NCBI GenBank assembly: GCA_913058245.1
Contig: CAJXQJ010000004.1
Coordinates: 62,001 to 126,000, forward strand
Direction of reading: 5' to 3'
DNA length: 64,000 nucleotides
From: an uncultured Colwellia sp.
GTDB lineage: Bacteria > Pseudomonadota > Gammaproteobacteria > Enterobacterales > Alteromonadaceae
The stretch's first letter is position 1. Every line of letters starts with the position of its first letter. The position numbers were made by a program, and so were the translations under genes. Shown one piece after another: positions 1 to 64,000 of the stretch. The notes beneath the pieces were generated by a model. It was not told the DNA's origin and did not search any database. It saw nothing but the letters and a program-made list of their open reading frames with translations.

Positions 1-378
1 GCTAAGCATTTCTTTACTCTTTTGCCAAGCAACTTTTGCTGCGGCTTTATCGGTTTCAGTGCTTTGCGTTTCCCAAGTAAACCCTGTTCCCATGACATGA
101 TGTTTAACAGGAAATTGCTTTAAAATGTTCATTTCGCCACATTCCCATTTCGAGCCTTTGATAAACTGCACAATACCGGCTTTTTGGCCGTGACCAATAG
201 CGCGTAAAACCGTACCAAAACCTGAAGTGCTTTTACCCTTACCGTTACCCGTTATTACCACTAAAACACCACGTTCTTCAGTCGCTTGAGCGACACGTTC
301 AGCAACCTCAGCTTTAATTCTTTTTTGGCGCTCAACATGTTTTTGTTCTTTATTTGCCAATTTCTCTTCGTTGTTCAT
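1..378 (-). CDS. cobO: Cob(I)yrinic acid a,c-diamide adenosyltransferase (CobO/BtuR), 3' end truncated by window edge
   Basis: Reverse translation from ATG at 378: MNNEEKLANKEQKHVERQKRIKAEVAERVAQATEERGVLVVITGNGKGKSTSGFGTVLRAIGHGQKAGIVQFIKG..., with the CobO P-loop GNGKGKST; open at the left edge. Confidence 0.93.
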   Translation of the reverse strand, partial: MNNEEKLANKEQKHVERQKRIKAEVAERVAQATEERGVLVVITGNGKGKSTSGFGTVLRAIGHGQKAGIVQFIKGSKWECGEMNILKQFPVKHHVMGTGFTWETQSTETDKAAAKVAWQKSKEMLS

Positions 379-392
379 AACTTTACTCTTAT

Positions 393-728
393 TTATTCGT
401 TACTAATTAAGATCAGTTTACCTGTTTCTGGGTCACGATAAACCTGTCCCATGGCTTGGTAACCTTCTTCGCTCTGTAATTTATTTTGTAATGTTTCTGG
501 CGGCGAGGTCATTTCTTTACCAACCGAGTCAACAGGTTGAATCATGGCTTTATTATCTGCTTTATTCATTTGAAAGTGTTGTTCTAAATCCGGGCTTACC
601 GCCACTAAAGCGGCAATTAAGCCACAGGCAAATACCAGCATAATATCAATCAAGTTAGCAAGCGGCCCTAACGGCTCTTGTTCTTGGCTGTCAAACTGGC
701 TACTTCTCCATGCGTCACTCATTGGCAT
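393..728 (-). CDS. DUF2149 domain-containing protein; ExbD/TolR-like single-TM protein
   Basis: 111 aa; TM segment PLANLIDIMLVFACGLIAAL resembles the ExbD/TolR TM with its conserved Asp; follows an ExbB-like gene. Confidence 0.8.
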   Translation of the reverse strand: MPMSDAWRSSQFDSQEQEPLGPLANLIDIMLVFACGLIAALVAVSPDLEQHFQMNKADNKAMIQPVDSVGKEMTSPPETLQNKLQSEEGYQAMGQVYRDPETGKLILISNE

Positions 729-731
729 TCT

Positions 732-1247
732 CTAGGCTGTTTTTGCTGAAGCATTAACATCAACTACTGGCGTTAGTTTAGCAGTATCGATAACAGGTTC
801 TGTAATTTCTAATCGCTCTAATTCTCCAATCGCATTGTCGTACCAACGTCGGCGCATTCGTCCCAGTACAAAACCTATAACACCAGCGAATAAACCAATA
901 ATAGTGGTATCAAATGCGACCGTCATCGCGGTCGTCAAAATACTGATATCACCAGAGCCAAGTGCAGCAAGACCGGGCCCTAATGGAATAAGCGTGCCCA
1001 TTAAACCTAACATAGGCGCAATGCGCGTAATAAAGTCGGCTCTTTCAATACGTTTTTTACCTTGGCTGATCAAGGCTTGCTTTTGCTTTGCTGCTTGTAA
1101 AGCAGGTATCACCGAAAGCCGTTCACCTAATGCTAAGCCAAATTCATAAATCGCCAAGCCAGTAAAAAACAATAAGCCCCATACCACAGGCTGAAGCAAC
1201 CAAGAGGTAATTAAATGCATAATATCTAATGAAAAACTATATAACAT
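732..1247 (-). CDS. MotA/TolQ/ExbB proton channel family protein
   Basis: MLGLMGTLIPLGPGLAALGSGD...AFDTTIIGLFAGVIGFVL is a TolQ/ExbB/MotA motif; start chosen at MLYSFSLD (1247), because the longer ORF overlaps cobN. Confidence 0.85.
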   Translation of the reverse strand: MLYSFSLDIMHLITSWLLQPVVWGLLFFTGLAIYEFGLALGERLSVIPALQAAKQKQALISQGKKRIERADFITRIAPMLGLMGTLIPLGPGLAALGSGDISILTTAMTVAFDTTIIGLFAGVIGFVLGRMRRRWYDNAIGELERLEITEPVIDTAKLTPVVDVNASAKTA

Positions 1248-1248
1248 A

Positions 1249-4200
1249 CTAACTTTCCTTCTCAACAACTGACAACTTAGGTAACTGACGTTGCGCCCGA
1301 ATATAACCAAATAGTATTAACAACAACACCACACTAATTAACCCAAGCATTAGAACTTTCTGCTCAAATGGCTGAGCTTGTTCACCTTCCTGACTAACAG
1401 TGTTTTCTTCAGTTGCAGGCGCACTATCATTAGGCACAACTTCATTAGTTTTTAACGGCTTAGTTGCCGCGGTTATTTCTTGAATATGCTGAACACCAGA
1501 GCCTTGTTCCCCGATAGGTGTGTGGTTTGCCGCAGCAAGCACCTGATCAAGTTGCTTTTGTAATGGCATAGATAGCATAGGTTTAATAAATGGATAAATA
1601 GGATGATTTGCATGCGTATGGCCACTGCCCGGAATACCATGTTCAACAATATTTTGCGCAAATTGCTCAGCAAGTTCGGTTTGCGTTTGTTGGTTAGCTT
1701 GCCAAAAGCCTTTTTCAATAGCCACAAGCATCACTGCCAAAATATTACTTTGCACATGCACGTTATGCTTTACTTGTAAAAATTCATCAAGGCCAAGCGC
1801 TAAACTGTCATCAATATAAATAGCTTTCAGGTCTTGCCAAGCCCAAGACTTAATAATTTCTGGGCTTGTTGCTTGCCAACCCCACAGGTTTTCAATGAAC
1901 TCACTACCCATGGTTCTTGCGCCAGCATAACCTTGCTTCATCAGCGGTTGGATCCATTGTCGATTTAAAAAGCGCCCGCGTAATTCTGACAATAAAGCAG
2001 TTTGCAGAGGGTCTATCGACAACTGTTGATTATTTGCGTGCGATATAACAAAGCTATTAGGTTGTTGACCAGCAATGGTTTCAATCGCTAAATTTAAGCC
2101 ACCTAAATAATCGTAGGCATCATTATTATCAATCAGGCCATACAAATTACTCGCGCGCCCTAGGTAAGTATTATTAACATTAGCCAGTTGCTGGCGGAAT
2201 AAACTTTGGACATTACTGCCTATCGCTGTATTTTCATTTGGCACTCCATAAGCGTGGCTCATACGTTTAATATACGCTTCGCCTAATTGCTTACGTTCTT
2301 GCCATGCGCCAGAGCGCTCAGCCAAACGATTAATACCCGCGCCATATGCACCGGGGGCGGTACCAAATATTCGATAACTAGCCTGACGGCCCAATAATTC
2401 AGCGCTGACTGCGCCATTGGCTCGCAATAGCGCTTGCGCTTCACGTAGCCAATTACTGGCAACCATATTATTTTGTATGCTTTCGTTGAAATTATGACTC
2501 TGTTGAGAAAGCATATGCTCAACCGGTGCTAATGCCGCATGCAAAGCGCTAATTAGTGCAGGGTGATCACGTTCAATAATGTTTTTACTGGCCGCTAATG
2601 CCAATAGTACGGAGCGATCTAACCACACCAATTGTTGAGCATATAAATCACGGAACAATCCAGAGGTGGTAAAAACAATATCTCGACGCTCCTTCCGTGT
2701 TTGATCAAGTGCTATCAATTTTAAAGATTTTAAAATACCACGTCGATTCCAAACCGGCTGTACGCCAAGCATGTCCATACCAAAAGCGATCATCGCACCT
2801 TCATCTCGCACCGCATCAGACGCCCATAAAATTACAGCTTCTTTATGGGGTTCATCGATAATTGCATTTTCTTCTCGGGCTTTAGTTGCCAATTGCTGAC
2901 CGGTAGCAAAACCTAACTGAGACGGTATTAAACCACCATCAAGTGCGTAAAAGTTCCGTCCTGTTGGCAAGGCGTCAGGTGTTCTAATTGGATCATTACC
3001 TTTGCCCGGCGCAACAAAACCGCCATTTAAAGCATTTAAGAACGCTGACATTTCACTGCTTGGTGATTTAATCAGGTTTTGCTCAATCTCATTACGTTTT
3101 TCATCGTCAAAGTCTAACTCGCCTTTTTCAATCGATACCATCATGGTTTCAATAGCATCTTGTTGCCAATCTTTACCATAAATATGCAAACCTAGCGGCA
3201 TAAAGTCTTCTTGTAATTTAGTGAGGTAATGCCCGACTTCATGCAGTAAAAAGTCATCATCAACCTCACCAAAACCAATACCACGAACTTGCAACTCTTC
3301 ATCCATACTGGCAACAAGTTCATCGGTTAAATTCAGCACTTCAATTTTATGACGCAACGCTTTAATCGCTTTTTTCTTGGTATCGTCATTAGATGCTGCC
3401 TCAGCACTTTCAATGAGTTGACGTAACTGCAATAAGCCGTCATATAATTCAGTCGTGGCCAAAGGTGGCGTTAAATGATCTAACATCACCGAAATACCGC
3501 GGCGCTTAGCTTGAATACCTTCACCGACGCCATCAACAATGTATGGGTAAATACTTGGAATGTTGTCGATAATTAGCGACGGGTAATCACTTGCTGATAA
3601 GCCAACCGCACGTTTAGGTAAAAACTCGTAGGTTGAATGTCGGCCTAAATGCACTACGGCGTTGGCTTTAAAAACGTCACGTAAATAATAATAAAAAGCC
3701 AAGTACTGATGCGGTGGTGGAAAAGTCATATTGGCATGTAACAATTCTTCATTTAACTCCCACCCTCTCGGCGGCTGTGGCCCTAAGAAAATATTACCAA
3801 ACTGAACACCAGGTAATAGAATTTCATTATTCCACACCATGGTTTTCCCCGGCACATTACCCCAACCACGAATGCCTTCAATTTGCATAGCAATTAGCGC
3901 ATTTTTCAGTTTTTCTGCTGATTGCCATTGCTTAACGGCAATCTTGTTATTTGCCTGTTTTAATGCGATGAAATGACGATATTGCTCAGTTAACTGTTCA
4001 AGTAAATTTAACGCACGGGCCCGCCCTTTGTGTCGAATTCCATCAAGGGCGTGATGTAAATCAACCGAGGTACTTTCAACATTGGCTAATAGGGCCTGCA
4101 AAACCTTATTACGCTCAACCGTTGAAAGCTGTGCTAGTTCAATTTGGCCTTGAGCAAAAAGATAAGTGTTAACTTGAGCATGTAAATGCCCTAACGGCCC

Positions 4201-5853
4201 CTCAATCATTTCAGCTTTAACAACATTAGGTAAGGTGTCGAAATACGCTTGGTAATCATTTACTGACATTTTATCGATCAGCGGTGACATTCTATTTAAC
4301 GCTGTGGCATCTTGCGGTAAGTTCACCGCTTTCAACTGTAATATATCGAGCAGTTCTTCAGCTGAACCAGGGAAGTCAGCTTCAGCGCCCAAATCATAAC
4401 CTTGCGCTTTTAATTGCTGTAATATTTGCCAAAGCGACTGTTGAACATCGAGGTTATCAGCACCTATATTGTGGCGACCCGGCGGATGATTATAATAAAC
4501 AATGGCTACTTTTTTCTTCGCGTTTTCAGTTGTTCTTAGCGCTAGCCAAGCACTTACTCGAACTTGTAGTCGTGCAACTTCTTTTGTTAATACTTCACTT
4601 ATAGATAAACTCGCACCGGTTAATGAGTCCAACTTAGCACTCGAAGCTAATGCCAATACATGTGGCTGTGAAACACCTTGTAGCTCAGGCATTGCCACCC
4701 GGTAATGTACACTGTCACTCGGTAAACCTGTTGGCGAAAGTTGATATTCCAAAGTGCTCATTTCGGTTACTCGAATGCCTTTAAATACAGGAACGTTCAA
4801 CTTTTCAAACTTCTGCGTAACTGGCTCGCGACCTTCACCACCACCAATAACAAAGTCTTGTAATGCGATAATAGCTAATGGCTGCGTAATTTTTAGATTA
4901 CGTATTATTTCAATTACTTGCTCACTCGGCTTCCCCCAACCAGCAAGCACAGAAACGCATTGCCATTGGCGCTGACATAATTGTTGATGTAGCTGCCATT
5001 GCCCAGGCTGATCGCCAGTATCGTGATCAATAATAAACACTAAGGGCTTATCTAGGTTTTTAGTTATATTATCCGCTAAATAAGCCTGACTGATCAGTTG
5101 CTCTTGCCAATAAAAACGTATCGGTTGCAAAGGCAGAATTTTTGGTGCTGCTGTTAAAGCAGTTGAGTTAGCGTTTGCTTGAGTAATAGTTTCTAGCCAA
5201 GTAAATAAGTGCCCTAAATTTTCTTTACCGCGATTTTGCCAATAAGCACGCGCTTGTAACCAATAAGCAAAGGCTGGCCATTGCTGTTGTTTAGCCTTGA
5301 GTGCAGACAAGTAATCATTCTTATCCAAGGCCGCCATTAAACTTTGCAACTGCTGCTTTGACAAATTGGCGGTATTACCACCATTGATATCTTGGTGTAA
5401 TGCCATTAAACGTCGGTCGGTATTTAGCATCAACCGTGCTTGCCCTTCTGGGTAAGTTAACGCTAACAAACGTTCAACTGACTCGCCAAATACACCAGCA
5501 ATAACTAACGCTTGATGTTGATTAATGAGCTGCTGTATTTCTTTGTTAGTCATAATATTTAACTGGCTAACACTGCGAATATTAATACTGCTAGATGTTT
5601 TATCGACACTTTGTGTCGCTAAAAACTGATGCCCACCCGCAACCATACTGGCAGCTGATCGATCAGACACCAACGCAAGCATTTTCATTTCACTGGCTTG
5701 TAAGCTGGCAGCACTTAAAAAGGTGATTAGCCAAAAGGCCATCAAAAAAACTCTATTTACCTGACCTTTTTTAAGTAAAGGTTTTATCGTGTGTTTGCTA
5801 ACAATGGCGCTTGTCATGAGAACTCTCAAAAAAACTAAATAAACTGTGCTCAT
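1249..5853 (-). CDS. cobN: CobN/magnesium chelatase H-type large chelatase subunit, exported and membrane-anchored variant
   Basis: 1534 aa; CobN/BchH motifs (YYNHPPGRHNIGADNLDV, GPQPPRGWELNEELLHANMTFPPPHQYLAFYYYLRDVFKANAVVHLGRHSTYEFLP, LHEVGHYL). N-terminal signal-like segment (VFLMAFWLITFLSAASLQA) and C-terminal TM (VLMLGLISVVLLLILFGYIRAQRQ). Start could also be 5817. Confidence 0.92.
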   Translation of the reverse strand: MSTVYLVFLRVLMTSAIVSKHTIKPLLKKGQVNRVFLMAFWLITFLSAASLQASEMKMLALVSDRSAASMVAGGHQFLATQSVDKTSSSINIRSVSQLNIMTNKEIQQLINQHQALVIAGVFGESVERLLALTYPEGQARLMLNTDRRLMALHQDINGGNTANLSKQQLQSLMAALDKNDYLSALKAKQQQWPAFAYWLQARAYWQNRGKENLGHLFTWLETITQANANSTALTAAPKILPLQPIRFYWQEQLISQAYLADNITKNLDKPLVFIIDHDTGDQPGQWQLHQQLCQRQWQCVSVLAGWGKPSEQVIEIIRNLKITQPLAIIALQDFVIGGGEGREPVTQKFEKLNVPVFKGIRVTEMSTLEYQLSPTGLPSDSVHYRVAMPELQGVSQPHVLALASSAKLDSLTGASLSISEVLTKEVARLQVRVSAWLALRTTENAKKKVAIVYYNHPPGRHNIGADNLDVQQSLWQILQQLKAQGYDLGAEADFPGSAEELLDILQLKAVNLPQDATALNRMSPLIDKMSVNDYQAYFDTLPNVVKAEMIEGPLGHLHAQVNTYLFAQGQIELAQLSTVERNKVLQALLANVESTSVDLHHALDGIRHKGRARALNLLEQLTEQYRHFIALKQANNKIAVKQWQSAEKLKNALIAMQIEGIRGWGNVPGKTMVWNNEILLPGVQFGNIFLGPQPPRGWELNEELLHANMTFPPPHQYLAFYYYLRDVFKANAVVHLGRHSTYEFLPKRAVGLSASDYPSLIIDNIPSIYPYIVDGVGEGIQAKRRGISVMLDHLTPPLATTELYDGLLQLRQLIESAEAASNDDTKKKAIKALRHKIEVLNLTDELVASMDEELQVRGIGFGEVDDDFLLHEVGHYLTKLQEDFMPLGLHIYGKDWQQDAIETMMVSIEKGELDFDDEKRNEIEQNLIKSPSSEMSAFLNALNGGFVAPGKGNDPIRTPDALPTGRNFYALDGGLIPSQLGFATGQQLATKAREENAIIDEPHKEAVILWASDAVRDEGAMIAFGMDMLGVQPVWNRRGILKSLKLIALDQTRKERRDIVFTTSGLFRDLYAQQLVWLDRSVLLALAASKNIIERDHPALISALHAALAPVEHMLSQQSHNFNESIQNNMVASNWLREAQALLRANGAVSAELLGRQASYRIFGTAPGAYGAGINRLAERSGAWQERKQLGEAYIKRMSHAYGVPNENTAIGSNVQSLFRQQLANVNNTYLGRASNLYGLIDNNDAYDYLGGLNLAIETIAGQQPNSFVISHANNQQLSIDPLQTALLSELRGRFLNRQWIQPLMKQGYAGARTMGSEFIENLWGWQATSPEIIKSWAWQDLKAIYIDDSLALGLDEFLQVKHNVHVQSNILAVMLVAIEKGFWQANQQTQTELAEQFAQNIVEHGIPGSGHTHANHPIYPFIKPMLSMPLQKQLDQVLAAANHTPIGEQGSGVQHIQEITAATKPLKTNEVVPNDSAPATEENTVSQEGEQAQPFEQKVLMLGLISVVLLLILFGYIRAQRQLPKLSVVEKES

Positions 5854-5925
5854 TAAAAAATGCTAACTAAAGCATATTGACGAAAATATTTTCATTTAAT
5901 GAGCGATAGGTGCATTTTCAATCGA

Positions 5926-7371
5926 TTAGAAACATCGATTTTTATTAAAAATACGTAAGGTTAAACCTGGGTTACTCGGGAAATACCAATGCATATAAGA
6001 GGCAAGTATATTGTTATGCTGATAAACATATTCGCCTGCTCGTTCGCTTGGATGATGGGTTGTTTGGCTAATCGGCGTTAAATCAATTTCGGCACAAGAA
6101 TAATGAAAACTATGCCCGCGCATAATATTACTAGACATTTCACCTTGGTTTTCAGCTGAACTTTCAGGCTCAATGTTATCTTTATCTATCACAGATAAAT
6201 CAACCCATTGCGAACCTATTGCCGCGAGCTTTTTCTGCATTGCGGCTTTACCTGGTATAAGGCCAAGCATCGCAATTTGTTGACCTGATATATCCGTTAG
6301 TTGCTCAAGTAAATACAGCATACCGCCACATTCAGCAATTATCGGCTTATTGCTAGCAGCAAAGTTTTTAATATCACTTAAAAAAGTTTCATTATTCATT
6401 AACTTTTCAGCATACAACTCTGGATAGCCACCAGGAATATATAAAATATCTCCTTCGGGTAACTTGTTATCATTCAATGCCGAACAATAGGTAATTTCAG
6501 CGCCAACTTGTTCTAAAAAGGCAATGTTGGCAGCATAGATAAAACTAAAAGCATTATCACGCACAATAATAACGCGAGTACCCACCAAAGCACGATGGAT
6601 AAAGTCTTCTTGACTGTCATGTTCCACAGCAAAAAATTCCACTTGTTCGGGTAACTCGGTCAAGTCGGTTTTAGCGATATGACTAGCAGCTTGGTCAAGT
6701 TGGCTATCTATATCAGCTAGTTCTTGTGCTTGCACTAAACCTAAATGGCGTTCAGGTAAAGTGACACCGTCATCTTTTGGTAAACGTCCGTAAAAACGAA
6801 ATTCTTCCGGCAAACTGGTGCTCAATAACTCAGCATGACGTTCGGTATTAACGCGATTGGCAATCACACCAGAAAACGGTAAATCCTCCCGTAGCTTAGC
6901 AAGGCCAAAGGTAACAGCAGCGAATGTTTGTGCCATGGCTTTGGCATCGATAACGCCAAGCACCGGAATATTAAAATATTGGGCTAAATCAGCACTACTT
7001 GGCGTGCCATCGAATAAGCCCATGACACCTTCAATAAGAATAAGATCAGACTCTAAAGCTGCACGATGAAGTAGTTCTTGGCAGCCCTTTTCACCAACTA
7101 ACCATAAATCTAGTTGATAAACCAATTCACCACTGGCTTGGCGTAAAATCATCGGATCAATAAAATCAGGACCAACTTTAAACACCGTTACTTTACGTCC
7201 TTGATTACGATGATATCGAGCAAGCGCAGCGGTTACTGTAGTTTTCCCTGAGCCAGAGTGTGGCGCGGCAACAATTAAGGCTGAGCACATTGCACCACTG
7301 CCAGTTTGGCGCTCAAGCTTGCCATGAAAAGCAGGGATTGGTTTCGCTTTTTCTATCTGACTCATTGCCAT
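5926..7371 (-). CDS. cbiA: Cobyrinate a,c-diamide synthase (CbiA/CobB)
   Basis: P-loop PHSGSGKTTVTAAL; glutaminase-like GGYPELYAEKL, AECGGMLYLLE, MRGHSFHYS. Confidence 0.93.
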   Translation of the reverse strand: MAMSQIEKAKPIPAFHGKLERQTGSGAMCSALIVAAPHSGSGKTTVTAALARYHRNQGRKVTVFKVGPDFIDPMILRQASGELVYQLDLWLVGEKGCQELLHRAALESDLILIEGVMGLFDGTPSSADLAQYFNIPVLGVIDAKAMAQTFAAVTFGLAKLREDLPFSGVIANRVNTERHAELLSTSLPEEFRFYGRLPKDDGVTLPERHLGLVQAQELADIDSQLDQAASHIAKTDLTELPEQVEFFAVEHDSQEDFIHRALVGTRVIIVRDNAFSFIYAANIAFLEQVGAEITYCSALNDNKLPEGDILYIPGGYPELYAEKLMNNETFLSDIKNFAASNKPIIAECGGMLYLLEQLTDISGQQIAMLGLIPGKAAMQKKLAAIGSQWVDLSVIDKDNIEPESSAENQGEMSSNIMRGHSFHYSCAEIDLTPISQTTHHPSERAGEYVYQHNNILASYMHWYFPSNPGLTLRIFNKNRCF

Positions 7372-7976
7372 TACACCTTATCTTGTGATGATTTGGCTAA
7401 GCCTTTATCGGTCAAGAAATGGCTGATGGTGAAATCAATCACAATTGCCGAAATCGCATAAAATACCGGATTAGAAATTGAGCGGAAATAGTATTTATCA
7501 ACACGCGTTGCATATTCAGCCCATGACAATTCTGGGAATTTTCCTGACAAGGCATAGTAACTGCCATTGGAAATGAAGAAGGCAATTGAACTAGCAACAA
7601 ACAAGCCTAAAGCAACTTTAATAATATTATTTTGCCATGCGCTTTGCTGCCAACTAGGTTTAGCGTAAAAGCCAGCCGCAAACATAACCCCATAACTCAA
7701 TACTAGCGCAGGATAAGAGGTGGTAATACAATCGCCAAATTGCCCGCGAAAATACGACGAGGCAAGATCAATCACTAAGGTTAAGGTATAGAAAAACCAA
7801 AACGCTTTCATATTGCGTAAGTACATGCCCGCTAAAAAGAAAATAGCAATAGAAGCACTAGGTAAGTGATTTAAACTAGCAAAATGATGGGTGCGAGTTG
7901 CCAACATTAGCAAAGTTAATACTGCAAATATTGCAAAAAGTAAGCTAATTGGCGTTTTTTGGTTGACTGATTTCAT
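7371..7976 (-). CDS. Multi-TM membrane protein, predicted cobalamin/cobalt-related transporter
   Basis: 201 aa, several hydrophobic segments; first gene downstream of a B12 riboswitch; ATG overlaps the next gene. Confidence 0.6.
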   Translation of the reverse strand: MKSVNQKTPISLLFAIFAVLTLLMLATRTHHFASLNHLPSASIAIFFLAGMYLRNMKAFWFFYTLTLVIDLASSYFRGQFGDCITTSYPALVLSYGVMFAAGFYAKPSWQQSAWQNNIIKVALGLFVASSIAFFISNGSYYALSGKFPELSWAEYATRVDKYYFRSISNPVFYAISAIVIDFTISHFLTDKGLAKSSQDKV

Positions 7977-8169
7977 AACATTCCCGTGTGCGATAAATAT
8001 TTACGGAGTTGGAAATCAAAGTTGGTAAGTGCTTATAAAGTAAAAGTTTTACAGTAACAGCTGGGCTACTAAGTCATAAATCTTAAACTCATCACATTGT
8101 CTATTGAATAGATAATGCAAAAATCAGTTACTAAGCTCTGAATGACCGCCCACCGCAGTTGTCGAGTAA

Positions 8170-8312
8170 TTTTAGGCCGGTCTCCGGACTCCTGTTCATC
8201 GCTTTTGCAACACCTTCCCATATTTATCAATACAGTGGTTTTGTTGCTGCTCACAGTTACCGTTGCGGGGGCAGTACTGGTTTCTCACCAGTTTCACGTT
8301 TCACCTTCAGTT
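8170..8312 (-). promoter_or_regulatory. Cobalamin riboswitch upstream of the membrane protein-cbiA-cobN-exbB-like-DUF2149-cobO operon
   Basis: Reverse strand reads CTGAAGGTGAAAC...GGTGAGAAACCAGTACTGCCCCCGCAACGGTAACTGTGAGC...GGGAAGGTG...AACAGGAGTCCGGAGACCGGCC: B12 core CCCCGCAAC plus B12 box. Confidence 0.92.
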
Positions 8313-8576
8313 ATTAAACTTCTCTCAAAAAGTAGAATAATGTGAAGACACCTAAATCAGCGCTGATGTTACGTGATGATGGCGATTTATTCAATCAATA
8401 ACCAAATTATTAGCACTAAAGAACTAAGTGCGAGGTTGATACTCAATAAAGCAATTTCGACAACAACTTCATTTAATCATTTTTGCATTGAATCAGCGGA
8501 ATGATTTGGTTATTCTGCGCTTCTACTTAACCACCCGTTTTGTCAGCAACTTAGCGCAAACAGAGTAATATTAACA

Positions 8577-9167
8577 ATGACTACACGCTTTTTTCTAGCT
8601 CGGCACGGACAAACACTGTGGAATAAAACGCAAAGGTTTCAAGGCCAGCTCGACAGCGAATTAACCGAGCAAGGCAAAATTCAAGCAACAAATATCGCCA
8701 TAGCACTAGAAAATGAAAATATCGCTCGTATTATTTCCTCACCGTTAGGCCGTGCAGTTAAAACTGCTGCTATTTGTCAAAACCATTTAGATGTTCCTGT
8801 CGACAACCACCCAGATTTAGCTGAGCGGAACTTGGGGAAATGGCAAGGAAAAAACGTAGAAAGTTTCAGCCAAGATGGAAGTTATCATGAGTTATTGCAT
8901 CAGTTTACCCAACTCAAACCAGAAGGTGGAGAAAGCGCTATCGAATGTGGATTTCGGGTATATCAAGCATTAGAAAACTTTGCCAAGAAGTTCTCAAATC
9001 AAACCTTATTGGTAATATTCCATGGTGAAGCATTACGTTGCTTCTTAGCTAAATTAGGTGTGAATTCAGATAGTAATGCCTACGAGCTGTTCGACAACGG
9101 CTGCTTGTTTACTTTAAGCTACCAACAACAGCGCTTTCAACTTGAGAATCAGCAGGCCTCCAAATAA
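8577..9167 (+). CDS. Histidine phosphatase family protein, CobC-like (alpha-ribazole phosphatase candidate)
   Basis: FFLARHGQTLWNKTQRFQGQLDSELTEQG...SSPLGRAVKTA...VIFHGEALR motifs. Confidence 0.85.
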   Translation: MTTRFFLARHGQTLWNKTQRFQGQLDSELTEQGKIQATNIAIALENENIARIISSPLGRAVKTAAICQNHLDVPVDNHPDLAERNLGKWQGKNVESFSQDGSYHELLHQFTQLKPEGGESAIECGFRVYQALENFAKKFSNQTLLVIFHGEALRCFLAKLGVNSDSNAYELFDNGCLFTLSYQQQRFQLENQQASK

Positions 9168-9214
9168 GTATGAAAAGCAGTCATTTAACTATCATAATGA
9201 CCCAGTGCTAGGTT

Positions 9215-10261
9215 TTGGCAGCAGCAATGGATAGTCAATTTATTAATGAAATTGTTGAAAAAGCATTAATTTTAACACCTGAGTTCTCTGTTGCTATTAC
9301 CCTTTCGCTTGCGCTTATTCTCGATAAATTATTGGGTGAAGCAAAACGTTTTCATTATTTAGTTGGCTTTGGTTGGCTCGCTAATCAATTAGAAACATTG
9401 CTCAATATTAGCCAGCAAAATTCAAGCGTTTCAACACAAGTTAACACAGGTAAAAACCCGATAAAAACAAAAGTACTTGGCGCAATGGCATGGTGTTTAT
9501 TGGTGCTGCCATTACCAATATTATATGTTTATTTTTTGCAGGATTTAGTTTGGTTTTGGCAAGTATTTATCGATGCTATTGTGCTTTATTTAGCACTGGG
9601 GTTAACCAGTTTAAAAGAACACGCGATGCAAATTTATCAGCCGCTAAAATCGGGAGATTTAAAAACTGCACGGCATTTTACAGGTTACATTGTTAGTAGA
9701 GAAACATCACAGCTTAGCGAACAAGAAATGTCGCGAGCTACGGTTGAGTCTATGCTTGAAAATGGTCACGACGCTGTTATTGCATCGCTGATTTACTATC
9801 TTATTGGCGGTGCGCCACTGGTTATTTTGCACCGACTCGCCAATACATTAGATGCGATGTGGGGCTATAAAAATTCACGCTTTATCAATTTCGGTTTTGC
9901 AAGTGCTCGATTGGACGATTTACTAGGATTCATTTCAGGAAAGTGCTGTACGCTTTTATATGCAATACAAGGACTGAAGCAAAGGAATTTCATTCAAGCA
10001 ATCGTTAATGCCTATCGTCAAGGCAAGCAATATAAAAGTCATAATGGTGGTTGGGTAATGGCCGCTGGTGCAACTGTAATGAACCGAAAACTCGGCGGCA
10101 GCGCTCATTATCATGGCAAAGAAGTTCACTCTGTTACTTTAGGTAAAGGAAATAACGTTAGTAGTGATGATATTCCAGCAAGTTTAAGTCTCGTCAGCCG
10201 AGCCAGTTTACTGCTACTTATTGCGGTTTTCATTTTTCAATTAATCATCTATTTGAGATAA
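9215..10261 (+). CDS. cbiB: Adenosylcobinamide-phosphate synthase (CbiB/CobD)
   Basis: LDKLLGE; YIVSRETSQLSEQEMSRATVESMLENGHDAVIASLIYYLIGGAPLVILHRLANTLDAMWGYKN; start may be 9227. Confidence 0.92.
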   Translation: MAAAMDSQFINEIVEKALILTPEFSVAITLSLALILDKLLGEAKRFHYLVGFGWLANQLETLLNISQQNSSVSTQVNTGKNPIKTKVLGAMAWCLLVLPLPILYVYFLQDLVWFWQVFIDAIVLYLALGLTSLKEHAMQIYQPLKSGDLKTARHFTGYIVSRETSQLSEQEMSRATVESMLENGHDAVIASLIYYLIGGAPLVILHRLANTLDAMWGYKNSRFINFGFASARLDDLLGFISGKCCTLLYAIQGLKQRNFIQAIVNAYRQGKQYKSHNGGWVMAAGATVMNRKLGGSAHYHGKEVHSVTLGKGNNVSSDDIPASLSLVSRASLLLLIAVFIFQLIIYLR

Positions 10262-10308
10262 TTCTCAATAACTCTACTGAGTAAATTCATAGCAGAAATA
10301 GGAACGAA

Positions 10309-11361
10309 ATGGCATTAATTCATGGTGGTCAGCTTCAGCAAGTTGCTGAGAAATATAAAATCCCTATGGCAGACTGGCTAGACTTGTCAACCGGAGTTGC
10401 CCCGATAAGTTACCCTGTTCCTGATATTCCCTTAAGTGCGTGGCAACAACTACCACAACAAAATCCTGAGCTTATTATCGCGGCAAAAAAGTATTATCAA
10501 TGTGCACAATTAGTGGTAACTAATGGCAGCCAAGCAATTATCAAAGCTTTACCAGAATTATATCGCCAAAGAAGTAAAGCAATCCAAACAGTTTACTTGC
10601 CAGAACGAGGCTATAAAGAGCATGCACAAGCATGGGAAATAGCAGGCTTCACACTACATTTTTACCATGATGTTTTACCTGGTATAACAGAATTAGAGCC
10701 AAATAGCGTGGTTGTGATCATCAACCCGAATAACCCAACTGGACAGTTTTTTTCTCGCGATATCATCAAACGATATCATCAAAGATTAAAACAACTTAAT
10801 GGCTTGTTGGTTGTCGATGAAGCCTTTATTGACGCTATGCCTGACGAGCAGTCTTATTGTTCTGAAGTTATTTTTGGTGGTGATTGTGAAGAAAATAACC
10901 TGATAGTGCTACGTTCTTTTGGCAAGTTTTTTGGTTTAGCCGGCATTCGCATTGGCTTTTTAGTGGCGGGGAAATATTGGTGCAAAAAATTTAGTGAACT
11001 ATTAGGCCCGTGGCAAGTAAATGGCCCTGCACAAATCATCGCAGAACACGCATTAAACGACAGAGCATGGCATAACCAGCAACGCAATAAATTACATACG
11101 CTACGTGAACGACAAGAGACGTTATTGTGGCAGGTATTTTCTTCTGAATTAGTTAGCGCCATTGAAGGTTGTGATTTATTTCTCACCTTGAGCTTTCATC
11201 AAGCTAATAATGCGAAAGTGCTTTATCACTTATTATGTCAGCAAGGCGTTTATTGCCGACTTTCTGATGAACAAGACACATTAAGGTTTGGTATTGCTCT
11301 AGAAGACGATTTTAAGCGATTGGATAGTGCCTGTCGTCAGGCTTGTAACATACTAACTTAA
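10309..11361 (+). CDS. Threonine-phosphate decarboxylase (CobD of enterics / CobC type), PLP-dependent
   Basis: MALIHGGQLQQVAEKYKIP..DWLDLSTGVAP; NPNNPTGQFF; RSFGKFFGLAGIRIGFL (PLP lysine). Confidence 0.9.
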   Translation: MALIHGGQLQQVAEKYKIPMADWLDLSTGVAPISYPVPDIPLSAWQQLPQQNPELIIAAKKYYQCAQLVVTNGSQAIIKALPELYRQRSKAIQTVYLPERGYKEHAQAWEIAGFTLHFYHDVLPGITELEPNSVVVIINPNNPTGQFFSRDIIKRYHQRLKQLNGLLVVDEAFIDAMPDEQSYCSEVIFGGDCEENNLIVLRSFGKFFGLAGIRIGFLVAGKYWCKKFSELLGPWQVNGPAQIIAEHALNDRAWHNQQRNKLHTLRERQETLLWQVFSSELVSAIEGCDLFLTLSFHQANNAKVLYHLLCQQGVYCRLSDEQDTLRFGIALEDDFKRLDSACRQACNILT

Positions 11362-11407
11362 AATTTTTTTATAGAAAAATGTCATTCATTATCACTCCAT
11401 TACATGC

Positions 11408-11419
11408 GGTGCATGCACC
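11408..11419. repeat. Perfect 12-bp palindrome GGTGCATGCACC in the convergent intergenic region
   Basis: Read directly: atgcGGTGCATGCACCcgcg. Confidence 0.7.
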
Positions 11420-11445
11420 CGCGTTATACCTTACATCCTGTACAT

Positions 11446-11480
11446 AAAAAAGGCACCTCGTCAGGTGCCTTTATCATTTT
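11446..11480. terminator. Bidirectional intrinsic terminator between convergent cobD-like gene and btuB
   Basis: aaaaaaGGCACCTcgtcAGGTGCCTTTatcatttt. Confidence 0.9.
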
Positions 11481-11497
11481 ATATTAAAATATCTACC

Positions 11498-13318
11498 TTA
11501 GTTTTGGTAAGTTATTCCTACATAAAATGCACGCTCTTGCGTATTGTAAGTATTAGCAGTTTGATACTCTTTATCTAGTAAGTTTGTCACGCGAGATGAC
11601 AAGCTTAAGTTATCCGAAACATCATAATTCAGACCTAAATTTACTAGTTGGTAACTACTTAGCTCGACATCACCTCTATCCAAACGAGAGCCAACAAATT
11701 GATATTCTACGTAAAGGTCTGCAGCACTTATTGAGGTTGTAAACTTATAGTTAAACTTCTCTTTTGCACGGCGAATTAATTGTTTTTTCGTTGATTTATC
11801 TTCGGCATCGGTATACGACATATTAAAGTCATGTGTGCCACCAAGCTTTTCAAAGTTCAAAGCAAATTCAACACCATTGATTTCCGTTTCATCAATGTTA
11901 TCAAACTTTCCGCTATCCCAAATAATCAAGTTATCAACATTTGAGTGGTAAAAATTCCAACTCATATTAATATCTTTTAATTTAGTTTCAAAAAATATTT
12001 CTGATGATTTAGAAAACTCAGAAACTAAATATTTGTTGCCACTAAAAGGAAAATATAAATCATTGAATGTAGGCGCTTTAAAACCAGTACCATGATTTAC
12101 AACAATGCGACTATCACTATTAAAGGCATAACCTAAACCTAAATTATAAGTATTTTCAGATTTTGTATCTTCAACACTATCATGGCGCAACGTCGCTTCA
12201 TACGTCCATGCATTTTTGCTGTATAAGGTATGAGCGAAAAAACCTGTGCTATTTCTTTTTGTTACTGCATAAGTTGTTTTACTGTGAGATACATCATCTT
12301 GATAATGATCAACCCCCACATTTAATTGTAAATTATCTGAAAGTTCACTGTTGTTTACAACAGAGTATTGATTACGACGAGTTTCAAAAACGCCTTTTGA
12401 TTCTCCATTTTTTAAACCCTCAGCACTGTCACGGTTCTGACCAACAGAAAATACAGTATTGTTATCAATACCGCTAATTTCAGTTTGGTAATTAGCTCGC
12501 ACTAACCAAGCATGGTTTTTGATATCTGATTCATTTTGATACGAACCATCATACTCATTATCACCACTATCACTAGATAGTAACCAATCTACAGAGAAAT
12601 CATCCGTTATTTTTTGCTGACCACGTATTGCTACCGAAGTAAAGTCATACCCGTCATCATCAGTTTCAGTGCCTTCTTGAACATCAAAACCATCACTCTG
12701 CTCTTTGCTTACCGTAATCGTGGTCTGGCCTTTACCATGACTAATGCCAACACCTGCTTTGTACTTTTTATAACTATCTGTGCCAAAACTAGCGCCTGCA
12801 AAAAACTCACCTTCTGCTAATTGACGTGTAAATATTTGGATTACACCACCAATAGCATCAGATCCCCATAACGCAGCACGCGGGCCTTGAACAATTTCAA
12901 TACGTTCTATCATTTCAGGTGAAATCGTACTGAAACTGGTACCCCCAGATGTTGCAGAACTTACACGAACACCATCAATAAGAACCAAAGTGTGATCTGA
13001 GTTTGTTCCGCGCATAAAAATCGAAGAGTTTTGTCCCTTGCCGCCATTTATCGCAACATCAATACTTGGTACTGATGATAATAAATCCAAAATTGATACT
13101 GGGTTTGCTAATTCGATATCTTCGCGGGTAATAACCACTTGGCTAGTTAAAGCATCATCAATATTTAAGCTTGAACGTGTCGCCGTTACTGTTAATACTT
13201 CGATATCTTCAACGCTTTTTTCAGCATTAGCTGAAGCGATAAAAGATGTTGACATAGCACCAGCGATTGCCAGTGATAAAAATGATTTTTTGAAAAAGTT
13301 ATTTTGCTTAATGTTCAT
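11498..13318 (-). CDS. btuB: TonB-dependent vitamin B12 outer-membrane receptor BtuB
   Basis: Signal peptide, TonB-box-like EDIEVLTVTATR, plug motifs VLIDGVRV..IERIEIVQGPRAALWGSDAIGGVIQIFT, C-terminal YVGITYQN; downstream of a B12 riboswitch. Confidence 0.95.
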   Translation of the reverse strand: MNIKQNNFFKKSFLSLAIAGAMSTSFIASANAEKSVEDIEVLTVTATRSSLNIDDALTSQVVITREDIELANPVSILDLLSSVPSIDVAINGGKGQNSSIFMRGTNSDHTLVLIDGVRVSSATSGGTSFSTISPEMIERIEIVQGPRAALWGSDAIGGVIQIFTRQLAEGEFFAGASFGTDSYKKYKAGVGISHGKGQTTITVSKEQSDGFDVQEGTETDDDGYDFTSVAIRGQQKITDDFSVDWLLSSDSGDNEYDGSYQNESDIKNHAWLVRANYQTEISGIDNNTVFSVGQNRDSAEGLKNGESKGVFETRRNQYSVVNNSELSDNLQLNVGVDHYQDDVSHSKTTYAVTKRNSTGFFAHTLYSKNAWTYEATLRHDSVEDTKSENTYNLGLGYAFNSDSRIVVNHGTGFKAPTFNDLYFPFSGNKYLVSEFSKSSEIFFETKLKDINMSWNFYHSNVDNLIIWDSGKFDNIDETEINGVEFALNFEKLGGTHDFNMSYTDAEDKSTKKQLIRRAKEKFNYKFTTSISAADLYVEYQFVGSRLDRGDVELSSYQLVNLGLNYDVSDNLSLSSRVTNLLDKEYQTANTYNTQERAFYVGITYQN

Positions 13319-13383
13319 ATGACCTCATTAACGATGCCCACCGCACCATATGTATTACTGCGTAAACACAGTGTGAATTAAGC

Positions 13384-13479
13384 AAGTTCAAGTGCTCGGA
13401 CTTATGTAGCGATGAGTTTCACCGCTATAATTACCGTTGCGGGGGCAGTGAAGGCGTCTCACCTTCTTCCCTCGAACTT
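13384..13479 (-). promoter_or_regulatory. Compact cobalamin riboswitch upstream of btuB
   Basis: Reverse strand: AAGTTCGAGGGAAGAAGGTGAGACGCCTTCACTGCCCCCGCAACGGTAATTATAGCGGTGAAACTCATCGCTACATAAGTCCGAGCACTTGAACTT; P1 arms AAGTTC/GAACTT, core CCCCGCAAC, 9-bp hairpin TAGCGGTGA-AAC-TCATCGCTA. Confidence 0.9.
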
Positions 13480-13605
13480 ACTATGTTAAACAGTAACTAA
13501 AAAATTTACTTACTGTCGCTTATTTAAATTTTTTTCATTGCTAAATCGAATACTGCTATTAGCTAGTTTTATTGCTGTTGGCATCAACAGCTTCAGAATT
13601 TAGGC

Positions 13606-15129
13606 TTAACCATTACCGCTTGGCGTATCAACACCTTGTGCAATAATACTTTGAATTTTTTCCATATCTAGGTGCTGCTCGCAGATATCTGCCAAGCGCT
13701 CTAACTGCTCTTCTCGGTGCTGGTTAATATCGACAACGGGTTGTACTAAATCATTAATACCTAACCAATTAAGTACCGCTTGTGTTGGCTCTGGACAATC
13801 GAAAAAGCCGTGCAAGTATGTGGCAATAATTTGATTGTCTTCAGAGATACAGCCGTCAGAAACACAGCCATCAGGTGTATATTGCTTTTTGCCTAAACCA
13901 TCACTTTCAATATGTAGTAGTGGTTTAGATAACGCTGGCCCTGTTGAAACACCACAATGAATTTCATAACCAGTTAACTGACAGGTTTCACCGTTAAACG
14001 TCATACTCGCACTTACCTGCGTTAAGGTTTTTTCTCGCGTTAACGTGGTGGTAAAATCCAACAAACCTAAACCTGATATTTGCTCAACATGAGATTCAAT
14101 ATGCTCAGGGTCAAATATTTGCTTACCTAACATTTGATAGCCGCCACAAATGCCCATGACCTTACCGCCATAACGAAGATGCTGCTCAATCTCTTGCTGC
14201 CAACCTTGTTGCTTAAGAAAGGTTAAATCTGAAGTAACATTTTTACTTCCTGGCAAAATAATTAAATCAGCCCCTTGCAGTGATTGGCCAATTTTTACAT
14301 ATTGCAGATCAATATTAGGCTGTAATCGCAGCGGGTCAAAATCAGTGTGATTACTCATATGTGGCAGCAGCGGAACAAATATTTTAACTTTTGCTTCAGT
14401 AACTTTGTTATCAAGCGCGACGGCATCTTCAGCATCTAACGCTAAATCATGCAAATATGGCAACACACCTAAAACTGGCTTACCTGTGCGCTGTTCAAGC
14501 CAATCTAAGCCAGATTCTAATAGCTTAATGTCGCCGCGAAAACGATTGATGATGAAACCTTTAACTCGTTCTTGCTCTGATTCCGACAATAATTCAAGCG
14601 TCCCCACTAAATGGGCAAATACACCACCGCGGTCAATATCTGCCACTAAAATAACTGGACAATCCACTTTTTCGGCATAGCCCATGTTGGCAACATCATG
14701 AGCACGTAAGTTAATTTCTGCCGGGCTTCCTGCTCCTTCCACTAGCAGTACTTCATGTTCGTTCGCCAAACGTTGATGAGACTCAACAACCGCTTGCATT
14801 GCCACTTTCTTATAATCGTGGTATTTCCCTGCTTCCATGTTTGATAGCACCTTACCATGCACTATCACTTGCGCGCCGGTGTCACTGTTGGGCTTTAGTA
14901 AAATAGGATTAAAATCTACACGAGCTTCTACTTTTGCCGCGATTGCTTGTAATGCTTGTGCTCGGCCTATTTCACCGCCATCTTTTGTAACTGCACTATT
15001 TAATGCCATATTTTGTGGTTTGAACGGCGCAACATTAATGCCAGCATTAACGAGAACCCGACATAAACCAGCAACTAGCGTACTTTTTCCAGCGTCTGAG
15101 GTTGTGCCTTGTACCATTAGCGTTTTCAT
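13606..15129 (-). CDS. cobQ: Cobyric acid synthase (CobQ/CbiP)
   Basis: [78 protein letters not shown]. Confidence 0.96.
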
Positions 15130-15133
15130 TGGC

Positions 15134-15760
15134 TTACCTAGTTCCTGCTGACTTTAAAGTGAGTGGCAAACCCGCCATAACAAATTCAACATTATCTGCA
15201 ACTTTAGCAATGGCTTGATGCAACCAGCCAGCTTGATCAACAAACTGCCTAGATAGCTCCCCCATCGGCACAATGCCATGGCCAACTTCGTTACTTACTA
15301 AGATAATGTGCAAATATTCTTGCTGTTGAATATCATTTAACAGTGCAAGCAATTGCTGTTTTTCTTGTTGCCAATAATTGAGGTCTATTTCTTCGTTATC
15401 AGTATTTTGCTCATCACCTGAATAACACAAACAGTTACTCAACCATAACGTTAAGCAATCTACTAGCAGTACGGATTTCTCTTGTTTTTCTTGTGCCTTT
15501 AATAGTTCACTTGCTAACGTTTTAGCCAACAGTAGTGGTGACTCAATAAGTTGCCAATGTACTGGTCTTTGCTGCTGATGCTGTTTTATTCTCTGCTCCA
15601 TCTCCGCATCAAAGGCTTGTCCTGTTGCTAAGTATGTTACCGGCATATTTAACGCCGCAGCATACTGTTCGGCAAGAGAACTTTTACCTGATCGAGCGCC
15701 ACCAAGTATCAACTGAACTTTCGCTTGATGATGACTAGCTTTTTCATCATTAATATTCAT
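15134..15760 (-). CDS. cobU: Adenosylcobinamide kinase/adenosylcobinamide-phosphate guanylyltransferase (CobU/CobP)
   Basis: [64 protein letters not shown] at 15760 overlaps cobS stop (TAATG). Confidence 0.94.
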
Positions 15761-16566
15761 TACAACGACTCCGACAATAAGACAAAAAGTGATAAATAAA
15801 TAATGACTTCGCTGAGTTGTTGCGCAGCTCCTAAACAATCACCGGTATATCCGCCTAATTGCTTCATAAACCACTTTTTAATACACCAACGCAATAACAA
15901 TAAAACACCAACAAGCTGAACTGTCGCCATTAGTGGTAAAAACAGTAAAAGAACACTTAAACCAGTAGCTAACAAAACTAAGAAACTGTTCACTGATAAA
16001 TCTTGCGCAAGAGGCTTAACTTTCGAATTAGCGTCTTCACTGACGTAAGGCATATCTGCAATCAAGCTTGTTGCGATAACTCGGCTCAGGCAGTGCCCTA
16101 ATATAAAAATAGCTAATACCGATGTGCTATTGACGAGCATTGGTTCAATTAGCACCAGTAACGCTTGGTATTTTAATAACAAAATAAAAAATAACGCAGC
16201 AGCACCATAAGTGCCCAATCGACTATCTTTCATAATGTTCAGTTTATTTTCGACACTCCAACCACCACCAAAGCCATCCCAGACATCGGCCCAACCATCT
16301 TCATGAAATGCACCAGTAAGCAACACGCTCGCTACCATAGCAAACAGTAAGGCAATATTTGCCGGCAAGAATAACTCAAATAAATAAAATGCAAGCGCTG
16401 AACAAGTACCTATCAAAATACCAATTAACGCAAAATAACGACTAGCATTATTTAACATTTCAGCATCAACTTCTGCTCTAATATTTACGGGAATACGTGT
16501 GAAGAAACTTAATGCCAATAACATTAAATTTATCTCTTTATTTACAATTTTAGCGCTAAGTAACAT
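15760..16566 (-). CDS. cobS: Adenosylcobinamide-GDP ribazoletransferase (cobalamin synthase CobS)
   Basis: ALSFFTRIPV; GAFHEDGWADVWDGFGGG; MKDSRLGTYGA; GGYTGDCLGAAQQLSE. Confidence 0.95.
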   Translation of the reverse strand: MLLSAKIVNKEINLMLLALSFFTRIPVNIRAEVDAEMLNNASRYFALIGILIGTCSALAFYLFELFLPANIALLFAMVASVLLTGAFHEDGWADVWDGFGGGWSVENKLNIMKDSRLGTYGAAALFFILLLKYQALLVLIEPMLVNSTSVLAIFILGHCLSRVIATSLIADMPYVSEDANSKVKPLAQDLSVNSFLVLLATGLSVLLLFLPLMATVQLVGVLLLLRWCIKKWFMKQLGGYTGDCLGAAQQLSEVIIYLSLFVLLSESL

Positions 16567-17614
16567 CTGTTACCTCAGCATCAGAAAAGCTTGCCATGTC
16601 ATTATAAAATGCGACAGCTGCTTGTAGCAAAGGTAAAGACAAGGCTGCACCTGTTCCTTCACCTAAGCGTAAGCCTAATTTAAGTAATGGTTCAACTTGC
16701 AACCAATCTAACATTTTCTGATGCCCTTGCTCACCAGAACAATGAGCAAAAATCATATAACCTTTAACATTTTTATTAATTGCTATCGCCAGCATGGCAC
16801 TTGCCGTACAAATAAAGCCATCAACAACAATTAACATTTTATGTTCTGCGGCAGCTAACATCGCAGCAGTAATCTGCGCTACTTCAAAGCCACCTAGGCA
16901 GCGCAAAATAGCTTCAGCATCGGTCAGTTGCTCTTTATGAAGAGCAAGTGCTTGCTCGATAACTTTTTGCTTCTTTAAAACCACTTCATCAGAAACACCG
17001 GTACCGCGGCCTACAACATCAGAGGCAGGTAGTTGCATTATTGCTGCCATAATTGCGGATGCTATCGTAGTATTAGCTATGCCCATTTCACCAAACGCAA
17101 TGACATTACAACCGGTATTGCTTACCTTTTTTATGTGCTGACTTGCATATTCAAAAGCTTGTAATAATTGCGCTTCTGTTAGGGCCGCATGTTCATTTAT
17201 TGCTTGGGTTATGTTGCCTAAACGCTGATCGATAACATCCAGTGATGGCTCTACTCGATGCAAAATACCGGCATCGACCACATTAAGTTGCCAGCCAAAT
17301 TGACGACAAAACACATTGATTGCTGCACCACCATGCGCAAAATTCGCCACCATCTGGCTGGTAACATCACTTGGAGCTATGGAAACACCTTGGCTTGCAA
17401 TACCATGGTCTCCAGCAAAAACAGTAAGATGAGGCTTAGTGATTTTCAGTTTAGCTATGTCAACGTTGGCACAATTAGCAGTTAACTGTACTTTAGCAAT
17501 TTTCAACGCTAACGTTTCAAGCTCACCCAAGGCGCCCAATGGTTTAGTTTTTCCATCAATTTTAGCTTGAATTGTTTTTGTGTGTTGTTCTGTAACCACT
17601 TCAATATCAAACAT
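16556..17614 (-). CDS. cobT: Nicotinate-nucleotide--dimethylbenzimidazole phosphoribosyltransferase (CobT)
   Basis: KPLGALGELE; VFAGDHGIASQGVSIAPSDVT; GGAAINVF; GEMGIANTT; LRLGEGTGAALSLPLLQAA. Confidence 0.96.
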   Translation of the reverse strand: MFDIEVVTEQHTKTIQAKIDGKTKPLGALGELETLALKIAKVQLTANCANVDIAKLKITKPHLTVFAGDHGIASQGVSIAPSDVTSQMVANFAHGGAAINVFCRQFGWQLNVVDAGILHRVEPSLDVIDQRLGNITQAINEHAALTEAQLLQAFEYASQHIKKVSNTGCNVIAFGEMGIANTTIASAIMAAIMQLPASDVVGRGTGVSDEVVLKKQKVIEQALALHKEQLTDAEAILRCLGGFEVAQITAAMLAAAEHKMLIVVDGFICTASAMLAIAINKNVKGYMIFAHCSGEQGHQKMLDWLQVEPLLKLGLRLGEGTGAALSLPLLQAAVAFYNDMASFSDAEVTDVT

Positions 17615-17790
17615 ACCATCACCTTAAGTTTGGCCAAGCTCATAAATAGCAGGCCATCAAACTATGATTAACGTCGATTAACTAAAGCGAAGTTTTAGGG
17701 AGCATGTCAGGTATAAAAAATATAGCTCATACCGATAAAAGTGATAAATGCTCGAGTAACCCGCTCGACGTAGCAATTAATGACATCATT

Positions 17791-17925
17791 CACCTGGTAT
17801 CCTGACTTACAGCGTCTAGATATATCCCTTCCCAAAGTGTCAGTTTACTTTAGTGGTTAATATATCGCTCTGTTTACAGTTGCGGGTACAGTTGTGGACT
17901 TTCACCACATTCCCAGTATTACTTT
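17791..17925 (-). promoter_or_regulatory. Cobalamin riboswitch upstream of cobT-cobS-cobU-cobQ
   Basis: Reverse strand: ACTGGGAATGTGGTGAAAGTCCACAACTGTACCCGCAACTGTAAACAGAGCG...TTGGGAAGGG...GTAAGTCAGGATACCAGGTG (B12 core and B12 box). Confidence 0.92.
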
Positions 17926-18153
17926 CCTCTTCACTAGTTATTAAACCATTAGAATAGCTTCAATAGATGCTGAAAAAGTAAAATAGAATTAGACATTATT
18001 AAATTAATGGCGCGATTATCAACAGCTAAGACAAAATAGCAAGGTTTATTTTTATCTCAGTTATAACCTAACTACATAAAAATCTTTTAAATCAATTTAT
18101 TGTCAAAAATGTTGTTTCTAGCTTCATACTAAAGGACTAAAAGATCGTACCAG

Positions 18154-18795
18154 TTACAGCATTAGTTTAGGCCAAGCCTTACCATTATTATCGACAAAAA
18201 TTTTAATATGAATTAGCGCTCCATACGGCACATCGATTTGTGTCATGTGTGATGTACCCGGCAAAGGTAGATTTAAGATTTTAGCCAAAATATAACGAAT
18301 AACTCCACCATGACTAATCACTAAAAAGTTTTGGGGTTTCTCTGAGTCTTGGCTAACAGAAACACCCTGCTTTAACAACAATTGCCAAATTGCATCAACC
18401 CTGACCGCAAAGTCCGTCATAGTTTCACCGTTTGGTGGCGAGCACTGCCATGGGTTTTGCCAAAAATCACCTAATGAATGTATAGCCCCAGCTAACTTGG
18501 CATTTTGTTGCCATAAAGTTTGGTAATCTTCTCCGTCCCAATCACCAAAGTTCATTTCCGCTAATTGCTCAATAACCTGTAATGGAATTTGTTGTTGCTG
18601 GCAAAACTGTTGTGCAAAAACTTGGCAGCGAATAAGTGGAGAACTAAAGCAATGAGAAATTATTGGCAGCTTAGATGTTGCATCAATAAGTTGCTGTTTT
18701 CCACGCTCAGAAAGCTCAATATCCGTGCGTCCACATAAAATACCTGACTTAACAAGTTCACCATGACGCAATAAATAGATACTAATTTCTGACAA
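18154..18795 (-). CDS. cobC: Alpha-ribazole phosphatase-like histidine phosphatase (CobC)
   Basis: IYLLRHGELVKSGILCGRTDIELSERGKQQL; SSPLIRCQVFAQQF; MNFGDWDGEDY; VISHGGVIRYI. Confidence 0.88.
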   Translation of the reverse strand: MSEISIYLLRHGELVKSGILCGRTDIELSERGKQQLIDATSKLPIISHCFSSPLIRCQVFAQQFCQQQQIPLQVIEQLAEMNFGDWDGEDYQTLWQQNAKLAGAIHSLGDFWQNPWQCSPPNGETMTDFAVRVDAIWQLLLKQGVSVSQDSEKPQNFLVISHGGVIRYILAKILNLPLPGTSHMTQIDVPYGALIHIKIFVDNNGKAWPKLML

Positions 18796-19024
18796 GTGAC
18801 TCTTCCTAACATCAATACAATTTTATTAAGTTAGTCTATCAAATATGTTCATAACATTAATGAGTTAAATCTTATTTTTCGCTCTATTGTAGCGTTATCA
18901 TGAGTAAAGTTGCTCCTTGTGTCTGCACGTAGGAAAATGCTAAAACAATGTTTATTCTTCAAAAGTGTGTATAAATAAGCACGATAAAGCTAAATTTTTC
19001 AACCATATATTCACAAGGGAAAAC

Positions 19025-19843
19025 ATGTTCTCAATTACTGAACCCAAATGGCCTGAACGCATAATTTGTTTGACAGAAGAAACTACCGAAGCACTGTACA
19101 TGATGGAAGAAGACCATCGTATAATCGGTATATCAGCATACACTATGCGCCCTGAACGAGCTCGTAAAGAAAAAACTAAAGTAAGTGCTTACATAACAGC
19201 AAGAACCGAAAAAATAATGGAACTAAAGCCAGATTTAGTTTTAGCTTTCTCAGATATGCAAGCAGATATTGTCGTGGATTTAATAAAAGAAGGTATTCAA
19301 GTACATTGCTTTAACCATCGTAGTATCAGTGAAACCCTACAAATGATCCGCACACTATCAGCATTAATTGGCCAGCCAGAAAAGGGCGAAAAGCTAGTTA
19401 AGCAAATGCAAAACAATTTGCATCAAGTAAAACAACAGGCTGAACTATTGCCTAAAAAACCTAAGGTATATTTTGAAGAATGGTTTGATCCAATCATAAC
19501 TGGTATTAGTTGGGTCAGTGAATTAATTGAAATTGCAGGAGGTGTTGATTGCTATCAAGAGTTTTCAAAGCAATCTCTCGCTAAAAATCGTATTGTCGCT
19601 GATGCCAGCGATGTTATAGCTAAGCAACCTGACATTTATATTGCATCTTGGTGCGGCAGAAAGTTCGACAAAGAAAAAGTTGTAACCCGATCAGGTTGGC
19701 AACAAATACCTGCCATTAAAAATAATGACATATACGAGATAAGTTCAACCGATATTTTGCAACCTGGTCCTGCAGCACTAACTGATGGCGTTGCTGAATT
19801 AGCTCGTATCATCAAGCAATGGTCAACACAGCAAGAACCATAG
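19025..19843 (+). CDS. BtuF-like cobalamin/metal-chelate-binding protein without an obvious signal peptide
   Basis: PERIICLTEETTEALYMM; LKPDLVLAFSDMQADIVVDL; GVDCYQEFS; QPDIYIASWCGRKF; start set at MFSITEPKWPERI; the ORF could extend to 18965. Confidence 0.8.
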   Translation: MFSITEPKWPERIICLTEETTEALYMMEEDHRIIGISAYTMRPERARKEKTKVSAYITARTEKIMELKPDLVLAFSDMQADIVVDLIKEGIQVHCFNHRSISETLQMIRTLSALIGQPEKGEKLVKQMQNNLHQVKQQAELLPKKPKVYFEEWFDPIITGISWVSELIEIAGGVDCYQEFSKQSLAKNRIVADASDVIAKQPDIYIASWCGRKFDKEKVVTRSGWQQIPAIKNNDIYEISSTDILQPGPAALTDGVAELARIIKQWSTQQEP

Positions 19844-19976
19844 CTCAGATTACAAAATTATTAATGACTAAATACTCAACTAACGACTAAAAAATAATCA
19901 ATAAATTATAGGGAAATTATTGTCTGAAAAGAGAGTTACTGCTATGTTTTAATTATAGATTATTTATATTCTCACA

Positions 19977-21041
19977 ATGGAACTTGGCATGAGAGATAGC
20001 GCGACAATATTAGTTGTTGATGATGCACCTGAAAACATTGATATTTTGGTAGGCATATTAAAACCAAACTATCAGCTTAAGGTGGCACGCGATGGAGAAA
20101 TGGCTATAAAAATAGCCAATATTCAGTCTCGCCCTGATTTAATATTATTAGATATTATGATGCCAGGTATCGATGGCTACGAAACCTGTAAGCGTTTAAA
20201 ACTTGATATTGCAACGCGTGATATTCCTATCATTTTTATAACCGCCAAAATTTCAGTTGAAGACGAAGCCAGAGGGCTTAGTTTAGGTGCGGTTGACTAT
20301 ATAGCAAAACCAGTTAATCCAGCCATTGTAATGCAACGGGTAAAAACACACTTGGCATTGAGCGACCAGAAGCGAGAACTGTATCAAAAAGTAAAAATGC
20401 AAACCCAAGAACTCATCAATACCCGTTACAACATTATTCAAAAATTAGGCCGCGCAGCAGAATTTAAAGACAATGAAACAGGAAATCACGTTCAACGTAT
20501 GAGTAAGTATGCCTATATTCTTGCCATTGCTTGTGGCATGGGCGAAGAAAACGCTGACTTACTAATGAATGCTGCCCCGATGCACGATATTGGCAAAATA
20601 GGCGTACCTGACCATATTCTTAAAAAGTCAGGAAAACTCGATGACGATGAATGGAAAATAATGAAAGAACACGCCGCCTTTGGGGCAGAAATTCTTGATG
20701 AAAAAAATCCATCACAGTTAATGAAAACGGCTAAAACAGTGGCTGTAACACACCATGAGAAATGGGATGGCAGTGGCTACCCCAATGGTTTAAAAGCGGA
20801 AGAAATTCCATTAGAAGGCAGAATAATTGCCATAGCAGATGTGTTTGACGCATTAACTTCACAGCGCCCATATAAACCGGCCTGGACCATTGAAAGCACA
20901 ATAGAGTTAATCAAAAATGAATCAGGGAAGCACTTCGACCCTCAATTAGTAGAATACTTTATTGATAATTTAGACGAAATTCTTGCTGTTAAAGCGCAGT
21001 TTTCTGAAGAATCCGCACAGAGTACACAAACTATATGTTAA
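19977..21041 (+). CDS. Response regulator with HD-GYP domain (putative c-di-GMP phosphodiesterase)
   Basis: Receiver [29 protein letters not shown] plus HD-GYP motifs [42 protein letters not shown]. Confidence 0.93.
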
Positions 21042-24000
21042 GTTTTTTTCGCATTACCACTAAATTTACTCACTTCTTATCAGCACTATTGATGCTTATC
21101 TGCACTACAAGCTTGGCTGCAGAAACAGAAAAAGTAACTATTCAGCTTAATTGGACACACCAATTTCAATTTGCTGGCTACTACGCTGCCATTGAACAAG
21201 GATACTATCAGGAGTTAGGCATAGATGTTGAATTACGAGAATTTAACGGTGATGGCGCGATTGAAGATTACGTCGTAAATGGCAATGCAGATTACGGCAT
21301 CAATAACTCCAGTTTAATTGTCGCGAAAAACAATGGCAAGCCAGTGGTTATTGTTGCGCAAATATTTCAGCACTCCCCTTCTACACTTGCCACCTTAAGT
21401 TCATCAAATATTACCACGCCGTTTGATTTAATAGGTAAACGAATTATGGTTGACTCAAGTAGTGAAAACTACGCATCAATCATAGCTATGCTTAAGCAAG
21501 CTCAACCAGAAACCTCTGGCTTTATATGGCAAGAACAAAGTTATAACTTTTCTGCTTTAGCTAATGGTGAAAGTGACGCTATGTTAATTTATCGCACTGA
21601 TGAACCTTTTAAATTTTCCAAAGAAAACATTGATATATTCATTATTGACCCACGTGACTACGGTATAGACTTCTATGGTGACAACCTATTTACTAGCGAA
21701 GAAGAAGTAAAAAATCACCCACAACGTGTACAAGCTATTCGTCAAGCAACGATCAAAGGCTGGCAATATGCTTTAAACAATAAGCAAGAAATTATCTCGC
21801 TAATTGAAAGAAAATATAATAGCCAAAATAAAACTCACGAACATCTCATTTTTGAAGCAGAAGAAATCAACAAAGTTATTCTAGCCAAGTTTATTCCTAT
21901 TGGTTCAATTGCCCGCACTCGTATGGAAAAAATCACTGAAACCTATTACCAACTAGGTATGGTTTCTTCGCCTGTTTTACCAGATAACATCTTGTTAGAA
22001 GATGCCCTAGCACAGTTTTCTCCAAAACAAATGAACCATGATAAAAGCATTTCATTGATCATCATTATGGTAGTTATTTCATTATTGCTAATTTCTTCAA
22101 CACTCTTACTACCTAAATTGATCACAGCAAAACGTCTTGCTATTTTTATGGCTTCAAGAAGGTTTCCCGTTATTGTTCATTCCATATCTATTCTTAATAT
22201 TGCCATAATATTTACGGTGATTTACTTAACATTGCAAGATAATGAAGAAAGCACCCAAGCCAGTATGAAAAAGAACTTAGAGTTTGTTGTAGGGGCAACA
22301 AAATCAAGGCTAAATGACTGGATAATGGATCAAGAAAACTTGTTAAAACAAATCAGTAATGATGACGAGGTAGTTAATTTAACCCAAGAATTATTATTGC
22401 AACCAACATTAAAAGCTTCGCTCTTAACATCAAATCCATTACAAAATATACGCGAGTATTTTCGTCAAAGCAGTGTTGATGGCCAAGGGTTCTTTATCAT
22501 CAATCAAGACTATATCAATATTGGCTCAAGTCGAAATGAAAACCTAGGCCAAATCAATTTAATTGCTAAACAACAGCCAGATATATTACCCGCGGTATTC
22601 GCAGGTGAAACCCACTTTGTATCGCCGATAAAGTCAGATGTCAGCTTAAGCTTTGGCAACACGCGCAGTCCAATAGACCAATACAGTATGTTTATCGTGA
22701 CACCAATAAAAGACCATGAAGAGAATGTCATTGCTGCACTAACCTTGCGCGTGCAAGCGAGTGGGCATATCTCCAACATTCTCCAGCAAGGTCGCATTGG
22801 CGCATCAGGCGAAAGCTACCTGGTAAATACACTAGGAGAAATGCTATCTAAAAGCCGGTTTGAAGCTGATCTTTCATCAATAGCTTACTTTAAAAACTTA
22901 AACAAAAACGAACAACTCATTTCACTAAAGGCGCCTAAAGTCGATATTACCCTAGCAAATAGTGCTGAGGTCGATGTTAGGCAACAGCCATTTACTTTTA
23001 TGGCTAATGATTTAATTAATAATGTTCGACCTGATAGTCAAAACATATTAAATAAAAACAAAGTAGCCTCGAATGTTATTGGTTATAACGATTATCGTGG
23101 GATCAGCGTATATGGTGCTTGGGTTTGGGATAGCAAACTTGGGTTTGGTATCGCGACTGAAATCGATGCGGCAGAGGCTATGCATGGAGTTAGCTCACTA
23201 AGAAACAAACTCATGCTAATTTCATTTGTAACCTTATTGCTCACGTTAACTTCTAACATTTTTACAGTCACGGTAGGACAACGCTCAACAAAATATATGC
23301 GCCGCTCAAAAGAAGAGTTGGAAAAAATTGTTGAACAGCGCACACAAGAGTTACAGCAACGTGAACGCGCAATGTGGGAGTTATATGAACATGCGCCTGT
23401 TGCCTATGCAACATTAAATCCTAAAGGTGAATTTATTAAGCACAACTGTGCGTTTGCTCATTTATTTAAACGCCCGAGAGAAATATTCACTTCGCTGAAC
23501 TGGCAAGAGTTTGTAGCTGAGGAATATTACGTCCATCAAATATTTTTGACCAAATCTCACTTATTAGAATGTGAAATTCCCGTAGAAATAAGCAACACAC
23601 AAACAATAGATACCATGATGTCAGCTTTGCCGGTATATGATGAAAATGAACAACTTAGTGAAGTGCGTTTAACCTTAATTGATGTAACCCAACAAAATGC
23701 AGCAAAAGCACAATTTGCCGCATTAATGGAATCAGCGCCGGATGCGATTATATTACTCGATAAACATCGCGAACATAGTTTAGTCAATTCACAAGTTCTC
23801 TCAATGTTTGGCTATGAAAAATCAGAACTCATTGGTCAGAAAATTGAACGTTTGTTGCCAGAAGAAGTAAATTCACATGTCTTTGAGCAACTAATTCACC
23901 AAAAAGAGCCACAGAAACAGTTAATAGAGCTTACAGGAAAGCGAAAAAACAATAGTGAATTCTCCGCTGAAGTAACCGTAAGTTCTCTCGACATCCACAA

Positions 24001-26641
24001 CGATAGGTTTATTGTCGCGATTATTCGTGATATTACCGAAAGAAAACTAAACGATGCAGCACTAACAGAGCAAGTGCTCTTTCAACAAGCGTTAGCTGAT
24101 ACCATTCCATATCCTATTTTTGTTAAGGGACCAGACGCTAGATTTATCAATGTGAACACTGCTTATGAGCAAACCTTTAATGTTAAAAGAGAAGATATTA
24201 TTGGCAAAACGGTGCTCGATTTAGAATATATACCACTTGCCGAGCGACAAGCATTTCAAAAAGAAGACCTTGAAGTTATCGCTTCAATTGGCGTGGTAAA
24301 AAAAGAGTTATCGATGGTTTATGGTGATGGTCTAGAACATAACACCATGTATTGGGTAAAAGGCTTCGAAAAAGCCGATGGCAGTGTTGGCGGCTTGCTA
24401 GGAACTTTTGTTGATATCAGCGAACAAAAAATGGCAGAGCAAGCACTCGCTCATGCAAAATCTCTTGCCGAAGATGCCGCCAAAGCCAAATCAAATTTCT
24501 TAGCGAATATGTCACATGAAATACGTACACCAATGAATGCTATTATCGGCATGTCATCTCTTGCACTTAAAACACAGTTATCTCCCCAGCAAGAAAATTA
24601 TATATTTAAAGTTAATCGAGCGGCGGAATCATTACTTGGCATTATTAATGATATTTTAGACTTTTCCAAAATTGAAGCTGATAAGCTCGACATTGAATCA
24701 ATTCCATTCTCCTTAGACGATATTCTCGACAATCTCAGTAACATGCTGATCGACAAGCTCACAGAAAAAAGAACTGAACTGATATTTGATGTTGAGCAAA
24801 ACGTACCGATTGATCTTATCGGTGATCCGCTGCGCTTAGGACAAATACTCACTAACTTAGGTAGCAATGCGGCAAAATTTACCGAGCATGGTGAAATAAG
24901 AATCAACATTTCATGTGTTAACAAGCATGATGAAAGCGTCACCTTGAAGTTTTCTATTTGCGATACTGGAATAGGAATGAGTGCCGAGCAACAAGAAAAG
25001 TTATTTCAATCTTTCAATCAGGCCGATGCATCAACAACGCGAAAATATGGTGGTACTGGCTTAGGGTTAGCAATATGTAAACGCTTAATTGAACTATTAG
25101 GTGGTGAAATTTGGTTAGAAAGTGAAGAAAACATTGGTAGCCAATTTCATTTCACCATCAGTTATCAAACACAATCAGCAGAACAAGCAAAGGCAAACAA
25201 ACCTCATTTATCTTCTATTCAAGGACTAAAACTTGCCTTAATAGAAGATAACGACACCTACAAATCAATTTTACAGCGTATCTTGAAGTCATTTGGCTTT
25301 ATTGTTGAAAACTATAATTCTGTTATTGAGGCTTTGCCTGAGCTTAGCCAACAAGCTAATGCATTTGACGCATTAATTTTTGACGTAACTAAATGCAGTG
25401 ATAACCAAAACTGTGCTGACATTTATTCAATTCGCGATGCTTGCCCAACACTACCAATTTTGCATATCTTGCCAAACCGCAGAGAGCTACCGATAGAAGC
25501 ATTGAACGAGGGTGATAATTACTACGTTACCTGTAAACCGATTACCTCTTCCAATTTGCTCGATAGTTTATTAATTACTTTAGGCCAAGAAAACTTAAGA
25601 AACCTAAAATACAAAGTCATGCCATTAGAAGAGCAAGCAGCTATTGACGCATTACAAGGAGCCAAAATTCTTCTTGTTGAGGATAATGAAATTAATCAGG
25701 AGCTTGCAACCGAGCTGTTAACGCACCACAACATCCTTGTTTATGTTGCCAATAATGGTCAAGAAGCTATTGACTTCCTTGATAACGAAACCGTTGATGG
25801 CGTATTAATGGATTGCCAAATGCCCGTTAAAGATGGTTATACCGCCACCAGAGAATTACGACAAGATGCACGCTTTACCAATTTACCCATAATTGCCATG
25901 ACAGCTAATGTGATGGCAGGCGATAGAGAAAAAGCTCTGCGCAGTGGCATGAATGAGCACATAGGTAAACCCATTAATACCAGTGAATTATTTACTAAAT
26001 TGGCGCAATGGGTTACCCCTAGTGATCATAGTGCAACAGCAAGCTCGGCAACGACTGGCAGTAGTGACGGTGAAATTATCCCTGAGCTTTATGGTATTGA
26101 TACCAAAGCAGGTTTAGCAATTACACAACAAAACACCACTCTTTATCATCGCTTATTAGTTAAATTTAAAGACAATTATGCAGAGGCTATCACTCCTATT
26201 GCCACGGCACTTGCACAAGGTGACTTCTCAACGGTGGAATACTTGGCTCATACACTAAAAGGAGTTGCAGGCAATATTGGCGCGTCAAAACTTTATAAAT
26301 TGGCAGACAATATTGAAAATGCAGCAATAAAAGAAATGGGAGATCCTGACTCTATTGCTCAAGCAACTCATGAACTTATGCAAATACAGCATGATTTAGT
26401 TAAAATTAAACCCGCTCAAGATAAAAGTTCGACTTTTAATCCCGAGCTTTGTAAAAAGCACCTAAAACAATTACAAAATGAAATTGAAAACTATGATGTT
26501 GCAGCACTAGATACCATTCAAGCACTGCTGCCTATGGTAGAACATCAGCAATCTAAAAAAACATTATCACAAGTGATGGAAAAAATTGAAATTTATGATT
26601 TTGACGAAGCCGTATTACTCCTTAATAATGTAGATTTTTAG
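21035..26641 (+). CDS. Hybrid sensor histidine kinase: NMT1/THI5-like periplasmic domain, Cache-like domain, PAS repeats, HisKA, HATPase, two receivers, Hpt
   Basis: [26 protein letters not shown] (NMT1); two TM segments; PAS/PAC boxes; [21 protein letters not shown] (H box); [19 protein letters not shown] (G box); [19 protein letters not shown] (receiver); [13 protein letters not shown] (Hpt). Confidence 0.93.
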
Positions 26642-26785
26642 ATAGATAAACAAACTCTCTGGAATTAAAATTACAATATAAGCTATTGATAATAAAGACT
26701 GTCGCACTTTTGTCAGATAGAAGTCGTAACACATTCACGTTAATTTATTAGATAGTAATACTCGAACAGCAACAAGGAGTGTCAA

Positions 26786-27253
26786 ATGATAGTAAGAAAA
26801 CTTAGACTTAAGCGAGCTTGGTCTCAGGAACAATTAGCACAACTAAGTGGCCTAAATATTCGCACAATTCAACGTATTGAACGCGGCCAAAAAGCTGGTT
26901 TAGAATCATTAAAATCCCTTGCAGCAGTTTTCGAAGTTGAACTTGATGAATTGTTAATGGAGGATACGATGAATAACTCAGAAAAAGTTACTGAAGAAGA
27001 AAGCAGAGTTATAGAGCACGTTAAAGATATCAAAGGTTTTTATAGCCATTTAATTAATTATACTGTGGTGGTTTTAGGGTTATTTATTGTCAACTTTCTT
27101 ACCAGCCCCGAATATTACTGGGCATGGTGGGCGGCTTTAGGCTGGGGAATAGGCTTAGTATCACATGGCATTAGTGTTTTTGAAGTATTTAGTTTCTTTG
27201 ATGCTGACTGGGAGAAGCAACAGGTTGAAAAGCGCTTAGGTAAAAAGCTATAA
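26786..27253 (+). CDS. XRE-type HTH regulator with C-terminal 2TM domain
   Basis: LRLKRAWSQEQLAQLSGLNIRTIQRIERGQKAGLESLKSLA then two hydrophobic helices (YTVVVLGLFIVNFL, YYWAWWAALGWGIGLVSHGI). Confidence 0.85.
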   Translation: MIVRKLRLKRAWSQEQLAQLSGLNIRTIQRIERGQKAGLESLKSLAAVFEVELDELLMEDTMNNSEKVTEEESRVIEHVKDIKGFYSHLINYTVVVLGLFIVNFLTSPEYYWAWWAALGWGIGLVSHGISVFEVFSFFDADWEKQQVEKRLGKKL

Positions 27254-27272
27254 ACTGCCAAGGATATTACTT

Positions 27273-27314
27273 AACCTAAGTAGCTCTCAAAAGCTCTGCT
27301 TAGGTTATTTTTTA
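27273..27314 (+). terminator. Intrinsic terminator
   Basis: AACCTAAGtagctctcaaaagctctgCTTAGGTTattttttact. Confidence 0.8.
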
Positions 27315-27363
27315 CTCGTTAACTTGCTTACTACACTCTTTATTTTTACTCTTTATACCTAAC

Positions 27364-29091
27364 CTACTTGTTTGATAAAGAGAAGTCAGCAGCAACTTCA
27401 AAAGCCATCTCCTTGTGTGTAATAGGGTGTTTAAGCGCCAAGTACTCTGCATGTAAATGTAATCGTTCAGCCTTAACACCATAATGATCATCGCCAACAA
27501 TGGGAGCCTGCAAGCCCTGATGATGAGCACAATGTACGCGTAATTGGTGAGTTCGACCCGTAACAGGAAATAAATGTACTAGGCTTTGCTTAGTATTTTT
27601 TTCAATAACCTTCCAATGGGTTAAGGCCTTCTTGCCATATTCGAAACACACCAATTGTCTTGGTTTATCATCTAAATCTAACCGCAAGGGTAAATCAATA
27701 ACACCACTGTCTTCTTTAAGCTCACTATTCACAAGGGCGATGTAACGCTTTTTAACCGTACGTTCAATAAATTGCTTTTGTAATGCTTTATGAGCGCGCT
27801 TATTTAATGCAATTGCTAATAAGCCAGATGTTGACATATCAAGCCGATGTACAATGAGTGGGCCACTGGCATGAGGAAATTGATTTTTGATCCGTAAATA
27901 TACTGAATCTTCGATATTTTTACCGGGTACCGATAAAAATTCAGCCGGCTTATTAATCACCAAAAGATCATCATCCTGATAAACAATACTCAGATCTTTG
28001 CCCTGTGCAGGATTTATTAACAATGGGTTTGCTTCAACATCTAAGCCTTTCAGCATATGACCTAATATTGGCTGACATTTGCTATAGCATGACGGGTAGT
28101 AATGGCCATGGTGGCGAATAGCCGATTTAGGTGCAGCTCCCCACCAAAATTCAGCCATGGTAATTGGTTGTAAATTGTTTTGATAAGCAAATTGCAATAG
28201 CTTAGGCGCCGCACAATCACCTGAGCCTGCCGGAGGTGTTCTATCAGGTAATTCAGCAAAGATCTTATTAAGATCTTTAACCTCGTTGTTAGCATTTAAA
28301 AACTGATATTGTGCAAAGAGTTTCTTTTGTAAGTTTTTCGACCGTGACTTTCGCTGTTTCTTCAATAACAGAATATTCGTATTTATTGCATCAACTGCCG
28401 ATTGAATTAGCGCTATTTTCTCTGACCATACAGATTTAAGTGCTTGTAGTTGCTTCTTTTGCCCAATACTCTGTCCCGCTAGCTGTGCCTTTAAGACACC
28501 AAATTCTTCAACTGTTAAAACTTCACTCGCTGACTGCCGCTCAAGTTTGCGCTGCTTTCTACTTGCTACCATCAATACTTGCTGAGCAGTGAGTTCTTCT
28601 TGATAAGTAGTATTAGCTTTATTAAGTTTTTCTTGTAATTGCGCAAGTTCATCACTTGAGACTAGCTGTTCGATCTCACTATTTATTACATTAATTTGCT
28701 GTTGTTCTTTTAAAAATAACTCATCTCGTAGTTGCATGGCAGAAACAGCAGGTACAAAAGTTATGGTTTCAGGTGCGCCTTCAAATTGCCCCGAATATGC
28801 ACTTAAATAGCCCAATTGTTGCTGTGCATTTTGCACCACCAAAACACCAAACATTTTACCAGTATTTTTTCCTGAACGATTTACAGTACCTGCATTGTTT
28901 GTATTGCCTTTATCAATACCACAGACCTGAAGCCATTGCTTGTTATTGTTTAGTTTTGCTTGTAGCTCATTACACGCGATAACCGCAAGCTGATCAGGTT
29001 GATAATAAAATGGAAAAGTAAATTGTTGAGGAATTGCCAAACCATCAATGTTAGAACTAAATTTGGTAAAACAGTGCTGAGAAAAACTCAT
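27364..29091 (-). CDS. RluA-family pseudouridine synthase with long N-terminal extension
   Basis: Catalytic IVHRLDMSTSGLLAIALNKRAHKALQKQFIERTVKKRYIALV; VTGRTHQLRVHCAH; N-terminal ~350 aa include a coiled-coil-rich region. Confidence 0.92.
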   Translation of the reverse strand: MSFSQHCFTKFSSNIDGLAIPQQFTFPFYYQPDQLAVIACNELQAKLNNNKQWLQVCGIDKGNTNNAGTVNRSGKNTGKMFGVLVVQNAQQQLGYLSAYSGQFEGAPETITFVPAVSAMQLRDELFLKEQQQINVINSEIEQLVSSDELAQLQEKLNKANTTYQEELTAQQVLMVASRKQRKLERQSASEVLTVEEFGVLKAQLAGQSIGQKKQLQALKSVWSEKIALIQSAVDAINTNILLLKKQRKSRSKNLQKKLFAQYQFLNANNEVKDLNKIFAELPDRTPPAGSGDCAAPKLLQFAYQNNLQPITMAEFWWGAAPKSAIRHHGHYYPSCYSKCQPILGHMLKGLDVEANPLLINPAQGKDLSIVYQDDDLLVINKPAEFLSVPGKNIEDSVYLRIKNQFPHASGPLIVHRLDMSTSGLLAIALNKRAHKALQKQFIERTVKKRYIALVNSELKEDSGVIDLPLRLDLDDKPRQLVCFEYGKKALTHWKVIEKNTKQSLVHLFPVTGRTHQLRVHCAHHQGLQAPIVGDDHYGVKAERLHLHAEYLALKHPITHKEMAFEVAADFSLSNK

Positions 29092-29398
29092 ATAAAAGAG
29101 GATATTTAAAAAGTGCTAGGAGTATCGCTATCTTAACATACTTTCTTAGTTATTTTTCTAGGTACAGTTTCCTATGATTTCAATAGAGATGCCAAACTCT
29201 TAGCATAAATTTAAATGCTTAAACGCAATAATACTTAGATAGATTTTAACTTTCTTTGCGCCTTATTTTAAGCTGTTCAGTTATATGCTCACACATATTT
29301 TGTTCACTATTTCAGCAAAAAAGACTACATCAACGTTTAAAATTAAAAGTATTTTTCTAGATGTAGTTCAAATTCAATTCTGTATATTTTAAAAACAA

Positions 29399-30241
29399 CT
29401 ATCGCTGTAAGTAGTTATTAATAATTTCAGTATACTGCTGAGACTCAATTACGCGTTGCAATGCATCATCCATACGATTAACAAAATCATTTTTATAAGA
29501 AAACTGTTGTTTGTCACTAAAGCTGTAACCTATATGGGCTGTTTGTGACATAACAATAAGTGATTCAGCAACATCATCGAAATTCAATTGCTGGCTTTTA
29601 TTAAGCGTTAACAGTTCATATTGTATTGCTAATCGATCATTTAAATAGCAATCAAGGCGTTTAGATTGTAACTTCATAATATTAGCCTCAGTACTCTTAT
29701 TCTCCCAAACCATCATGCGCTTATCAGCTACTGCGGCTTTAATTTCTGCACTGAAAATCATATAACCAGAATTAATACCTATATTTAATACTGGTAACGA
29801 CTTGAACTTATGTTCATCAAAATAATCAATAATATTAATACTTTTTTGGCAGTAAGCTACCACCGTTTCGCTCATAATAGCCAGAGAATAAGGCCAAATA
29901 TATTCACGTTCCTCTATACGCTTATAAGGGGGTAATATTGCTAAAACCTCACCATTTTCAACTTTCATTAACGCCCGCTTCCATGGCACCCCTTGCAAGT
30001 TAACTTGATAATGCTCACTTATCAACTCAGCTGCGGCTCTAACAATATCAACATAAATCCCTTTTAACTGATTATTTTCAATATAGGAATAAGGCGGGTA
30101 ACTGTCATCAGCTAAAATCATTACCTGCGGAATTGTGCGCCCCTGAGCTGCCCGAACGCCTGATAACTGGAGTATCATAAACAAACTAGATAAGAAAAAA
30201 ACTTGACGCCATTTGATGTCAATATTCATAACTCTATTCAC
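29399..30241 (-). CDS. Periplasmic substrate-binding protein (SBP_bac_3-like), orphan
   Basis: Signal peptide; PQVMILADDSYPPYSYIENNQLKGIYVDIVRAA; no permease/ATPase adjacent. Confidence 0.8.
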   Translation of the reverse strand: MNRVMNIDIKWRQVFFLSSLFMILQLSGVRAAQGRTIPQVMILADDSYPPYSYIENNQLKGIYVDIVRAAAELISEHYQVNLQGVPWKRALMKVENGEVLAILPPYKRIEEREYIWPYSLAIMSETVVAYCQKSINIIDYFDEHKFKSLPVLNIGINSGYMIFSAEIKAAVADKRMMVWENKSTEANIMKLQSKRLDCYLNDRLAIQYELLTLNKSQQLNFDDVAESLIVMSQTAHIGYSFSDKQQFSYKNDFVNRMDDALQRVIESQQYTEIINNYLQR

Positions 30242-30247
30242 GCCAGC

Positions 30248-31417
30248 TTAATATTGCCATTGCTGACTAAAGTCATAGCGAAAGCCAACTGATAATGAAG
30301 AAAAGTCATCTAAATAATCAAAGTCCCTTTGCAAATATTCAACATGAAACCTTAACCAAGGTTTTGGTACCCACTCAAGGGTAGTGTTAAAGCCATTAAA
30401 GTCTTGTGTTAAACCGTTAGTATGGCCATCGGAAAAGTCGAAATAGCCTACTTTCAAGCGATATTCTTTAGCCAACCAGTAAGCTGCAGAAAGATCAAGC
30501 GTATGACCACTTCTATCGAGATCACCATTAGTTCTTTGGTAATCCTTATCTTGATAGCCAAGTGCTAAGTATAATCCGCTATCAAAATCATAAGCCAACG
30601 CCGCAGCATAAGTTTCATCATCTCCAACATCTACATTAGCTACATTCGCTTGCTGGCTGAGGTAAGTCGCAGCAGCATGCAATCCGTCTTTATCATAACT
30701 CACACCAACATTAATTAAGTCACTATAGTTATTGCCATCGTCACCATTAAACTGCGCTGCTGCCATCCAAGTGACTTCTTGATATTTATACTTATAGGTC
30801 AATAAATTATCGACAAAAAATATGCTTTCCGGATCATATGCAAACGGGCTACTCGCATGATTAAAAATATCAACATACTCAGCAACAAATAAATAATTTA
30901 CTGGCCTTTGCTTGCCGATGCCTACGGTCCCGATTGGACTTGTAAGAGCAGCGTAAACTTGTCTTGCTTTGCCAAAGTCACCATTATTAGACAAGTCAAT
31001 TGCCCACTCTCCATGCAAGGTCGCACTCCAATTTTCATCCCACTCACTGGTGGCTTTAAAGCCAGCATGAGAAAGTGCATCTCTAACATCCATTTGCTTA
31101 GAGTCATCTTCATCAATATAACCTAAAGTAGGCCGAACAGTGGCATAAAGCTTAACTTTGTTTGTTGAACTGCCAGCAGGCAATTTTTCTGTCTTTTTAG
31201 GTTCTTTAGCAACACTTTTTGAAAGCGGTTTAGCAATATTAATCACGGACTGTGTATTAGCGGTTTGCTGCTTCTCTAATAACTCAATGCGCTTTTTTAA
31301 TACCTCTAGTTGCTGCTTTAATTCACTGATAGTTATATTTTCATCTGCAAAAGAACCTGGACTTAAAAGCAACAAAGCTAATATCGAAGAATTTGCAAAC
31401 TCTTTAATTTTTATCAT
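30248..31417 (-). CDS. Outer-membrane porin with N-terminal coiled coil
   Basis: Signal peptide; ISELKQQLEVLKKRIELLEKQ coiled coil; beta-rich repeats; terminal LSVGFRYDFSQQWQY. Confidence 0.8.
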   Translation of the reverse strand: MIKIKEFANSSILALLLLSPGSFADENITISELKQQLEVLKKRIELLEKQQTANTQSVINIAKPLSKSVAKEPKKTEKLPAGSSTNKVKLYATVRPTLGYIDEDDSKQMDVRDALSHAGFKATSEWDENWSATLHGEWAIDLSNNGDFGKARQVYAALTSPIGTVGIGKQRPVNYLFVAEYVDIFNHASSPFAYDPESIFFVDNLLTYKYKYQEVTWMAAAQFNGDDGNNYSDLINVGVSYDKDGLHAAATYLSQQANVANVDVGDDETYAAALAYDFDSGLYLALGYQDKDYQRTNGDLDRSGHTLDLSAAYWLAKEYRLKVGYFDFSDGHTNGLTQDFNGFNTTLEWVPKPWLRFHVEYLQRDFDYLDDFSSLSVGFRYDFSQQWQY

Positions 31418-31488
31418 AAAAAATCACTTTCAATTTTCACTTTTCTTAAAGTGTAGACTATATATTAAAGCGTATCGTTTTTTTAATT

Positions 31489-33381
31489 ATGGGTTTGAAT
31501 ATGAATATCAGAACAAAGTTTTCGGTAGCATCTGGAGTGGTTGTGTTTATTATTGTTTCACTACTTTCTCTGTCCAGTTATATGTTAATCAGTAATTCGC
31601 TACAGGAAAAAACTCAAGCCTATGTTGAAGACAATTCATCATTACTTGCACAAGGTATTAGTAATTGGTTAACCAGTAAAACTTCCCAGATAAATGTACT
31701 GAGAAATATGGTTGAGAGTGACTATTCTCCTGAAAATTTTCAAAAAGTATTAGAACTATCATCTCTCACCACTGACTTTTCTTTAATGTTCGGCACCCTA
31801 GCAAATGAAACCCAATTACGTTCAAATGATCCGAATAGAGAAAACCCAGCTGGTGTCGACTTTCGAGACCGACCTTGGTTTGAATTAGCCCAACGCAGCA
31901 ATGGTGTAGTTTTCACTGCTCCTTACATAGACGCAGCAACAAAAGAGTTATTACTATCAGTGGTTGCTCCCATTGAAAACAATTCTAAATTTCAAGGTGT
32001 TATTGGTGGAGATTTAAGCCTCGATAGTATTGCAACAAGTGTAAATACCATTAATTTTAATAACACTGGTTTAGCATTTATTGCTGATGAAAATGGCAAT
32101 ATCATTACCCACCCTGATGCAAGTTTAAACGGTAAAAATACCAGTTCTGTTTACAATATATCGCCGAATAACAATCGCAAAATCATCACTATTGAACATG
32201 ATAATAAAGAAAAATTAATCTACTTTTTTTCTTTAAAAAAACAGTTTGGCATGAGCTGGAGTTTAGGAGTTTTATTAGAAAAAGATAAAGTTTATCAATC
32301 ACTTTCAAGTTTAACTAATCAAACCATTTTATTTGCTATTATTGGCATTGCTATTTGTATTTTTTCTCTGCGACAACTTGCTAAAAAGTTATTACAGCCA
32401 CTAAATGAACTAGAAGCTGCGATTGCCGAAATTGCATCAGGTGGTGGCGACTTAACTCAACGCTTAACCATTAAGAACAATGACGAGTGCGGCGCTGTCG
32501 CAAATAACTTCAACAAGTTTCTCGATACCTTACAACAGCTAGTTAAAGACATTAAACAAAAAGCTGGGGTTGTTGTTGATAATAGTAATAACGCCACAGA
32601 ATTAGCCAATGAGTCGAGTACCAAATTAGGCGAACAAGGAATGCTGGTTGAAGGATTAGCAACAGCTATGAATGAAATGAGCCAAACTTCGATGGATATT
32701 GCCGCCAGCGCACAAGATGCTGCCACCTCAATTTCTTCAGTTAACGAGCGGGCAGATGAGGGACGTTCATTATTTAGCAAAACCAGTAATGATGTTGTCG
32801 GGTTATCACAAACTATTTCATCTTCGCAGGAGTTAAGTAACCAACTGGCCGAATACAGTAACAATATTGAACAGGTACTTTCAGTGATCAACGGCGTTGC
32901 CGAGCAAACCAATTTACTTGCTCTAAATGCAGCAATCGAAGCAGCTCGTGCCGGTGAACAAGGTCGAGGATTTGCCGTTGTTGCTGATGAAGTGCGAACT
33001 TTGGCCTCACGCACCCAAGAGTCGACAACTGAAATTAAAACTATGATTGAGCAAATTCAAGAATCTTCAGGGCAAGTACAATTATCAATGAATGAAAGTC
33101 GTGAAATGGCAGAGGCCTGTGTCGAAAATACTCAAGTTGCCAATCAAACACTAGAGAATATATCAGACTCTGTTAAAGATATTATGGATAGGAATATTCA
33201 AATTGCCGCAGCAATTGAAGAGCAAAGCGTTGTTATTGAAGAAATTAATAAGAACACCACACATATTAATGATATCAGTATACAGGTTGGTGACTTTTCT
33301 CAAGAACAAGTCGGTACAAATGAAGCCTTAGTCGACGAAGTTAACCAACAACAATTATTGTTAGAAAAGTTTGTCGTTTAA
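31489..33381 (+). CDS. Methyl-accepting chemotaxis protein, Cache sensor domain
   Basis: Two TMs; [10 protein letters not shown] (Cache); HAMP; signalling hairpin [48 protein letters not shown]; start may be 31501. Confidence 0.95.
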
Positions 33382-33390
33382 ATAATCAAT

Positions 33391-34776
33391 TTATGCGGGT
33401 AAAGACAATATAACTTGTGCACCTGATGCATGCGGGCTATTTTTCAGTTTTATTTGGCCGCCATGACTAAACATAATTTGTCGACAAAGTGCTAAGCCAA
33501 TGCCGCTACCGTCTGGTTTAGTGGTATAAAATGGCACAAATAAGTTTTCAGTGTTTGCTAGGCCGCAACCATTATCTGTAATAACTATTTTTTGCCATTG
33601 CTGCTCGATAAAATAATCAATTGTGATTATTTTATTTACTCTTTCTTCCATTGCATCCATAGCATTCTTAAGCAAGTTTATCAGCACTTGTTCAAATTGC
33701 TTTTTATCAACTGACAACTCAGCATTGGTGTTTTCAGCAATTTTAAACTGACAATTTGGAAATAGCGGCATCAGCTTTTTAATAAGAGAGTTTAGGTTTA
33801 TCGGTGCAAAAATTGGTTTAGGTAAGTGTGCCAGCTGGCTATAACTCGCTATAAAGTCACTTAAAGAATCGGCTCGTTCATTAATAATGTTAATACCAGC
33901 AACTAAGCTTTGGTGACTTTCCAGTTTTTCATTTTCAATAGTGCCTTGTAGCTTATGTTGTATTGACTGACTAATTGTTGAAATTGGGGTTAAAGAGTTA
34001 TTAATTTCATGACTAAGCACCCTTAACACGCTTTGCCAAGCACTGCGCTCTTTCTCCATGAGCAACCGTTCCGCATTGGTTAATAAATATAACTGGTGCG
34101 GTTGCCCATCTCTTATAAAGCTCTCTTTATGTAGAAAGAAATCACCATCAAATTCAGCATCTGAAATACCTAGCTCTTGACTAGCAGATTTAAACTCAAT
34201 AATACCTGAGCTTGCCTGCTGTAATTTTCCTCCCACAGCTAAGTCACTTAGTAGCATACCACTATAATTATCAACATCATTAAGTAGTAAGGCTTTCGCC
34301 GATGCATTTGCCATAACCAACTTACCAGTTTGATCTGTCGCTAATACCATAGCATCCATTTGCTCGACAATTAACTCAAGGAGTACTCGTGACTCTTTTG
34401 CCGATATTTTATGTAGTGCTAATGTTTCTGAAAGGCTATTTATTAATATTAATAACTCTTGAAAAGCTTGGTTGCTTTTCAATCGGCCACGTAATGAGTA
34501 GTCCCCGTCTATCATTGATTCGATTAAGTTAGCTAAAGTTCTTACTTGGTACTGAGCATGTTTACGGCTGGCAATAACAACATAGCTTGAAAGTAAACAT
34601 AAACAGATAATAATAAAAGCAATAAAGTAGGGAGAAGTATTGGTACTAAATAAGGCTATTGTTGTAATAAAAAAGCAAGGTAAAACCGCTAATAAAATTA
34701 ACTTATCTTGTTGCTCTATTTGATAATGCTGCGCACTCTGCTTAACACACTGCCAAATTTTTCTAATCCAATTCAT
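33391..34776 (-). CDS. NtrY-like sensor histidine kinase
   Basis: Two N-terminal TMs; VLRVLSHEINNSLTPISTISQSI (H box); LINLLKNAMDAMEE; GCGLANTENLFVPFYTTKPDGSGIGLALCRQIM. Confidence 0.92.
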   Translation of the reverse strand: MNWIRKIWQCVKQSAQHYQIEQQDKLILLAVLPCFFITTIALFSTNTSPYFIAFIIICLCLLSSYVVIASRKHAQYQVRTLANLIESMIDGDYSLRGRLKSNQAFQELLILINSLSETLALHKISAKESRVLLELIVEQMDAMVLATDQTGKLVMANASAKALLLNDVDNYSGMLLSDLAVGGKLQQASSGIIEFKSASQELGISDAEFDGDFFLHKESFIRDGQPHQLYLLTNAERLLMEKERSAWQSVLRVLSHEINNSLTPISTISQSIQHKLQGTIENEKLESHQSLVAGINIINERADSLSDFIASYSQLAHLPKPIFAPINLNSLIKKLMPLFPNCQFKIAENTNAELSVDKKQFEQVLINLLKNAMDAMEERVNKIITIDYFIEQQWQKIVITDNGCGLANTENLFVPFYTTKPDGSGIGLALCRQIMFSHGGQIKLKNSPHASGAQVILSLPA

Positions 34777-36172
34777 ATTTACTTATTCGACGGTAATAGC
34801 CACTGCGACTCAATCCGAGCGACTTAGCTGTTTCTGTCGCATTATTATTGTGTATTTTTAAGCGCTCAACAATGATATTTTTTTCAACTTCATCAAGCGT
34901 TAAATGGTTAAATTCTAGGTCATGACTATTAAAATTGTCACTTTTCAATGTCGTTAAAACAATATCTTCGGCATGAATCACCTCTTGGTTACATGTAAAC
35001 AATAACCGCTCCATAGTGTGGCTCAATTCACGAATATTACCCGGCCAATGATAATCTTGTAACTTAGTAATTGCAGCAGCAGATATTGATGGGGTATTTT
35101 TGTGATACTTACGACTAAAAGTTGCCAAAAAACTTTGAGCCAAATCCGCTATATCCTCTACTCGTTCAGATAAAGATGGAATACGCAGCTCTATGGTATT
35201 TAACCGAAAATAAAGGTCTTGGCGAAATTTATTATTGATAATATCCGCTTGTAAATCACTATTCGTTGCAGAAATAACCCGTACATTAGCATGCAAAGAT
35301 TTACTACTTCCTACAGCTTCAAACTTTTGCTCTTCCAATACCCTTAATAATTTTGCTTGTTGTTCAATTGGAATATTGGCTAACTCATCTAAAAATAGCG
35401 TGCCATTTTCTGCCATTTCAAAACGGCCAATACGATTTTCTTTCGCATCAGTAAATGCACCTTTAACATGACCAAACATTTCACTTTCAAATAAGCTTGC
35501 CGGTATTGCTCCCATATTCACAGGGACAAATGAATTTTTGGCACGACGAGAAACTTTATGTACGTATGCGGCAAGCATGCTTTTACCAGTACCGTTATCC
35601 CCGGTCAGTAAAATACTCATGTCGCTTTTTGCTAAATTATCTAAAGTCGCTAATAAATCTTGCATCACTTTTGAATTAGCAATAATACCATCGCGGTTTT
35701 CAGGGTGAGATTGCGCCGTAAGCAACCTATTTTGCTGTGATAATCGTTCAGCATTTTTGCAAGAATTAGCTAATGCAATCTGAGTTTTAATGGCATTAAT
35801 AATTCGCTCATTTTTCCAAGGTTTTTGCACAAAATCATTGGCGCCAGCTTGCATAGCTTCAACTGCAATATCGATTGTTGCCCAGCCAGTCATCACAATA
35901 ATTGGAATATTGAGATTTAGCGCTGTAATGCTTTTAACAAGCTCAATGCCCTCTCGACCAGATGTGGTGTCTTGTTGAAAGTTCATATCAAGCAACACCA
36001 ACTCAACTGATTGGCTTTTTAAACACTCAATTGCCGCCAGAGGAGTAGTAACAGCGAGCGTTTCAAAACCAAAATCAGCTAGTAAGTATTTAAGGCCAGC
36101 GATGATATTAATGTCATCATCGGCAACGAGTATTTTTTTTGTATTTACAAAGTCATTCACAATTGAATTCAC
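34763..36172 (-). CDS. Sigma54-dependent NtrC-family response regulator
   Basis: Receiver (LVLLDMNF), GDNGTGKSMLAAYVH Walker A, ESEMFGHVKGAFTDAKENRIGRFEMAENGTLFLDEL (GAFTDA loop), HTH ATETAKSLGLSRSGYYRRISKY. Confidence 0.95.
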   Translation of the reverse strand: MNSIVNDFVNTKKILVADDDINIIAGLKYLLADFGFETLAVTTPLAAIECLKSQSVELVLLDMNFQQDTTSGREGIELVKSITALNLNIPIIVMTGWATIDIAVEAMQAGANDFVQKPWKNERIINAIKTQIALANSCKNAERLSQQNRLLTAQSHPENRDGIIANSKVMQDLLATLDNLAKSDMSILLTGDNGTGKSMLAAYVHKVSRRAKNSFVPVNMGAIPASLFESEMFGHVKGAFTDAKENRIGRFEMAENGTLFLDELANIPIEQQAKLLRVLEEQKFEAVGSSKSLHANVRVISATNSDLQADIINNKFRQDLYFRLNTIELRIPSLSERVEDIADLAQSFLATFSRKYHKNTPSISAAAITKLQDYHWPGNIRELSHTMERLLFTCNQEVIHAEDIVLTTLKSDNFNSHDLEFNHLTLDEVEKNIIVERLKIHNNNATETAKSLGLSRSGYYRRISKYELD

Positions 36173-36274
36173 AAACTATCATTATATTGATTAAAACAAG
36201 CAGCAAATAAAGTACATTGCTGCTACATTCGCGTAGCATAACCTGTTAGCTACGTTATTGTTTGCATTAAATAT

Positions 36275-38698
36275 TTACTCATACCGTAATGCCATACTTG
36301 GCTCCATAATAACAGCTTTTTTACTCGGCAAATATATCGCCAACATAACTACAACCGTTAAACCGAAAACGACTGTTAACGCTTGCGAAAAGTAAATATA
36401 AACTGGAAATATACCTTCAGTAAACTTATGAAAACCAAAAGAAATTAATGCAAATATTAGTAATGCCAAACTAAGTCCAATAATTAGCTGCTTACCACCT
36501 TGTTTCAAAAACATACGCAATATATCTCTGTCAGAAGCACCAACTGCCCGTCGAATACCGACTTCATGTGTACGTTGTGCGACTGAATTCGCAGTTAAGC
36601 CATAAATTCCAACCATAGCTAAAAGAAGAGAGAAAAAGCCGGTACCAAAAGTAATTTCAGACATCAGCCCCATAGATTCTCGCATTTTATTTCGATTTTC
36701 ACTGGCTCCCTGTACAGAATAAGTGAGCTCAATACTTCGATCTATAGCAAACATGGCTTGATAGAAAATTTCTTCTGGTTGCTGCGTATTTGGCAAAGTC
36801 TTGTAAAGAAGAATTTGGTACGGATCGAAAAACTGTAAACCTGATAAATAAATTTCGTCTGCACTATCTCTACTACCAAACATCGCACTAGCGTTCATGC
36901 GGTTAGTCACGACACCAACAATAAAAACCCTTTCATCGATATCATTAATATTCACCGTAAAGCTCTTCTCTAAGGGCGATTCTCCAGGCCAATAACGTTT
37001 CGCCATTGATTGACTGATAATTGCAGTTTTACGATTGCCACTTTTATCTAAATGAGTAAATTGACGCCCTGCAACTAAATTCACCCCAACGGTTGCACTA
37101 TCACCAATTAGCGATGCAACATCGATCAGTAGTTTATCCTCTTCAGAGAGATATTCGTGGCCCTCTAGCATCACTTTCGATGCACCAATCCAATTATGGT
37201 TGATCACGCCAACTAAATTAGGATGCTGCTCTAACTTCGCTATTAATGATTGCATCAAGGCTATTTGCTGTTGTGGCTCTGGATATTTCTTTTCTGGCAC
37301 GCTAAAACGAGCGGTCATAACATTAGAGTAATCATCACCCATTTCAAGATTAATAAATTTATGAGAAATGAATGCCGTTATTGAGCCTATTAACATTAAT
37401 AACGCCACTAAAAAAACTTGAGTTGTTACCAATATTCTAGAAACTCGCCCCGCTTTTTTGCTTTGTGCACCGCGAGTGCCATCCCTTAACGTGCTATTAA
37501 TATCTTGATGCGCAGAACGCCAAGCCGGAAAAAATGCAGATAATAAAATGGTTATTAAGGTAAATACCACCGCCATCAATAAGGTTGCGCCGTCCATACC
37601 ATAATGCCACCAAAAGGATCCGCCACCAGGTAACCAAGAATGTATTGCAACTTCAGTATAATCTAGCGCAGCTCCCACGAGTAATACGGACAGTAAGCCA
37701 CCAACACTGGCAATAATTACTCCTTCCCACAGTAGTTGACTCACTAAACGAGCTGTTTTTGCACCAAGTGCAGCCCGAATTGCCGTTTCTTTTTGACGTT
37801 CAATAGAGCGTGCCAGCAGTAAATTACCAACATTAATACAAGCAAGTAATAAAATTAAGAATGAAATTGTCATTAAGCCCGCAAACGCAACCGCACCGTC
37901 GTTACCCGTTTGCGCCATTTGAAAAGTTAGTAATTTGACGTGTTTTTCTACTTTCGGTAAATCAAACAATTTCACATTTCGCTGATAAATTTGATTAATT
38001 TTCTGGGTTAACTCTTGTTCAGCGTCTTTAATGTTCACGCCGGCTTTAAGCCGCGCATAGCCATACAAATACTCACTATGTTGTGGTGACTCCAACAACA
38101 CACTATTCAATAGAGGCAGCCAAACTTTAGACATATTTGGAAAGCGGTAATCTTTTGGCATCACACCAATAATATCGGTATTTATACCATCAACCTTGAT
38201 GCTTCGCGTTAATATATTTTCATTACCCTGATATTCACTTTGCCATACTTCATAACTAATCACAGCAACTGCTGGCGCCCCGACTAAAGTATCATTCTCA
38301 CTTATTGTGCGCCCTAAAATGGGCTTTATGCGACTAAATTCAAAAAAGCCAGCCCTCACATAGCTACCATAATAGCTCTTACCAGACTCCTTGATATTAA
38401 TACGCATGTCACCTGTATCATAAACACCAAACTCAGCAAAACTTGCCACATTGTCTTTAATCGCTTGGTATTCGAAACTTCGGATATAACGGTACTTTCC
38501 ATCTTCAAACACAGCCAAAGCTTTTGCCGTTTCTCCTTCCGGGATAGGTAAAGGTTTATAAATTGAGGTATACAAAAATGAAAAAGTAAATAGACTAATC
38601 GACAAGCCACCAATTAACACACCCAGTGTCATTGCGGTAAATTTGGGTGCGTTAAATAAAAGACGTAATGCATATTTAATATCTAACCATATAGACAT
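36275..38698 (-). CDS. MacB-like ABC transporter permease (FtsX/MacB_PCD)
   Basis: YALRLLFNAPKFTAMTLGVLIGGLS; ACINVGNLLLARSIERQKETAIRAALGA; RTHEVGIRRAVGASDRDILRMFLKQG. Confidence 0.92.
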   Translation of the reverse strand: MSIWLDIKYALRLLFNAPKFTAMTLGVLIGGLSISLFTFSFLYTSIYKPLPIPEGETAKALAVFEDGKYRYIRSFEYQAIKDNVASFAEFGVYDTGDMRINIKESGKSYYGSYVRAGFFEFSRIKPILGRTISENDTLVGAPAVAVISYEVWQSEYQGNENILTRSIKVDGINTDIIGVMPKDYRFPNMSKVWLPLLNSVLLESPQHSEYLYGYARLKAGVNIKDAEQELTQKINQIYQRNVKLFDLPKVEKHVKLLTFQMAQTGNDGAVAFAGLMTISFLILLLACINVGNLLLARSIERQKETAIRAALGAKTARLVSQLLWEGVIIASVGGLLSVLLVGAALDYTEVAIHSWLPGGGSFWWHYGMDGATLLMAVVFTLITILLSAFFPAWRSAHQDINSTLRDGTRGAQSKKAGRVSRILVTTQVFLVALLMLIGSITAFISHKFINLEMGDDYSNVMTARFSVPEKKYPEPQQQIALMQSLIAKLEQHPNLVGVINHNWIGASKVMLEGHEYLSEEDKLLIDVASLIGDSATVGVNLVAGRQFTHLDKSGNRKTAIISQSMAKRYWPGESPLEKSFTVNINDIDERVFIVGVVTNRMNASAMFGSRDSADEIYLSGLQFFDPYQILLYKTLPNTQQPEEIFYQAMFAIDRSIELTYSVQGASENRNKMRESMGLMSEITFGTGFFSLLLAMVGIYGLTANSVAQRTHEVGIRRAVGASDRDILRMFLKQGGKQLIIGLSLALLIFALISFGFHKFTEGIFPVYIYFSQALTVVFGLTVVVMLAIYLPSKKAVIMEPSMALRYE

Positions 38699-38703
38699 AG
38701 TAA

Positions 38704-39438
38704 CTACCCCGCCGCTACTTCTAGTGTAGAAACAGCATTATTTTTTATTGTGCTATTTATACTGTCTTTTATTAGCCGACCATCAAACATCTCCAAGCAA
38801 CGGCTCGCTCTTTTTGCTGAAGCGGGATCATGCGTTACCATACAAATGGTTGCTCCTTCTCGATGCAATTGTTCGAATAACTGCAATACCGACTCGGCAT
38901 TTTTTGAGTCTAAGTTACCTGTTGGTTCATCGGCTAAAATAATTTTAGGCTCATTAACTAACGCTCTAGCAACAGCGACTCGCTGTTGTTGTCCGCCTGA
39001 AAGTTGTGATGGAAAGTGATTTTTACGATGACCCATTTCTACTTTTTCAAGCACCACTTTTGCACGATTTTCGATTACTGCTTTTGATAGCCCTGACTGA
39101 TAAGTCAGTGGCAACATGACGTTTTCTAGTACGGTCAAATCTGAAATTAGGTTAAACGATTGGAAAACAAACCCAATCTCTTTACTGCGAATTTCCGCGC
39201 GTTGATTTCTACTCAGTGAAGAAATATCATTATCCGCCAACCAATATTGCCCTGCTGTTGGTGAATCAAGTAAGCCCAACAAAGATAGTAAAGTTGACTT
39301 TCCACACCCAGATTGACCACTTAACGCGACATATTCGCCTTTATTTATTTCTAAACTGATGTCATTTATTGCTTTAGTTTCAATATCTTCAGTTAAGAAT
39401 GTTTTACTAACATCGTTCAACTTTAATAATGCTTTCAT
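38704..39438 (-). CDS. MacB/LolD-type ABC transporter ATP-binding protein
   Basis: Walker A GQSGCGKSTLLSLLG; LSGGQQQRVAVARALVNEPKIILADEPTGNLDS; THDPASA. Confidence 0.96.
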   Translation of the reverse strand: MKALLKLNDVSKTFLTEDIETKAINDISLEINKGEYVALSGQSGCGKSTLLSLLGLLDSPTAGQYWLADNDISSLSRNQRAEIRSKEIGFVFQSFNLISDLTVLENVMLPLTYQSGLSKAVIENRAKVVLEKVEMGHRKNHFPSQLSGGQQQRVAVARALVNEPKIILADEPTGNLDSKNAESVLQLFEQLHREGATICMVTHDPASAKRASRCLEMFDGRLIKDSINSTIKNNAVSTLEVAAG

Positions 39439-39478
39439 AATGTATCCTTTAAGACGTTTATTGTTATATAAGCGATAA

Positions 39479-40735
39479 TTAATTTATTAATACTTGTTGG
39501 TGTTCTTGCCAATCACTGGTATCTGAAATAATAATTTCATCGCCAACAGTTAAGCCAGAAAGTACCTGAATTTTGTTAACTGAACTTTGCCCAAGACTGA
39601 CCTGCTTTTTCTCAGCAAACTGTTGATCTACAGTAAGCTTAAACAAATCCACTTGGCTATCTCGTGGTGCAAAAACCGGGCGGTTTACAAACAAGGCATT
39701 TTCAATATTGCTAATTTCTATCAAGCCATCAACCGTGAGTTCAGGGCGCACTTCACTCGGTAAATTACCGATAAGATTAACATCTACCTGAACCATACCC
39801 GATTTCACGGCAGGGTCGATACGACTAACCTTGCCAGCAATTTGACTAGTACGAGTATCTATATGCACTACTTGCCCTACTTTAATATCTTTCACTCGCA
39901 CTTCCTGTACTTGCAGTTCAGCAAACAGCGAGCTTTGATCAGCAATAAGAGCAACACTACTACCTATCTGTGTTCGCTCTCCTAATTCGAGTGACACTTG
40001 TTGAATGATGCCTGACGTTGATGCGGTAACCGATAATGCCTCAACTTGTGCTAATACCCGTTGATAATTATTCTCCATCAAGCCTAAACGCGCCTGTTGT
40101 GCTGTTTTAGTTGCCGCCATTGTTAATTTCATTTTCGCAACTTTTTGTTGTTGCGCTTGCCAATATTGCAGTTGTTGTTTAACGGCAAGCTGGCTTTTTT
40201 GATAATCTAATGCTGATACTGTTGCATTACCTTGTTCCATCAAAGCGGTTTCGGCATCTAACTTTAGCTTTGCTGATAAATAGCTATATTCAGACGCCAC
40301 CACAGCATTTTCAATGTCGACAAGTTGTGACTCTAATGACACATATGCCGCGTTACTTTCTGCTTTATTTGCCTTTAACTCCCAACTAACTTTTTCTAAT
40401 TCACGCTCAAGTTCAGGATTGCTAAGTTTAACGAGCACATCCCCTAAGTTAACTTTCGCTCCTGGCTTAACAAAAACTTGCTCAATTCGGCCGGCAACTT
40501 GCGCAGAAACCCAACGAATATTTTCTGGTTTTAACAACCCTGTAGCGCGTACATTAACTAAAAATAGGCCTTGTTCAACTTTAGCTGTTACTAACTTTTC
40601 ATGATCAACCATATAAGAGGCATCACCTAGTGTTTGAGTCAAACGCCAAGCTAGAAAAACAAATAACATTGCCGGTATAACAAACCAGTACTTTTTCCAT
40701 AATGTTTGCTTTGGCTTAATTCGTTGCGTATCCAT
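39479..40735 (-). CDS. HlyD/MacA-like periplasmic adaptor subunit
   Basis: N-terminal TM; GLLKPENIRWVSAQVAGRIEQVFVKPGAKVNLGDVLVKLSNPELE lipoyl half-motif; coiled coil; ASTSGIIQQVSLELGERTQIG. Confidence 0.92.
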   Translation of the reverse strand: MDTQRIKPKQTLWKKYWFVIPAMLFVFLAWRLTQTLGDASYMVDHEKLVTAKVEQGLFLVNVRATGLLKPENIRWVSAQVAGRIEQVFVKPGAKVNLGDVLVKLSNPELERELEKVSWELKANKAESNAAYVSLESQLVDIENAVVASEYSYLSAKLKLDAETALMEQGNATVSALDYQKSQLAVKQQLQYWQAQQQKVAKMKLTMAATKTAQQARLGLMENNYQRVLAQVEALSVTASTSGIIQQVSLELGERTQIGSSVALIADQSSLFAELQVQEVRVKDIKVGQVVHIDTRTSQIAGKVSRIDPAVKSGMVQVDVNLIGNLPSEVRPELTVDGLIEISNIENALFVNRPVFAPRDSQVDLFKLTVDQQFAEKKQVSLGQSSVNKIQVLSGLTVGDEIIISDTSDWQEHQQVLIN

Positions 40736-40771
40736 TATTTTCCTTGCGCTTTATAACCTTACCTCTGTTAT

Positions 40772-40787
40772 TACAAGATAAGTGCCA
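40772..40787 (-). promoter_or_regulatory. Putative sigma54 (-24/-12) promoter of the adaptor-ABC transporter operon
   Basis: Reverse strand TGGCACTTATCTTGTA versus consensus TGGCACGNNNNTTGCW (2 mismatches), 37 nt upstream of the adaptor ATG; an NtrC-family regulator lies in the same cluster. Confidence 0.6.
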
Positions 40788-41022
40788 ACAGCAAAAGAAA
40801 AATAAACACTTAATAAACAACACGTTAAAAAAAGACATTACATAGAGAAATGGTACTGTAGCGAAATCGACACAATACAATGTAGCAATAATGGAACACT
40901 AATAACGAGGCAAGTATTTTAAATTAACCTCTAAGAGATACTGGGCAGCAAATATTACTATCAATACTGATGGTAAAATTATCCCGCACGTTGCAACTTA
41001 CATTCAACAGGAGAGGATAGTC

Positions 41023-41211
41023 ATGAAGAATACTTTTAGAAAAGGAAATGGCTATCGTTTCACCATCGAAGTAATAGGTAACGAAGGAAAATAAGGCGAA
41101 GATAAATCAAATCAAACGTTAACATTTGGGCTGGACAGCAGATGAGAGCTATTTACCACAATGCCGATCTTAAAAAGTGCAGTGAAAGTAGCACTTAAAA
41201 CAGGTACATAG
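41023..41211 (+). pseudogene. Decayed remnant resembling a DUF3861-type small protein
   Basis: Strong RBS (aggagagga) then MKNTFRKGNGYRFTIEVIGNEGK*GEDKSNQTLTFGLDSR*ELFTTMPILKSAVKVALKTGT*: one frame with TAA and TGA interrupting family-like text. Confidence 0.45.
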
Positions 41212-41397
41212 GTACTCATGTTATTTTACTTAATGTAAGAGGCTATGCATATTGGTCGTTAAGGTTTTAGTACATAATAAACTTTAGGTTTATTAAATAA
41301 TTTAGGTGCGATGGCTCGCAATCACCTGACGTAAGAAATTGTCTAGCGCCAGAGTTTAAGCAGTTGACAAAAGGAATCATTTCCAGGGATAAATTAG

Positions 41398-41425
41398 AAA
41401 ACCCTCGCATTACTGCGAGGGTTTA
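41398..41425 (-). terminator. Intrinsic terminator downstream of rnpB
   Basis: AAACCCTCGCattacTGCGAGGGTTT; reverse strand ends in ttttctaattt. Confidence 0.85.
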
Positions 41426-41435
41426 TAGAATAAGT

Positions 41436-41825
41436 GAGTTGACACATAAGCCGGGTTTTGTATCTTTCCTTTTCAAAAAAAGAAAGTGACAATCATTCGT
41501 CTAGGCTATAAATCGCTCTATAGCTCAAGCAACCTACCCGGTTTCAACGCGAGCCACGCCATATGAAACCCTATTTGGTCTTGCTCCGGGTGGAGTTTAC
41601 CCTGCAATTACTGTTACCAGCAATCCGGTGCGCTCTTACCGCACCCTTTCAGCCTTACCTGTTCCGCAAGCGGTCATCGGCGGTCTTCTCTCTGCTGCAC
41701 TTGTCGTCGGCTTACGCCGCCCAGGTGTTACCTGGCACCCTGCTCATTGGAGCCCGGACTTTCCTCCCCTCCATCTGTCTACCCGAAGGCACAACGATGA
41801 AGCAGCGATTGTCTCGTCAACTCGG
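41436..41825 (-). ncRNA. rnpB: RNase P RNA, bacterial class A
   Basis: Reverse strand: GACGAGACAATCGCTGCTTC...GGAGGGGAGGAAAGTCCGGGCTCC...CAGGGTGCCAGGTAACACCTGGGCGGCG...ACAGTAATTGCAGGGTAAACTCCACCCGGAGCAAGACCAAATAGG...ACCGGGTAGGTTGC...ACCCGGCTTAT; ends approximate. Confidence 0.96.
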
Positions 41826-41887
41826 GGCGCATTCTACGTGATATTACTAAGCTTTAAAAGCGTAACACTACTATATTCAGAAGTATC

Positions 41888-42742
41888 TTAAGAATCTTTC
41901 ATTGCCAAGGCATATTCATACAGGGCATTTTTCTTCACTCCGTGAATTTCTGCTGCTATTGCACAGGCTTTTTTAGGCTTCATTTCAGACAACAGTAACT
42001 TTAATGTTGCTACAACATGAGCAGGAATATCATTTGGGTCAACTTTATGGCCTTCAATAATCAATACCATTTCACCCTTGAGTTGATTTGGATCTTCTTG
42101 TAGCCATGCCAATAAGTTTTCAGCGCTATCAGAATGTATAGTTTCAAAGGTTTTGGTTAACTCTCTAGCCATCACCACATAACGCTCACCACCAAGCGTT
42201 TTAACAATATCAGCCACGGTATCAATGGCGCGGCGCGGTGCATCATAAAACACCATGGTACGTGTTTCATTTGCTAACTCATTTAATGTTGCTTGCCGAG
42301 CACTAGACTTTGACGGCAAAAAGCCTTCAAATGTGAATCTATCTGTTGGCAAACCAGCAACGGAAAGTGCAGATATAGCGGCACAAGCACCAGGAATAGG
42401 CGAAACACTTAAACCAAGTTGGCGACAGTGGCGAACCAAATGAAAGCCCGGATCGCTAATCAATGGTGTACCTGCATCTGACACTAACGCGACACTTTTT
42501 CCTTCTTGTAATAGTTTTGATATTTGCTCTTGCCGCTGTCGCTCATTGTGATCATGCATCGACATTGTTCTGTTTTTAATACTAAAAGCAGACAATAACC
42601 GCTGAGTATGTCGGGTATCTTCACAAGCAATAACATCAACATGAGCCAATACCTCTAATGCTCGTTGGCTGATATCAGCTAAGTTGCCAATGGGGGTAGC
42701 AACAATATAAAGAGTACTGGGCTGAATAATTTGTTCCGACAT
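41888..42742 (-). CDS. rsmI: 16S rRNA (cytidine(1402)-2'-O)-methyltransferase RsmI
   Basis: [58 protein letters not shown]; divergent from lpoA as in E. coli. Confidence 0.96.
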
Positions 42743-42819
42743 ATTAAAATACTTGTGTTGAGACTGAAGAGGATGAAGTTTATTATAAAGCTATCTTAAA
42801 AAGTACGGATTTCTTAACT

Positions 42820-44667
42820 TTGATAATGACAAATTACTTTTCAGCTCGAAAAAGTACACTTATAACCGTAATTAGCCTGATGGTTTTAGCGAGTTGTTCA
42901 ACAACAAAACCAAGTAAGTCTGAAAAAGTGTTACCAAAAAAAGCCGAGATCATAGAAACCGTTAATGCAACACTTAGCGCTGATGAATTGGTAGCACAAG
43001 CCATTGCTCAAGAAAACGACCAAGCGGTAACTACCTTTATACAAGCCAGCTCATTATATTTAGTAGAAGCTAAGCCTCATAAAGCATTGTGGTTAGCAAC
43101 TCAAACCAAACCTTTAACTCAAAGCCTACTAAATCAATATCATTTAGCTGTGATCAGTGCGCAAAGCCTATTAGCATTAGAGCGCTTTGACAAAGCGCAA
43201 GAAGCACTTAACAATGCTAATGAAGTAAAGAAAAATATAACGAACTCACATATTTTTGACTACTATCAAACACTCGCTGTAGTGCAATTAAAGCGTAATT
43301 TACCAATAGCGGCTCTAGACGCAAGCTTACGAGCATTTGCAAAGAATCCCGATGCAACAAACGCTGATATTGAGATAATTTGGCAGCAACTATGCCAATT
43401 ATCTCAATGGCAGCATCAACAATTACGAAAAATGGCGGCACCGAACGTTGATGGCTGGAGCAAACTACTGACATTCGCCAACAAATTTGGTGATGACAAT
43501 GCTCGTCTGAAACGCTATTTAGTCCAGTGGCAGCGTGATTTTAGCACCCACCCGGCACAAGTTATTGTTGCACAATTACAACAAACACAAGCAACACTTA
43601 TTAATGAAAATAATAATGTTGCGGTCATCATTCCGCTATCGGGAAAACAGGTACGTGCCGGTAAAGTAGCTCAACAAGGCGTATTGGCTGCATATAATAA
43701 CAATACTGCGACAATACATTTCATCGACTCCAACAACTTAGAAATGGCAACACTAGCGACTAAGTTAGAAGAGCTAAATATTGATTATGTTATTGGCCCG
43801 CTACTAAAAGAGAATGTTAAAAATTATTTAGCGCAAACCGACATTTCAACGCCAACATTACTACTTAATCTGCCAGGAAATATCGTGTTAAAGCCACACC
43901 AAGTGGCATTATCTATGCGTCCGGAAGATGAAGCAATACAGGCAGCCACTACCTTAAGTCGTCAGCGATACCAAAAGCCACTTATTTTAAGCCATCAAGA
44001 CAAAGCGAGCCGTCGTATTGCTCAAACTTTTAGCCAGCAATGGCAACATATAACTGGGCAGCAACCTGAAACAGTATTTTTTAATGGCGACGCAAAAATG
44101 CAGAACCAGCTTAAAGCTAGCCTCAGTGTTGATACAAGCCAAGAACGAACGAAAGAATTAAATAGCCGTATTAAGTACTCAATTAAAAGTGAGCTACGCA
44201 ATCGTCGCGATATTGATATGATTTATATTGTCGGCATGCCGTTAGAAACTAAATTACTGAAACCTTACATTGACGTTAATACCAGTCCATTTGCTGATAT
44301 TATCCCGATATATGCTAGCTCTCGAAGCCATAGTGCTAAAAATGATAAAAGCGATAATCGCGACTTATCTGGCTTAGTTTTTACCGAAATGCCATGGCAA
44401 TTATCAGGTAAACAACAAAATAAAGCATTAGCCGCACAAGCGAAAAAGCTATGGCCAAACCGCAGCGATAGTTTACAAACTATTTTTGCCATGGGTTTTG
44501 ATAGTTTAGCGCTGGTCGATAAACTTTCTGCCATGAAAGATAAAACTTATCTTAGACATTATGGTCAAACCGGCATATTACAGTTAGCAGACAACAATAT
44601 ATTAAAACGCAGTTTGGTTTGGGGTAAATACAGCCGAAACAAGGTGCAAGAAATTGCCATCGACTAA
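42820..44667 (+). CDS. lpoA: Penicillin-binding protein activator LpoA
   Basis: Lipoprotein signal LMVLASCSTT; VAVIIPLSGKQVRAGKVAQQGVLAAY; syntenic rsmI-lpoA-yraN-diaA. Confidence 0.92.
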   Translation: MIMTNYFSARKSTLITVISLMVLASCSTTKPSKSEKVLPKKAEIIETVNATLSADELVAQAIAQENDQAVTTFIQASSLYLVEAKPHKALWLATQTKPLTQSLLNQYHLAVISAQSLLALERFDKAQEALNNANEVKKNITNSHIFDYYQTLAVVQLKRNLPIAALDASLRAFAKNPDATNADIEIIWQQLCQLSQWQHQQLRKMAAPNVDGWSKLLTFANKFGDDNARLKRYLVQWQRDFSTHPAQVIVAQLQQTQATLINENNNVAVIIPLSGKQVRAGKVAQQGVLAAYNNNTATIHFIDSNNLEMATLATKLEELNIDYVIGPLLKENVKNYLAQTDISTPTLLLNLPGNIVLKPHQVALSMRPEDEAIQAATTLSRQRYQKPLILSHQDKASRRIAQTFSQQWQHITGQQPETVFFNGDAKMQNQLKASLSVDTSQERTKELNSRIKYSIKSELRNRRDIDMIYIVGMPLETKLLKPYIDVNTSPFADIIPIYASSRSHSAKNDKSDNRDLSGLVFTEMPWQLSGKQQNKALAAQAKKLWPNRSDSLQTIFAMGFDSLALVDKLSAMKDKTYLRHYGQTGILQLADNNILKRSLVWGKYSRNKVQEIAID

Positions 44668-45028
44668 TGATGAGAGTTCAATTTCAATAGGAAAAGTGAC
44701 CGAGCAATTAGCGGCCAACTTTTTAGAGACGCAAGGGCTAGTATTAAAAACGCGTAATTTTCATAATCGTCGTGGTGAACTCGACCTGATTATGACAGAA
44801 GCAGACACTTGGGTGTTTATTGAAGTAAAATATCGCCAACATTCACACTTTGGCGGTGCTATTTCTGCCATTTCTGCTTCAAAACAGCAAAAAATTAAAC
44901 AATGTGCAGCATATTACCTGCAACAAACAGGATTAAATGAATATAATACCAGCTGCCGATTCGATGTTATTGCCTTGCAAGGTAATATCAACAACCCAGA
45001 GATTACTTGGCTGAAAAACGCCTTTTGA
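44654..45028 (+). CDS. yraN: UPF0102 YraN family protein
   Basis: GKVTEQLAANFLETQGLVLKTRNFHNRRGELDLIMTEADTWVFIEVKYR. Confidence 0.94.
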   Translation: MPSTNDESSISIGKVTEQLAANFLETQGLVLKTRNFHNRRGELDLIMTEADTWVFIEVKYRQHSHFGGAISAISASKQQKIKQCAAYYLQQTGLNEYNTSCRFDVIALQGNINNPEITWLKNAF

Positions 45029-45035
45029 TGAATAA

Positions 45036-45647
<612 letters not shown>

Positions 45648-45648
45648 T

Positions 45649-46221
45649 ATGTCAGTAAAATCATTATTAAGTGTTGTTGCAGTTGCAGCACTTTTGCAAG
45701 GCTGTGTAGCTGCTGCAGTTGTTGGGGTTGTTGGCGGCGCAAGCGTTGCGACAGACAACCGCTCATTAGGTAATCAAATTGATGATCAGAAAATCGAAAT
45801 AGATGCCCATGCAAAACTCGCTGCAAGTGAAGCCCTAAGTGATAACACAAATTTACAAGTAGTCAGCGTAAATGGAAGTGTCTTGGTTGTTGGTCAAGCA
45901 CCTAACAGTTACCTGCGTGATCAAGCAATTAAGATACTTAATGACATCAATGGTGTTAAGCAGCTTCACAATCAAATTCGCATCAGCAATACCACTGCAT
46001 TTACCACCAAAACTAATGACGTTTGGCTAACATCTAAAGTGAAAACAGCATTATTTAGTAGTGATGAGTTAGATGCCACAAATATTAAGGTAGTCACCGA
46101 GAACGGTGAAGTATTTTTAATGGGTTTAGTCACCAAGTCGCAAGCAAATAATGCTGTTGATATTGCTCGTAATGTTGGTGGTGTAAATCGTGTATTTAAA
46201 ATATTTGAGTATATTGATTAA
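45649..46221 (+). CDS. dolP: BON-domain outer-membrane lipoprotein (DolP/YraP)
   Basis: MSVKSLLSVVAVAALLQGCVAAAVVGVVGG lipobox, two BON domains; start corrected from ORF track to 45649. Confidence 0.9.
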   Translation: MSVKSLLSVVAVAALLQGCVAAAVVGVVGGASVATDNRSLGNQIDDQKIEIDAHAKLAASEALSDNTNLQVVSVNGSVLVVGQAPNSYLRDQAIKILNDINGVKQLHNQIRISNTTAFTTKTNDVWLTSKVKTALFSSDELDATNIKVVTENGEVFLMGLVTKSQANNAVDIARNVGGVNRVFKIFEYID

Positions 46222-46311
46222 CACAAAATAACCCAACAAAATTGAAGATGTTCGTGGCAAAAAGCGATGAAGTATTGAGCTTTTTTAAAGCAGAAACTGA
46301 CAGTTTTTACT

Positions 46312-46340
46312 GACTATGACATACTGTTCTTCTTGAACAT
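46312..46340. repeat. Imperfect direct repeat, copy A
   Basis: gactatgacatactgttcttcttgaacat; 24/29 identical to copy B. Confidence 0.65.
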
Positions 46341-46362
46341 CACCATTGATTCACATCTTTGT

Positions 46363-46391
46363 GACCATGGCATACGGTTCGTCCTGAACAT
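46363..46391. repeat. Imperfect direct repeat, copy B
   Basis: gaccatggcatacggttcgtcctgaacat. Confidence 0.65.
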
Positions 46392-46422
46392 AAAAAAAGC
46401 AAACCATAGGGTTTGCTTTTTT
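46392..46422. terminator. Intrinsic terminator, bidirectional
   Basis: aaaaaaaGCAAACCataGGGTTTGCtttttt. Confidence 0.9.
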
Positions 46423-46450
46423 CGTTCTGTCATATTAATTTTTTACACAC

Positions 46451-46882
46451 CTAATAATTAGGCTCACCCTCAAATAAGTTACTCACTTCTTGCTGTTTAT
46501 CTGATAATAATTCTTGCTCTAACCACGTCAATGCCTGCTGCCAACCAAGCTCTAAACCCGAAAACAATTGGCTATTCCAATTATCGTGAGCACGCTTTTC
46601 ATTAAGCTCTTCAACCAGAGTTTTGCATTCATCGGTATAATATACGAATGCTATTGCTTTTAACCCCTGATATGAACCGATAGATAACTGAGCTTCATAA
46701 CTATAAGAATACTCATTAATACGGTTTATCAACATGCCGAAGTCGCCAAAAATATGAGCTTTAAAAAAGTCATCACACTCTTCAATCATTTCAAGTGATA
46801 ATTCAACACCATCATCAATACACACTTCAACAATATTTTCAGCAAGTAAAGTAAAGTAACCAAAACTCAACCTATGTTTCAT
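46451..46882 (-). CDS. Hypothetical protein, STAS/SpoIIAA-like size and composition
   Basis: 143 aa uninterrupted ORF following a terminator; no confident family motif. Confidence 0.7.
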   Translation of the reverse strand: MKHRLSFGYFTLLAENIVEVCIDDGVELSLEMIEECDDFFKAHIFGDFGMLINRINEYSYSYEAQLSIGSYQGLKAIAFVYYTDECKTLVEELNEKRAHDNWNSQLFSGLELGWQQALTWLEQELLSDKQQEVSNLFEGEPNY

Positions 46883-47070
46883 TTGTCCTCTCTAACTAGG
46901 TAATAGAATGGATATTTCCTTTACTGCAGCATTGCTTCCTTTGCTATTTTTATTAACAACCTTGTAAATTTAGCTACCTATTAACCATAGGTTTATTAGT
47001 TAACTTATTCAAATGCTCATATGCCAAAGCTGAGCAATTAGTACTTTAGTGCATTGAATTAATTATTAAA

Positions 47071-49431
47071 TTATTCTCCAAATATTTTTTCAAACCATGA
47101 TTTCTTTTTCTTAGGCTGCGTAGCATCGCGCTCACATTGCTCTTGGTATATTAAACCGTTGGTTACCGCTGGTAAAAGTTGAGAATTTGCACACTCTTGA
47201 CTTACCGCTCGGCCACTTTTATTGTCAAAATGCACTAACTCCACACTTTCGGGTATATCAGCGTGCCTACTAGTTGCACCAGCTCTTTTCATAAAGTCAG
47301 CAAATAGCACTAATGCACCACTACTACCGGTTAGTTTTGTCGGCTTATTATCATCTCGACCTACCCAAGTGGTTACTAAAAGTTCATTATCATAGCCAAC
47401 AAACCAACTATCACGTTGCTCATTGGTGGTGCCAGTTTTACCCGCCAGGGTTTTATTTTTCAAACGCCATGATAATGATCGAGCGGTGCCTGAAGCTGCT
47501 ACTTTAGTCAACGCATAATCAAGCAAGTAAGCCGCTTGTGTCGACATTAACTGTTGTGCTTGATTTTCAAATAACCATAAGGTTTCCCCTTTGGCGTTAA
47601 CCACGCGCTCAATTGCATGCGACTGCTGACCTGAGCCGTAATTAGCCAATGGTAAATACAGTTGATTTACCTCCATTGGCGACATATTTAACGCACCTAA
47701 CAACATCGAAGGACGCGTAACAATGTCACCTGGGTAGCCTAACAAATGAATTGCTTGTGCAATATTGTCTAGTCCAAGTTCCATACCTAAATTTACAGTT
47801 GGAATATTTAAACTAGAAGATAATGCGTCCACTAAATGCACTTGACCTCGATACTTGCCATCATAATTCTTTGGCGTCCACGCTTGTCCATCTTCACTTG
47901 ACAGAGTGATTGCTTTGTCATCAATTAAGCTGGCTAAATTAAAGCGCTGGTAACGCTCTAATGCCGCCAAATACACAGCCGGTTTAATTAATGAACCTAT
48001 CGGCCTTTTGGCATGTAAGGCTCGATTAAAACCAGCATACCCGGCTTCCTTACCTCCCACTAAAGCGCGAACGCTACCGGTACTGAAGTCTGAAACCACC
48101 ATAGCTACTTGTAACCCAGAGCCTGTTTGTTTTTCTAAAAGTGGCATTTGTTGGTCGATGCTAGATTGAAGTGCCAATTGTTGATCAATTGAGAAACCGG
48201 TAAAAACTCTTACACCTGATTGCTGCTCATATTCAGATAAGTGTCGAGATAGCTCCGCTTTTACCAATTGTAAATAGGAAGGAAATTTTTGCTGTGCTAG
48301 TCGACGTTGCTGACGAATAGATAACGGCGACTCAACTGCACGTTCAAATTCAGCTTGAGCGATAATTTCTTGCTGATACATTAAACGCAACACTAGATCT
48401 CGGCGCTTTAATGTACGCTCGGGAAAGCGCCAAGGGTCATAATAGCTTGGCCCTTTAATTTGCCCGATAAGCATCGCCATTTGCTCGGTATCTAGTGATT
48501 GAATAGATTTACCAAAATAAAACTCTGCCGCCAAACCAAAACCATAAATACCATTAGCGTAATGCTGTCCTAAATAAACTTCATTAATATAGGCTTCAAG
48601 GAGCTGATCTTTGCTATAGCGGTACTCTAAAATTAACGACATTATCGCTTCGTTGACTTTACGCCATAGCGTTTTATCGCGAGTCAAAAACATATTTTTA
48701 ACTAACTGCTGTGTTAACGTACTACCACCTTGTACTGTTCTGCCAGCTTTTATGTTTTGATATAGTGCTCGTAAAATACCTAATGGTGACACACCGTGGT
48801 GAAAATAAAAGTCGCGGTCTTCGACAAGTAACAAGGTATCCAATAACTCTTCAGGCACCGCTTGCAAGGAAACTAAAACGCGATCTTCTTTGCTTTCCGG
48901 CAATATCCTGTCGAGTAACATTGGCTCTAATACAACCTGCTCGACCTTGTTACCATTTATATACAATTGCTGAATATGCTCATTGGCTATATCAATAGTG
49001 ATGTTTTGGCTTTCTTCAATGCCATTACCAAAGTCAAACGCACGCCGAAAAATAATCGCGCGTGTCGCCGATAATGCAAACTCTCCAGGGCGTTGCACCT
49101 GAGTCACTTTTTTATAGCGATTTGCCACAAGCGCCTGCTTTAAGTTAGTTAGTTTTAACTTACTGCCTAGGCGATACTGCTCAATTTGACCATATACCTG
49201 CACCGGCACTTGCCAGCGCTGTCCTTCAAACTTATTACGCACCTTACTATCAAGATAAATGCTGTACAAAAAAATAACAAAAACCATAAGTAGCATCATT
49301 TTTAAGATAAAAAACAATGACCACCGACTAAAACGACGAATGCGGCTTGGCGTATTATCAGCCACCTTTTTTGAAGATGATTTTTTAGTTGTGCGTGTGG
49401 CTTTTGTTTCAGACTTCTTTCTTGGAGACAT
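47071..49431 (-). CDS. mrcB: Penicillin-binding protein 1B (bifunctional transglycosylase/transpeptidase)
   Basis: LLVEDRDFYFHHGVSPLGILRALYQNIKAGRTVQGGSTLTQQLVKNMFLT; transpeptidase RPIGSLIKPAVYLAAL and LAGKTGTTNEQRDSWFVGYD. Confidence 0.96.
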   Translation of the reverse strand: MSPRKKSETKATRTTKKSSSKKVADNTPSRIRRFSRWSLFFILKMMLLMVFVIFLYSIYLDSKVRNKFEGQRWQVPVQVYGQIEQYRLGSKLKLTNLKQALVANRYKKVTQVQRPGEFALSATRAIIFRRAFDFGNGIEESQNITIDIANEHIQQLYINGNKVEQVVLEPMLLDRILPESKEDRVLVSLQAVPEELLDTLLLVEDRDFYFHHGVSPLGILRALYQNIKAGRTVQGGSTLTQQLVKNMFLTRDKTLWRKVNEAIMSLILEYRYSKDQLLEAYINEVYLGQHYANGIYGFGLAAEFYFGKSIQSLDTEQMAMLIGQIKGPSYYDPWRFPERTLKRRDLVLRLMYQQEIIAQAEFERAVESPLSIRQQRRLAQQKFPSYLQLVKAELSRHLSEYEQQSGVRVFTGFSIDQQLALQSSIDQQMPLLEKQTGSGLQVAMVVSDFSTGSVRALVGGKEAGYAGFNRALHAKRPIGSLIKPAVYLAALERYQRFNLASLIDDKAITLSSEDGQAWTPKNYDGKYRGQVHLVDALSSSLNIPTVNLGMELGLDNIAQAIHLLGYPGDIVTRPSMLLGALNMSPMEVNQLYLPLANYGSGQQSHAIERVVNAKGETLWLFENQAQQLMSTQAAYLLDYALTKVAASGTARSLSWRLKNKTLAGKTGTTNEQRDSWFVGYDNELLVTTWVGRDDNKPTKLTGSSGALVLFADFMKRAGATSRHADIPESVELVHFDNKSGRAVSQECANSQLLPAVTNGLIYQEQCERDATQPKKKKSWFEKIFGE

Positions 49432-49587
49432 GCGTGAGTTTGATCTACCTATAATTTACTAATGAAAGTATATATTAATCTAGCGGACAGCATATCCCTA
49501 GTGAAAATTTTAGCACTTGAATAGGCATTAGATTTTATTTAACGATATAATGCGGCCTATTTTATCTTCAATATCATTAGGTAAATC

Positions 49588-50496
49588 ATGTCTGCATTTA
49601 ACATGTTAGTAGTGCTAGGCTCAACAGCATCAGGAAAAACAAAACTTGCGGTCGAATTGGCAAAACTATTGAATGGAGAAATAATTTCAGCAGACTCTCG
49701 ACAAGTATATCGGGGGTTAGATATTGGCAGCGGTAAAGATCTTGATGAGTATCAAGACATTAAGCATCATCTTATCGACATTGTTGATCCCGGTTACGAA
49801 TACAATATTTTCGATTTCCAAAAAGACGTAATTAATGCCTACCAAAACATTAACGCCAAAAATAAACTCGCAATTATGGCTGGCGGTTCAGCATTATATG
49901 TAGATTCAATTTTGAAAGGTTATCGCCTGATTGAAGTACCAGAAAATATAAAGCTTAGAGCATCATTATCAACATTTTCTCATCAAGCTTTAGTGGAAAA
50001 GTTAATCGCTTTGAAACCAAACCTGCACAATACTACTGATATTATTGAACGCGAACGTCTAATAAGAGCTATTGAAATTGCCCAAGGTGAACTTGATGCA
50101 AAAGATACAATAAACGACTTTCCTAAGTTAACTCCATTAATATTTGCTATAAAATGGCCAAGAGACGTTATTCGACAACGTATCACTAAGCGCTTAAAAG
50201 AACGTATGAATCAAGGGTTAATTGAAGAGGTTGCAGAATTGCATCGCCAAGGGGTAAGTTGGGAAACACTCCATTTTTATGGGTTGGAATACCGTTTTAT
50301 TGCCCAACATTTACAGAGAAAACTATCCCAAAATGACTGTTTTCAAAAACTCAACTCTGCCATTCACCAGTTCTCTAAAAAACAAGACACTTGGCTAAGA
50401 CGTTTGGAACGCAATGGCACTAAAATTCACTGGTTAGACGGTGAGCAAGATATTTTATCACAAGCCATGGCAACTATTGTGCGGACAAACAATTAG
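49588..50496 (+). CDS. MiaA-like tRNA dimethylallyltransferase family protein, atypical short version
   Basis: VVLGSTASGKTKLAVELAKLLNGEIISADSRQVYRGLDIGSGK; HHLIDIVDP; GGSALYVDSIL; ERERLIRAIEIA; C-terminal HFYGLEYRFIAQHL. Confidence 0.85.
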   Translation: MSAFNMLVVLGSTASGKTKLAVELAKLLNGEIISADSRQVYRGLDIGSGKDLDEYQDIKHHLIDIVDPGYEYNIFDFQKDVINAYQNINAKNKLAIMAGGSALYVDSILKGYRLIEVPENIKLRASLSTFSHQALVEKLIALKPNLHNTTDIIERERLIRAIEIAQGELDAKDTINDFPKLTPLIFAIKWPRDVIRQRITKRLKERMNQGLIEEVAELHRQGVSWETLHFYGLEYRFIAQHLQRKLSQNDCFQKLNSAIHQFSKKQDTWLRRLERNGTKIHWLDGEQDILSQAMATIVRTNN

Positions 50497-50613
50497 CAAG
50501 CACTAGCAAACTTCTGCAACGATAATTCTTTTCGACAAAAACGGGTAAACAGAGCGTTGATAAATATTCGCTCTGTTTACCATAATTAATAAAGCTAACT
50601 AATAATGTTTATA

Positions 50614-52134
50614 TTAGAAAAAGCCCAGAGGATTAACATCATAACTTACCAATAAGTTTTTGGTTTGCTGGTAATGCTCTAATGCCATTTTATGGGTTTC
50701 ACGGCCAACACCTGACTTTTTATAACCACCAAATGCCGCATGTGCAGGGTACATATGATAACAATTAGTCCAAACCCTACCCGCCTGAATTTTGCGTCCC
50801 ATACGATAGGCTAAATTCATATCCCTAGTCCAAACGCCGGCACCTAGCCCAAACTCAGAACTATTTGCTAACTCCAGTACTTCGGCTTCGTCTTTAAATG
50901 TCGACAATGAGATTACCGGGCCAAAAATTTCTTCTTGGAATACCCGCATATCATTAGTGCCTTTTAGCAAAGTTGGTTGAATGTAAAAGCCATTTTGGTG
51001 CTCATTATCAAGTTGCTCAACATCACCACCTAACAGAACCTCCGCACCTTCTTCACGACCAATAGCGATATAGCTCATAATTTTATCAAATTGCTCTTTA
51101 GAGGCTTGCGCACCTACCATAGTATCGGTATCAAGTGGATTACCACGCTTAATCGCTTTCGAGCGCTCTATCACTTTCTCAATAAATTGCGGATAGATAT
51201 CTTCATGAACAAAAACCCGAGACGGACAAGTACACACTTCACCTTGGTTAAAGTAAGCTAAAACCATTCCTTCAATACATTTACTTAAATACTCGTCTTC
51301 TTGATCCATTACATCTTTGAAGAAAATATTCGGCGATTTACCGCCAAGTTCAACTGTAGACGGAATAATATTCTCAGCTGCACACTTTAATATATGAGAG
51401 CCAACAGGCGTTGAGCCAGTGAAAGCAATTTTAGCAATGCGAGTACTCGTAGCAAGTGCTTGTCCTGCTTCATTACCAAAGCCATTAACAATGTTTAATG
51501 CGCCAGCAGGCAGTAAATCACCAATTAATTCGGCCAATACTAGAATAGACGCAGGCGTTTGTTCTGCCGGTTTTAATACCACACAATTGCCCGCCGCCAA
51601 CGCAGGAGCAAGCTTCCATGCAGCCATCAAAATAGGGAAATTCCATGGAATAATTTGCCCAACTACACCTAAAGGTTCATGAAAATGATATGAAACCGTA
51701 TTTTCATCTAAATCACCTATAGAGCCTTCTTGTGCTCGTAAACAACCAGCAAAATAACGAAAATGATCAACTGCCAGCGGAATATCAGCCGCTAATGTTT
51801 CACGTACTGCCTTACCATTATCCCAAGTTTCAGCAATGGCCAAATATTCAATATTTTGTTCAATTTTGTCTGCTATTTTCAATAAAATATTTGAGCGTTC
51901 GGTTACCGAAGTAGCACCCCATTGCTCTTTAACTTTATGCGCTGCATCTAGGGCAAGTTCGATATCTTTTTCTGTAGAACGGGGGATTTGGCAAAAAACT
52001 TCACCATTTACCGGACTAATATTATCAAAATATTGTCCTTCAAATGGTTCAAGCCATTGGCCACCAATAAAATTTTGGTAACGGGCTTTAAAATTTATCA
52101 ACGCGCCATCGGTGCCAGGTGCTGCATAGATCAT
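50614..52134 (-). CDS. NAD-dependent aldehyde dehydrogenase
   Basis: [80 protein letters not shown]. Confidence 0.95.
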
Positions 52135-52256
52135 AAGACTTTCCTATAGTTGTATTTTTAGTCAATTGTTATTACCTTAGTAGATTAAAAAAATTTCAAC
52201 TATGCAATAAGTTCAAAAAAGTTGACTGCCAGTACATATATAAAAAGGGCGCGAAA

Positions 52257-53168
52257 ATGATTAAGGAAGTATTAGCAAAGCAACGCAAAAATCCAAAAGT
52301 TTTAGTTGAAAACAAAATAAGCTTTGCTGGCCCCGAAACAGAATTAAGCATTTACGATACCTTTGAGCAGGCAAATCGAGTGCAATTAAAGTCAGATCAA
52401 TTATTATTTTGCGGCATGGTTTCTGGTAAAAAAGTTATGCATGACGATACCGCTAGCTATGAAAGCGAATTTCTTCCGCATGAATCTTTTGTTATGGCTC
52501 CTAACCACCAAGTAGAGATTGATTTTCCCGATGCAAGAATTGATCAACCCACCACTTGTTTAGCCATTGAAATATCTTTAGAGCGTATCAACAATATTGT
52601 TGATCGAATAGAACAGTCAGCGCCTTTAGCATCAGAGTATGGACAATGGCAATATCACCAACACCTAGTGCATACTCATCATAATGCGCAAACACAAGCG
52701 TTGTTAAATAGAATTGTTCAAATTTATACTGAAAATCATCAAGATAGAAATTATATGATTGATTTAGCGATATCTGAGTTGACCGTGAGATTGTTACGTC
52801 ATCAAACTCGCGACTTTATAATTTCCCATAGTGAGCAATTACCTGATTGCAACGGTTTAAACGCAGCGCTTCACTTTATTAATCAAAATTTAGCTACCAA
52901 TATTGATATCGAACAATTATGTAAAATAGCTTGCATGAGCCGAACTAAGTTCTTTCTGCAGTTTAAAACTCACTTAGGTTGTACACCTGCGGCATACCAA
53001 CAACAAGAACGATTAAAAAAAGCAGCTAGTATGATTAAGCAAGGATATCAAATTACACAAGTTTGCTTTGACCTCGGTTTTACCAATGCCAGTCACTTTA
53101 GCCGCTGCTTTAAACAGTTTTTTAGTTTAAGCCCAAGTGCTTTTAAAAGTCGCCACTTAAGTAGTTAA
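52257..53168 (+). CDS. AraC-family transcriptional regulator divergent from the aldehyde dehydrogenase
   Basis: C-terminal double HTH: NIDIEQLCKIACMSRTKFFLQFKTHLGCTPAAYQQQERLKKAASMIKQGYQITQVCFDLGFTNASHFSRCFKQFFSLSPSAFK. Confidence 0.95.
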   Translation: MIKEVLAKQRKNPKVLVENKISFAGPETELSIYDTFEQANRVQLKSDQLLFCGMVSGKKVMHDDTASYESEFLPHESFVMAPNHQVEIDFPDARIDQPTTCLAIEISLERINNIVDRIEQSAPLASEYGQWQYHQHLVHTHHNAQTQALLNRIVQIYTENHQDRNYMIDLAISELTVRLLRHQTRDFIISHSEQLPDCNGLNAALHFINQNLATNIDIEQLCKIACMSRTKFFLQFKTHLGCTPAAYQQQERLKKAASMIKQGYQITQVCFDLGFTNASHFSRCFKQFFSLSPSAFKSRHLSS

Positions 53169-53214
53169 TCAGATCCAGCCTAATACACTTTCCCCTACGC
53201 TAAATAACTAGCAG

Positions 53215-55779
53215 TTAGCTTTTTATATGACGTTTGGTTTTGCGTGTTGCCTCGGCATTTGCTGGGTCGTCCGGCCAGAAGTGTTTGGGGTATTGTGCTT
53301 TCATATCTTTTTGCACTGCTTGGTAACTGCCCTGCCAAAACGCTACTAAGTCTTGAGTTACTTGAATAGGCCGTTTAGCTGGCGATAATATTTCAATGAT
53401 TAAAGGAACTTGGCTGTTATTGCTAATATCACCAGCAGTAGGGGTTACAGTAACACCATATAATTCCTGCATGGGCAGAGATACTATTGGCGCTTGCTCT
53501 AAACTATAGCGAATAGTGCATTTACGCCCAGTAGGGCCAACAAAGTATACTGGCGCAAGTTGTTTAAATTTTTGCTGTTGTTGGTAACTCAGCTGGTTAA
53601 ACAATAATTCTGAAAAATTCAATTTATCGAGTTGATTTTTACTTATTATGTCCGTTAAATATGGCCCCAACCATTGTTCCAATTGAGACAATAAAAACTC
53701 TTCATCAACCACTGGAAATTCTATATGCTGTTGCGTGCTATTTAGCCAACGCCAACGCAATAATAGTTGTTCAGTTTTTTCGCCAAGCTTTAACCAACTC
53801 AAACCTTTCTTTCTAATTTGCTGACACCAGCACGCCACTAATAACTCAGGAGGCACCTTTTGGCTAGTATTCTCACTTTTTATCACCAGTGCCCCTAACA
53901 CTTGCTGATTAGCAGAAACAATCCGATTAAGTTGCTGGTCAAAATGTAAATGAGTGTTGCTTTCCGTACTAACTATGCCCCGTTTCAGAGCTTGCACTAA
54001 GTTAAATTCAGCAGCTAAAGTAACAGTTAAACCGTGTTGTTTTTGAAATAATTGTGCCGCAACAATATAACTTTCACTCGCTAAAGCATCGACCTCATTT
54101 ACCACCACGCCTTTACCGTAAGCCGTTAAATAATGGCCTTGATTATTGCGTTTTTTTGCAATTCTTTCTGGATATGCATGCACCAATATCAACCCACAAT
54201 GCTGAATAGGTAGTTCATTGCTTGCAAGGCAAAAATGTTGAGTCGACTGAGTTTGCTTTTGTTGTTGGAGGGCTAATCGAAACAAACGTTGTGCCTGCTG
54301 GATTATACGTTGATGATTGCCCTTTTTAGGCTGTCGGCAAAGCTGCATAACTCGATGAGCAATATCACAATCACCAAAACGTTGCTCAGCATTAAAAATA
54401 TCTCGCTCTTCCAGCAGAGCTGCCAATAAACAAGCTAAAGATAATAAATGACTAATTGTTTGTTGCTGCTCCAAGTATTGTGATCTTAACAGCATTTTTG
54501 CAAACCGAGGGTGACACGGAAAGCTGGCAACTTGCTTACCATCTGTAGTTAATTGCTTCTGCGCAGACAATAACCCTAATGAAATTAGTTCTTGCCATGC
54601 TAATTGTTCACGTTTCTCGTCCGGTATTTCCACCATAGGTAGCTGCATACATTCGTTAGCTCCCCAGCGAGCTAACTCCATTAGCATTGGTAACAAGTCT
54701 GCTTGCTGAATTTCGCTAACGCTCTGTTCATTTCTGCGCTGAAAATCATCATTACTATACAAGCGAATACAATGCCCTGCTTGTAATCGCCCAGCACGCC
54801 CAGCGCGCTGAATTGCCGATGCTTTTGCAATAGCTCGTTGAGTTAATTTATTACTTAGCGTTTGATTATCATAAATGGCGACATTTTCCAGGCCTGAATC
54901 AACGACTAAATTAACACCTTCAATTGTTAAACTGGTTTCAGCAATATTGGTCGCGAGTACCAACTTATGCTGCCCTCTTGGCGCTGGTGCAATTGCCTGT
55001 TGTTGCTGAGTAAGGGATAAGTCACCATAAAGAGGGCACAGCAACATAGAATCAGGTATGTAATTTAATAAATTCTCAGCCAAGTAACGAATATCACCGG
55101 TGCTGGGAAGAAACACTAAAATTGAGCCTTGGTGTTGATTAACCAAAGACTTCAACACTGTTAATATATGTTCTCGCCATAACCGTGCATTCGACGGAGC
55201 TTGGTAACTTATATCAACAGGGTAGCTGCGGCCTGCACTTTCAAGACAAACAGCTTCTGGTAGCTGAGTTTTAATTTCCTCTGTTGCTAAAGTAGCAGAC
55301 ATTAATAAAATTTTTAAATCATCACGTAAGCCTAATTGCACATCTCGAGTTAAAGCAAAGGCTAAATCCGCATTAAGAGAACGCTCATGAAACTCATCAA
55401 ACACCACTAATCCACAATCGGCTAATTCCGCATCATGCTGAATAATTTGCGTTAATATTCCTTCAGTAATAACTTCTAAACGGGTGTTTTTTGAAACTTT
55501 ACTTTCATTACGCAAACGATAACCAACCGTATCTCCTACTTGCTCTCCCAATTGCTTTGCTAAGTAACAAGCAATATTTTTAGCAGCAATTCGCCTTGGT
55601 TGTAATAGATAAATTTTACTACCCGATAAACTATCGAGATCTAAAAGCCATAGCGGTAATCGTGTTGATTTACCCGCGCCAGGAGGTGCAGTTAATAGTA
55701 ATGTTTGGTGATTTTTTAACGCTGAAATTACATCACTTTTAATATCATCAATAGGCAAGTTTTTAGCCGAAGACGTCAT
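53215..55779 (-). CDS. hrpB: ATP-dependent helicase HrpB
   Basis: TAPPGAGKSTRLPLWLL; QPRRIAAKNIA; FDEFHERSLNADLA; LLMSATL; ATNIAETSLTIEGVNLVVDSG; QRAGRAGRLQAGHCIRLY. Confidence 0.96.
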   Translation of the reverse strand: MTSSAKNLPIDDIKSDVISALKNHQTLLLTAPPGAGKSTRLPLWLLDLDSLSGSKIYLLQPRRIAAKNIACYLAKQLGEQVGDTVGYRLRNESKVSKNTRLEVITEGILTQIIQHDAELADCGLVVFDEFHERSLNADLAFALTRDVQLGLRDDLKILLMSATLATEEIKTQLPEAVCLESAGRSYPVDISYQAPSNARLWREHILTVLKSLVNQHQGSILVFLPSTGDIRYLAENLLNYIPDSMLLCPLYGDLSLTQQQQAIAPAPRGQHKLVLATNIAETSLTIEGVNLVVDSGLENVAIYDNQTLSNKLTQRAIAKASAIQRAGRAGRLQAGHCIRLYSNDDFQRRNEQSVSEIQQADLLPMLMELARWGANECMQLPMVEIPDEKREQLAWQELISLGLLSAQKQLTTDGKQVASFPCHPRFAKMLLRSQYLEQQQTISHLLSLACLLAALLEERDIFNAEQRFGDCDIAHRVMQLCRQPKKGNHQRIIQQAQRLFRLALQQQKQTQSTQHFCLASNELPIQHCGLILVHAYPERIAKKRNNQGHYLTAYGKGVVVNEVDALASESYIVAAQLFQKQHGLTVTLAAEFNLVQALKRGIVSTESNTHLHFDQQLNRIVSANQQVLGALVIKSENTSQKVPPELLVACWCQQIRKKGLSWLKLGEKTEQLLLRWRWLNSTQQHIEFPVVDEEFLLSQLEQWLGPYLTDIISKNQLDKLNFSELLFNQLSYQQQQKFKQLAPVYFVGPTGRKCTIRYSLEQAPIVSLPMQELYGVTVTPTAGDISNNSQVPLIIEILSPAKRPIQVTQDLVAFWQGSYQAVQKDMKAQYPKHFWPDDPANAEATRKTKRHIKS

Positions 55780-56004
55780 AGTTTTCTTTAGTTTATTAAC
55801 ATTATTTTCTTATTAGCGACATATTATCACATCACGCATTAACGTTACTAAAGTCTTACCGATTGAGTTAATACGATAAAATGAATATTGCTAAGCATTG
55901 ATTTTTATCTAAACTTAAATTTGAAATTTTTGAAAAATGTGCTTACTTGGCAAGCGCGTTAATTACTGTTATTTATTGTCCCCCGTTTGAAATGGAGTTG
56001 TATA

Positions 56005-56415
56005 ATGGAAATTACACTAAAAGGCGAATACTCGATTGCATCAGGATCGAATATTTTACAAGTAGATGCATTTGGTCCGTTTGATAACAGCGTTACTGAG
56101 CAATATGTTGATGATATGTATCAAGCATGCGAACAGTTCGCCAGCCAACCATGGGGATTATTAATCTCCTTTCATGGCAATAGTGTATTCTCACCTGAAG
56201 CGGAAGAAGCCCTTATTAAGGTCAATAAATATCGAGTAAAACATGGATTAATCGCTAGTGCGAGTGTGATTCTTGATAGTAGCACTGCTGATATTCAACA
56301 ACTGCAATTACGCCGAATTTACCAAGCATGTAATATAACATTTTATGTTTTTAGCGAAGTTGGTAGCGCCAAAGCATGGTTAGAGCAATTTTTACAACAA
56401 ACTCACACTGGCTAA
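56005..56415 (+). CDS. Hypothetical protein (STAS/SpoIIAA-like)
   Basis: ORF 55987..56415; start at MEITLKGEYSIASG (56005) preferred; no catalytic motif seen. Confidence 0.7.
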   Translation: MEITLKGEYSIASGSNILQVDAFGPFDNSVTEQYVDDMYQACEQFASQPWGLLISFHGNSVFSPEAEEALIKVNKYRVKHGLIASASVILDSSTADIQQLQLRRIYQACNITFYVFSEVGSAKAWLEQFLQQTHTG

Positions 56416-56439
56416 CAAACTTAATCCAAAAGATGACAT

Positions 56440-56468
56440 AAAAAAGCCGAGAATTCTCTCGGCTTTTT
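56440..56468. terminator. Intrinsic terminator
   Basis: aaaaaaGCCGAGAgaattcTCTCGGCttttt. Confidence 0.92.
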
Positions 56469-56484
56469 CACACTAATTCCACAA

Positions 56485-57792
56485 CTATTTTTGTGCGATT
56501 AACTCGGCAATCGTAGCGATACCCAAGCCTGTAGCACCTGCTGCCCACATGCCAGACTCTCCAGCATTATAAGCCGCGGCTAAGTCGAAATGTAACCAAC
56601 CTTCACCATTGTTTGGTACAAAGCGTGATAAGAAACCAGCCGCATTACTTGCACCACCAGCACCGCCACCTTTTTGTGTTCTACTATTTGCCGTATCAGC
56701 AAATACCGAGGCACATTTATCTTGGTGCCATGGCTCTAACGGAAACTGCCATAACGGCTCAGCTGAAGTTTGTGCAGCACTTTGTGCTTTAGCCACAGCG
56801 TTATTATCTAAAGAGAACAACGCTGAATAATCGCCACCTGTTGCCATAACTGCTGCACCAGTTAATGTTGCAGCATCAATAATCATCGGTGCACCAGTTT
56901 CACCGGCCGCCATTAAACCATCAGCTAATACTATGCGCCCTTCAGCATCGGTATTGGCGACTTCACATGTAACGCCGTTTTTATAGGTAATTATATCACC
57001 TAATTTATAAGCATTATTACTGATCATGTTCTCTGCACAACATAGATATAACTTCACACGTTGAGTTAACCCTTGTTTGATAGCCAATGCTAATGCACCA
57101 GCAACCACAGCTGCTCCGCCCATATCACATTTCATATCGAACATGCCGGCACTAGTTTTAATGCTATAACCACCACTATCAAAAGTTATTCCTTTACCAA
57201 CTAAACACGCAGCAACCGGCGCATTTTCATTATTGGTCGGGTTAAAATCTAACTCCAATAAACAAGGTTCATTAACACTACCTTTGCCAACGTTGTATAT
57301 TCCCATCCATTGTTCAGCTTTTAATGCTTCACCCTTTATTAAGCGTGTCGTAACGTTCTCAGGCGCTAAATTTTTGATATAATCAGTCGTAAGTTCTGCT
57401 AATTTTAACGGGTAAAGTTCTGCTGGTGTTTGGTTTGTTAAATCACGACTCCATGCATAAACGGCTAATTTATTTGTTAACTTTTCAACCAATGCATCAT
57501 CGCCACAAAAACTGATGCTTTCAAGTTTACCAACACAGCTAAAACCTAAGGCAAATGCCCACTGACTTGCTTCATCCCAATTGTCACCCGTTAGTGACGC
57601 ATGTGCGATGCCCAATTTTTCTATTTTACGAGCCGCAGCTTGAATGGTTCGTAATGACTGAGTCGCATCTTTAGGCACATATATCGCAATATTGTCATCT
57701 ACTATTTGTACACTTTTTCCTTGCTGCCATCCCTGCGTTAGATTGTTGTCAGTCAAAGAGATTGATACCGAAGCTAAATTTGTCGTGGTCAT
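56485..57792 (-). CDS. pepB: M17 leucyl aminopeptidase family, PepB
   Basis: [52 protein letters not shown]; start at MTTTNLASV preferred. Confidence 0.92.
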
Positions 57793-57884
57793 ACTATTAC
57801 CTTTCAATTTTATTTAATGACAACAGTTTACACCATGGTGGCAAGTATTTAACCTGTAGTGATAATTTATCTACCTCACAAGTT

Positions 57885-58610
57885 ATGAACTTTACTTTAC
57901 AGCCAAGTACTCTAATAAAACGTTACAAACGCTTTTTAGCGGACGTTATTTTACCCAATGAAGCATCTGTGAATAACAACGAAATAACCATGCACTGTGC
58001 AAACACTGGCGCAATGACCGGTTGTGCAACACCTGGTGATACAGTTTGGTACAGCACCTCAGATAATCAAAAACGTAAATACGCCAACAGCTGGGAGCTA
58101 ACTTACACGCAAAGCAATGACTGGATATGTGTTAATACTATTCGGGCCAATCAATTGGTAGAAGAAGCGCTAAACAACAATGTGATAAGTCAATTCATTG
58201 GCCACAGCCAACTAAAACGTGAAGTAAAGTACGGTGCAGAGAATAGTAAAATTGATTTTCATCTATACGATCAATCCGATCGAGAAACCTTTATTGAAGT
58301 AAAAAGCGTAACTTTGTTACAAGAACAACAAGGATACTTTCCTGACGCGGTAACAACACGCGGACAAAAGCATTTGCGTGAACTTATTGCTATGACCGAA
58401 CAAGGCCATAGAGCGGTATTATTATTTGCGGTATTACATAGCGGCATAAATAGCGTAAAACCTGCTGAACATATTGATAAAAAATATAGCCAGTTGTTAC
58501 GTGAAGCAAAAAATAAAGGCGTTGAAATAATAGCTTACAAAGCAAATTTCAAACATAATGAAGGTGACTTTTCAGTGACTTTAGATGCCCAAGTAGCAGT
58601 AAAACTTTGA
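57885..58610 (+). CDS. sfsA: DNA/RNA nuclease SfsA
   Basis: [70 protein letters not shown]; start corrected to 57885. Confidence 0.94.
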
Positions 58611-58908
58611 TGTCATGATAACGACTTTTGTACAATTGACTGCAATAATGATTGACGAGCTACCTAAAAACTTGCTAAAAAAGCTTGCTTATATTTTATT
58701 GTGATGACGAAAACGTTAACCAGTTGACAAGTTTTTTTAACTTTATCAGCGTTTTTTATAAAATAAGCCTTGAATTTCATAACGACCAACACAATATTAA
58801 GTGAGATATTTTAGGTCTATTTAAATTGGCAGTTGCAACCAAGCGATGAAGTTACAAGAAGTAACTATTTTTCATCTGTTTAGGTCTAGTAGCATTAGGA
58901 GAATTAAC

Positions 58909-59349
58909 ATGCCAAAAAACAAAGCATTAGGTATTTTAGCATTAGCGGGTGTTGAACCATACGTTGAGAAGCCTAACGAAGAATACATGAACGATGAGCA
59001 GCTAGAGCACTTTAAAAGAATTCTAGAAGCTTGGCGTGAACAACTTCGCGAAGAAGTTGATCGTACCGTAACGCATATGCAAGATGAAGCGGCAAACTTT
59101 CCAGACCCCGTTGACCGTGCAGCACAAGAAGAAGAGTTTAGTCTCGAATTACGTACGCGAGATCGTGAGCGTAAGCTAATTAAGAAAATTGAAAAAACGC
59201 TACAGTTGATTGAAGAAGACGAGTTTGGCTTTTGTAAATCATGTGGTATCGAAATTGGCATTCGCCGCTTAGAGGCGCGCCCTACTGCTGACCTTTGTAT
59301 CGAATGTAAAACATTACAAGAAATCAAAGAACGCCAATTAGCAGGTTAA
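58909..59349 (+). CDS. dksA: RNA polymerase-binding transcription factor DksA
   Basis: [46 protein letters not shown]; zinc finger CKSCG...CIECK; start corrected to 58909. Confidence 0.96.
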
Positions 59350-59361
59350 TTGCTATAAAAA

Positions 59362-60264
59362 ATGGTAGTTAGCCAATTATTGCGACCACAAACTCATTTG
59401 AGCTATCGTGGTCGCTTTGCTCCTTCCCCATCAGGCCTTTTACACTTCGGTTCTTTAATTGCCGCACTGGCGAGTTATTTAGACGCTAAGCATAATAATG
59501 GCCAATGGCTAGTTAGAATCGAAGATATTGACCCTCCTAGAGAAAAAGCGGGCGCTAGTAGCGAAATCCTAAAAACGTTAGAAAGCTATGGTCTTCATTG
59601 GGATGACAACGTTTTATATCAAAGTGAACAAACGCAACTTTATCAGGGCGTTTTAGCAGAACTTGCTCAACATAAACTGAGTTATCATTGTGCGTGTACT
59701 CGAGCGCAAATAAAAGCTGCCGGTGGCATTTATCAAGGCCATTGTCGAGCACTACAATTATCAAAACATAACTGCGCGACTCGAGTCATCAACACTGCAG
59801 GCACGAGCGAATATCATGACTTAATTCAAGGGCAAGTTAGCTGTAACCAACAGCTGGCACAGGAAGACTTTATTGTCCGCCGAAAAGATAATTTATTTGC
59901 CTATCAACTGGCAGTAGTTGTAGATGATATTTATCAAGGGATAAGCCACGTTATTCGGGGCTGCGATTTATTGGAACCAACTGCGAGGCAATTAAGTTTT
60001 TATCAAATATTAGGTAATAGCGCGCCTAAATTTGGCCACTTTCCGCTTGCTGTTACTGAACAAGGTTATAAATTAAGTAAACAAAACAATGCGCCAAGTA
60101 TTGACCGCAACGCGCCAATTCCATCATTAATTGCTGCGCTGACATTTTTGGGTCAAAAACCACCAAATGAGTTAAAAGACGCTAATCTTGATGAGCTTTT
60201 AGCATGGGCTATTCATCACTGGTCATTAGCAAAAGTGCCAAAATCACAAGAAATCGTATTATAA
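59362..60264 (+). CDS. gluQ: Glutamyl-Q tRNA(Asp) synthetase
   Basis: RGRFAPSPSGLLHFGSLIAALASYLDAK; VRIEDIDPPREKAGAS; VIRGCDLLEPTARQL; YKLSKQNNA. Confidence 0.95.
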   Translation: MVVSQLLRPQTHLSYRGRFAPSPSGLLHFGSLIAALASYLDAKHNNGQWLVRIEDIDPPREKAGASSEILKTLESYGLHWDDNVLYQSEQTQLYQGVLAELAQHKLSYHCACTRAQIKAAGGIYQGHCRALQLSKHNCATRVINTAGTSEYHDLIQGQVSCNQQLAQEDFIVRRKDNLFAYQLAVVVDDIYQGISHVIRGCDLLEPTARQLSFYQILGNSAPKFGHFPLAVTEQGYKLSKQNNAPSIDRNAPIPSLIAALTFLGQKPPNELKDANLDELLAWAIHHWSLAKVPKSQEIVL

Positions 60265-60321
60265 CCGTCTGAATACTAATAAACGTCGATTTTTCACACT
60301 GTTTTCATTCTCTTTTACCCT

Positions 60322-61803
60322 ATGCTGTTATATCATTGCGCGAGAAATTTATTGATGAAATTGGGGTCCACCGTTATCAAAAGCGTGATCAACTTGTGTA
60401 AAAAAGTACTCGGAAAAACACGAAAAAGCCAGTCTAAACCGCCATCATTTGAACAGCCAAATATACTTTCTCGTGATCAGCACCCAGTATCTAGAAAACA
60501 CATTAGTCACAATGCGCTAAAAGTATTGTATCGCTTAAATAAAGGTGGCTATGATGCATATTTAGTTGGCGGTGGTGTACGTGATATTTTGCTTGGTTTA
60601 GCACCAAAAGATTTTGATATTGCTACCAATGCCACTCCAGAACAAATCAAGGCGCTATTTCGTAACTGTCGTTTAATCGGTCGCCGTTTTCGCTTAGCAC
60701 ACATTGTTTTTGGCCGTGAAATTATAGAAGTTGCAACTTTTCGTGGCCACCATGAAAACAGCGAAGAAAAAAACTGTCAAAAGACTTCTAAACAAAGTGA
60801 ACATGGTATGTTGCTACGCGATAATATCTACGGCACGATTGAAGAAGATGCTGAACGTCGAGATTTCACCATTAATGCTCTTTACTATTCAGCCAAAGAT
60901 TTCAAAGTCTATGATTTTGCAAACGGCGTTGCTGATGTCTATGCCAAGCAAATTAGGCTTATTGGAGATCCTGAAACGCGCTATCGTGAAGATCCTGTAA
61001 GAATGCTTAGAGCTATTCGCTTTGCAACTAAGTTAGATATGAATATTCATGCTGACACCAAAGCACCAATAAAGTCACTTGCACCGCTAATGGCCAATAT
61101 TCCGCCAGCGCGTATGTTTGAAGAATTTTTAAAGTTATTTATGTCAGGCAAAGCAGGCGAAAACTTCCAGCAATTACGTGACTATAATTTATTTCAGTTT
61201 TTTTTCCCGGCAGTAGAGCAGCAACTAAATCATCAATCTCACGCTTACTTAGCTGACTTTATCAAATTGGCGATGAAAAATACTGATCATCGAGTTAATA
61301 ATGATCAACGGGTTACGCCAGCATTTTTATTTGCCGCCATGTTATGGTACCCAATGCAAGAGCACATACAGCGCTTAAATAGTGAAACACAATTAACACC
61401 ACAAGACGCATTTTTCGCCGCATTAAGTGAAGTAATGTCAGAGCAGCAACGTAGCATTGCGATTCCAAAACGCTTTCAAGCAGTGATGAAAGATATTTGG
61501 ATATTACAAGACAAGCTATCGCGTCGTGAAGGTAAACGAGCATTTAAAGCACTAGAACATCCAAAATTTAGAGCCGGATATGACTTCTTATTACTGAGGG
61601 CTGAAATAGAAAGTGCCAGCAATCAAGACAATCAACAACCTACAGCGCTACAAGAGTTAGCCAAATGGTGGAGTGACTTTCAACATAGCAATGCCGACAC
61701 TCAGCAATTTATGGTTAAAAGTATTGGCCAAAACAGAAGCGGTTCAAGAAGGACTCGCAAACGTAGAAAGCCTAGAACACAGTCATCAGGAAGTGAAGCT
61801 TAA
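60322..61803 (+). CDS. pcnB: Poly(A) polymerase PcnB
   Basis: YLVGGGVRDILLGLAPKDFDIATNATPEQIKALFRNCRLIGRRFRLAHIVFG; RRDFTINALYY; basic C-terminus; start may be 60355. Confidence 0.95.
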   Translation: MLLYHCARNLLMKLGSTVIKSVINLCKKVLGKTRKSQSKPPSFEQPNILSRDQHPVSRKHISHNALKVLYRLNKGGYDAYLVGGGVRDILLGLAPKDFDIATNATPEQIKALFRNCRLIGRRFRLAHIVFGREIIEVATFRGHHENSEEKNCQKTSKQSEHGMLLRDNIYGTIEEDAERRDFTINALYYSAKDFKVYDFANGVADVYAKQIRLIGDPETRYREDPVRMLRAIRFATKLDMNIHADTKAPIKSLAPLMANIPPARMFEEFLKLFMSGKAGENFQQLRDYNLFQFFFPAVEQQLNHQSHAYLADFIKLAMKNTDHRVNNDQRVTPAFLFAAMLWYPMQEHIQRLNSETQLTPQDAFFAALSEVMSEQQRSIAIPKRFQAVMKDIWILQDKLSRREGKRAFKALEHPKFRAGYDFLLLRAEIESASNQDNQQPTALQELAKWWSDFQHSNADTQQFMVKSIGQNRSGSRRTRKRRKPRTQSSGSEA

Positions 61804-62294
61804 TGTCACTAGCCTATATTGGGTTAGGTAGTAATTTATCTGATCCTCAAGCCCAAATTGTTGCGGCGTTAACTAAGCTAAGATCATTAACTAATTGCTC
61901 AGTTGAGGCAGTTTCATCACTGTATTTTAGTCGACCTATGGGGCCACAAGATCAACCTGATTATATGAATGCTGTGATTGCCCTCTGCACCGAACTAACG
62001 CCCATTGAATTGCTTAATCAATTACAGAGTATTGAAAATAAAGCTGGACGCGTGCGCAAGGATAACCGCTGGGGCGCAAGAGTTTTAGATTTAGATATTT
62101 TACTTTTTGATAACTTGGTTATGAACACTGAGCGTTTAATAGTGCCCCATTATGGCCTTAAGCTTCGTGAATTCGTTTTATTGCCATTGGCTGAAATAGC
62201 ACCAAACTTGAATTTACCTGATGGTGACAACGTCTTAGGACTGGCCAACCAGATTGAAAAAAATGGACTAAAAATTCACAGCCAATTAAGTTAG
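61803..62294 (+). CDS. folK: 2-amino-4-hydroxy-6-hydroxymethyldihydropteridine diphosphokinase
   Basis: AYIGLGSNLSDPQAQI; FSRPMGPQDQPDYMNAV; RWGARVLDLDILLFD. Confidence 0.96.
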   Translation: MSLAYIGLGSNLSDPQAQIVAALTKLRSLTNCSVEAVSSLYFSRPMGPQDQPDYMNAVIALCTELTPIELLNQLQSIENKAGRVRKDNRWGARVLDLDILLFDNLVMNTERLIVPHYGLKLREFVLLPLAEIAPNLNLPDGDNVLGLANQIEKNGLKIHSQLS

Positions 62295-62351
62295 TATAAC
62301 CACTCTAAAAATATAAATGATTCATGTTGCAACATGAACAATGGAAAAATT

Positions 62352-63158
62352 ATGTCGACAACTAAGGCTAAAATAACCACTGCCACTTTGAAGAAAATGA
62401 AACAGCAGGGTGAAAAAATTACCACCATTACTGCGTATGACGCCAGTTTTGCTAAAATTTTCGATCAAGCAGGTATTCATGCTATTTTAATTGGAGACTC
62501 GTTAGGCATGGTACTACAAGGCCAAGATGATACCCTACCTGTTGATATTGAACACATGGCTTACCATACACAATGCGTAAAACGTGGTGTTGAAAACACA
62601 CTGATTATTGCAGATATGCCATTTATGAGCTATGCAACAACCGAGCAAGCTTATGTTAATGCCGCAAAGCTTATGCAAGCAGGCGCCAGCATAGTGAAAA
62701 TAGAAGGCGGTCAATGGCTTGAATCAACTATCAAGGGTTTAGTTGAACGAGGTATTCCAGTTTGTGCTCATTTAGGTTTAACACCACAATCAGTTAATGT
62801 TTTTGGTGGCTTTAAAGTGCAAGGTCGAGACAGCGATAAAGCACAAGAAATGATTGAAAATGCTAAAGCATTGGAAGCTGCTGGTGCACAGTTATTGGTA
62901 TTAGAGTGTATTCCTAGTGGTTTAGGCAAAGCAATTACCGACGCAGTATCTATTCCGACAATAGGTATCGGTGCAGGTAAAGACACTGACGGCCAAATAC
63001 TTGTTATGCACGACGCTCTTGGTATTTCATGCAGTTATATGCCTAAATTCTCCCGTAACTTTTTAATTGATACCGGTGATATCCAAAAGGCCATTGAACT
63101 CTATATTGCCGAAGTGAGTAATGGAAACTTTCCTGGCCCTGAGCATATTTTTAAGTAA
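62352..63158 (+). CDS. panB: 3-methyl-2-oxobutanoate hydroxymethyltransferase
   Basis: [61 protein letters not shown]; start at MSTTKAK preferred. Confidence 0.96.
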
Positions 63159-63186
63159 TCACCGCCGATACTAAACAGAAGCTAAG

Positions 63187-64000
63187 ATGACAATGCAAAC
63201 AATTTCAGACATTAAAACCTTGCGAGAAACCATTAGCACTTGGCGTCAGCAAGGCTTAAAAATTGCCTTTGTGCCAACCATGGGTAATCTTCATCAAGGA
63301 CATATTTCATTAGTTGATAAAGCCATATCTGTCGCAGATAAAGTGGTTGCCAGTATCTTTGTCAATCCAATGCAATTTGGTGCTAACGAAGATATCGATA
63401 ATTACCCAAGAACTATGACGGCCGACCAAGAAAAACTTCAAAATGCCGGTTGTGACTTACTATTTACGCCTACACCTGACATTATTTACCCAAAAGGTTT
63501 AGACAAGCAAAGCTATGTCGAAGTACCTAATGTTTCTGACGGTTACTGTGGCGAAAGTCGCCCAGGTCATTTTCGTGGCGTTTCAACCGTCGTTTGTAAA
63601 CTTTTTAATTTAGTGCAGCCTGACATCGCCTGCTTTGGTTTAAAAGATTACCAACAAGTACAAGTAATCCAAACTATGGTTGAAGACTTGTCGATGCCGA
63701 TTGAAATCATTCCAGTAGCTACAGTGCGAGAAGAAAGCGGTTTAGCACTTAGCTCAAGAAATAACTATTTAACAATAGAAGAAAAGAAGATTGCGCCAGC
63801 ATTAAGCCAAAATATTCAATGGTTAGCACTACAAATTTCAGATAATAGTGACTTTATTGGTCTTGCTAAAAAAGCTGCAAATTTTATTGATAATGCAGGC
63901 ATGAAAACAGACTACATTCATATTTGTCATGCACGAACACTGCAACCGGCAAGTGAAGATGATAAAGAGCTGGTGATTCTTGCCGCCGCCCATTGTGGCA
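63187..64000 (+). CDS. panC: Pantothenate synthetase, truncated by window end
   Basis: VPTMGNLHQGHISLVDKA; SIFVNPMQFGANEDIDNYPRT; CFGLKDYQQVQVIQTMV; absent from the ORF track because open at the right edge. Confidence 0.96.
   Translation, partial: MTMQTISDIKTLRETISTWRQQGLKIAFVPTMGNLHQGHISLVDKAISVADKVVASIFVNPMQFGANEDIDNYPRTMTADQEKLQNAGCDLLFTPTPDIIYPKGLDKQSYVEVPNVSDGYCGESRPGHFRGVSTVVCKLFNLVQPDIACFGLKDYQQVQVIQTMVEDLSMPIEIIPVATVREESGLALSSRNNYLTIEEKKIAPALSQNIQWLALQISDNSDFIGLAKKAANFIDNAGMKTDYIHICHARTLQPASEDDKELVILAAAHCG

Follow-up and report, generated by a model that had tools for sequence, protein, structure and literature searches.

The window, that is, the whole 64,000-nt stretch of DNA analysed, originated from a Colwellia-like genome that is 66.9% complete. 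It started with a minus-strand operon consisting of a cobalamin riboswitch followed by the genes for a 201-aa protein with multiple transmembrane (TM) segments, CobB, a CobN-like protein, an ExbB-like protein, a DUF2149 protein and CobO. The features of this operon, together with those mapped within the CobN-like protein (W denotes the clade of this protein, described below), were as follows:

8158..8370, minus strand: cobalamin riboswitch aptamer, operon leader (RF00174, 102.7 bits, E 1.4e-24, above the gathering cut-off)
7371..7976, minus strand: 201-aa multi-TM protein, family unknown, first gene of the operon
5926..7371, minus strand: CobB/CbiA, cobyrinate (or hydrogenobyrinate) a,c-diamide synthase (PF07685 and PF01656; TIGR00379 above cut-off)
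1249..5853, minus strand: CobN-like class I chelatase large subunit of W type, predicted to be exported and C-terminally anchored (PF02514, 782 bits)
5695..5751, minus strand: N-terminal hydrophobic segment VFLMAFWLITFLSAASLQA, signal peptide or anchor (residues 35-53)
4957..4977, minus strand: Cys293 and Cys299, putative disulfide (conservation pattern)
3637..3639, minus strand: His739 in the W motif HxGRHSTYEF, equivalent of the HmuS catalytic His538 (81/81)
2119..2121, minus strand: Asp1245 in the W motif DNND-x-[FY]DYLGG, at the HmuS His1209 site (81/81)
1300..1356, minus strand: C-terminal TM helix and basic tail (hydropathy)
732..1247, minus strand: ExbB/TolQ/MotA-type short protein (PF01618, 37.5 bits, above cut-off)
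393..728, minus strand: DUF2149 (HmuV-like) protein with one TM helix (PF09919, 49 bits)
1..378, minus strand, running off the window: CobO/BtuR cob(I)yrinate a,c-diamide adenosyltransferase (L006:9761-10378, NF004637/TIGR00708 above cut-off)

The initial annotation had reported a CobN-type gene, an ExbB-family gene and a DUF2149 gene in a row, and the Pfam scores above agree with all three; the riboswitch, the cobO gene directly downstream and a second CobN/ExbB/DUF2149 locus with a HmuY gene had not been recorded. Intergenic gaps within the trio were a few bp at most, the natural ATG of the ExbB-like gene being at 1247 (1310 in the list of open reading frames), and the true start of the CobN-like protein may be Met13 or Met38, as judged by start context. 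The 201-aa protein had no match in Pfam or NCBIfam, and its gene was kept upstream of cobB across Colwelliaceae. The wider neighbourhood represented a corrinoid uptake and salvage set that included CobQ, CobU, CobS, CobT, CbiB, CobC-like phosphatases and a periplasmic binding protein, with a TonB receptor behind a second riboswitch; cobS and cobT of the window were the nucleotide-loop enzymes, as had been correctly stated. At 19977-26641 of the window, an HD-domain response regulator and a hybrid kinase of 1868 aa whose sensor part is NMT1/THI5-like were encoded, and relatives of these two genes were located directly upstream of the W operon in another locus (L060).

In a phylogenetic tree, canonical CobN, the gammaproteobacterial hmu-type proteins and the window type (W) formed three groups, each with an SH-aLRT value of 100. 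W loci were sampled by a GTDB genome scan, from which the best 80 of 244 relatives were taken, and members occurred in Pseudomonadota, Campylobacterota, Nitrospirota, Nitrospinota and Myxococcota. Among these best 80 of the 244 relatives, the gene order CobN-ExbB-DUF2149 was kept in 79, while the 80th locus was cut by a contig end and retained part of the ExbB gene. A separate set of 198 genomes from the order contained 11 with a DUF2149 gene above cut-off, and each of these also carried a CobN-like gene; the two adjoined on one contig in 9 of the 11 and lay on different contigs in G095 and G110, fragmented assemblies of 450-600 contigs. The linkage, which the initial annotation had mentioned for other genomes, is far beyond chance. 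The W contexts in Nitrospirota, Nitrospinota and Gammaproteobacteria included BtuB, BtuFCD, CobB, CobO, CobU/S/T and BluB; many trio loci had no receptor in the operon, and no metal-transporter neighbour of the HmuT/UreH/DUF2162 kind was conserved in W operons. No description of the W clade was found in the literature searched, and important older papers lie outside that search.

A cobalamin riboswitch was located ahead of the operon in at least 56 of the 80 W loci (best 80 of 244 relatives), a count that includes seven Colwellia loci with the riboswitch at the operon head. A motif scan, which gave 0 hits in 862 kb of shuffled sequence, found 39 direct cases, four of them weak hits; one of the weak ones, L130, possessed a better riboswitch at the operon head. 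Rfam revealed ten more riboswitches among the W loci that the motif scan had missed. In L136 and L138, the riboswitch preceded the gene before CobN, and these two were left out of the 56/80. A different position was observed in three Nitrospirota loci (L103, L109 and L111), where a riboswitch directly followed DUF2149 and was succeeded by a siderophore-type TonB receptor, with a PepSY_TM protein after the receptor in L103 and L109.

Export and membrane anchoring of the CobN-like protein, proposed in the initial annotation, are well supported as predictions from sequence. The C-terminal hydrophobic helix of the window protein comprised 19 residues with a mean KD of 2.87 and a tail of +2. By simple hydropathy thresholds, an N-terminal segment was detected in 66/81 relatives and a C-terminal one in 65/81, fractions that are rough because the reading-frame starts in GC-rich relatives were mechanical, versus 0/17 canonical CobN proteins of the same order with either segment. 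Both Cys293 and Cys299 were present in 76/81, neither in 5/81 and a single one in 0/81, an all-or-none pattern that would be expected of a disulfide in an oxidising compartment. The equivalents of HmuS His538 and Glu577, the catalytic pair, were invariant in W (81/81), and those of His534, His538 and Glu577 were conserved in every group, that is, canonical, hmu-type and W. The W-specific motifs GRHST and DNND-x-[FY]DYLGG were found in 81/81 at the positions checked. HmuS His506 seemed to be lost in W, but this was disregarded, since the local alignment is possibly off by one residue. The window protein scored below every NCBIfam CobN/BchH cut-off (best, 618.9 versus 1619; TIGR02257, 504.5 versus 822).

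The ExbB-like protein had two TM threonines, Thr85 and Thr115, conserved in 80/81, and its AF2 model (pLDDT 92.9) had ExbB/TolQ as the nearest PDB folds (E about 0.03, probability near 1). For the DUF2149 protein, the resemblance to ExbD/TolR suggested in the initial annotation held for the TM aspartate, Asp28, which was invariant (80/80). At the level of profile and fold, hhalign placed Asp on Asp with a probability of only 2-2.6, and the model, of low pLDDT (64.8), had no PDB match; hhalign, a PDB profile search and Foldseek gave no support for DUF2149 as ExbD beyond this residue. The genome of the window possessed separate TolQR and TonB-type ExbBD loci.

The best match of the window CobN was HmuS (PDB 9d26, E 1.3e-102), the closest solved structure. 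HmuS is a membrane-anchored CobN homologue and haem de-chelatase, encoded with ExbB-like HmuU and the DUF2149 protein HmuV (PMC12583661, PMC10434189, PMC13227078), and the purified protein de-chelates haem without HmuTUV (PMC12583661). The CobN-like/ExbB/DUF2149 architecture is thus not new, being that of the HmuS/BtuS haem de-chelatases, and the general idea in the initial annotation had already been published for HmuS with HmuU and HmuV. HmuS and W shared the CobN fold, membrane anchors at both ends, His538/Glu577, the ExbB-like and DUF2149 partners and the lack of an AAA+ partner. However, W fell in a separate clade with the gene order CobN-ExbB-DUF2149 and was accompanied by a cobalamin riboswitch and cob genes, whereas the HmuS operon contains HmuY/HmuR. 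The HmuS motif LSLDHxxEFMGG, which includes His1209, was replaced in W by DNND-x-[FY]DYLGG, W having GRHST in addition, and an Asp at the His1209 site was also present in the gammaproteobacterial hmu-type proteins. Moreover, the long Met-rich insertion of HmuS domain IV was missing in W, the aligned region having 84 residues in the window protein versus 283 in HmuS. A second CobN/ExbB-like/DUF2149 locus of the same genome (L005, 7865-16861), with HmuY, a TonB receptor and DUF3429, represented a haem-type system, and the presence of this separate hmu-type locus indicates that the two systems are paralogous.

Similar arrangements have been described elsewhere. In Bacteroides fragilis, hmu-like operons behind a cobalamin riboswitch have been noted (PMC10100974), and the BtuS proteins are predicted to be periplasmic (PMC6460266); the exported, anchored CobN-like protein and the cobalamin riboswitch are features in common with W (PMC6460266, PMC10100974), but BtuS1/BtuS2 belong to Bacteroidota, were tested for haem iron only and were set beside W by description, outside the present tree. 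The cobN cluster of the Geobacter plasmid has also been described (PMC3403914): pSZ77 of Trichlorobacter (Geobacter) lovleyi resembled W in having B12 riboswitches, ExbB-like, DUF2149 and CobN proteins and no reported CobST (PMC3403914), whereas its CobN was about 31% identical and outside the W clade, its gene order differed, and its cluster, from a B12 producer, contained its own exbB-exbD-tonB. In this cluster (L153), two tandem cobalamin riboswitches took the lead and a DUF2162 gene was included. Canonical CobN (CobNST, or CobN with ChlI/D) had PF02514 and the catalytic His in common with W, but differed in being soluble without signal or TM segments, in having AAA+ partners and in belonging to cobalt-late synthesis.

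Most W carriers appeared unable to make the corrin ring. In whole-genome searches, CbiC/CobH, a corrin-ring marker, was absent in 45/49 W genomes; three W genomes with CbiC also carried CbiD, indicating the cobalt-early route, and Azotobacter was the one W genome with CbiC and without CbiD, possessing a canonical CobN too. CbiD and a cobalt-early route were also observed in G023, whose cbi cluster was read by eye from translations. Other PF02514 genes were found as none in 37 of the 49 genomes, canonical CobN in 1 (Azotobacter) and another type in 11. The genome of the window, at the completeness given above, had no CbiC and two TP-methylase genes only, taken for RsmI- and CysG-type by length and context. 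No CobT or strong ChlI/D-type subunit was found in this partial genome, G016, G023, G120 or G193, in agreement with the earlier view that no AAA+ partner serves this CobN; in the order sample, all 17 canonical-CobN genomes had both CbiC and a ChlI/D-type subunit. CobB was present in 38/48 W genomes without CbiC versus 1/25 W-negative genomes of the order, a control set taken irrespective of salvage-gene content. The weight of this co-occurrence is lowered by the presence of CobB in 46% of precursor salvagers generally (PMC6461909).

Taken together, we consider the W CobN to be a paralogue, on the corrinoid side, of the periplasmic HmuS/BtuS de-chelatases that functions in corrinoid salvage and is probably coupled to the proton-motive force (PMF), a reading to which we assign a probability of roughly 0.6. 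At low B12, the operon would be switched on for salvage in bacteria mostly unable to make the corrin ring. The CobN-like protein would be anchored to the inner membrane, its class I chelatase part lying in the periplasm. A dedicated partner in the same membrane would be formed by the ExbB-like and DUF2149 proteins, which would probably pass PMF to it; such a supply is suggested by the gene linkage and by the lack of ATP and AAA+ motors in the periplasm. The likeliest reaction, put forward tentatively, is that Co(II) is inserted into scavenged corrinoids that lack a metal or carry the wrong one, after which CobB, CobO, CobQ, CbiB and CobUST would complete the corrinoid product. Somewhat more doubtful is the fuller proposal of a periplasmic PMF-driven cobaltochelatase serving salvage in B12 auxotrophs, in which the ion-channel pair takes the place of the AAA+ ATPase of the cytoplasmic enzyme. 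Cobalt-free corrinoids are produced by some purple sulfur bacteria under cobalt shortage (PMC6771967), and loading such molecules with cobalt would benefit a salvager. Removal is disfavoured because demetallating corrinoids would cost the cell vitamin and is difficult chemistry, cobalt resisting removal from corrins and not being chemically removable without ring damage (PMC6771967). However, HmuS, which is encoded with the same partners, removes the metal and does so in vitro without HmuTUV (PMC12583661), both of which speak against the reading given here.

The main rival, although unlikely in our judgement, is an uptake machine without any chemical step, in which periplasmic corrinoid is bound by the CobN-like protein and PMF is used by the pair either to pass the corrinoid on or to energise BtuB. 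This would fit the control by low B12, the BtuB/BtuF neighbours and the presence of the unit in bacteria that do not synthesise the ring, as well as the hmu literature, in which HmuUV is assigned to powering the outer-membrane receptor HmuR (PMC12583661, PMC10100974). However, the catalytic His/Glu and the motifs around them are invariant in 81/81, and many trio loci lack a receptor in the operon. The proposal that the channel pair is the Ton motor of the cell was weakened by the separate Tol and Ton loci of the genome and by the Trichlorobacter cluster, where the pair occurs together with a separate exbB-exbD-tonB, which argues that the pair is not that motor.

Less likely still is a cobalt-harvesting de-chelatase that, like HmuS, would act in the periplasm and strip the metal from corrinoids taken up by the cell or from cobalt complexes of other kinds. 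Homology and partners shared with HmuS (PMC12583661) point in this direction, and a general function in metal release is suggested by related units associated with nickel (the hyp cluster of Runella) and with zinc (P. aeruginosa PA1922-1925, PMC4542158). Nevertheless, 45/49 carriers could not use free cobalt for ring synthesis, so that breaking down corrinoids when B12 is scarce would hardly be sensible; the resistance of corrin cobalt to chemical removal and the lack of a conserved transporter neighbour of the HmuT/UreH/DUF2162 type argue against it as well. That the window protein is a true HmuS haem de-chelatase brought under B12 control by chance is very improbable: HmuS is indeed its closest solved structure, but the riboswitch is of the cobalamin type, W lacks LSLDH as well as the long insertion in domain IV, and an hmu locus with HmuY and a receptor exists elsewhere in this genome, so this identity was rejected on motif, insertion and operon context. 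The proposal of the initial annotation that the ion-channel pair may replace the AAA+ motor, taken as cobalt insertion in B12 synthesis and consistent as it is with the CobN fold, the cobB/cobO neighbours and the lack of CobST or ChlI/D in five W genomes, is largely refuted, because the distribution of CbiC, CbiD and CobN, including the cobalt-early route in three carriers and in G023 and the canonical CobN of Azotobacter, indicates that ring synthesis does not use W as its insertase, and because W CobN falls below all NCBIfam CobN/BchH cut-offs and canonical CobN in the order sample is always accompanied by CbiC and a ChlI/D-type subunit.

Cobalt-chelatase genes in bacteria unable to make the corrin ring have been noted before without explanation (PMC6461909); for the W clade, such genes resolve into a fixed, mostly B12-controlled three-gene unit with an intact chelatase site. 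As a corrinoid-salvage chelatase, the W unit would broaden the range of HmuS-type machines from haem to corrinoids and raise the question of whether class I chelatases outside the cytoplasm are driven by ion-channel pairs; the routine annotation of W genes as B12-synthesis enzymes would be corrected.

Two plasmid-borne loci differed from the arrangements described above. In the Runella slithyformis plasmid (L155), ExbB-like, DUF2149 and anchored CobN proteins were encoded within a hyp hydrogenase-maturation cluster, next to a protein annotated as a urease accessory, which suggests a nickel version of the unit. In the plasmid of Marinobacter sp. M3C (L152, 5010-9212), a W-type CobN gene was located between cobB and cobO; the signal-like start of the protein was kept, and the C-terminal TM segment and the ExbB-like and DUF2149 genes were absent. 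This may be a natural soluble variant, for which the ExbB/DUF2149 pair is perhaps dispensable, or a decaying copy.
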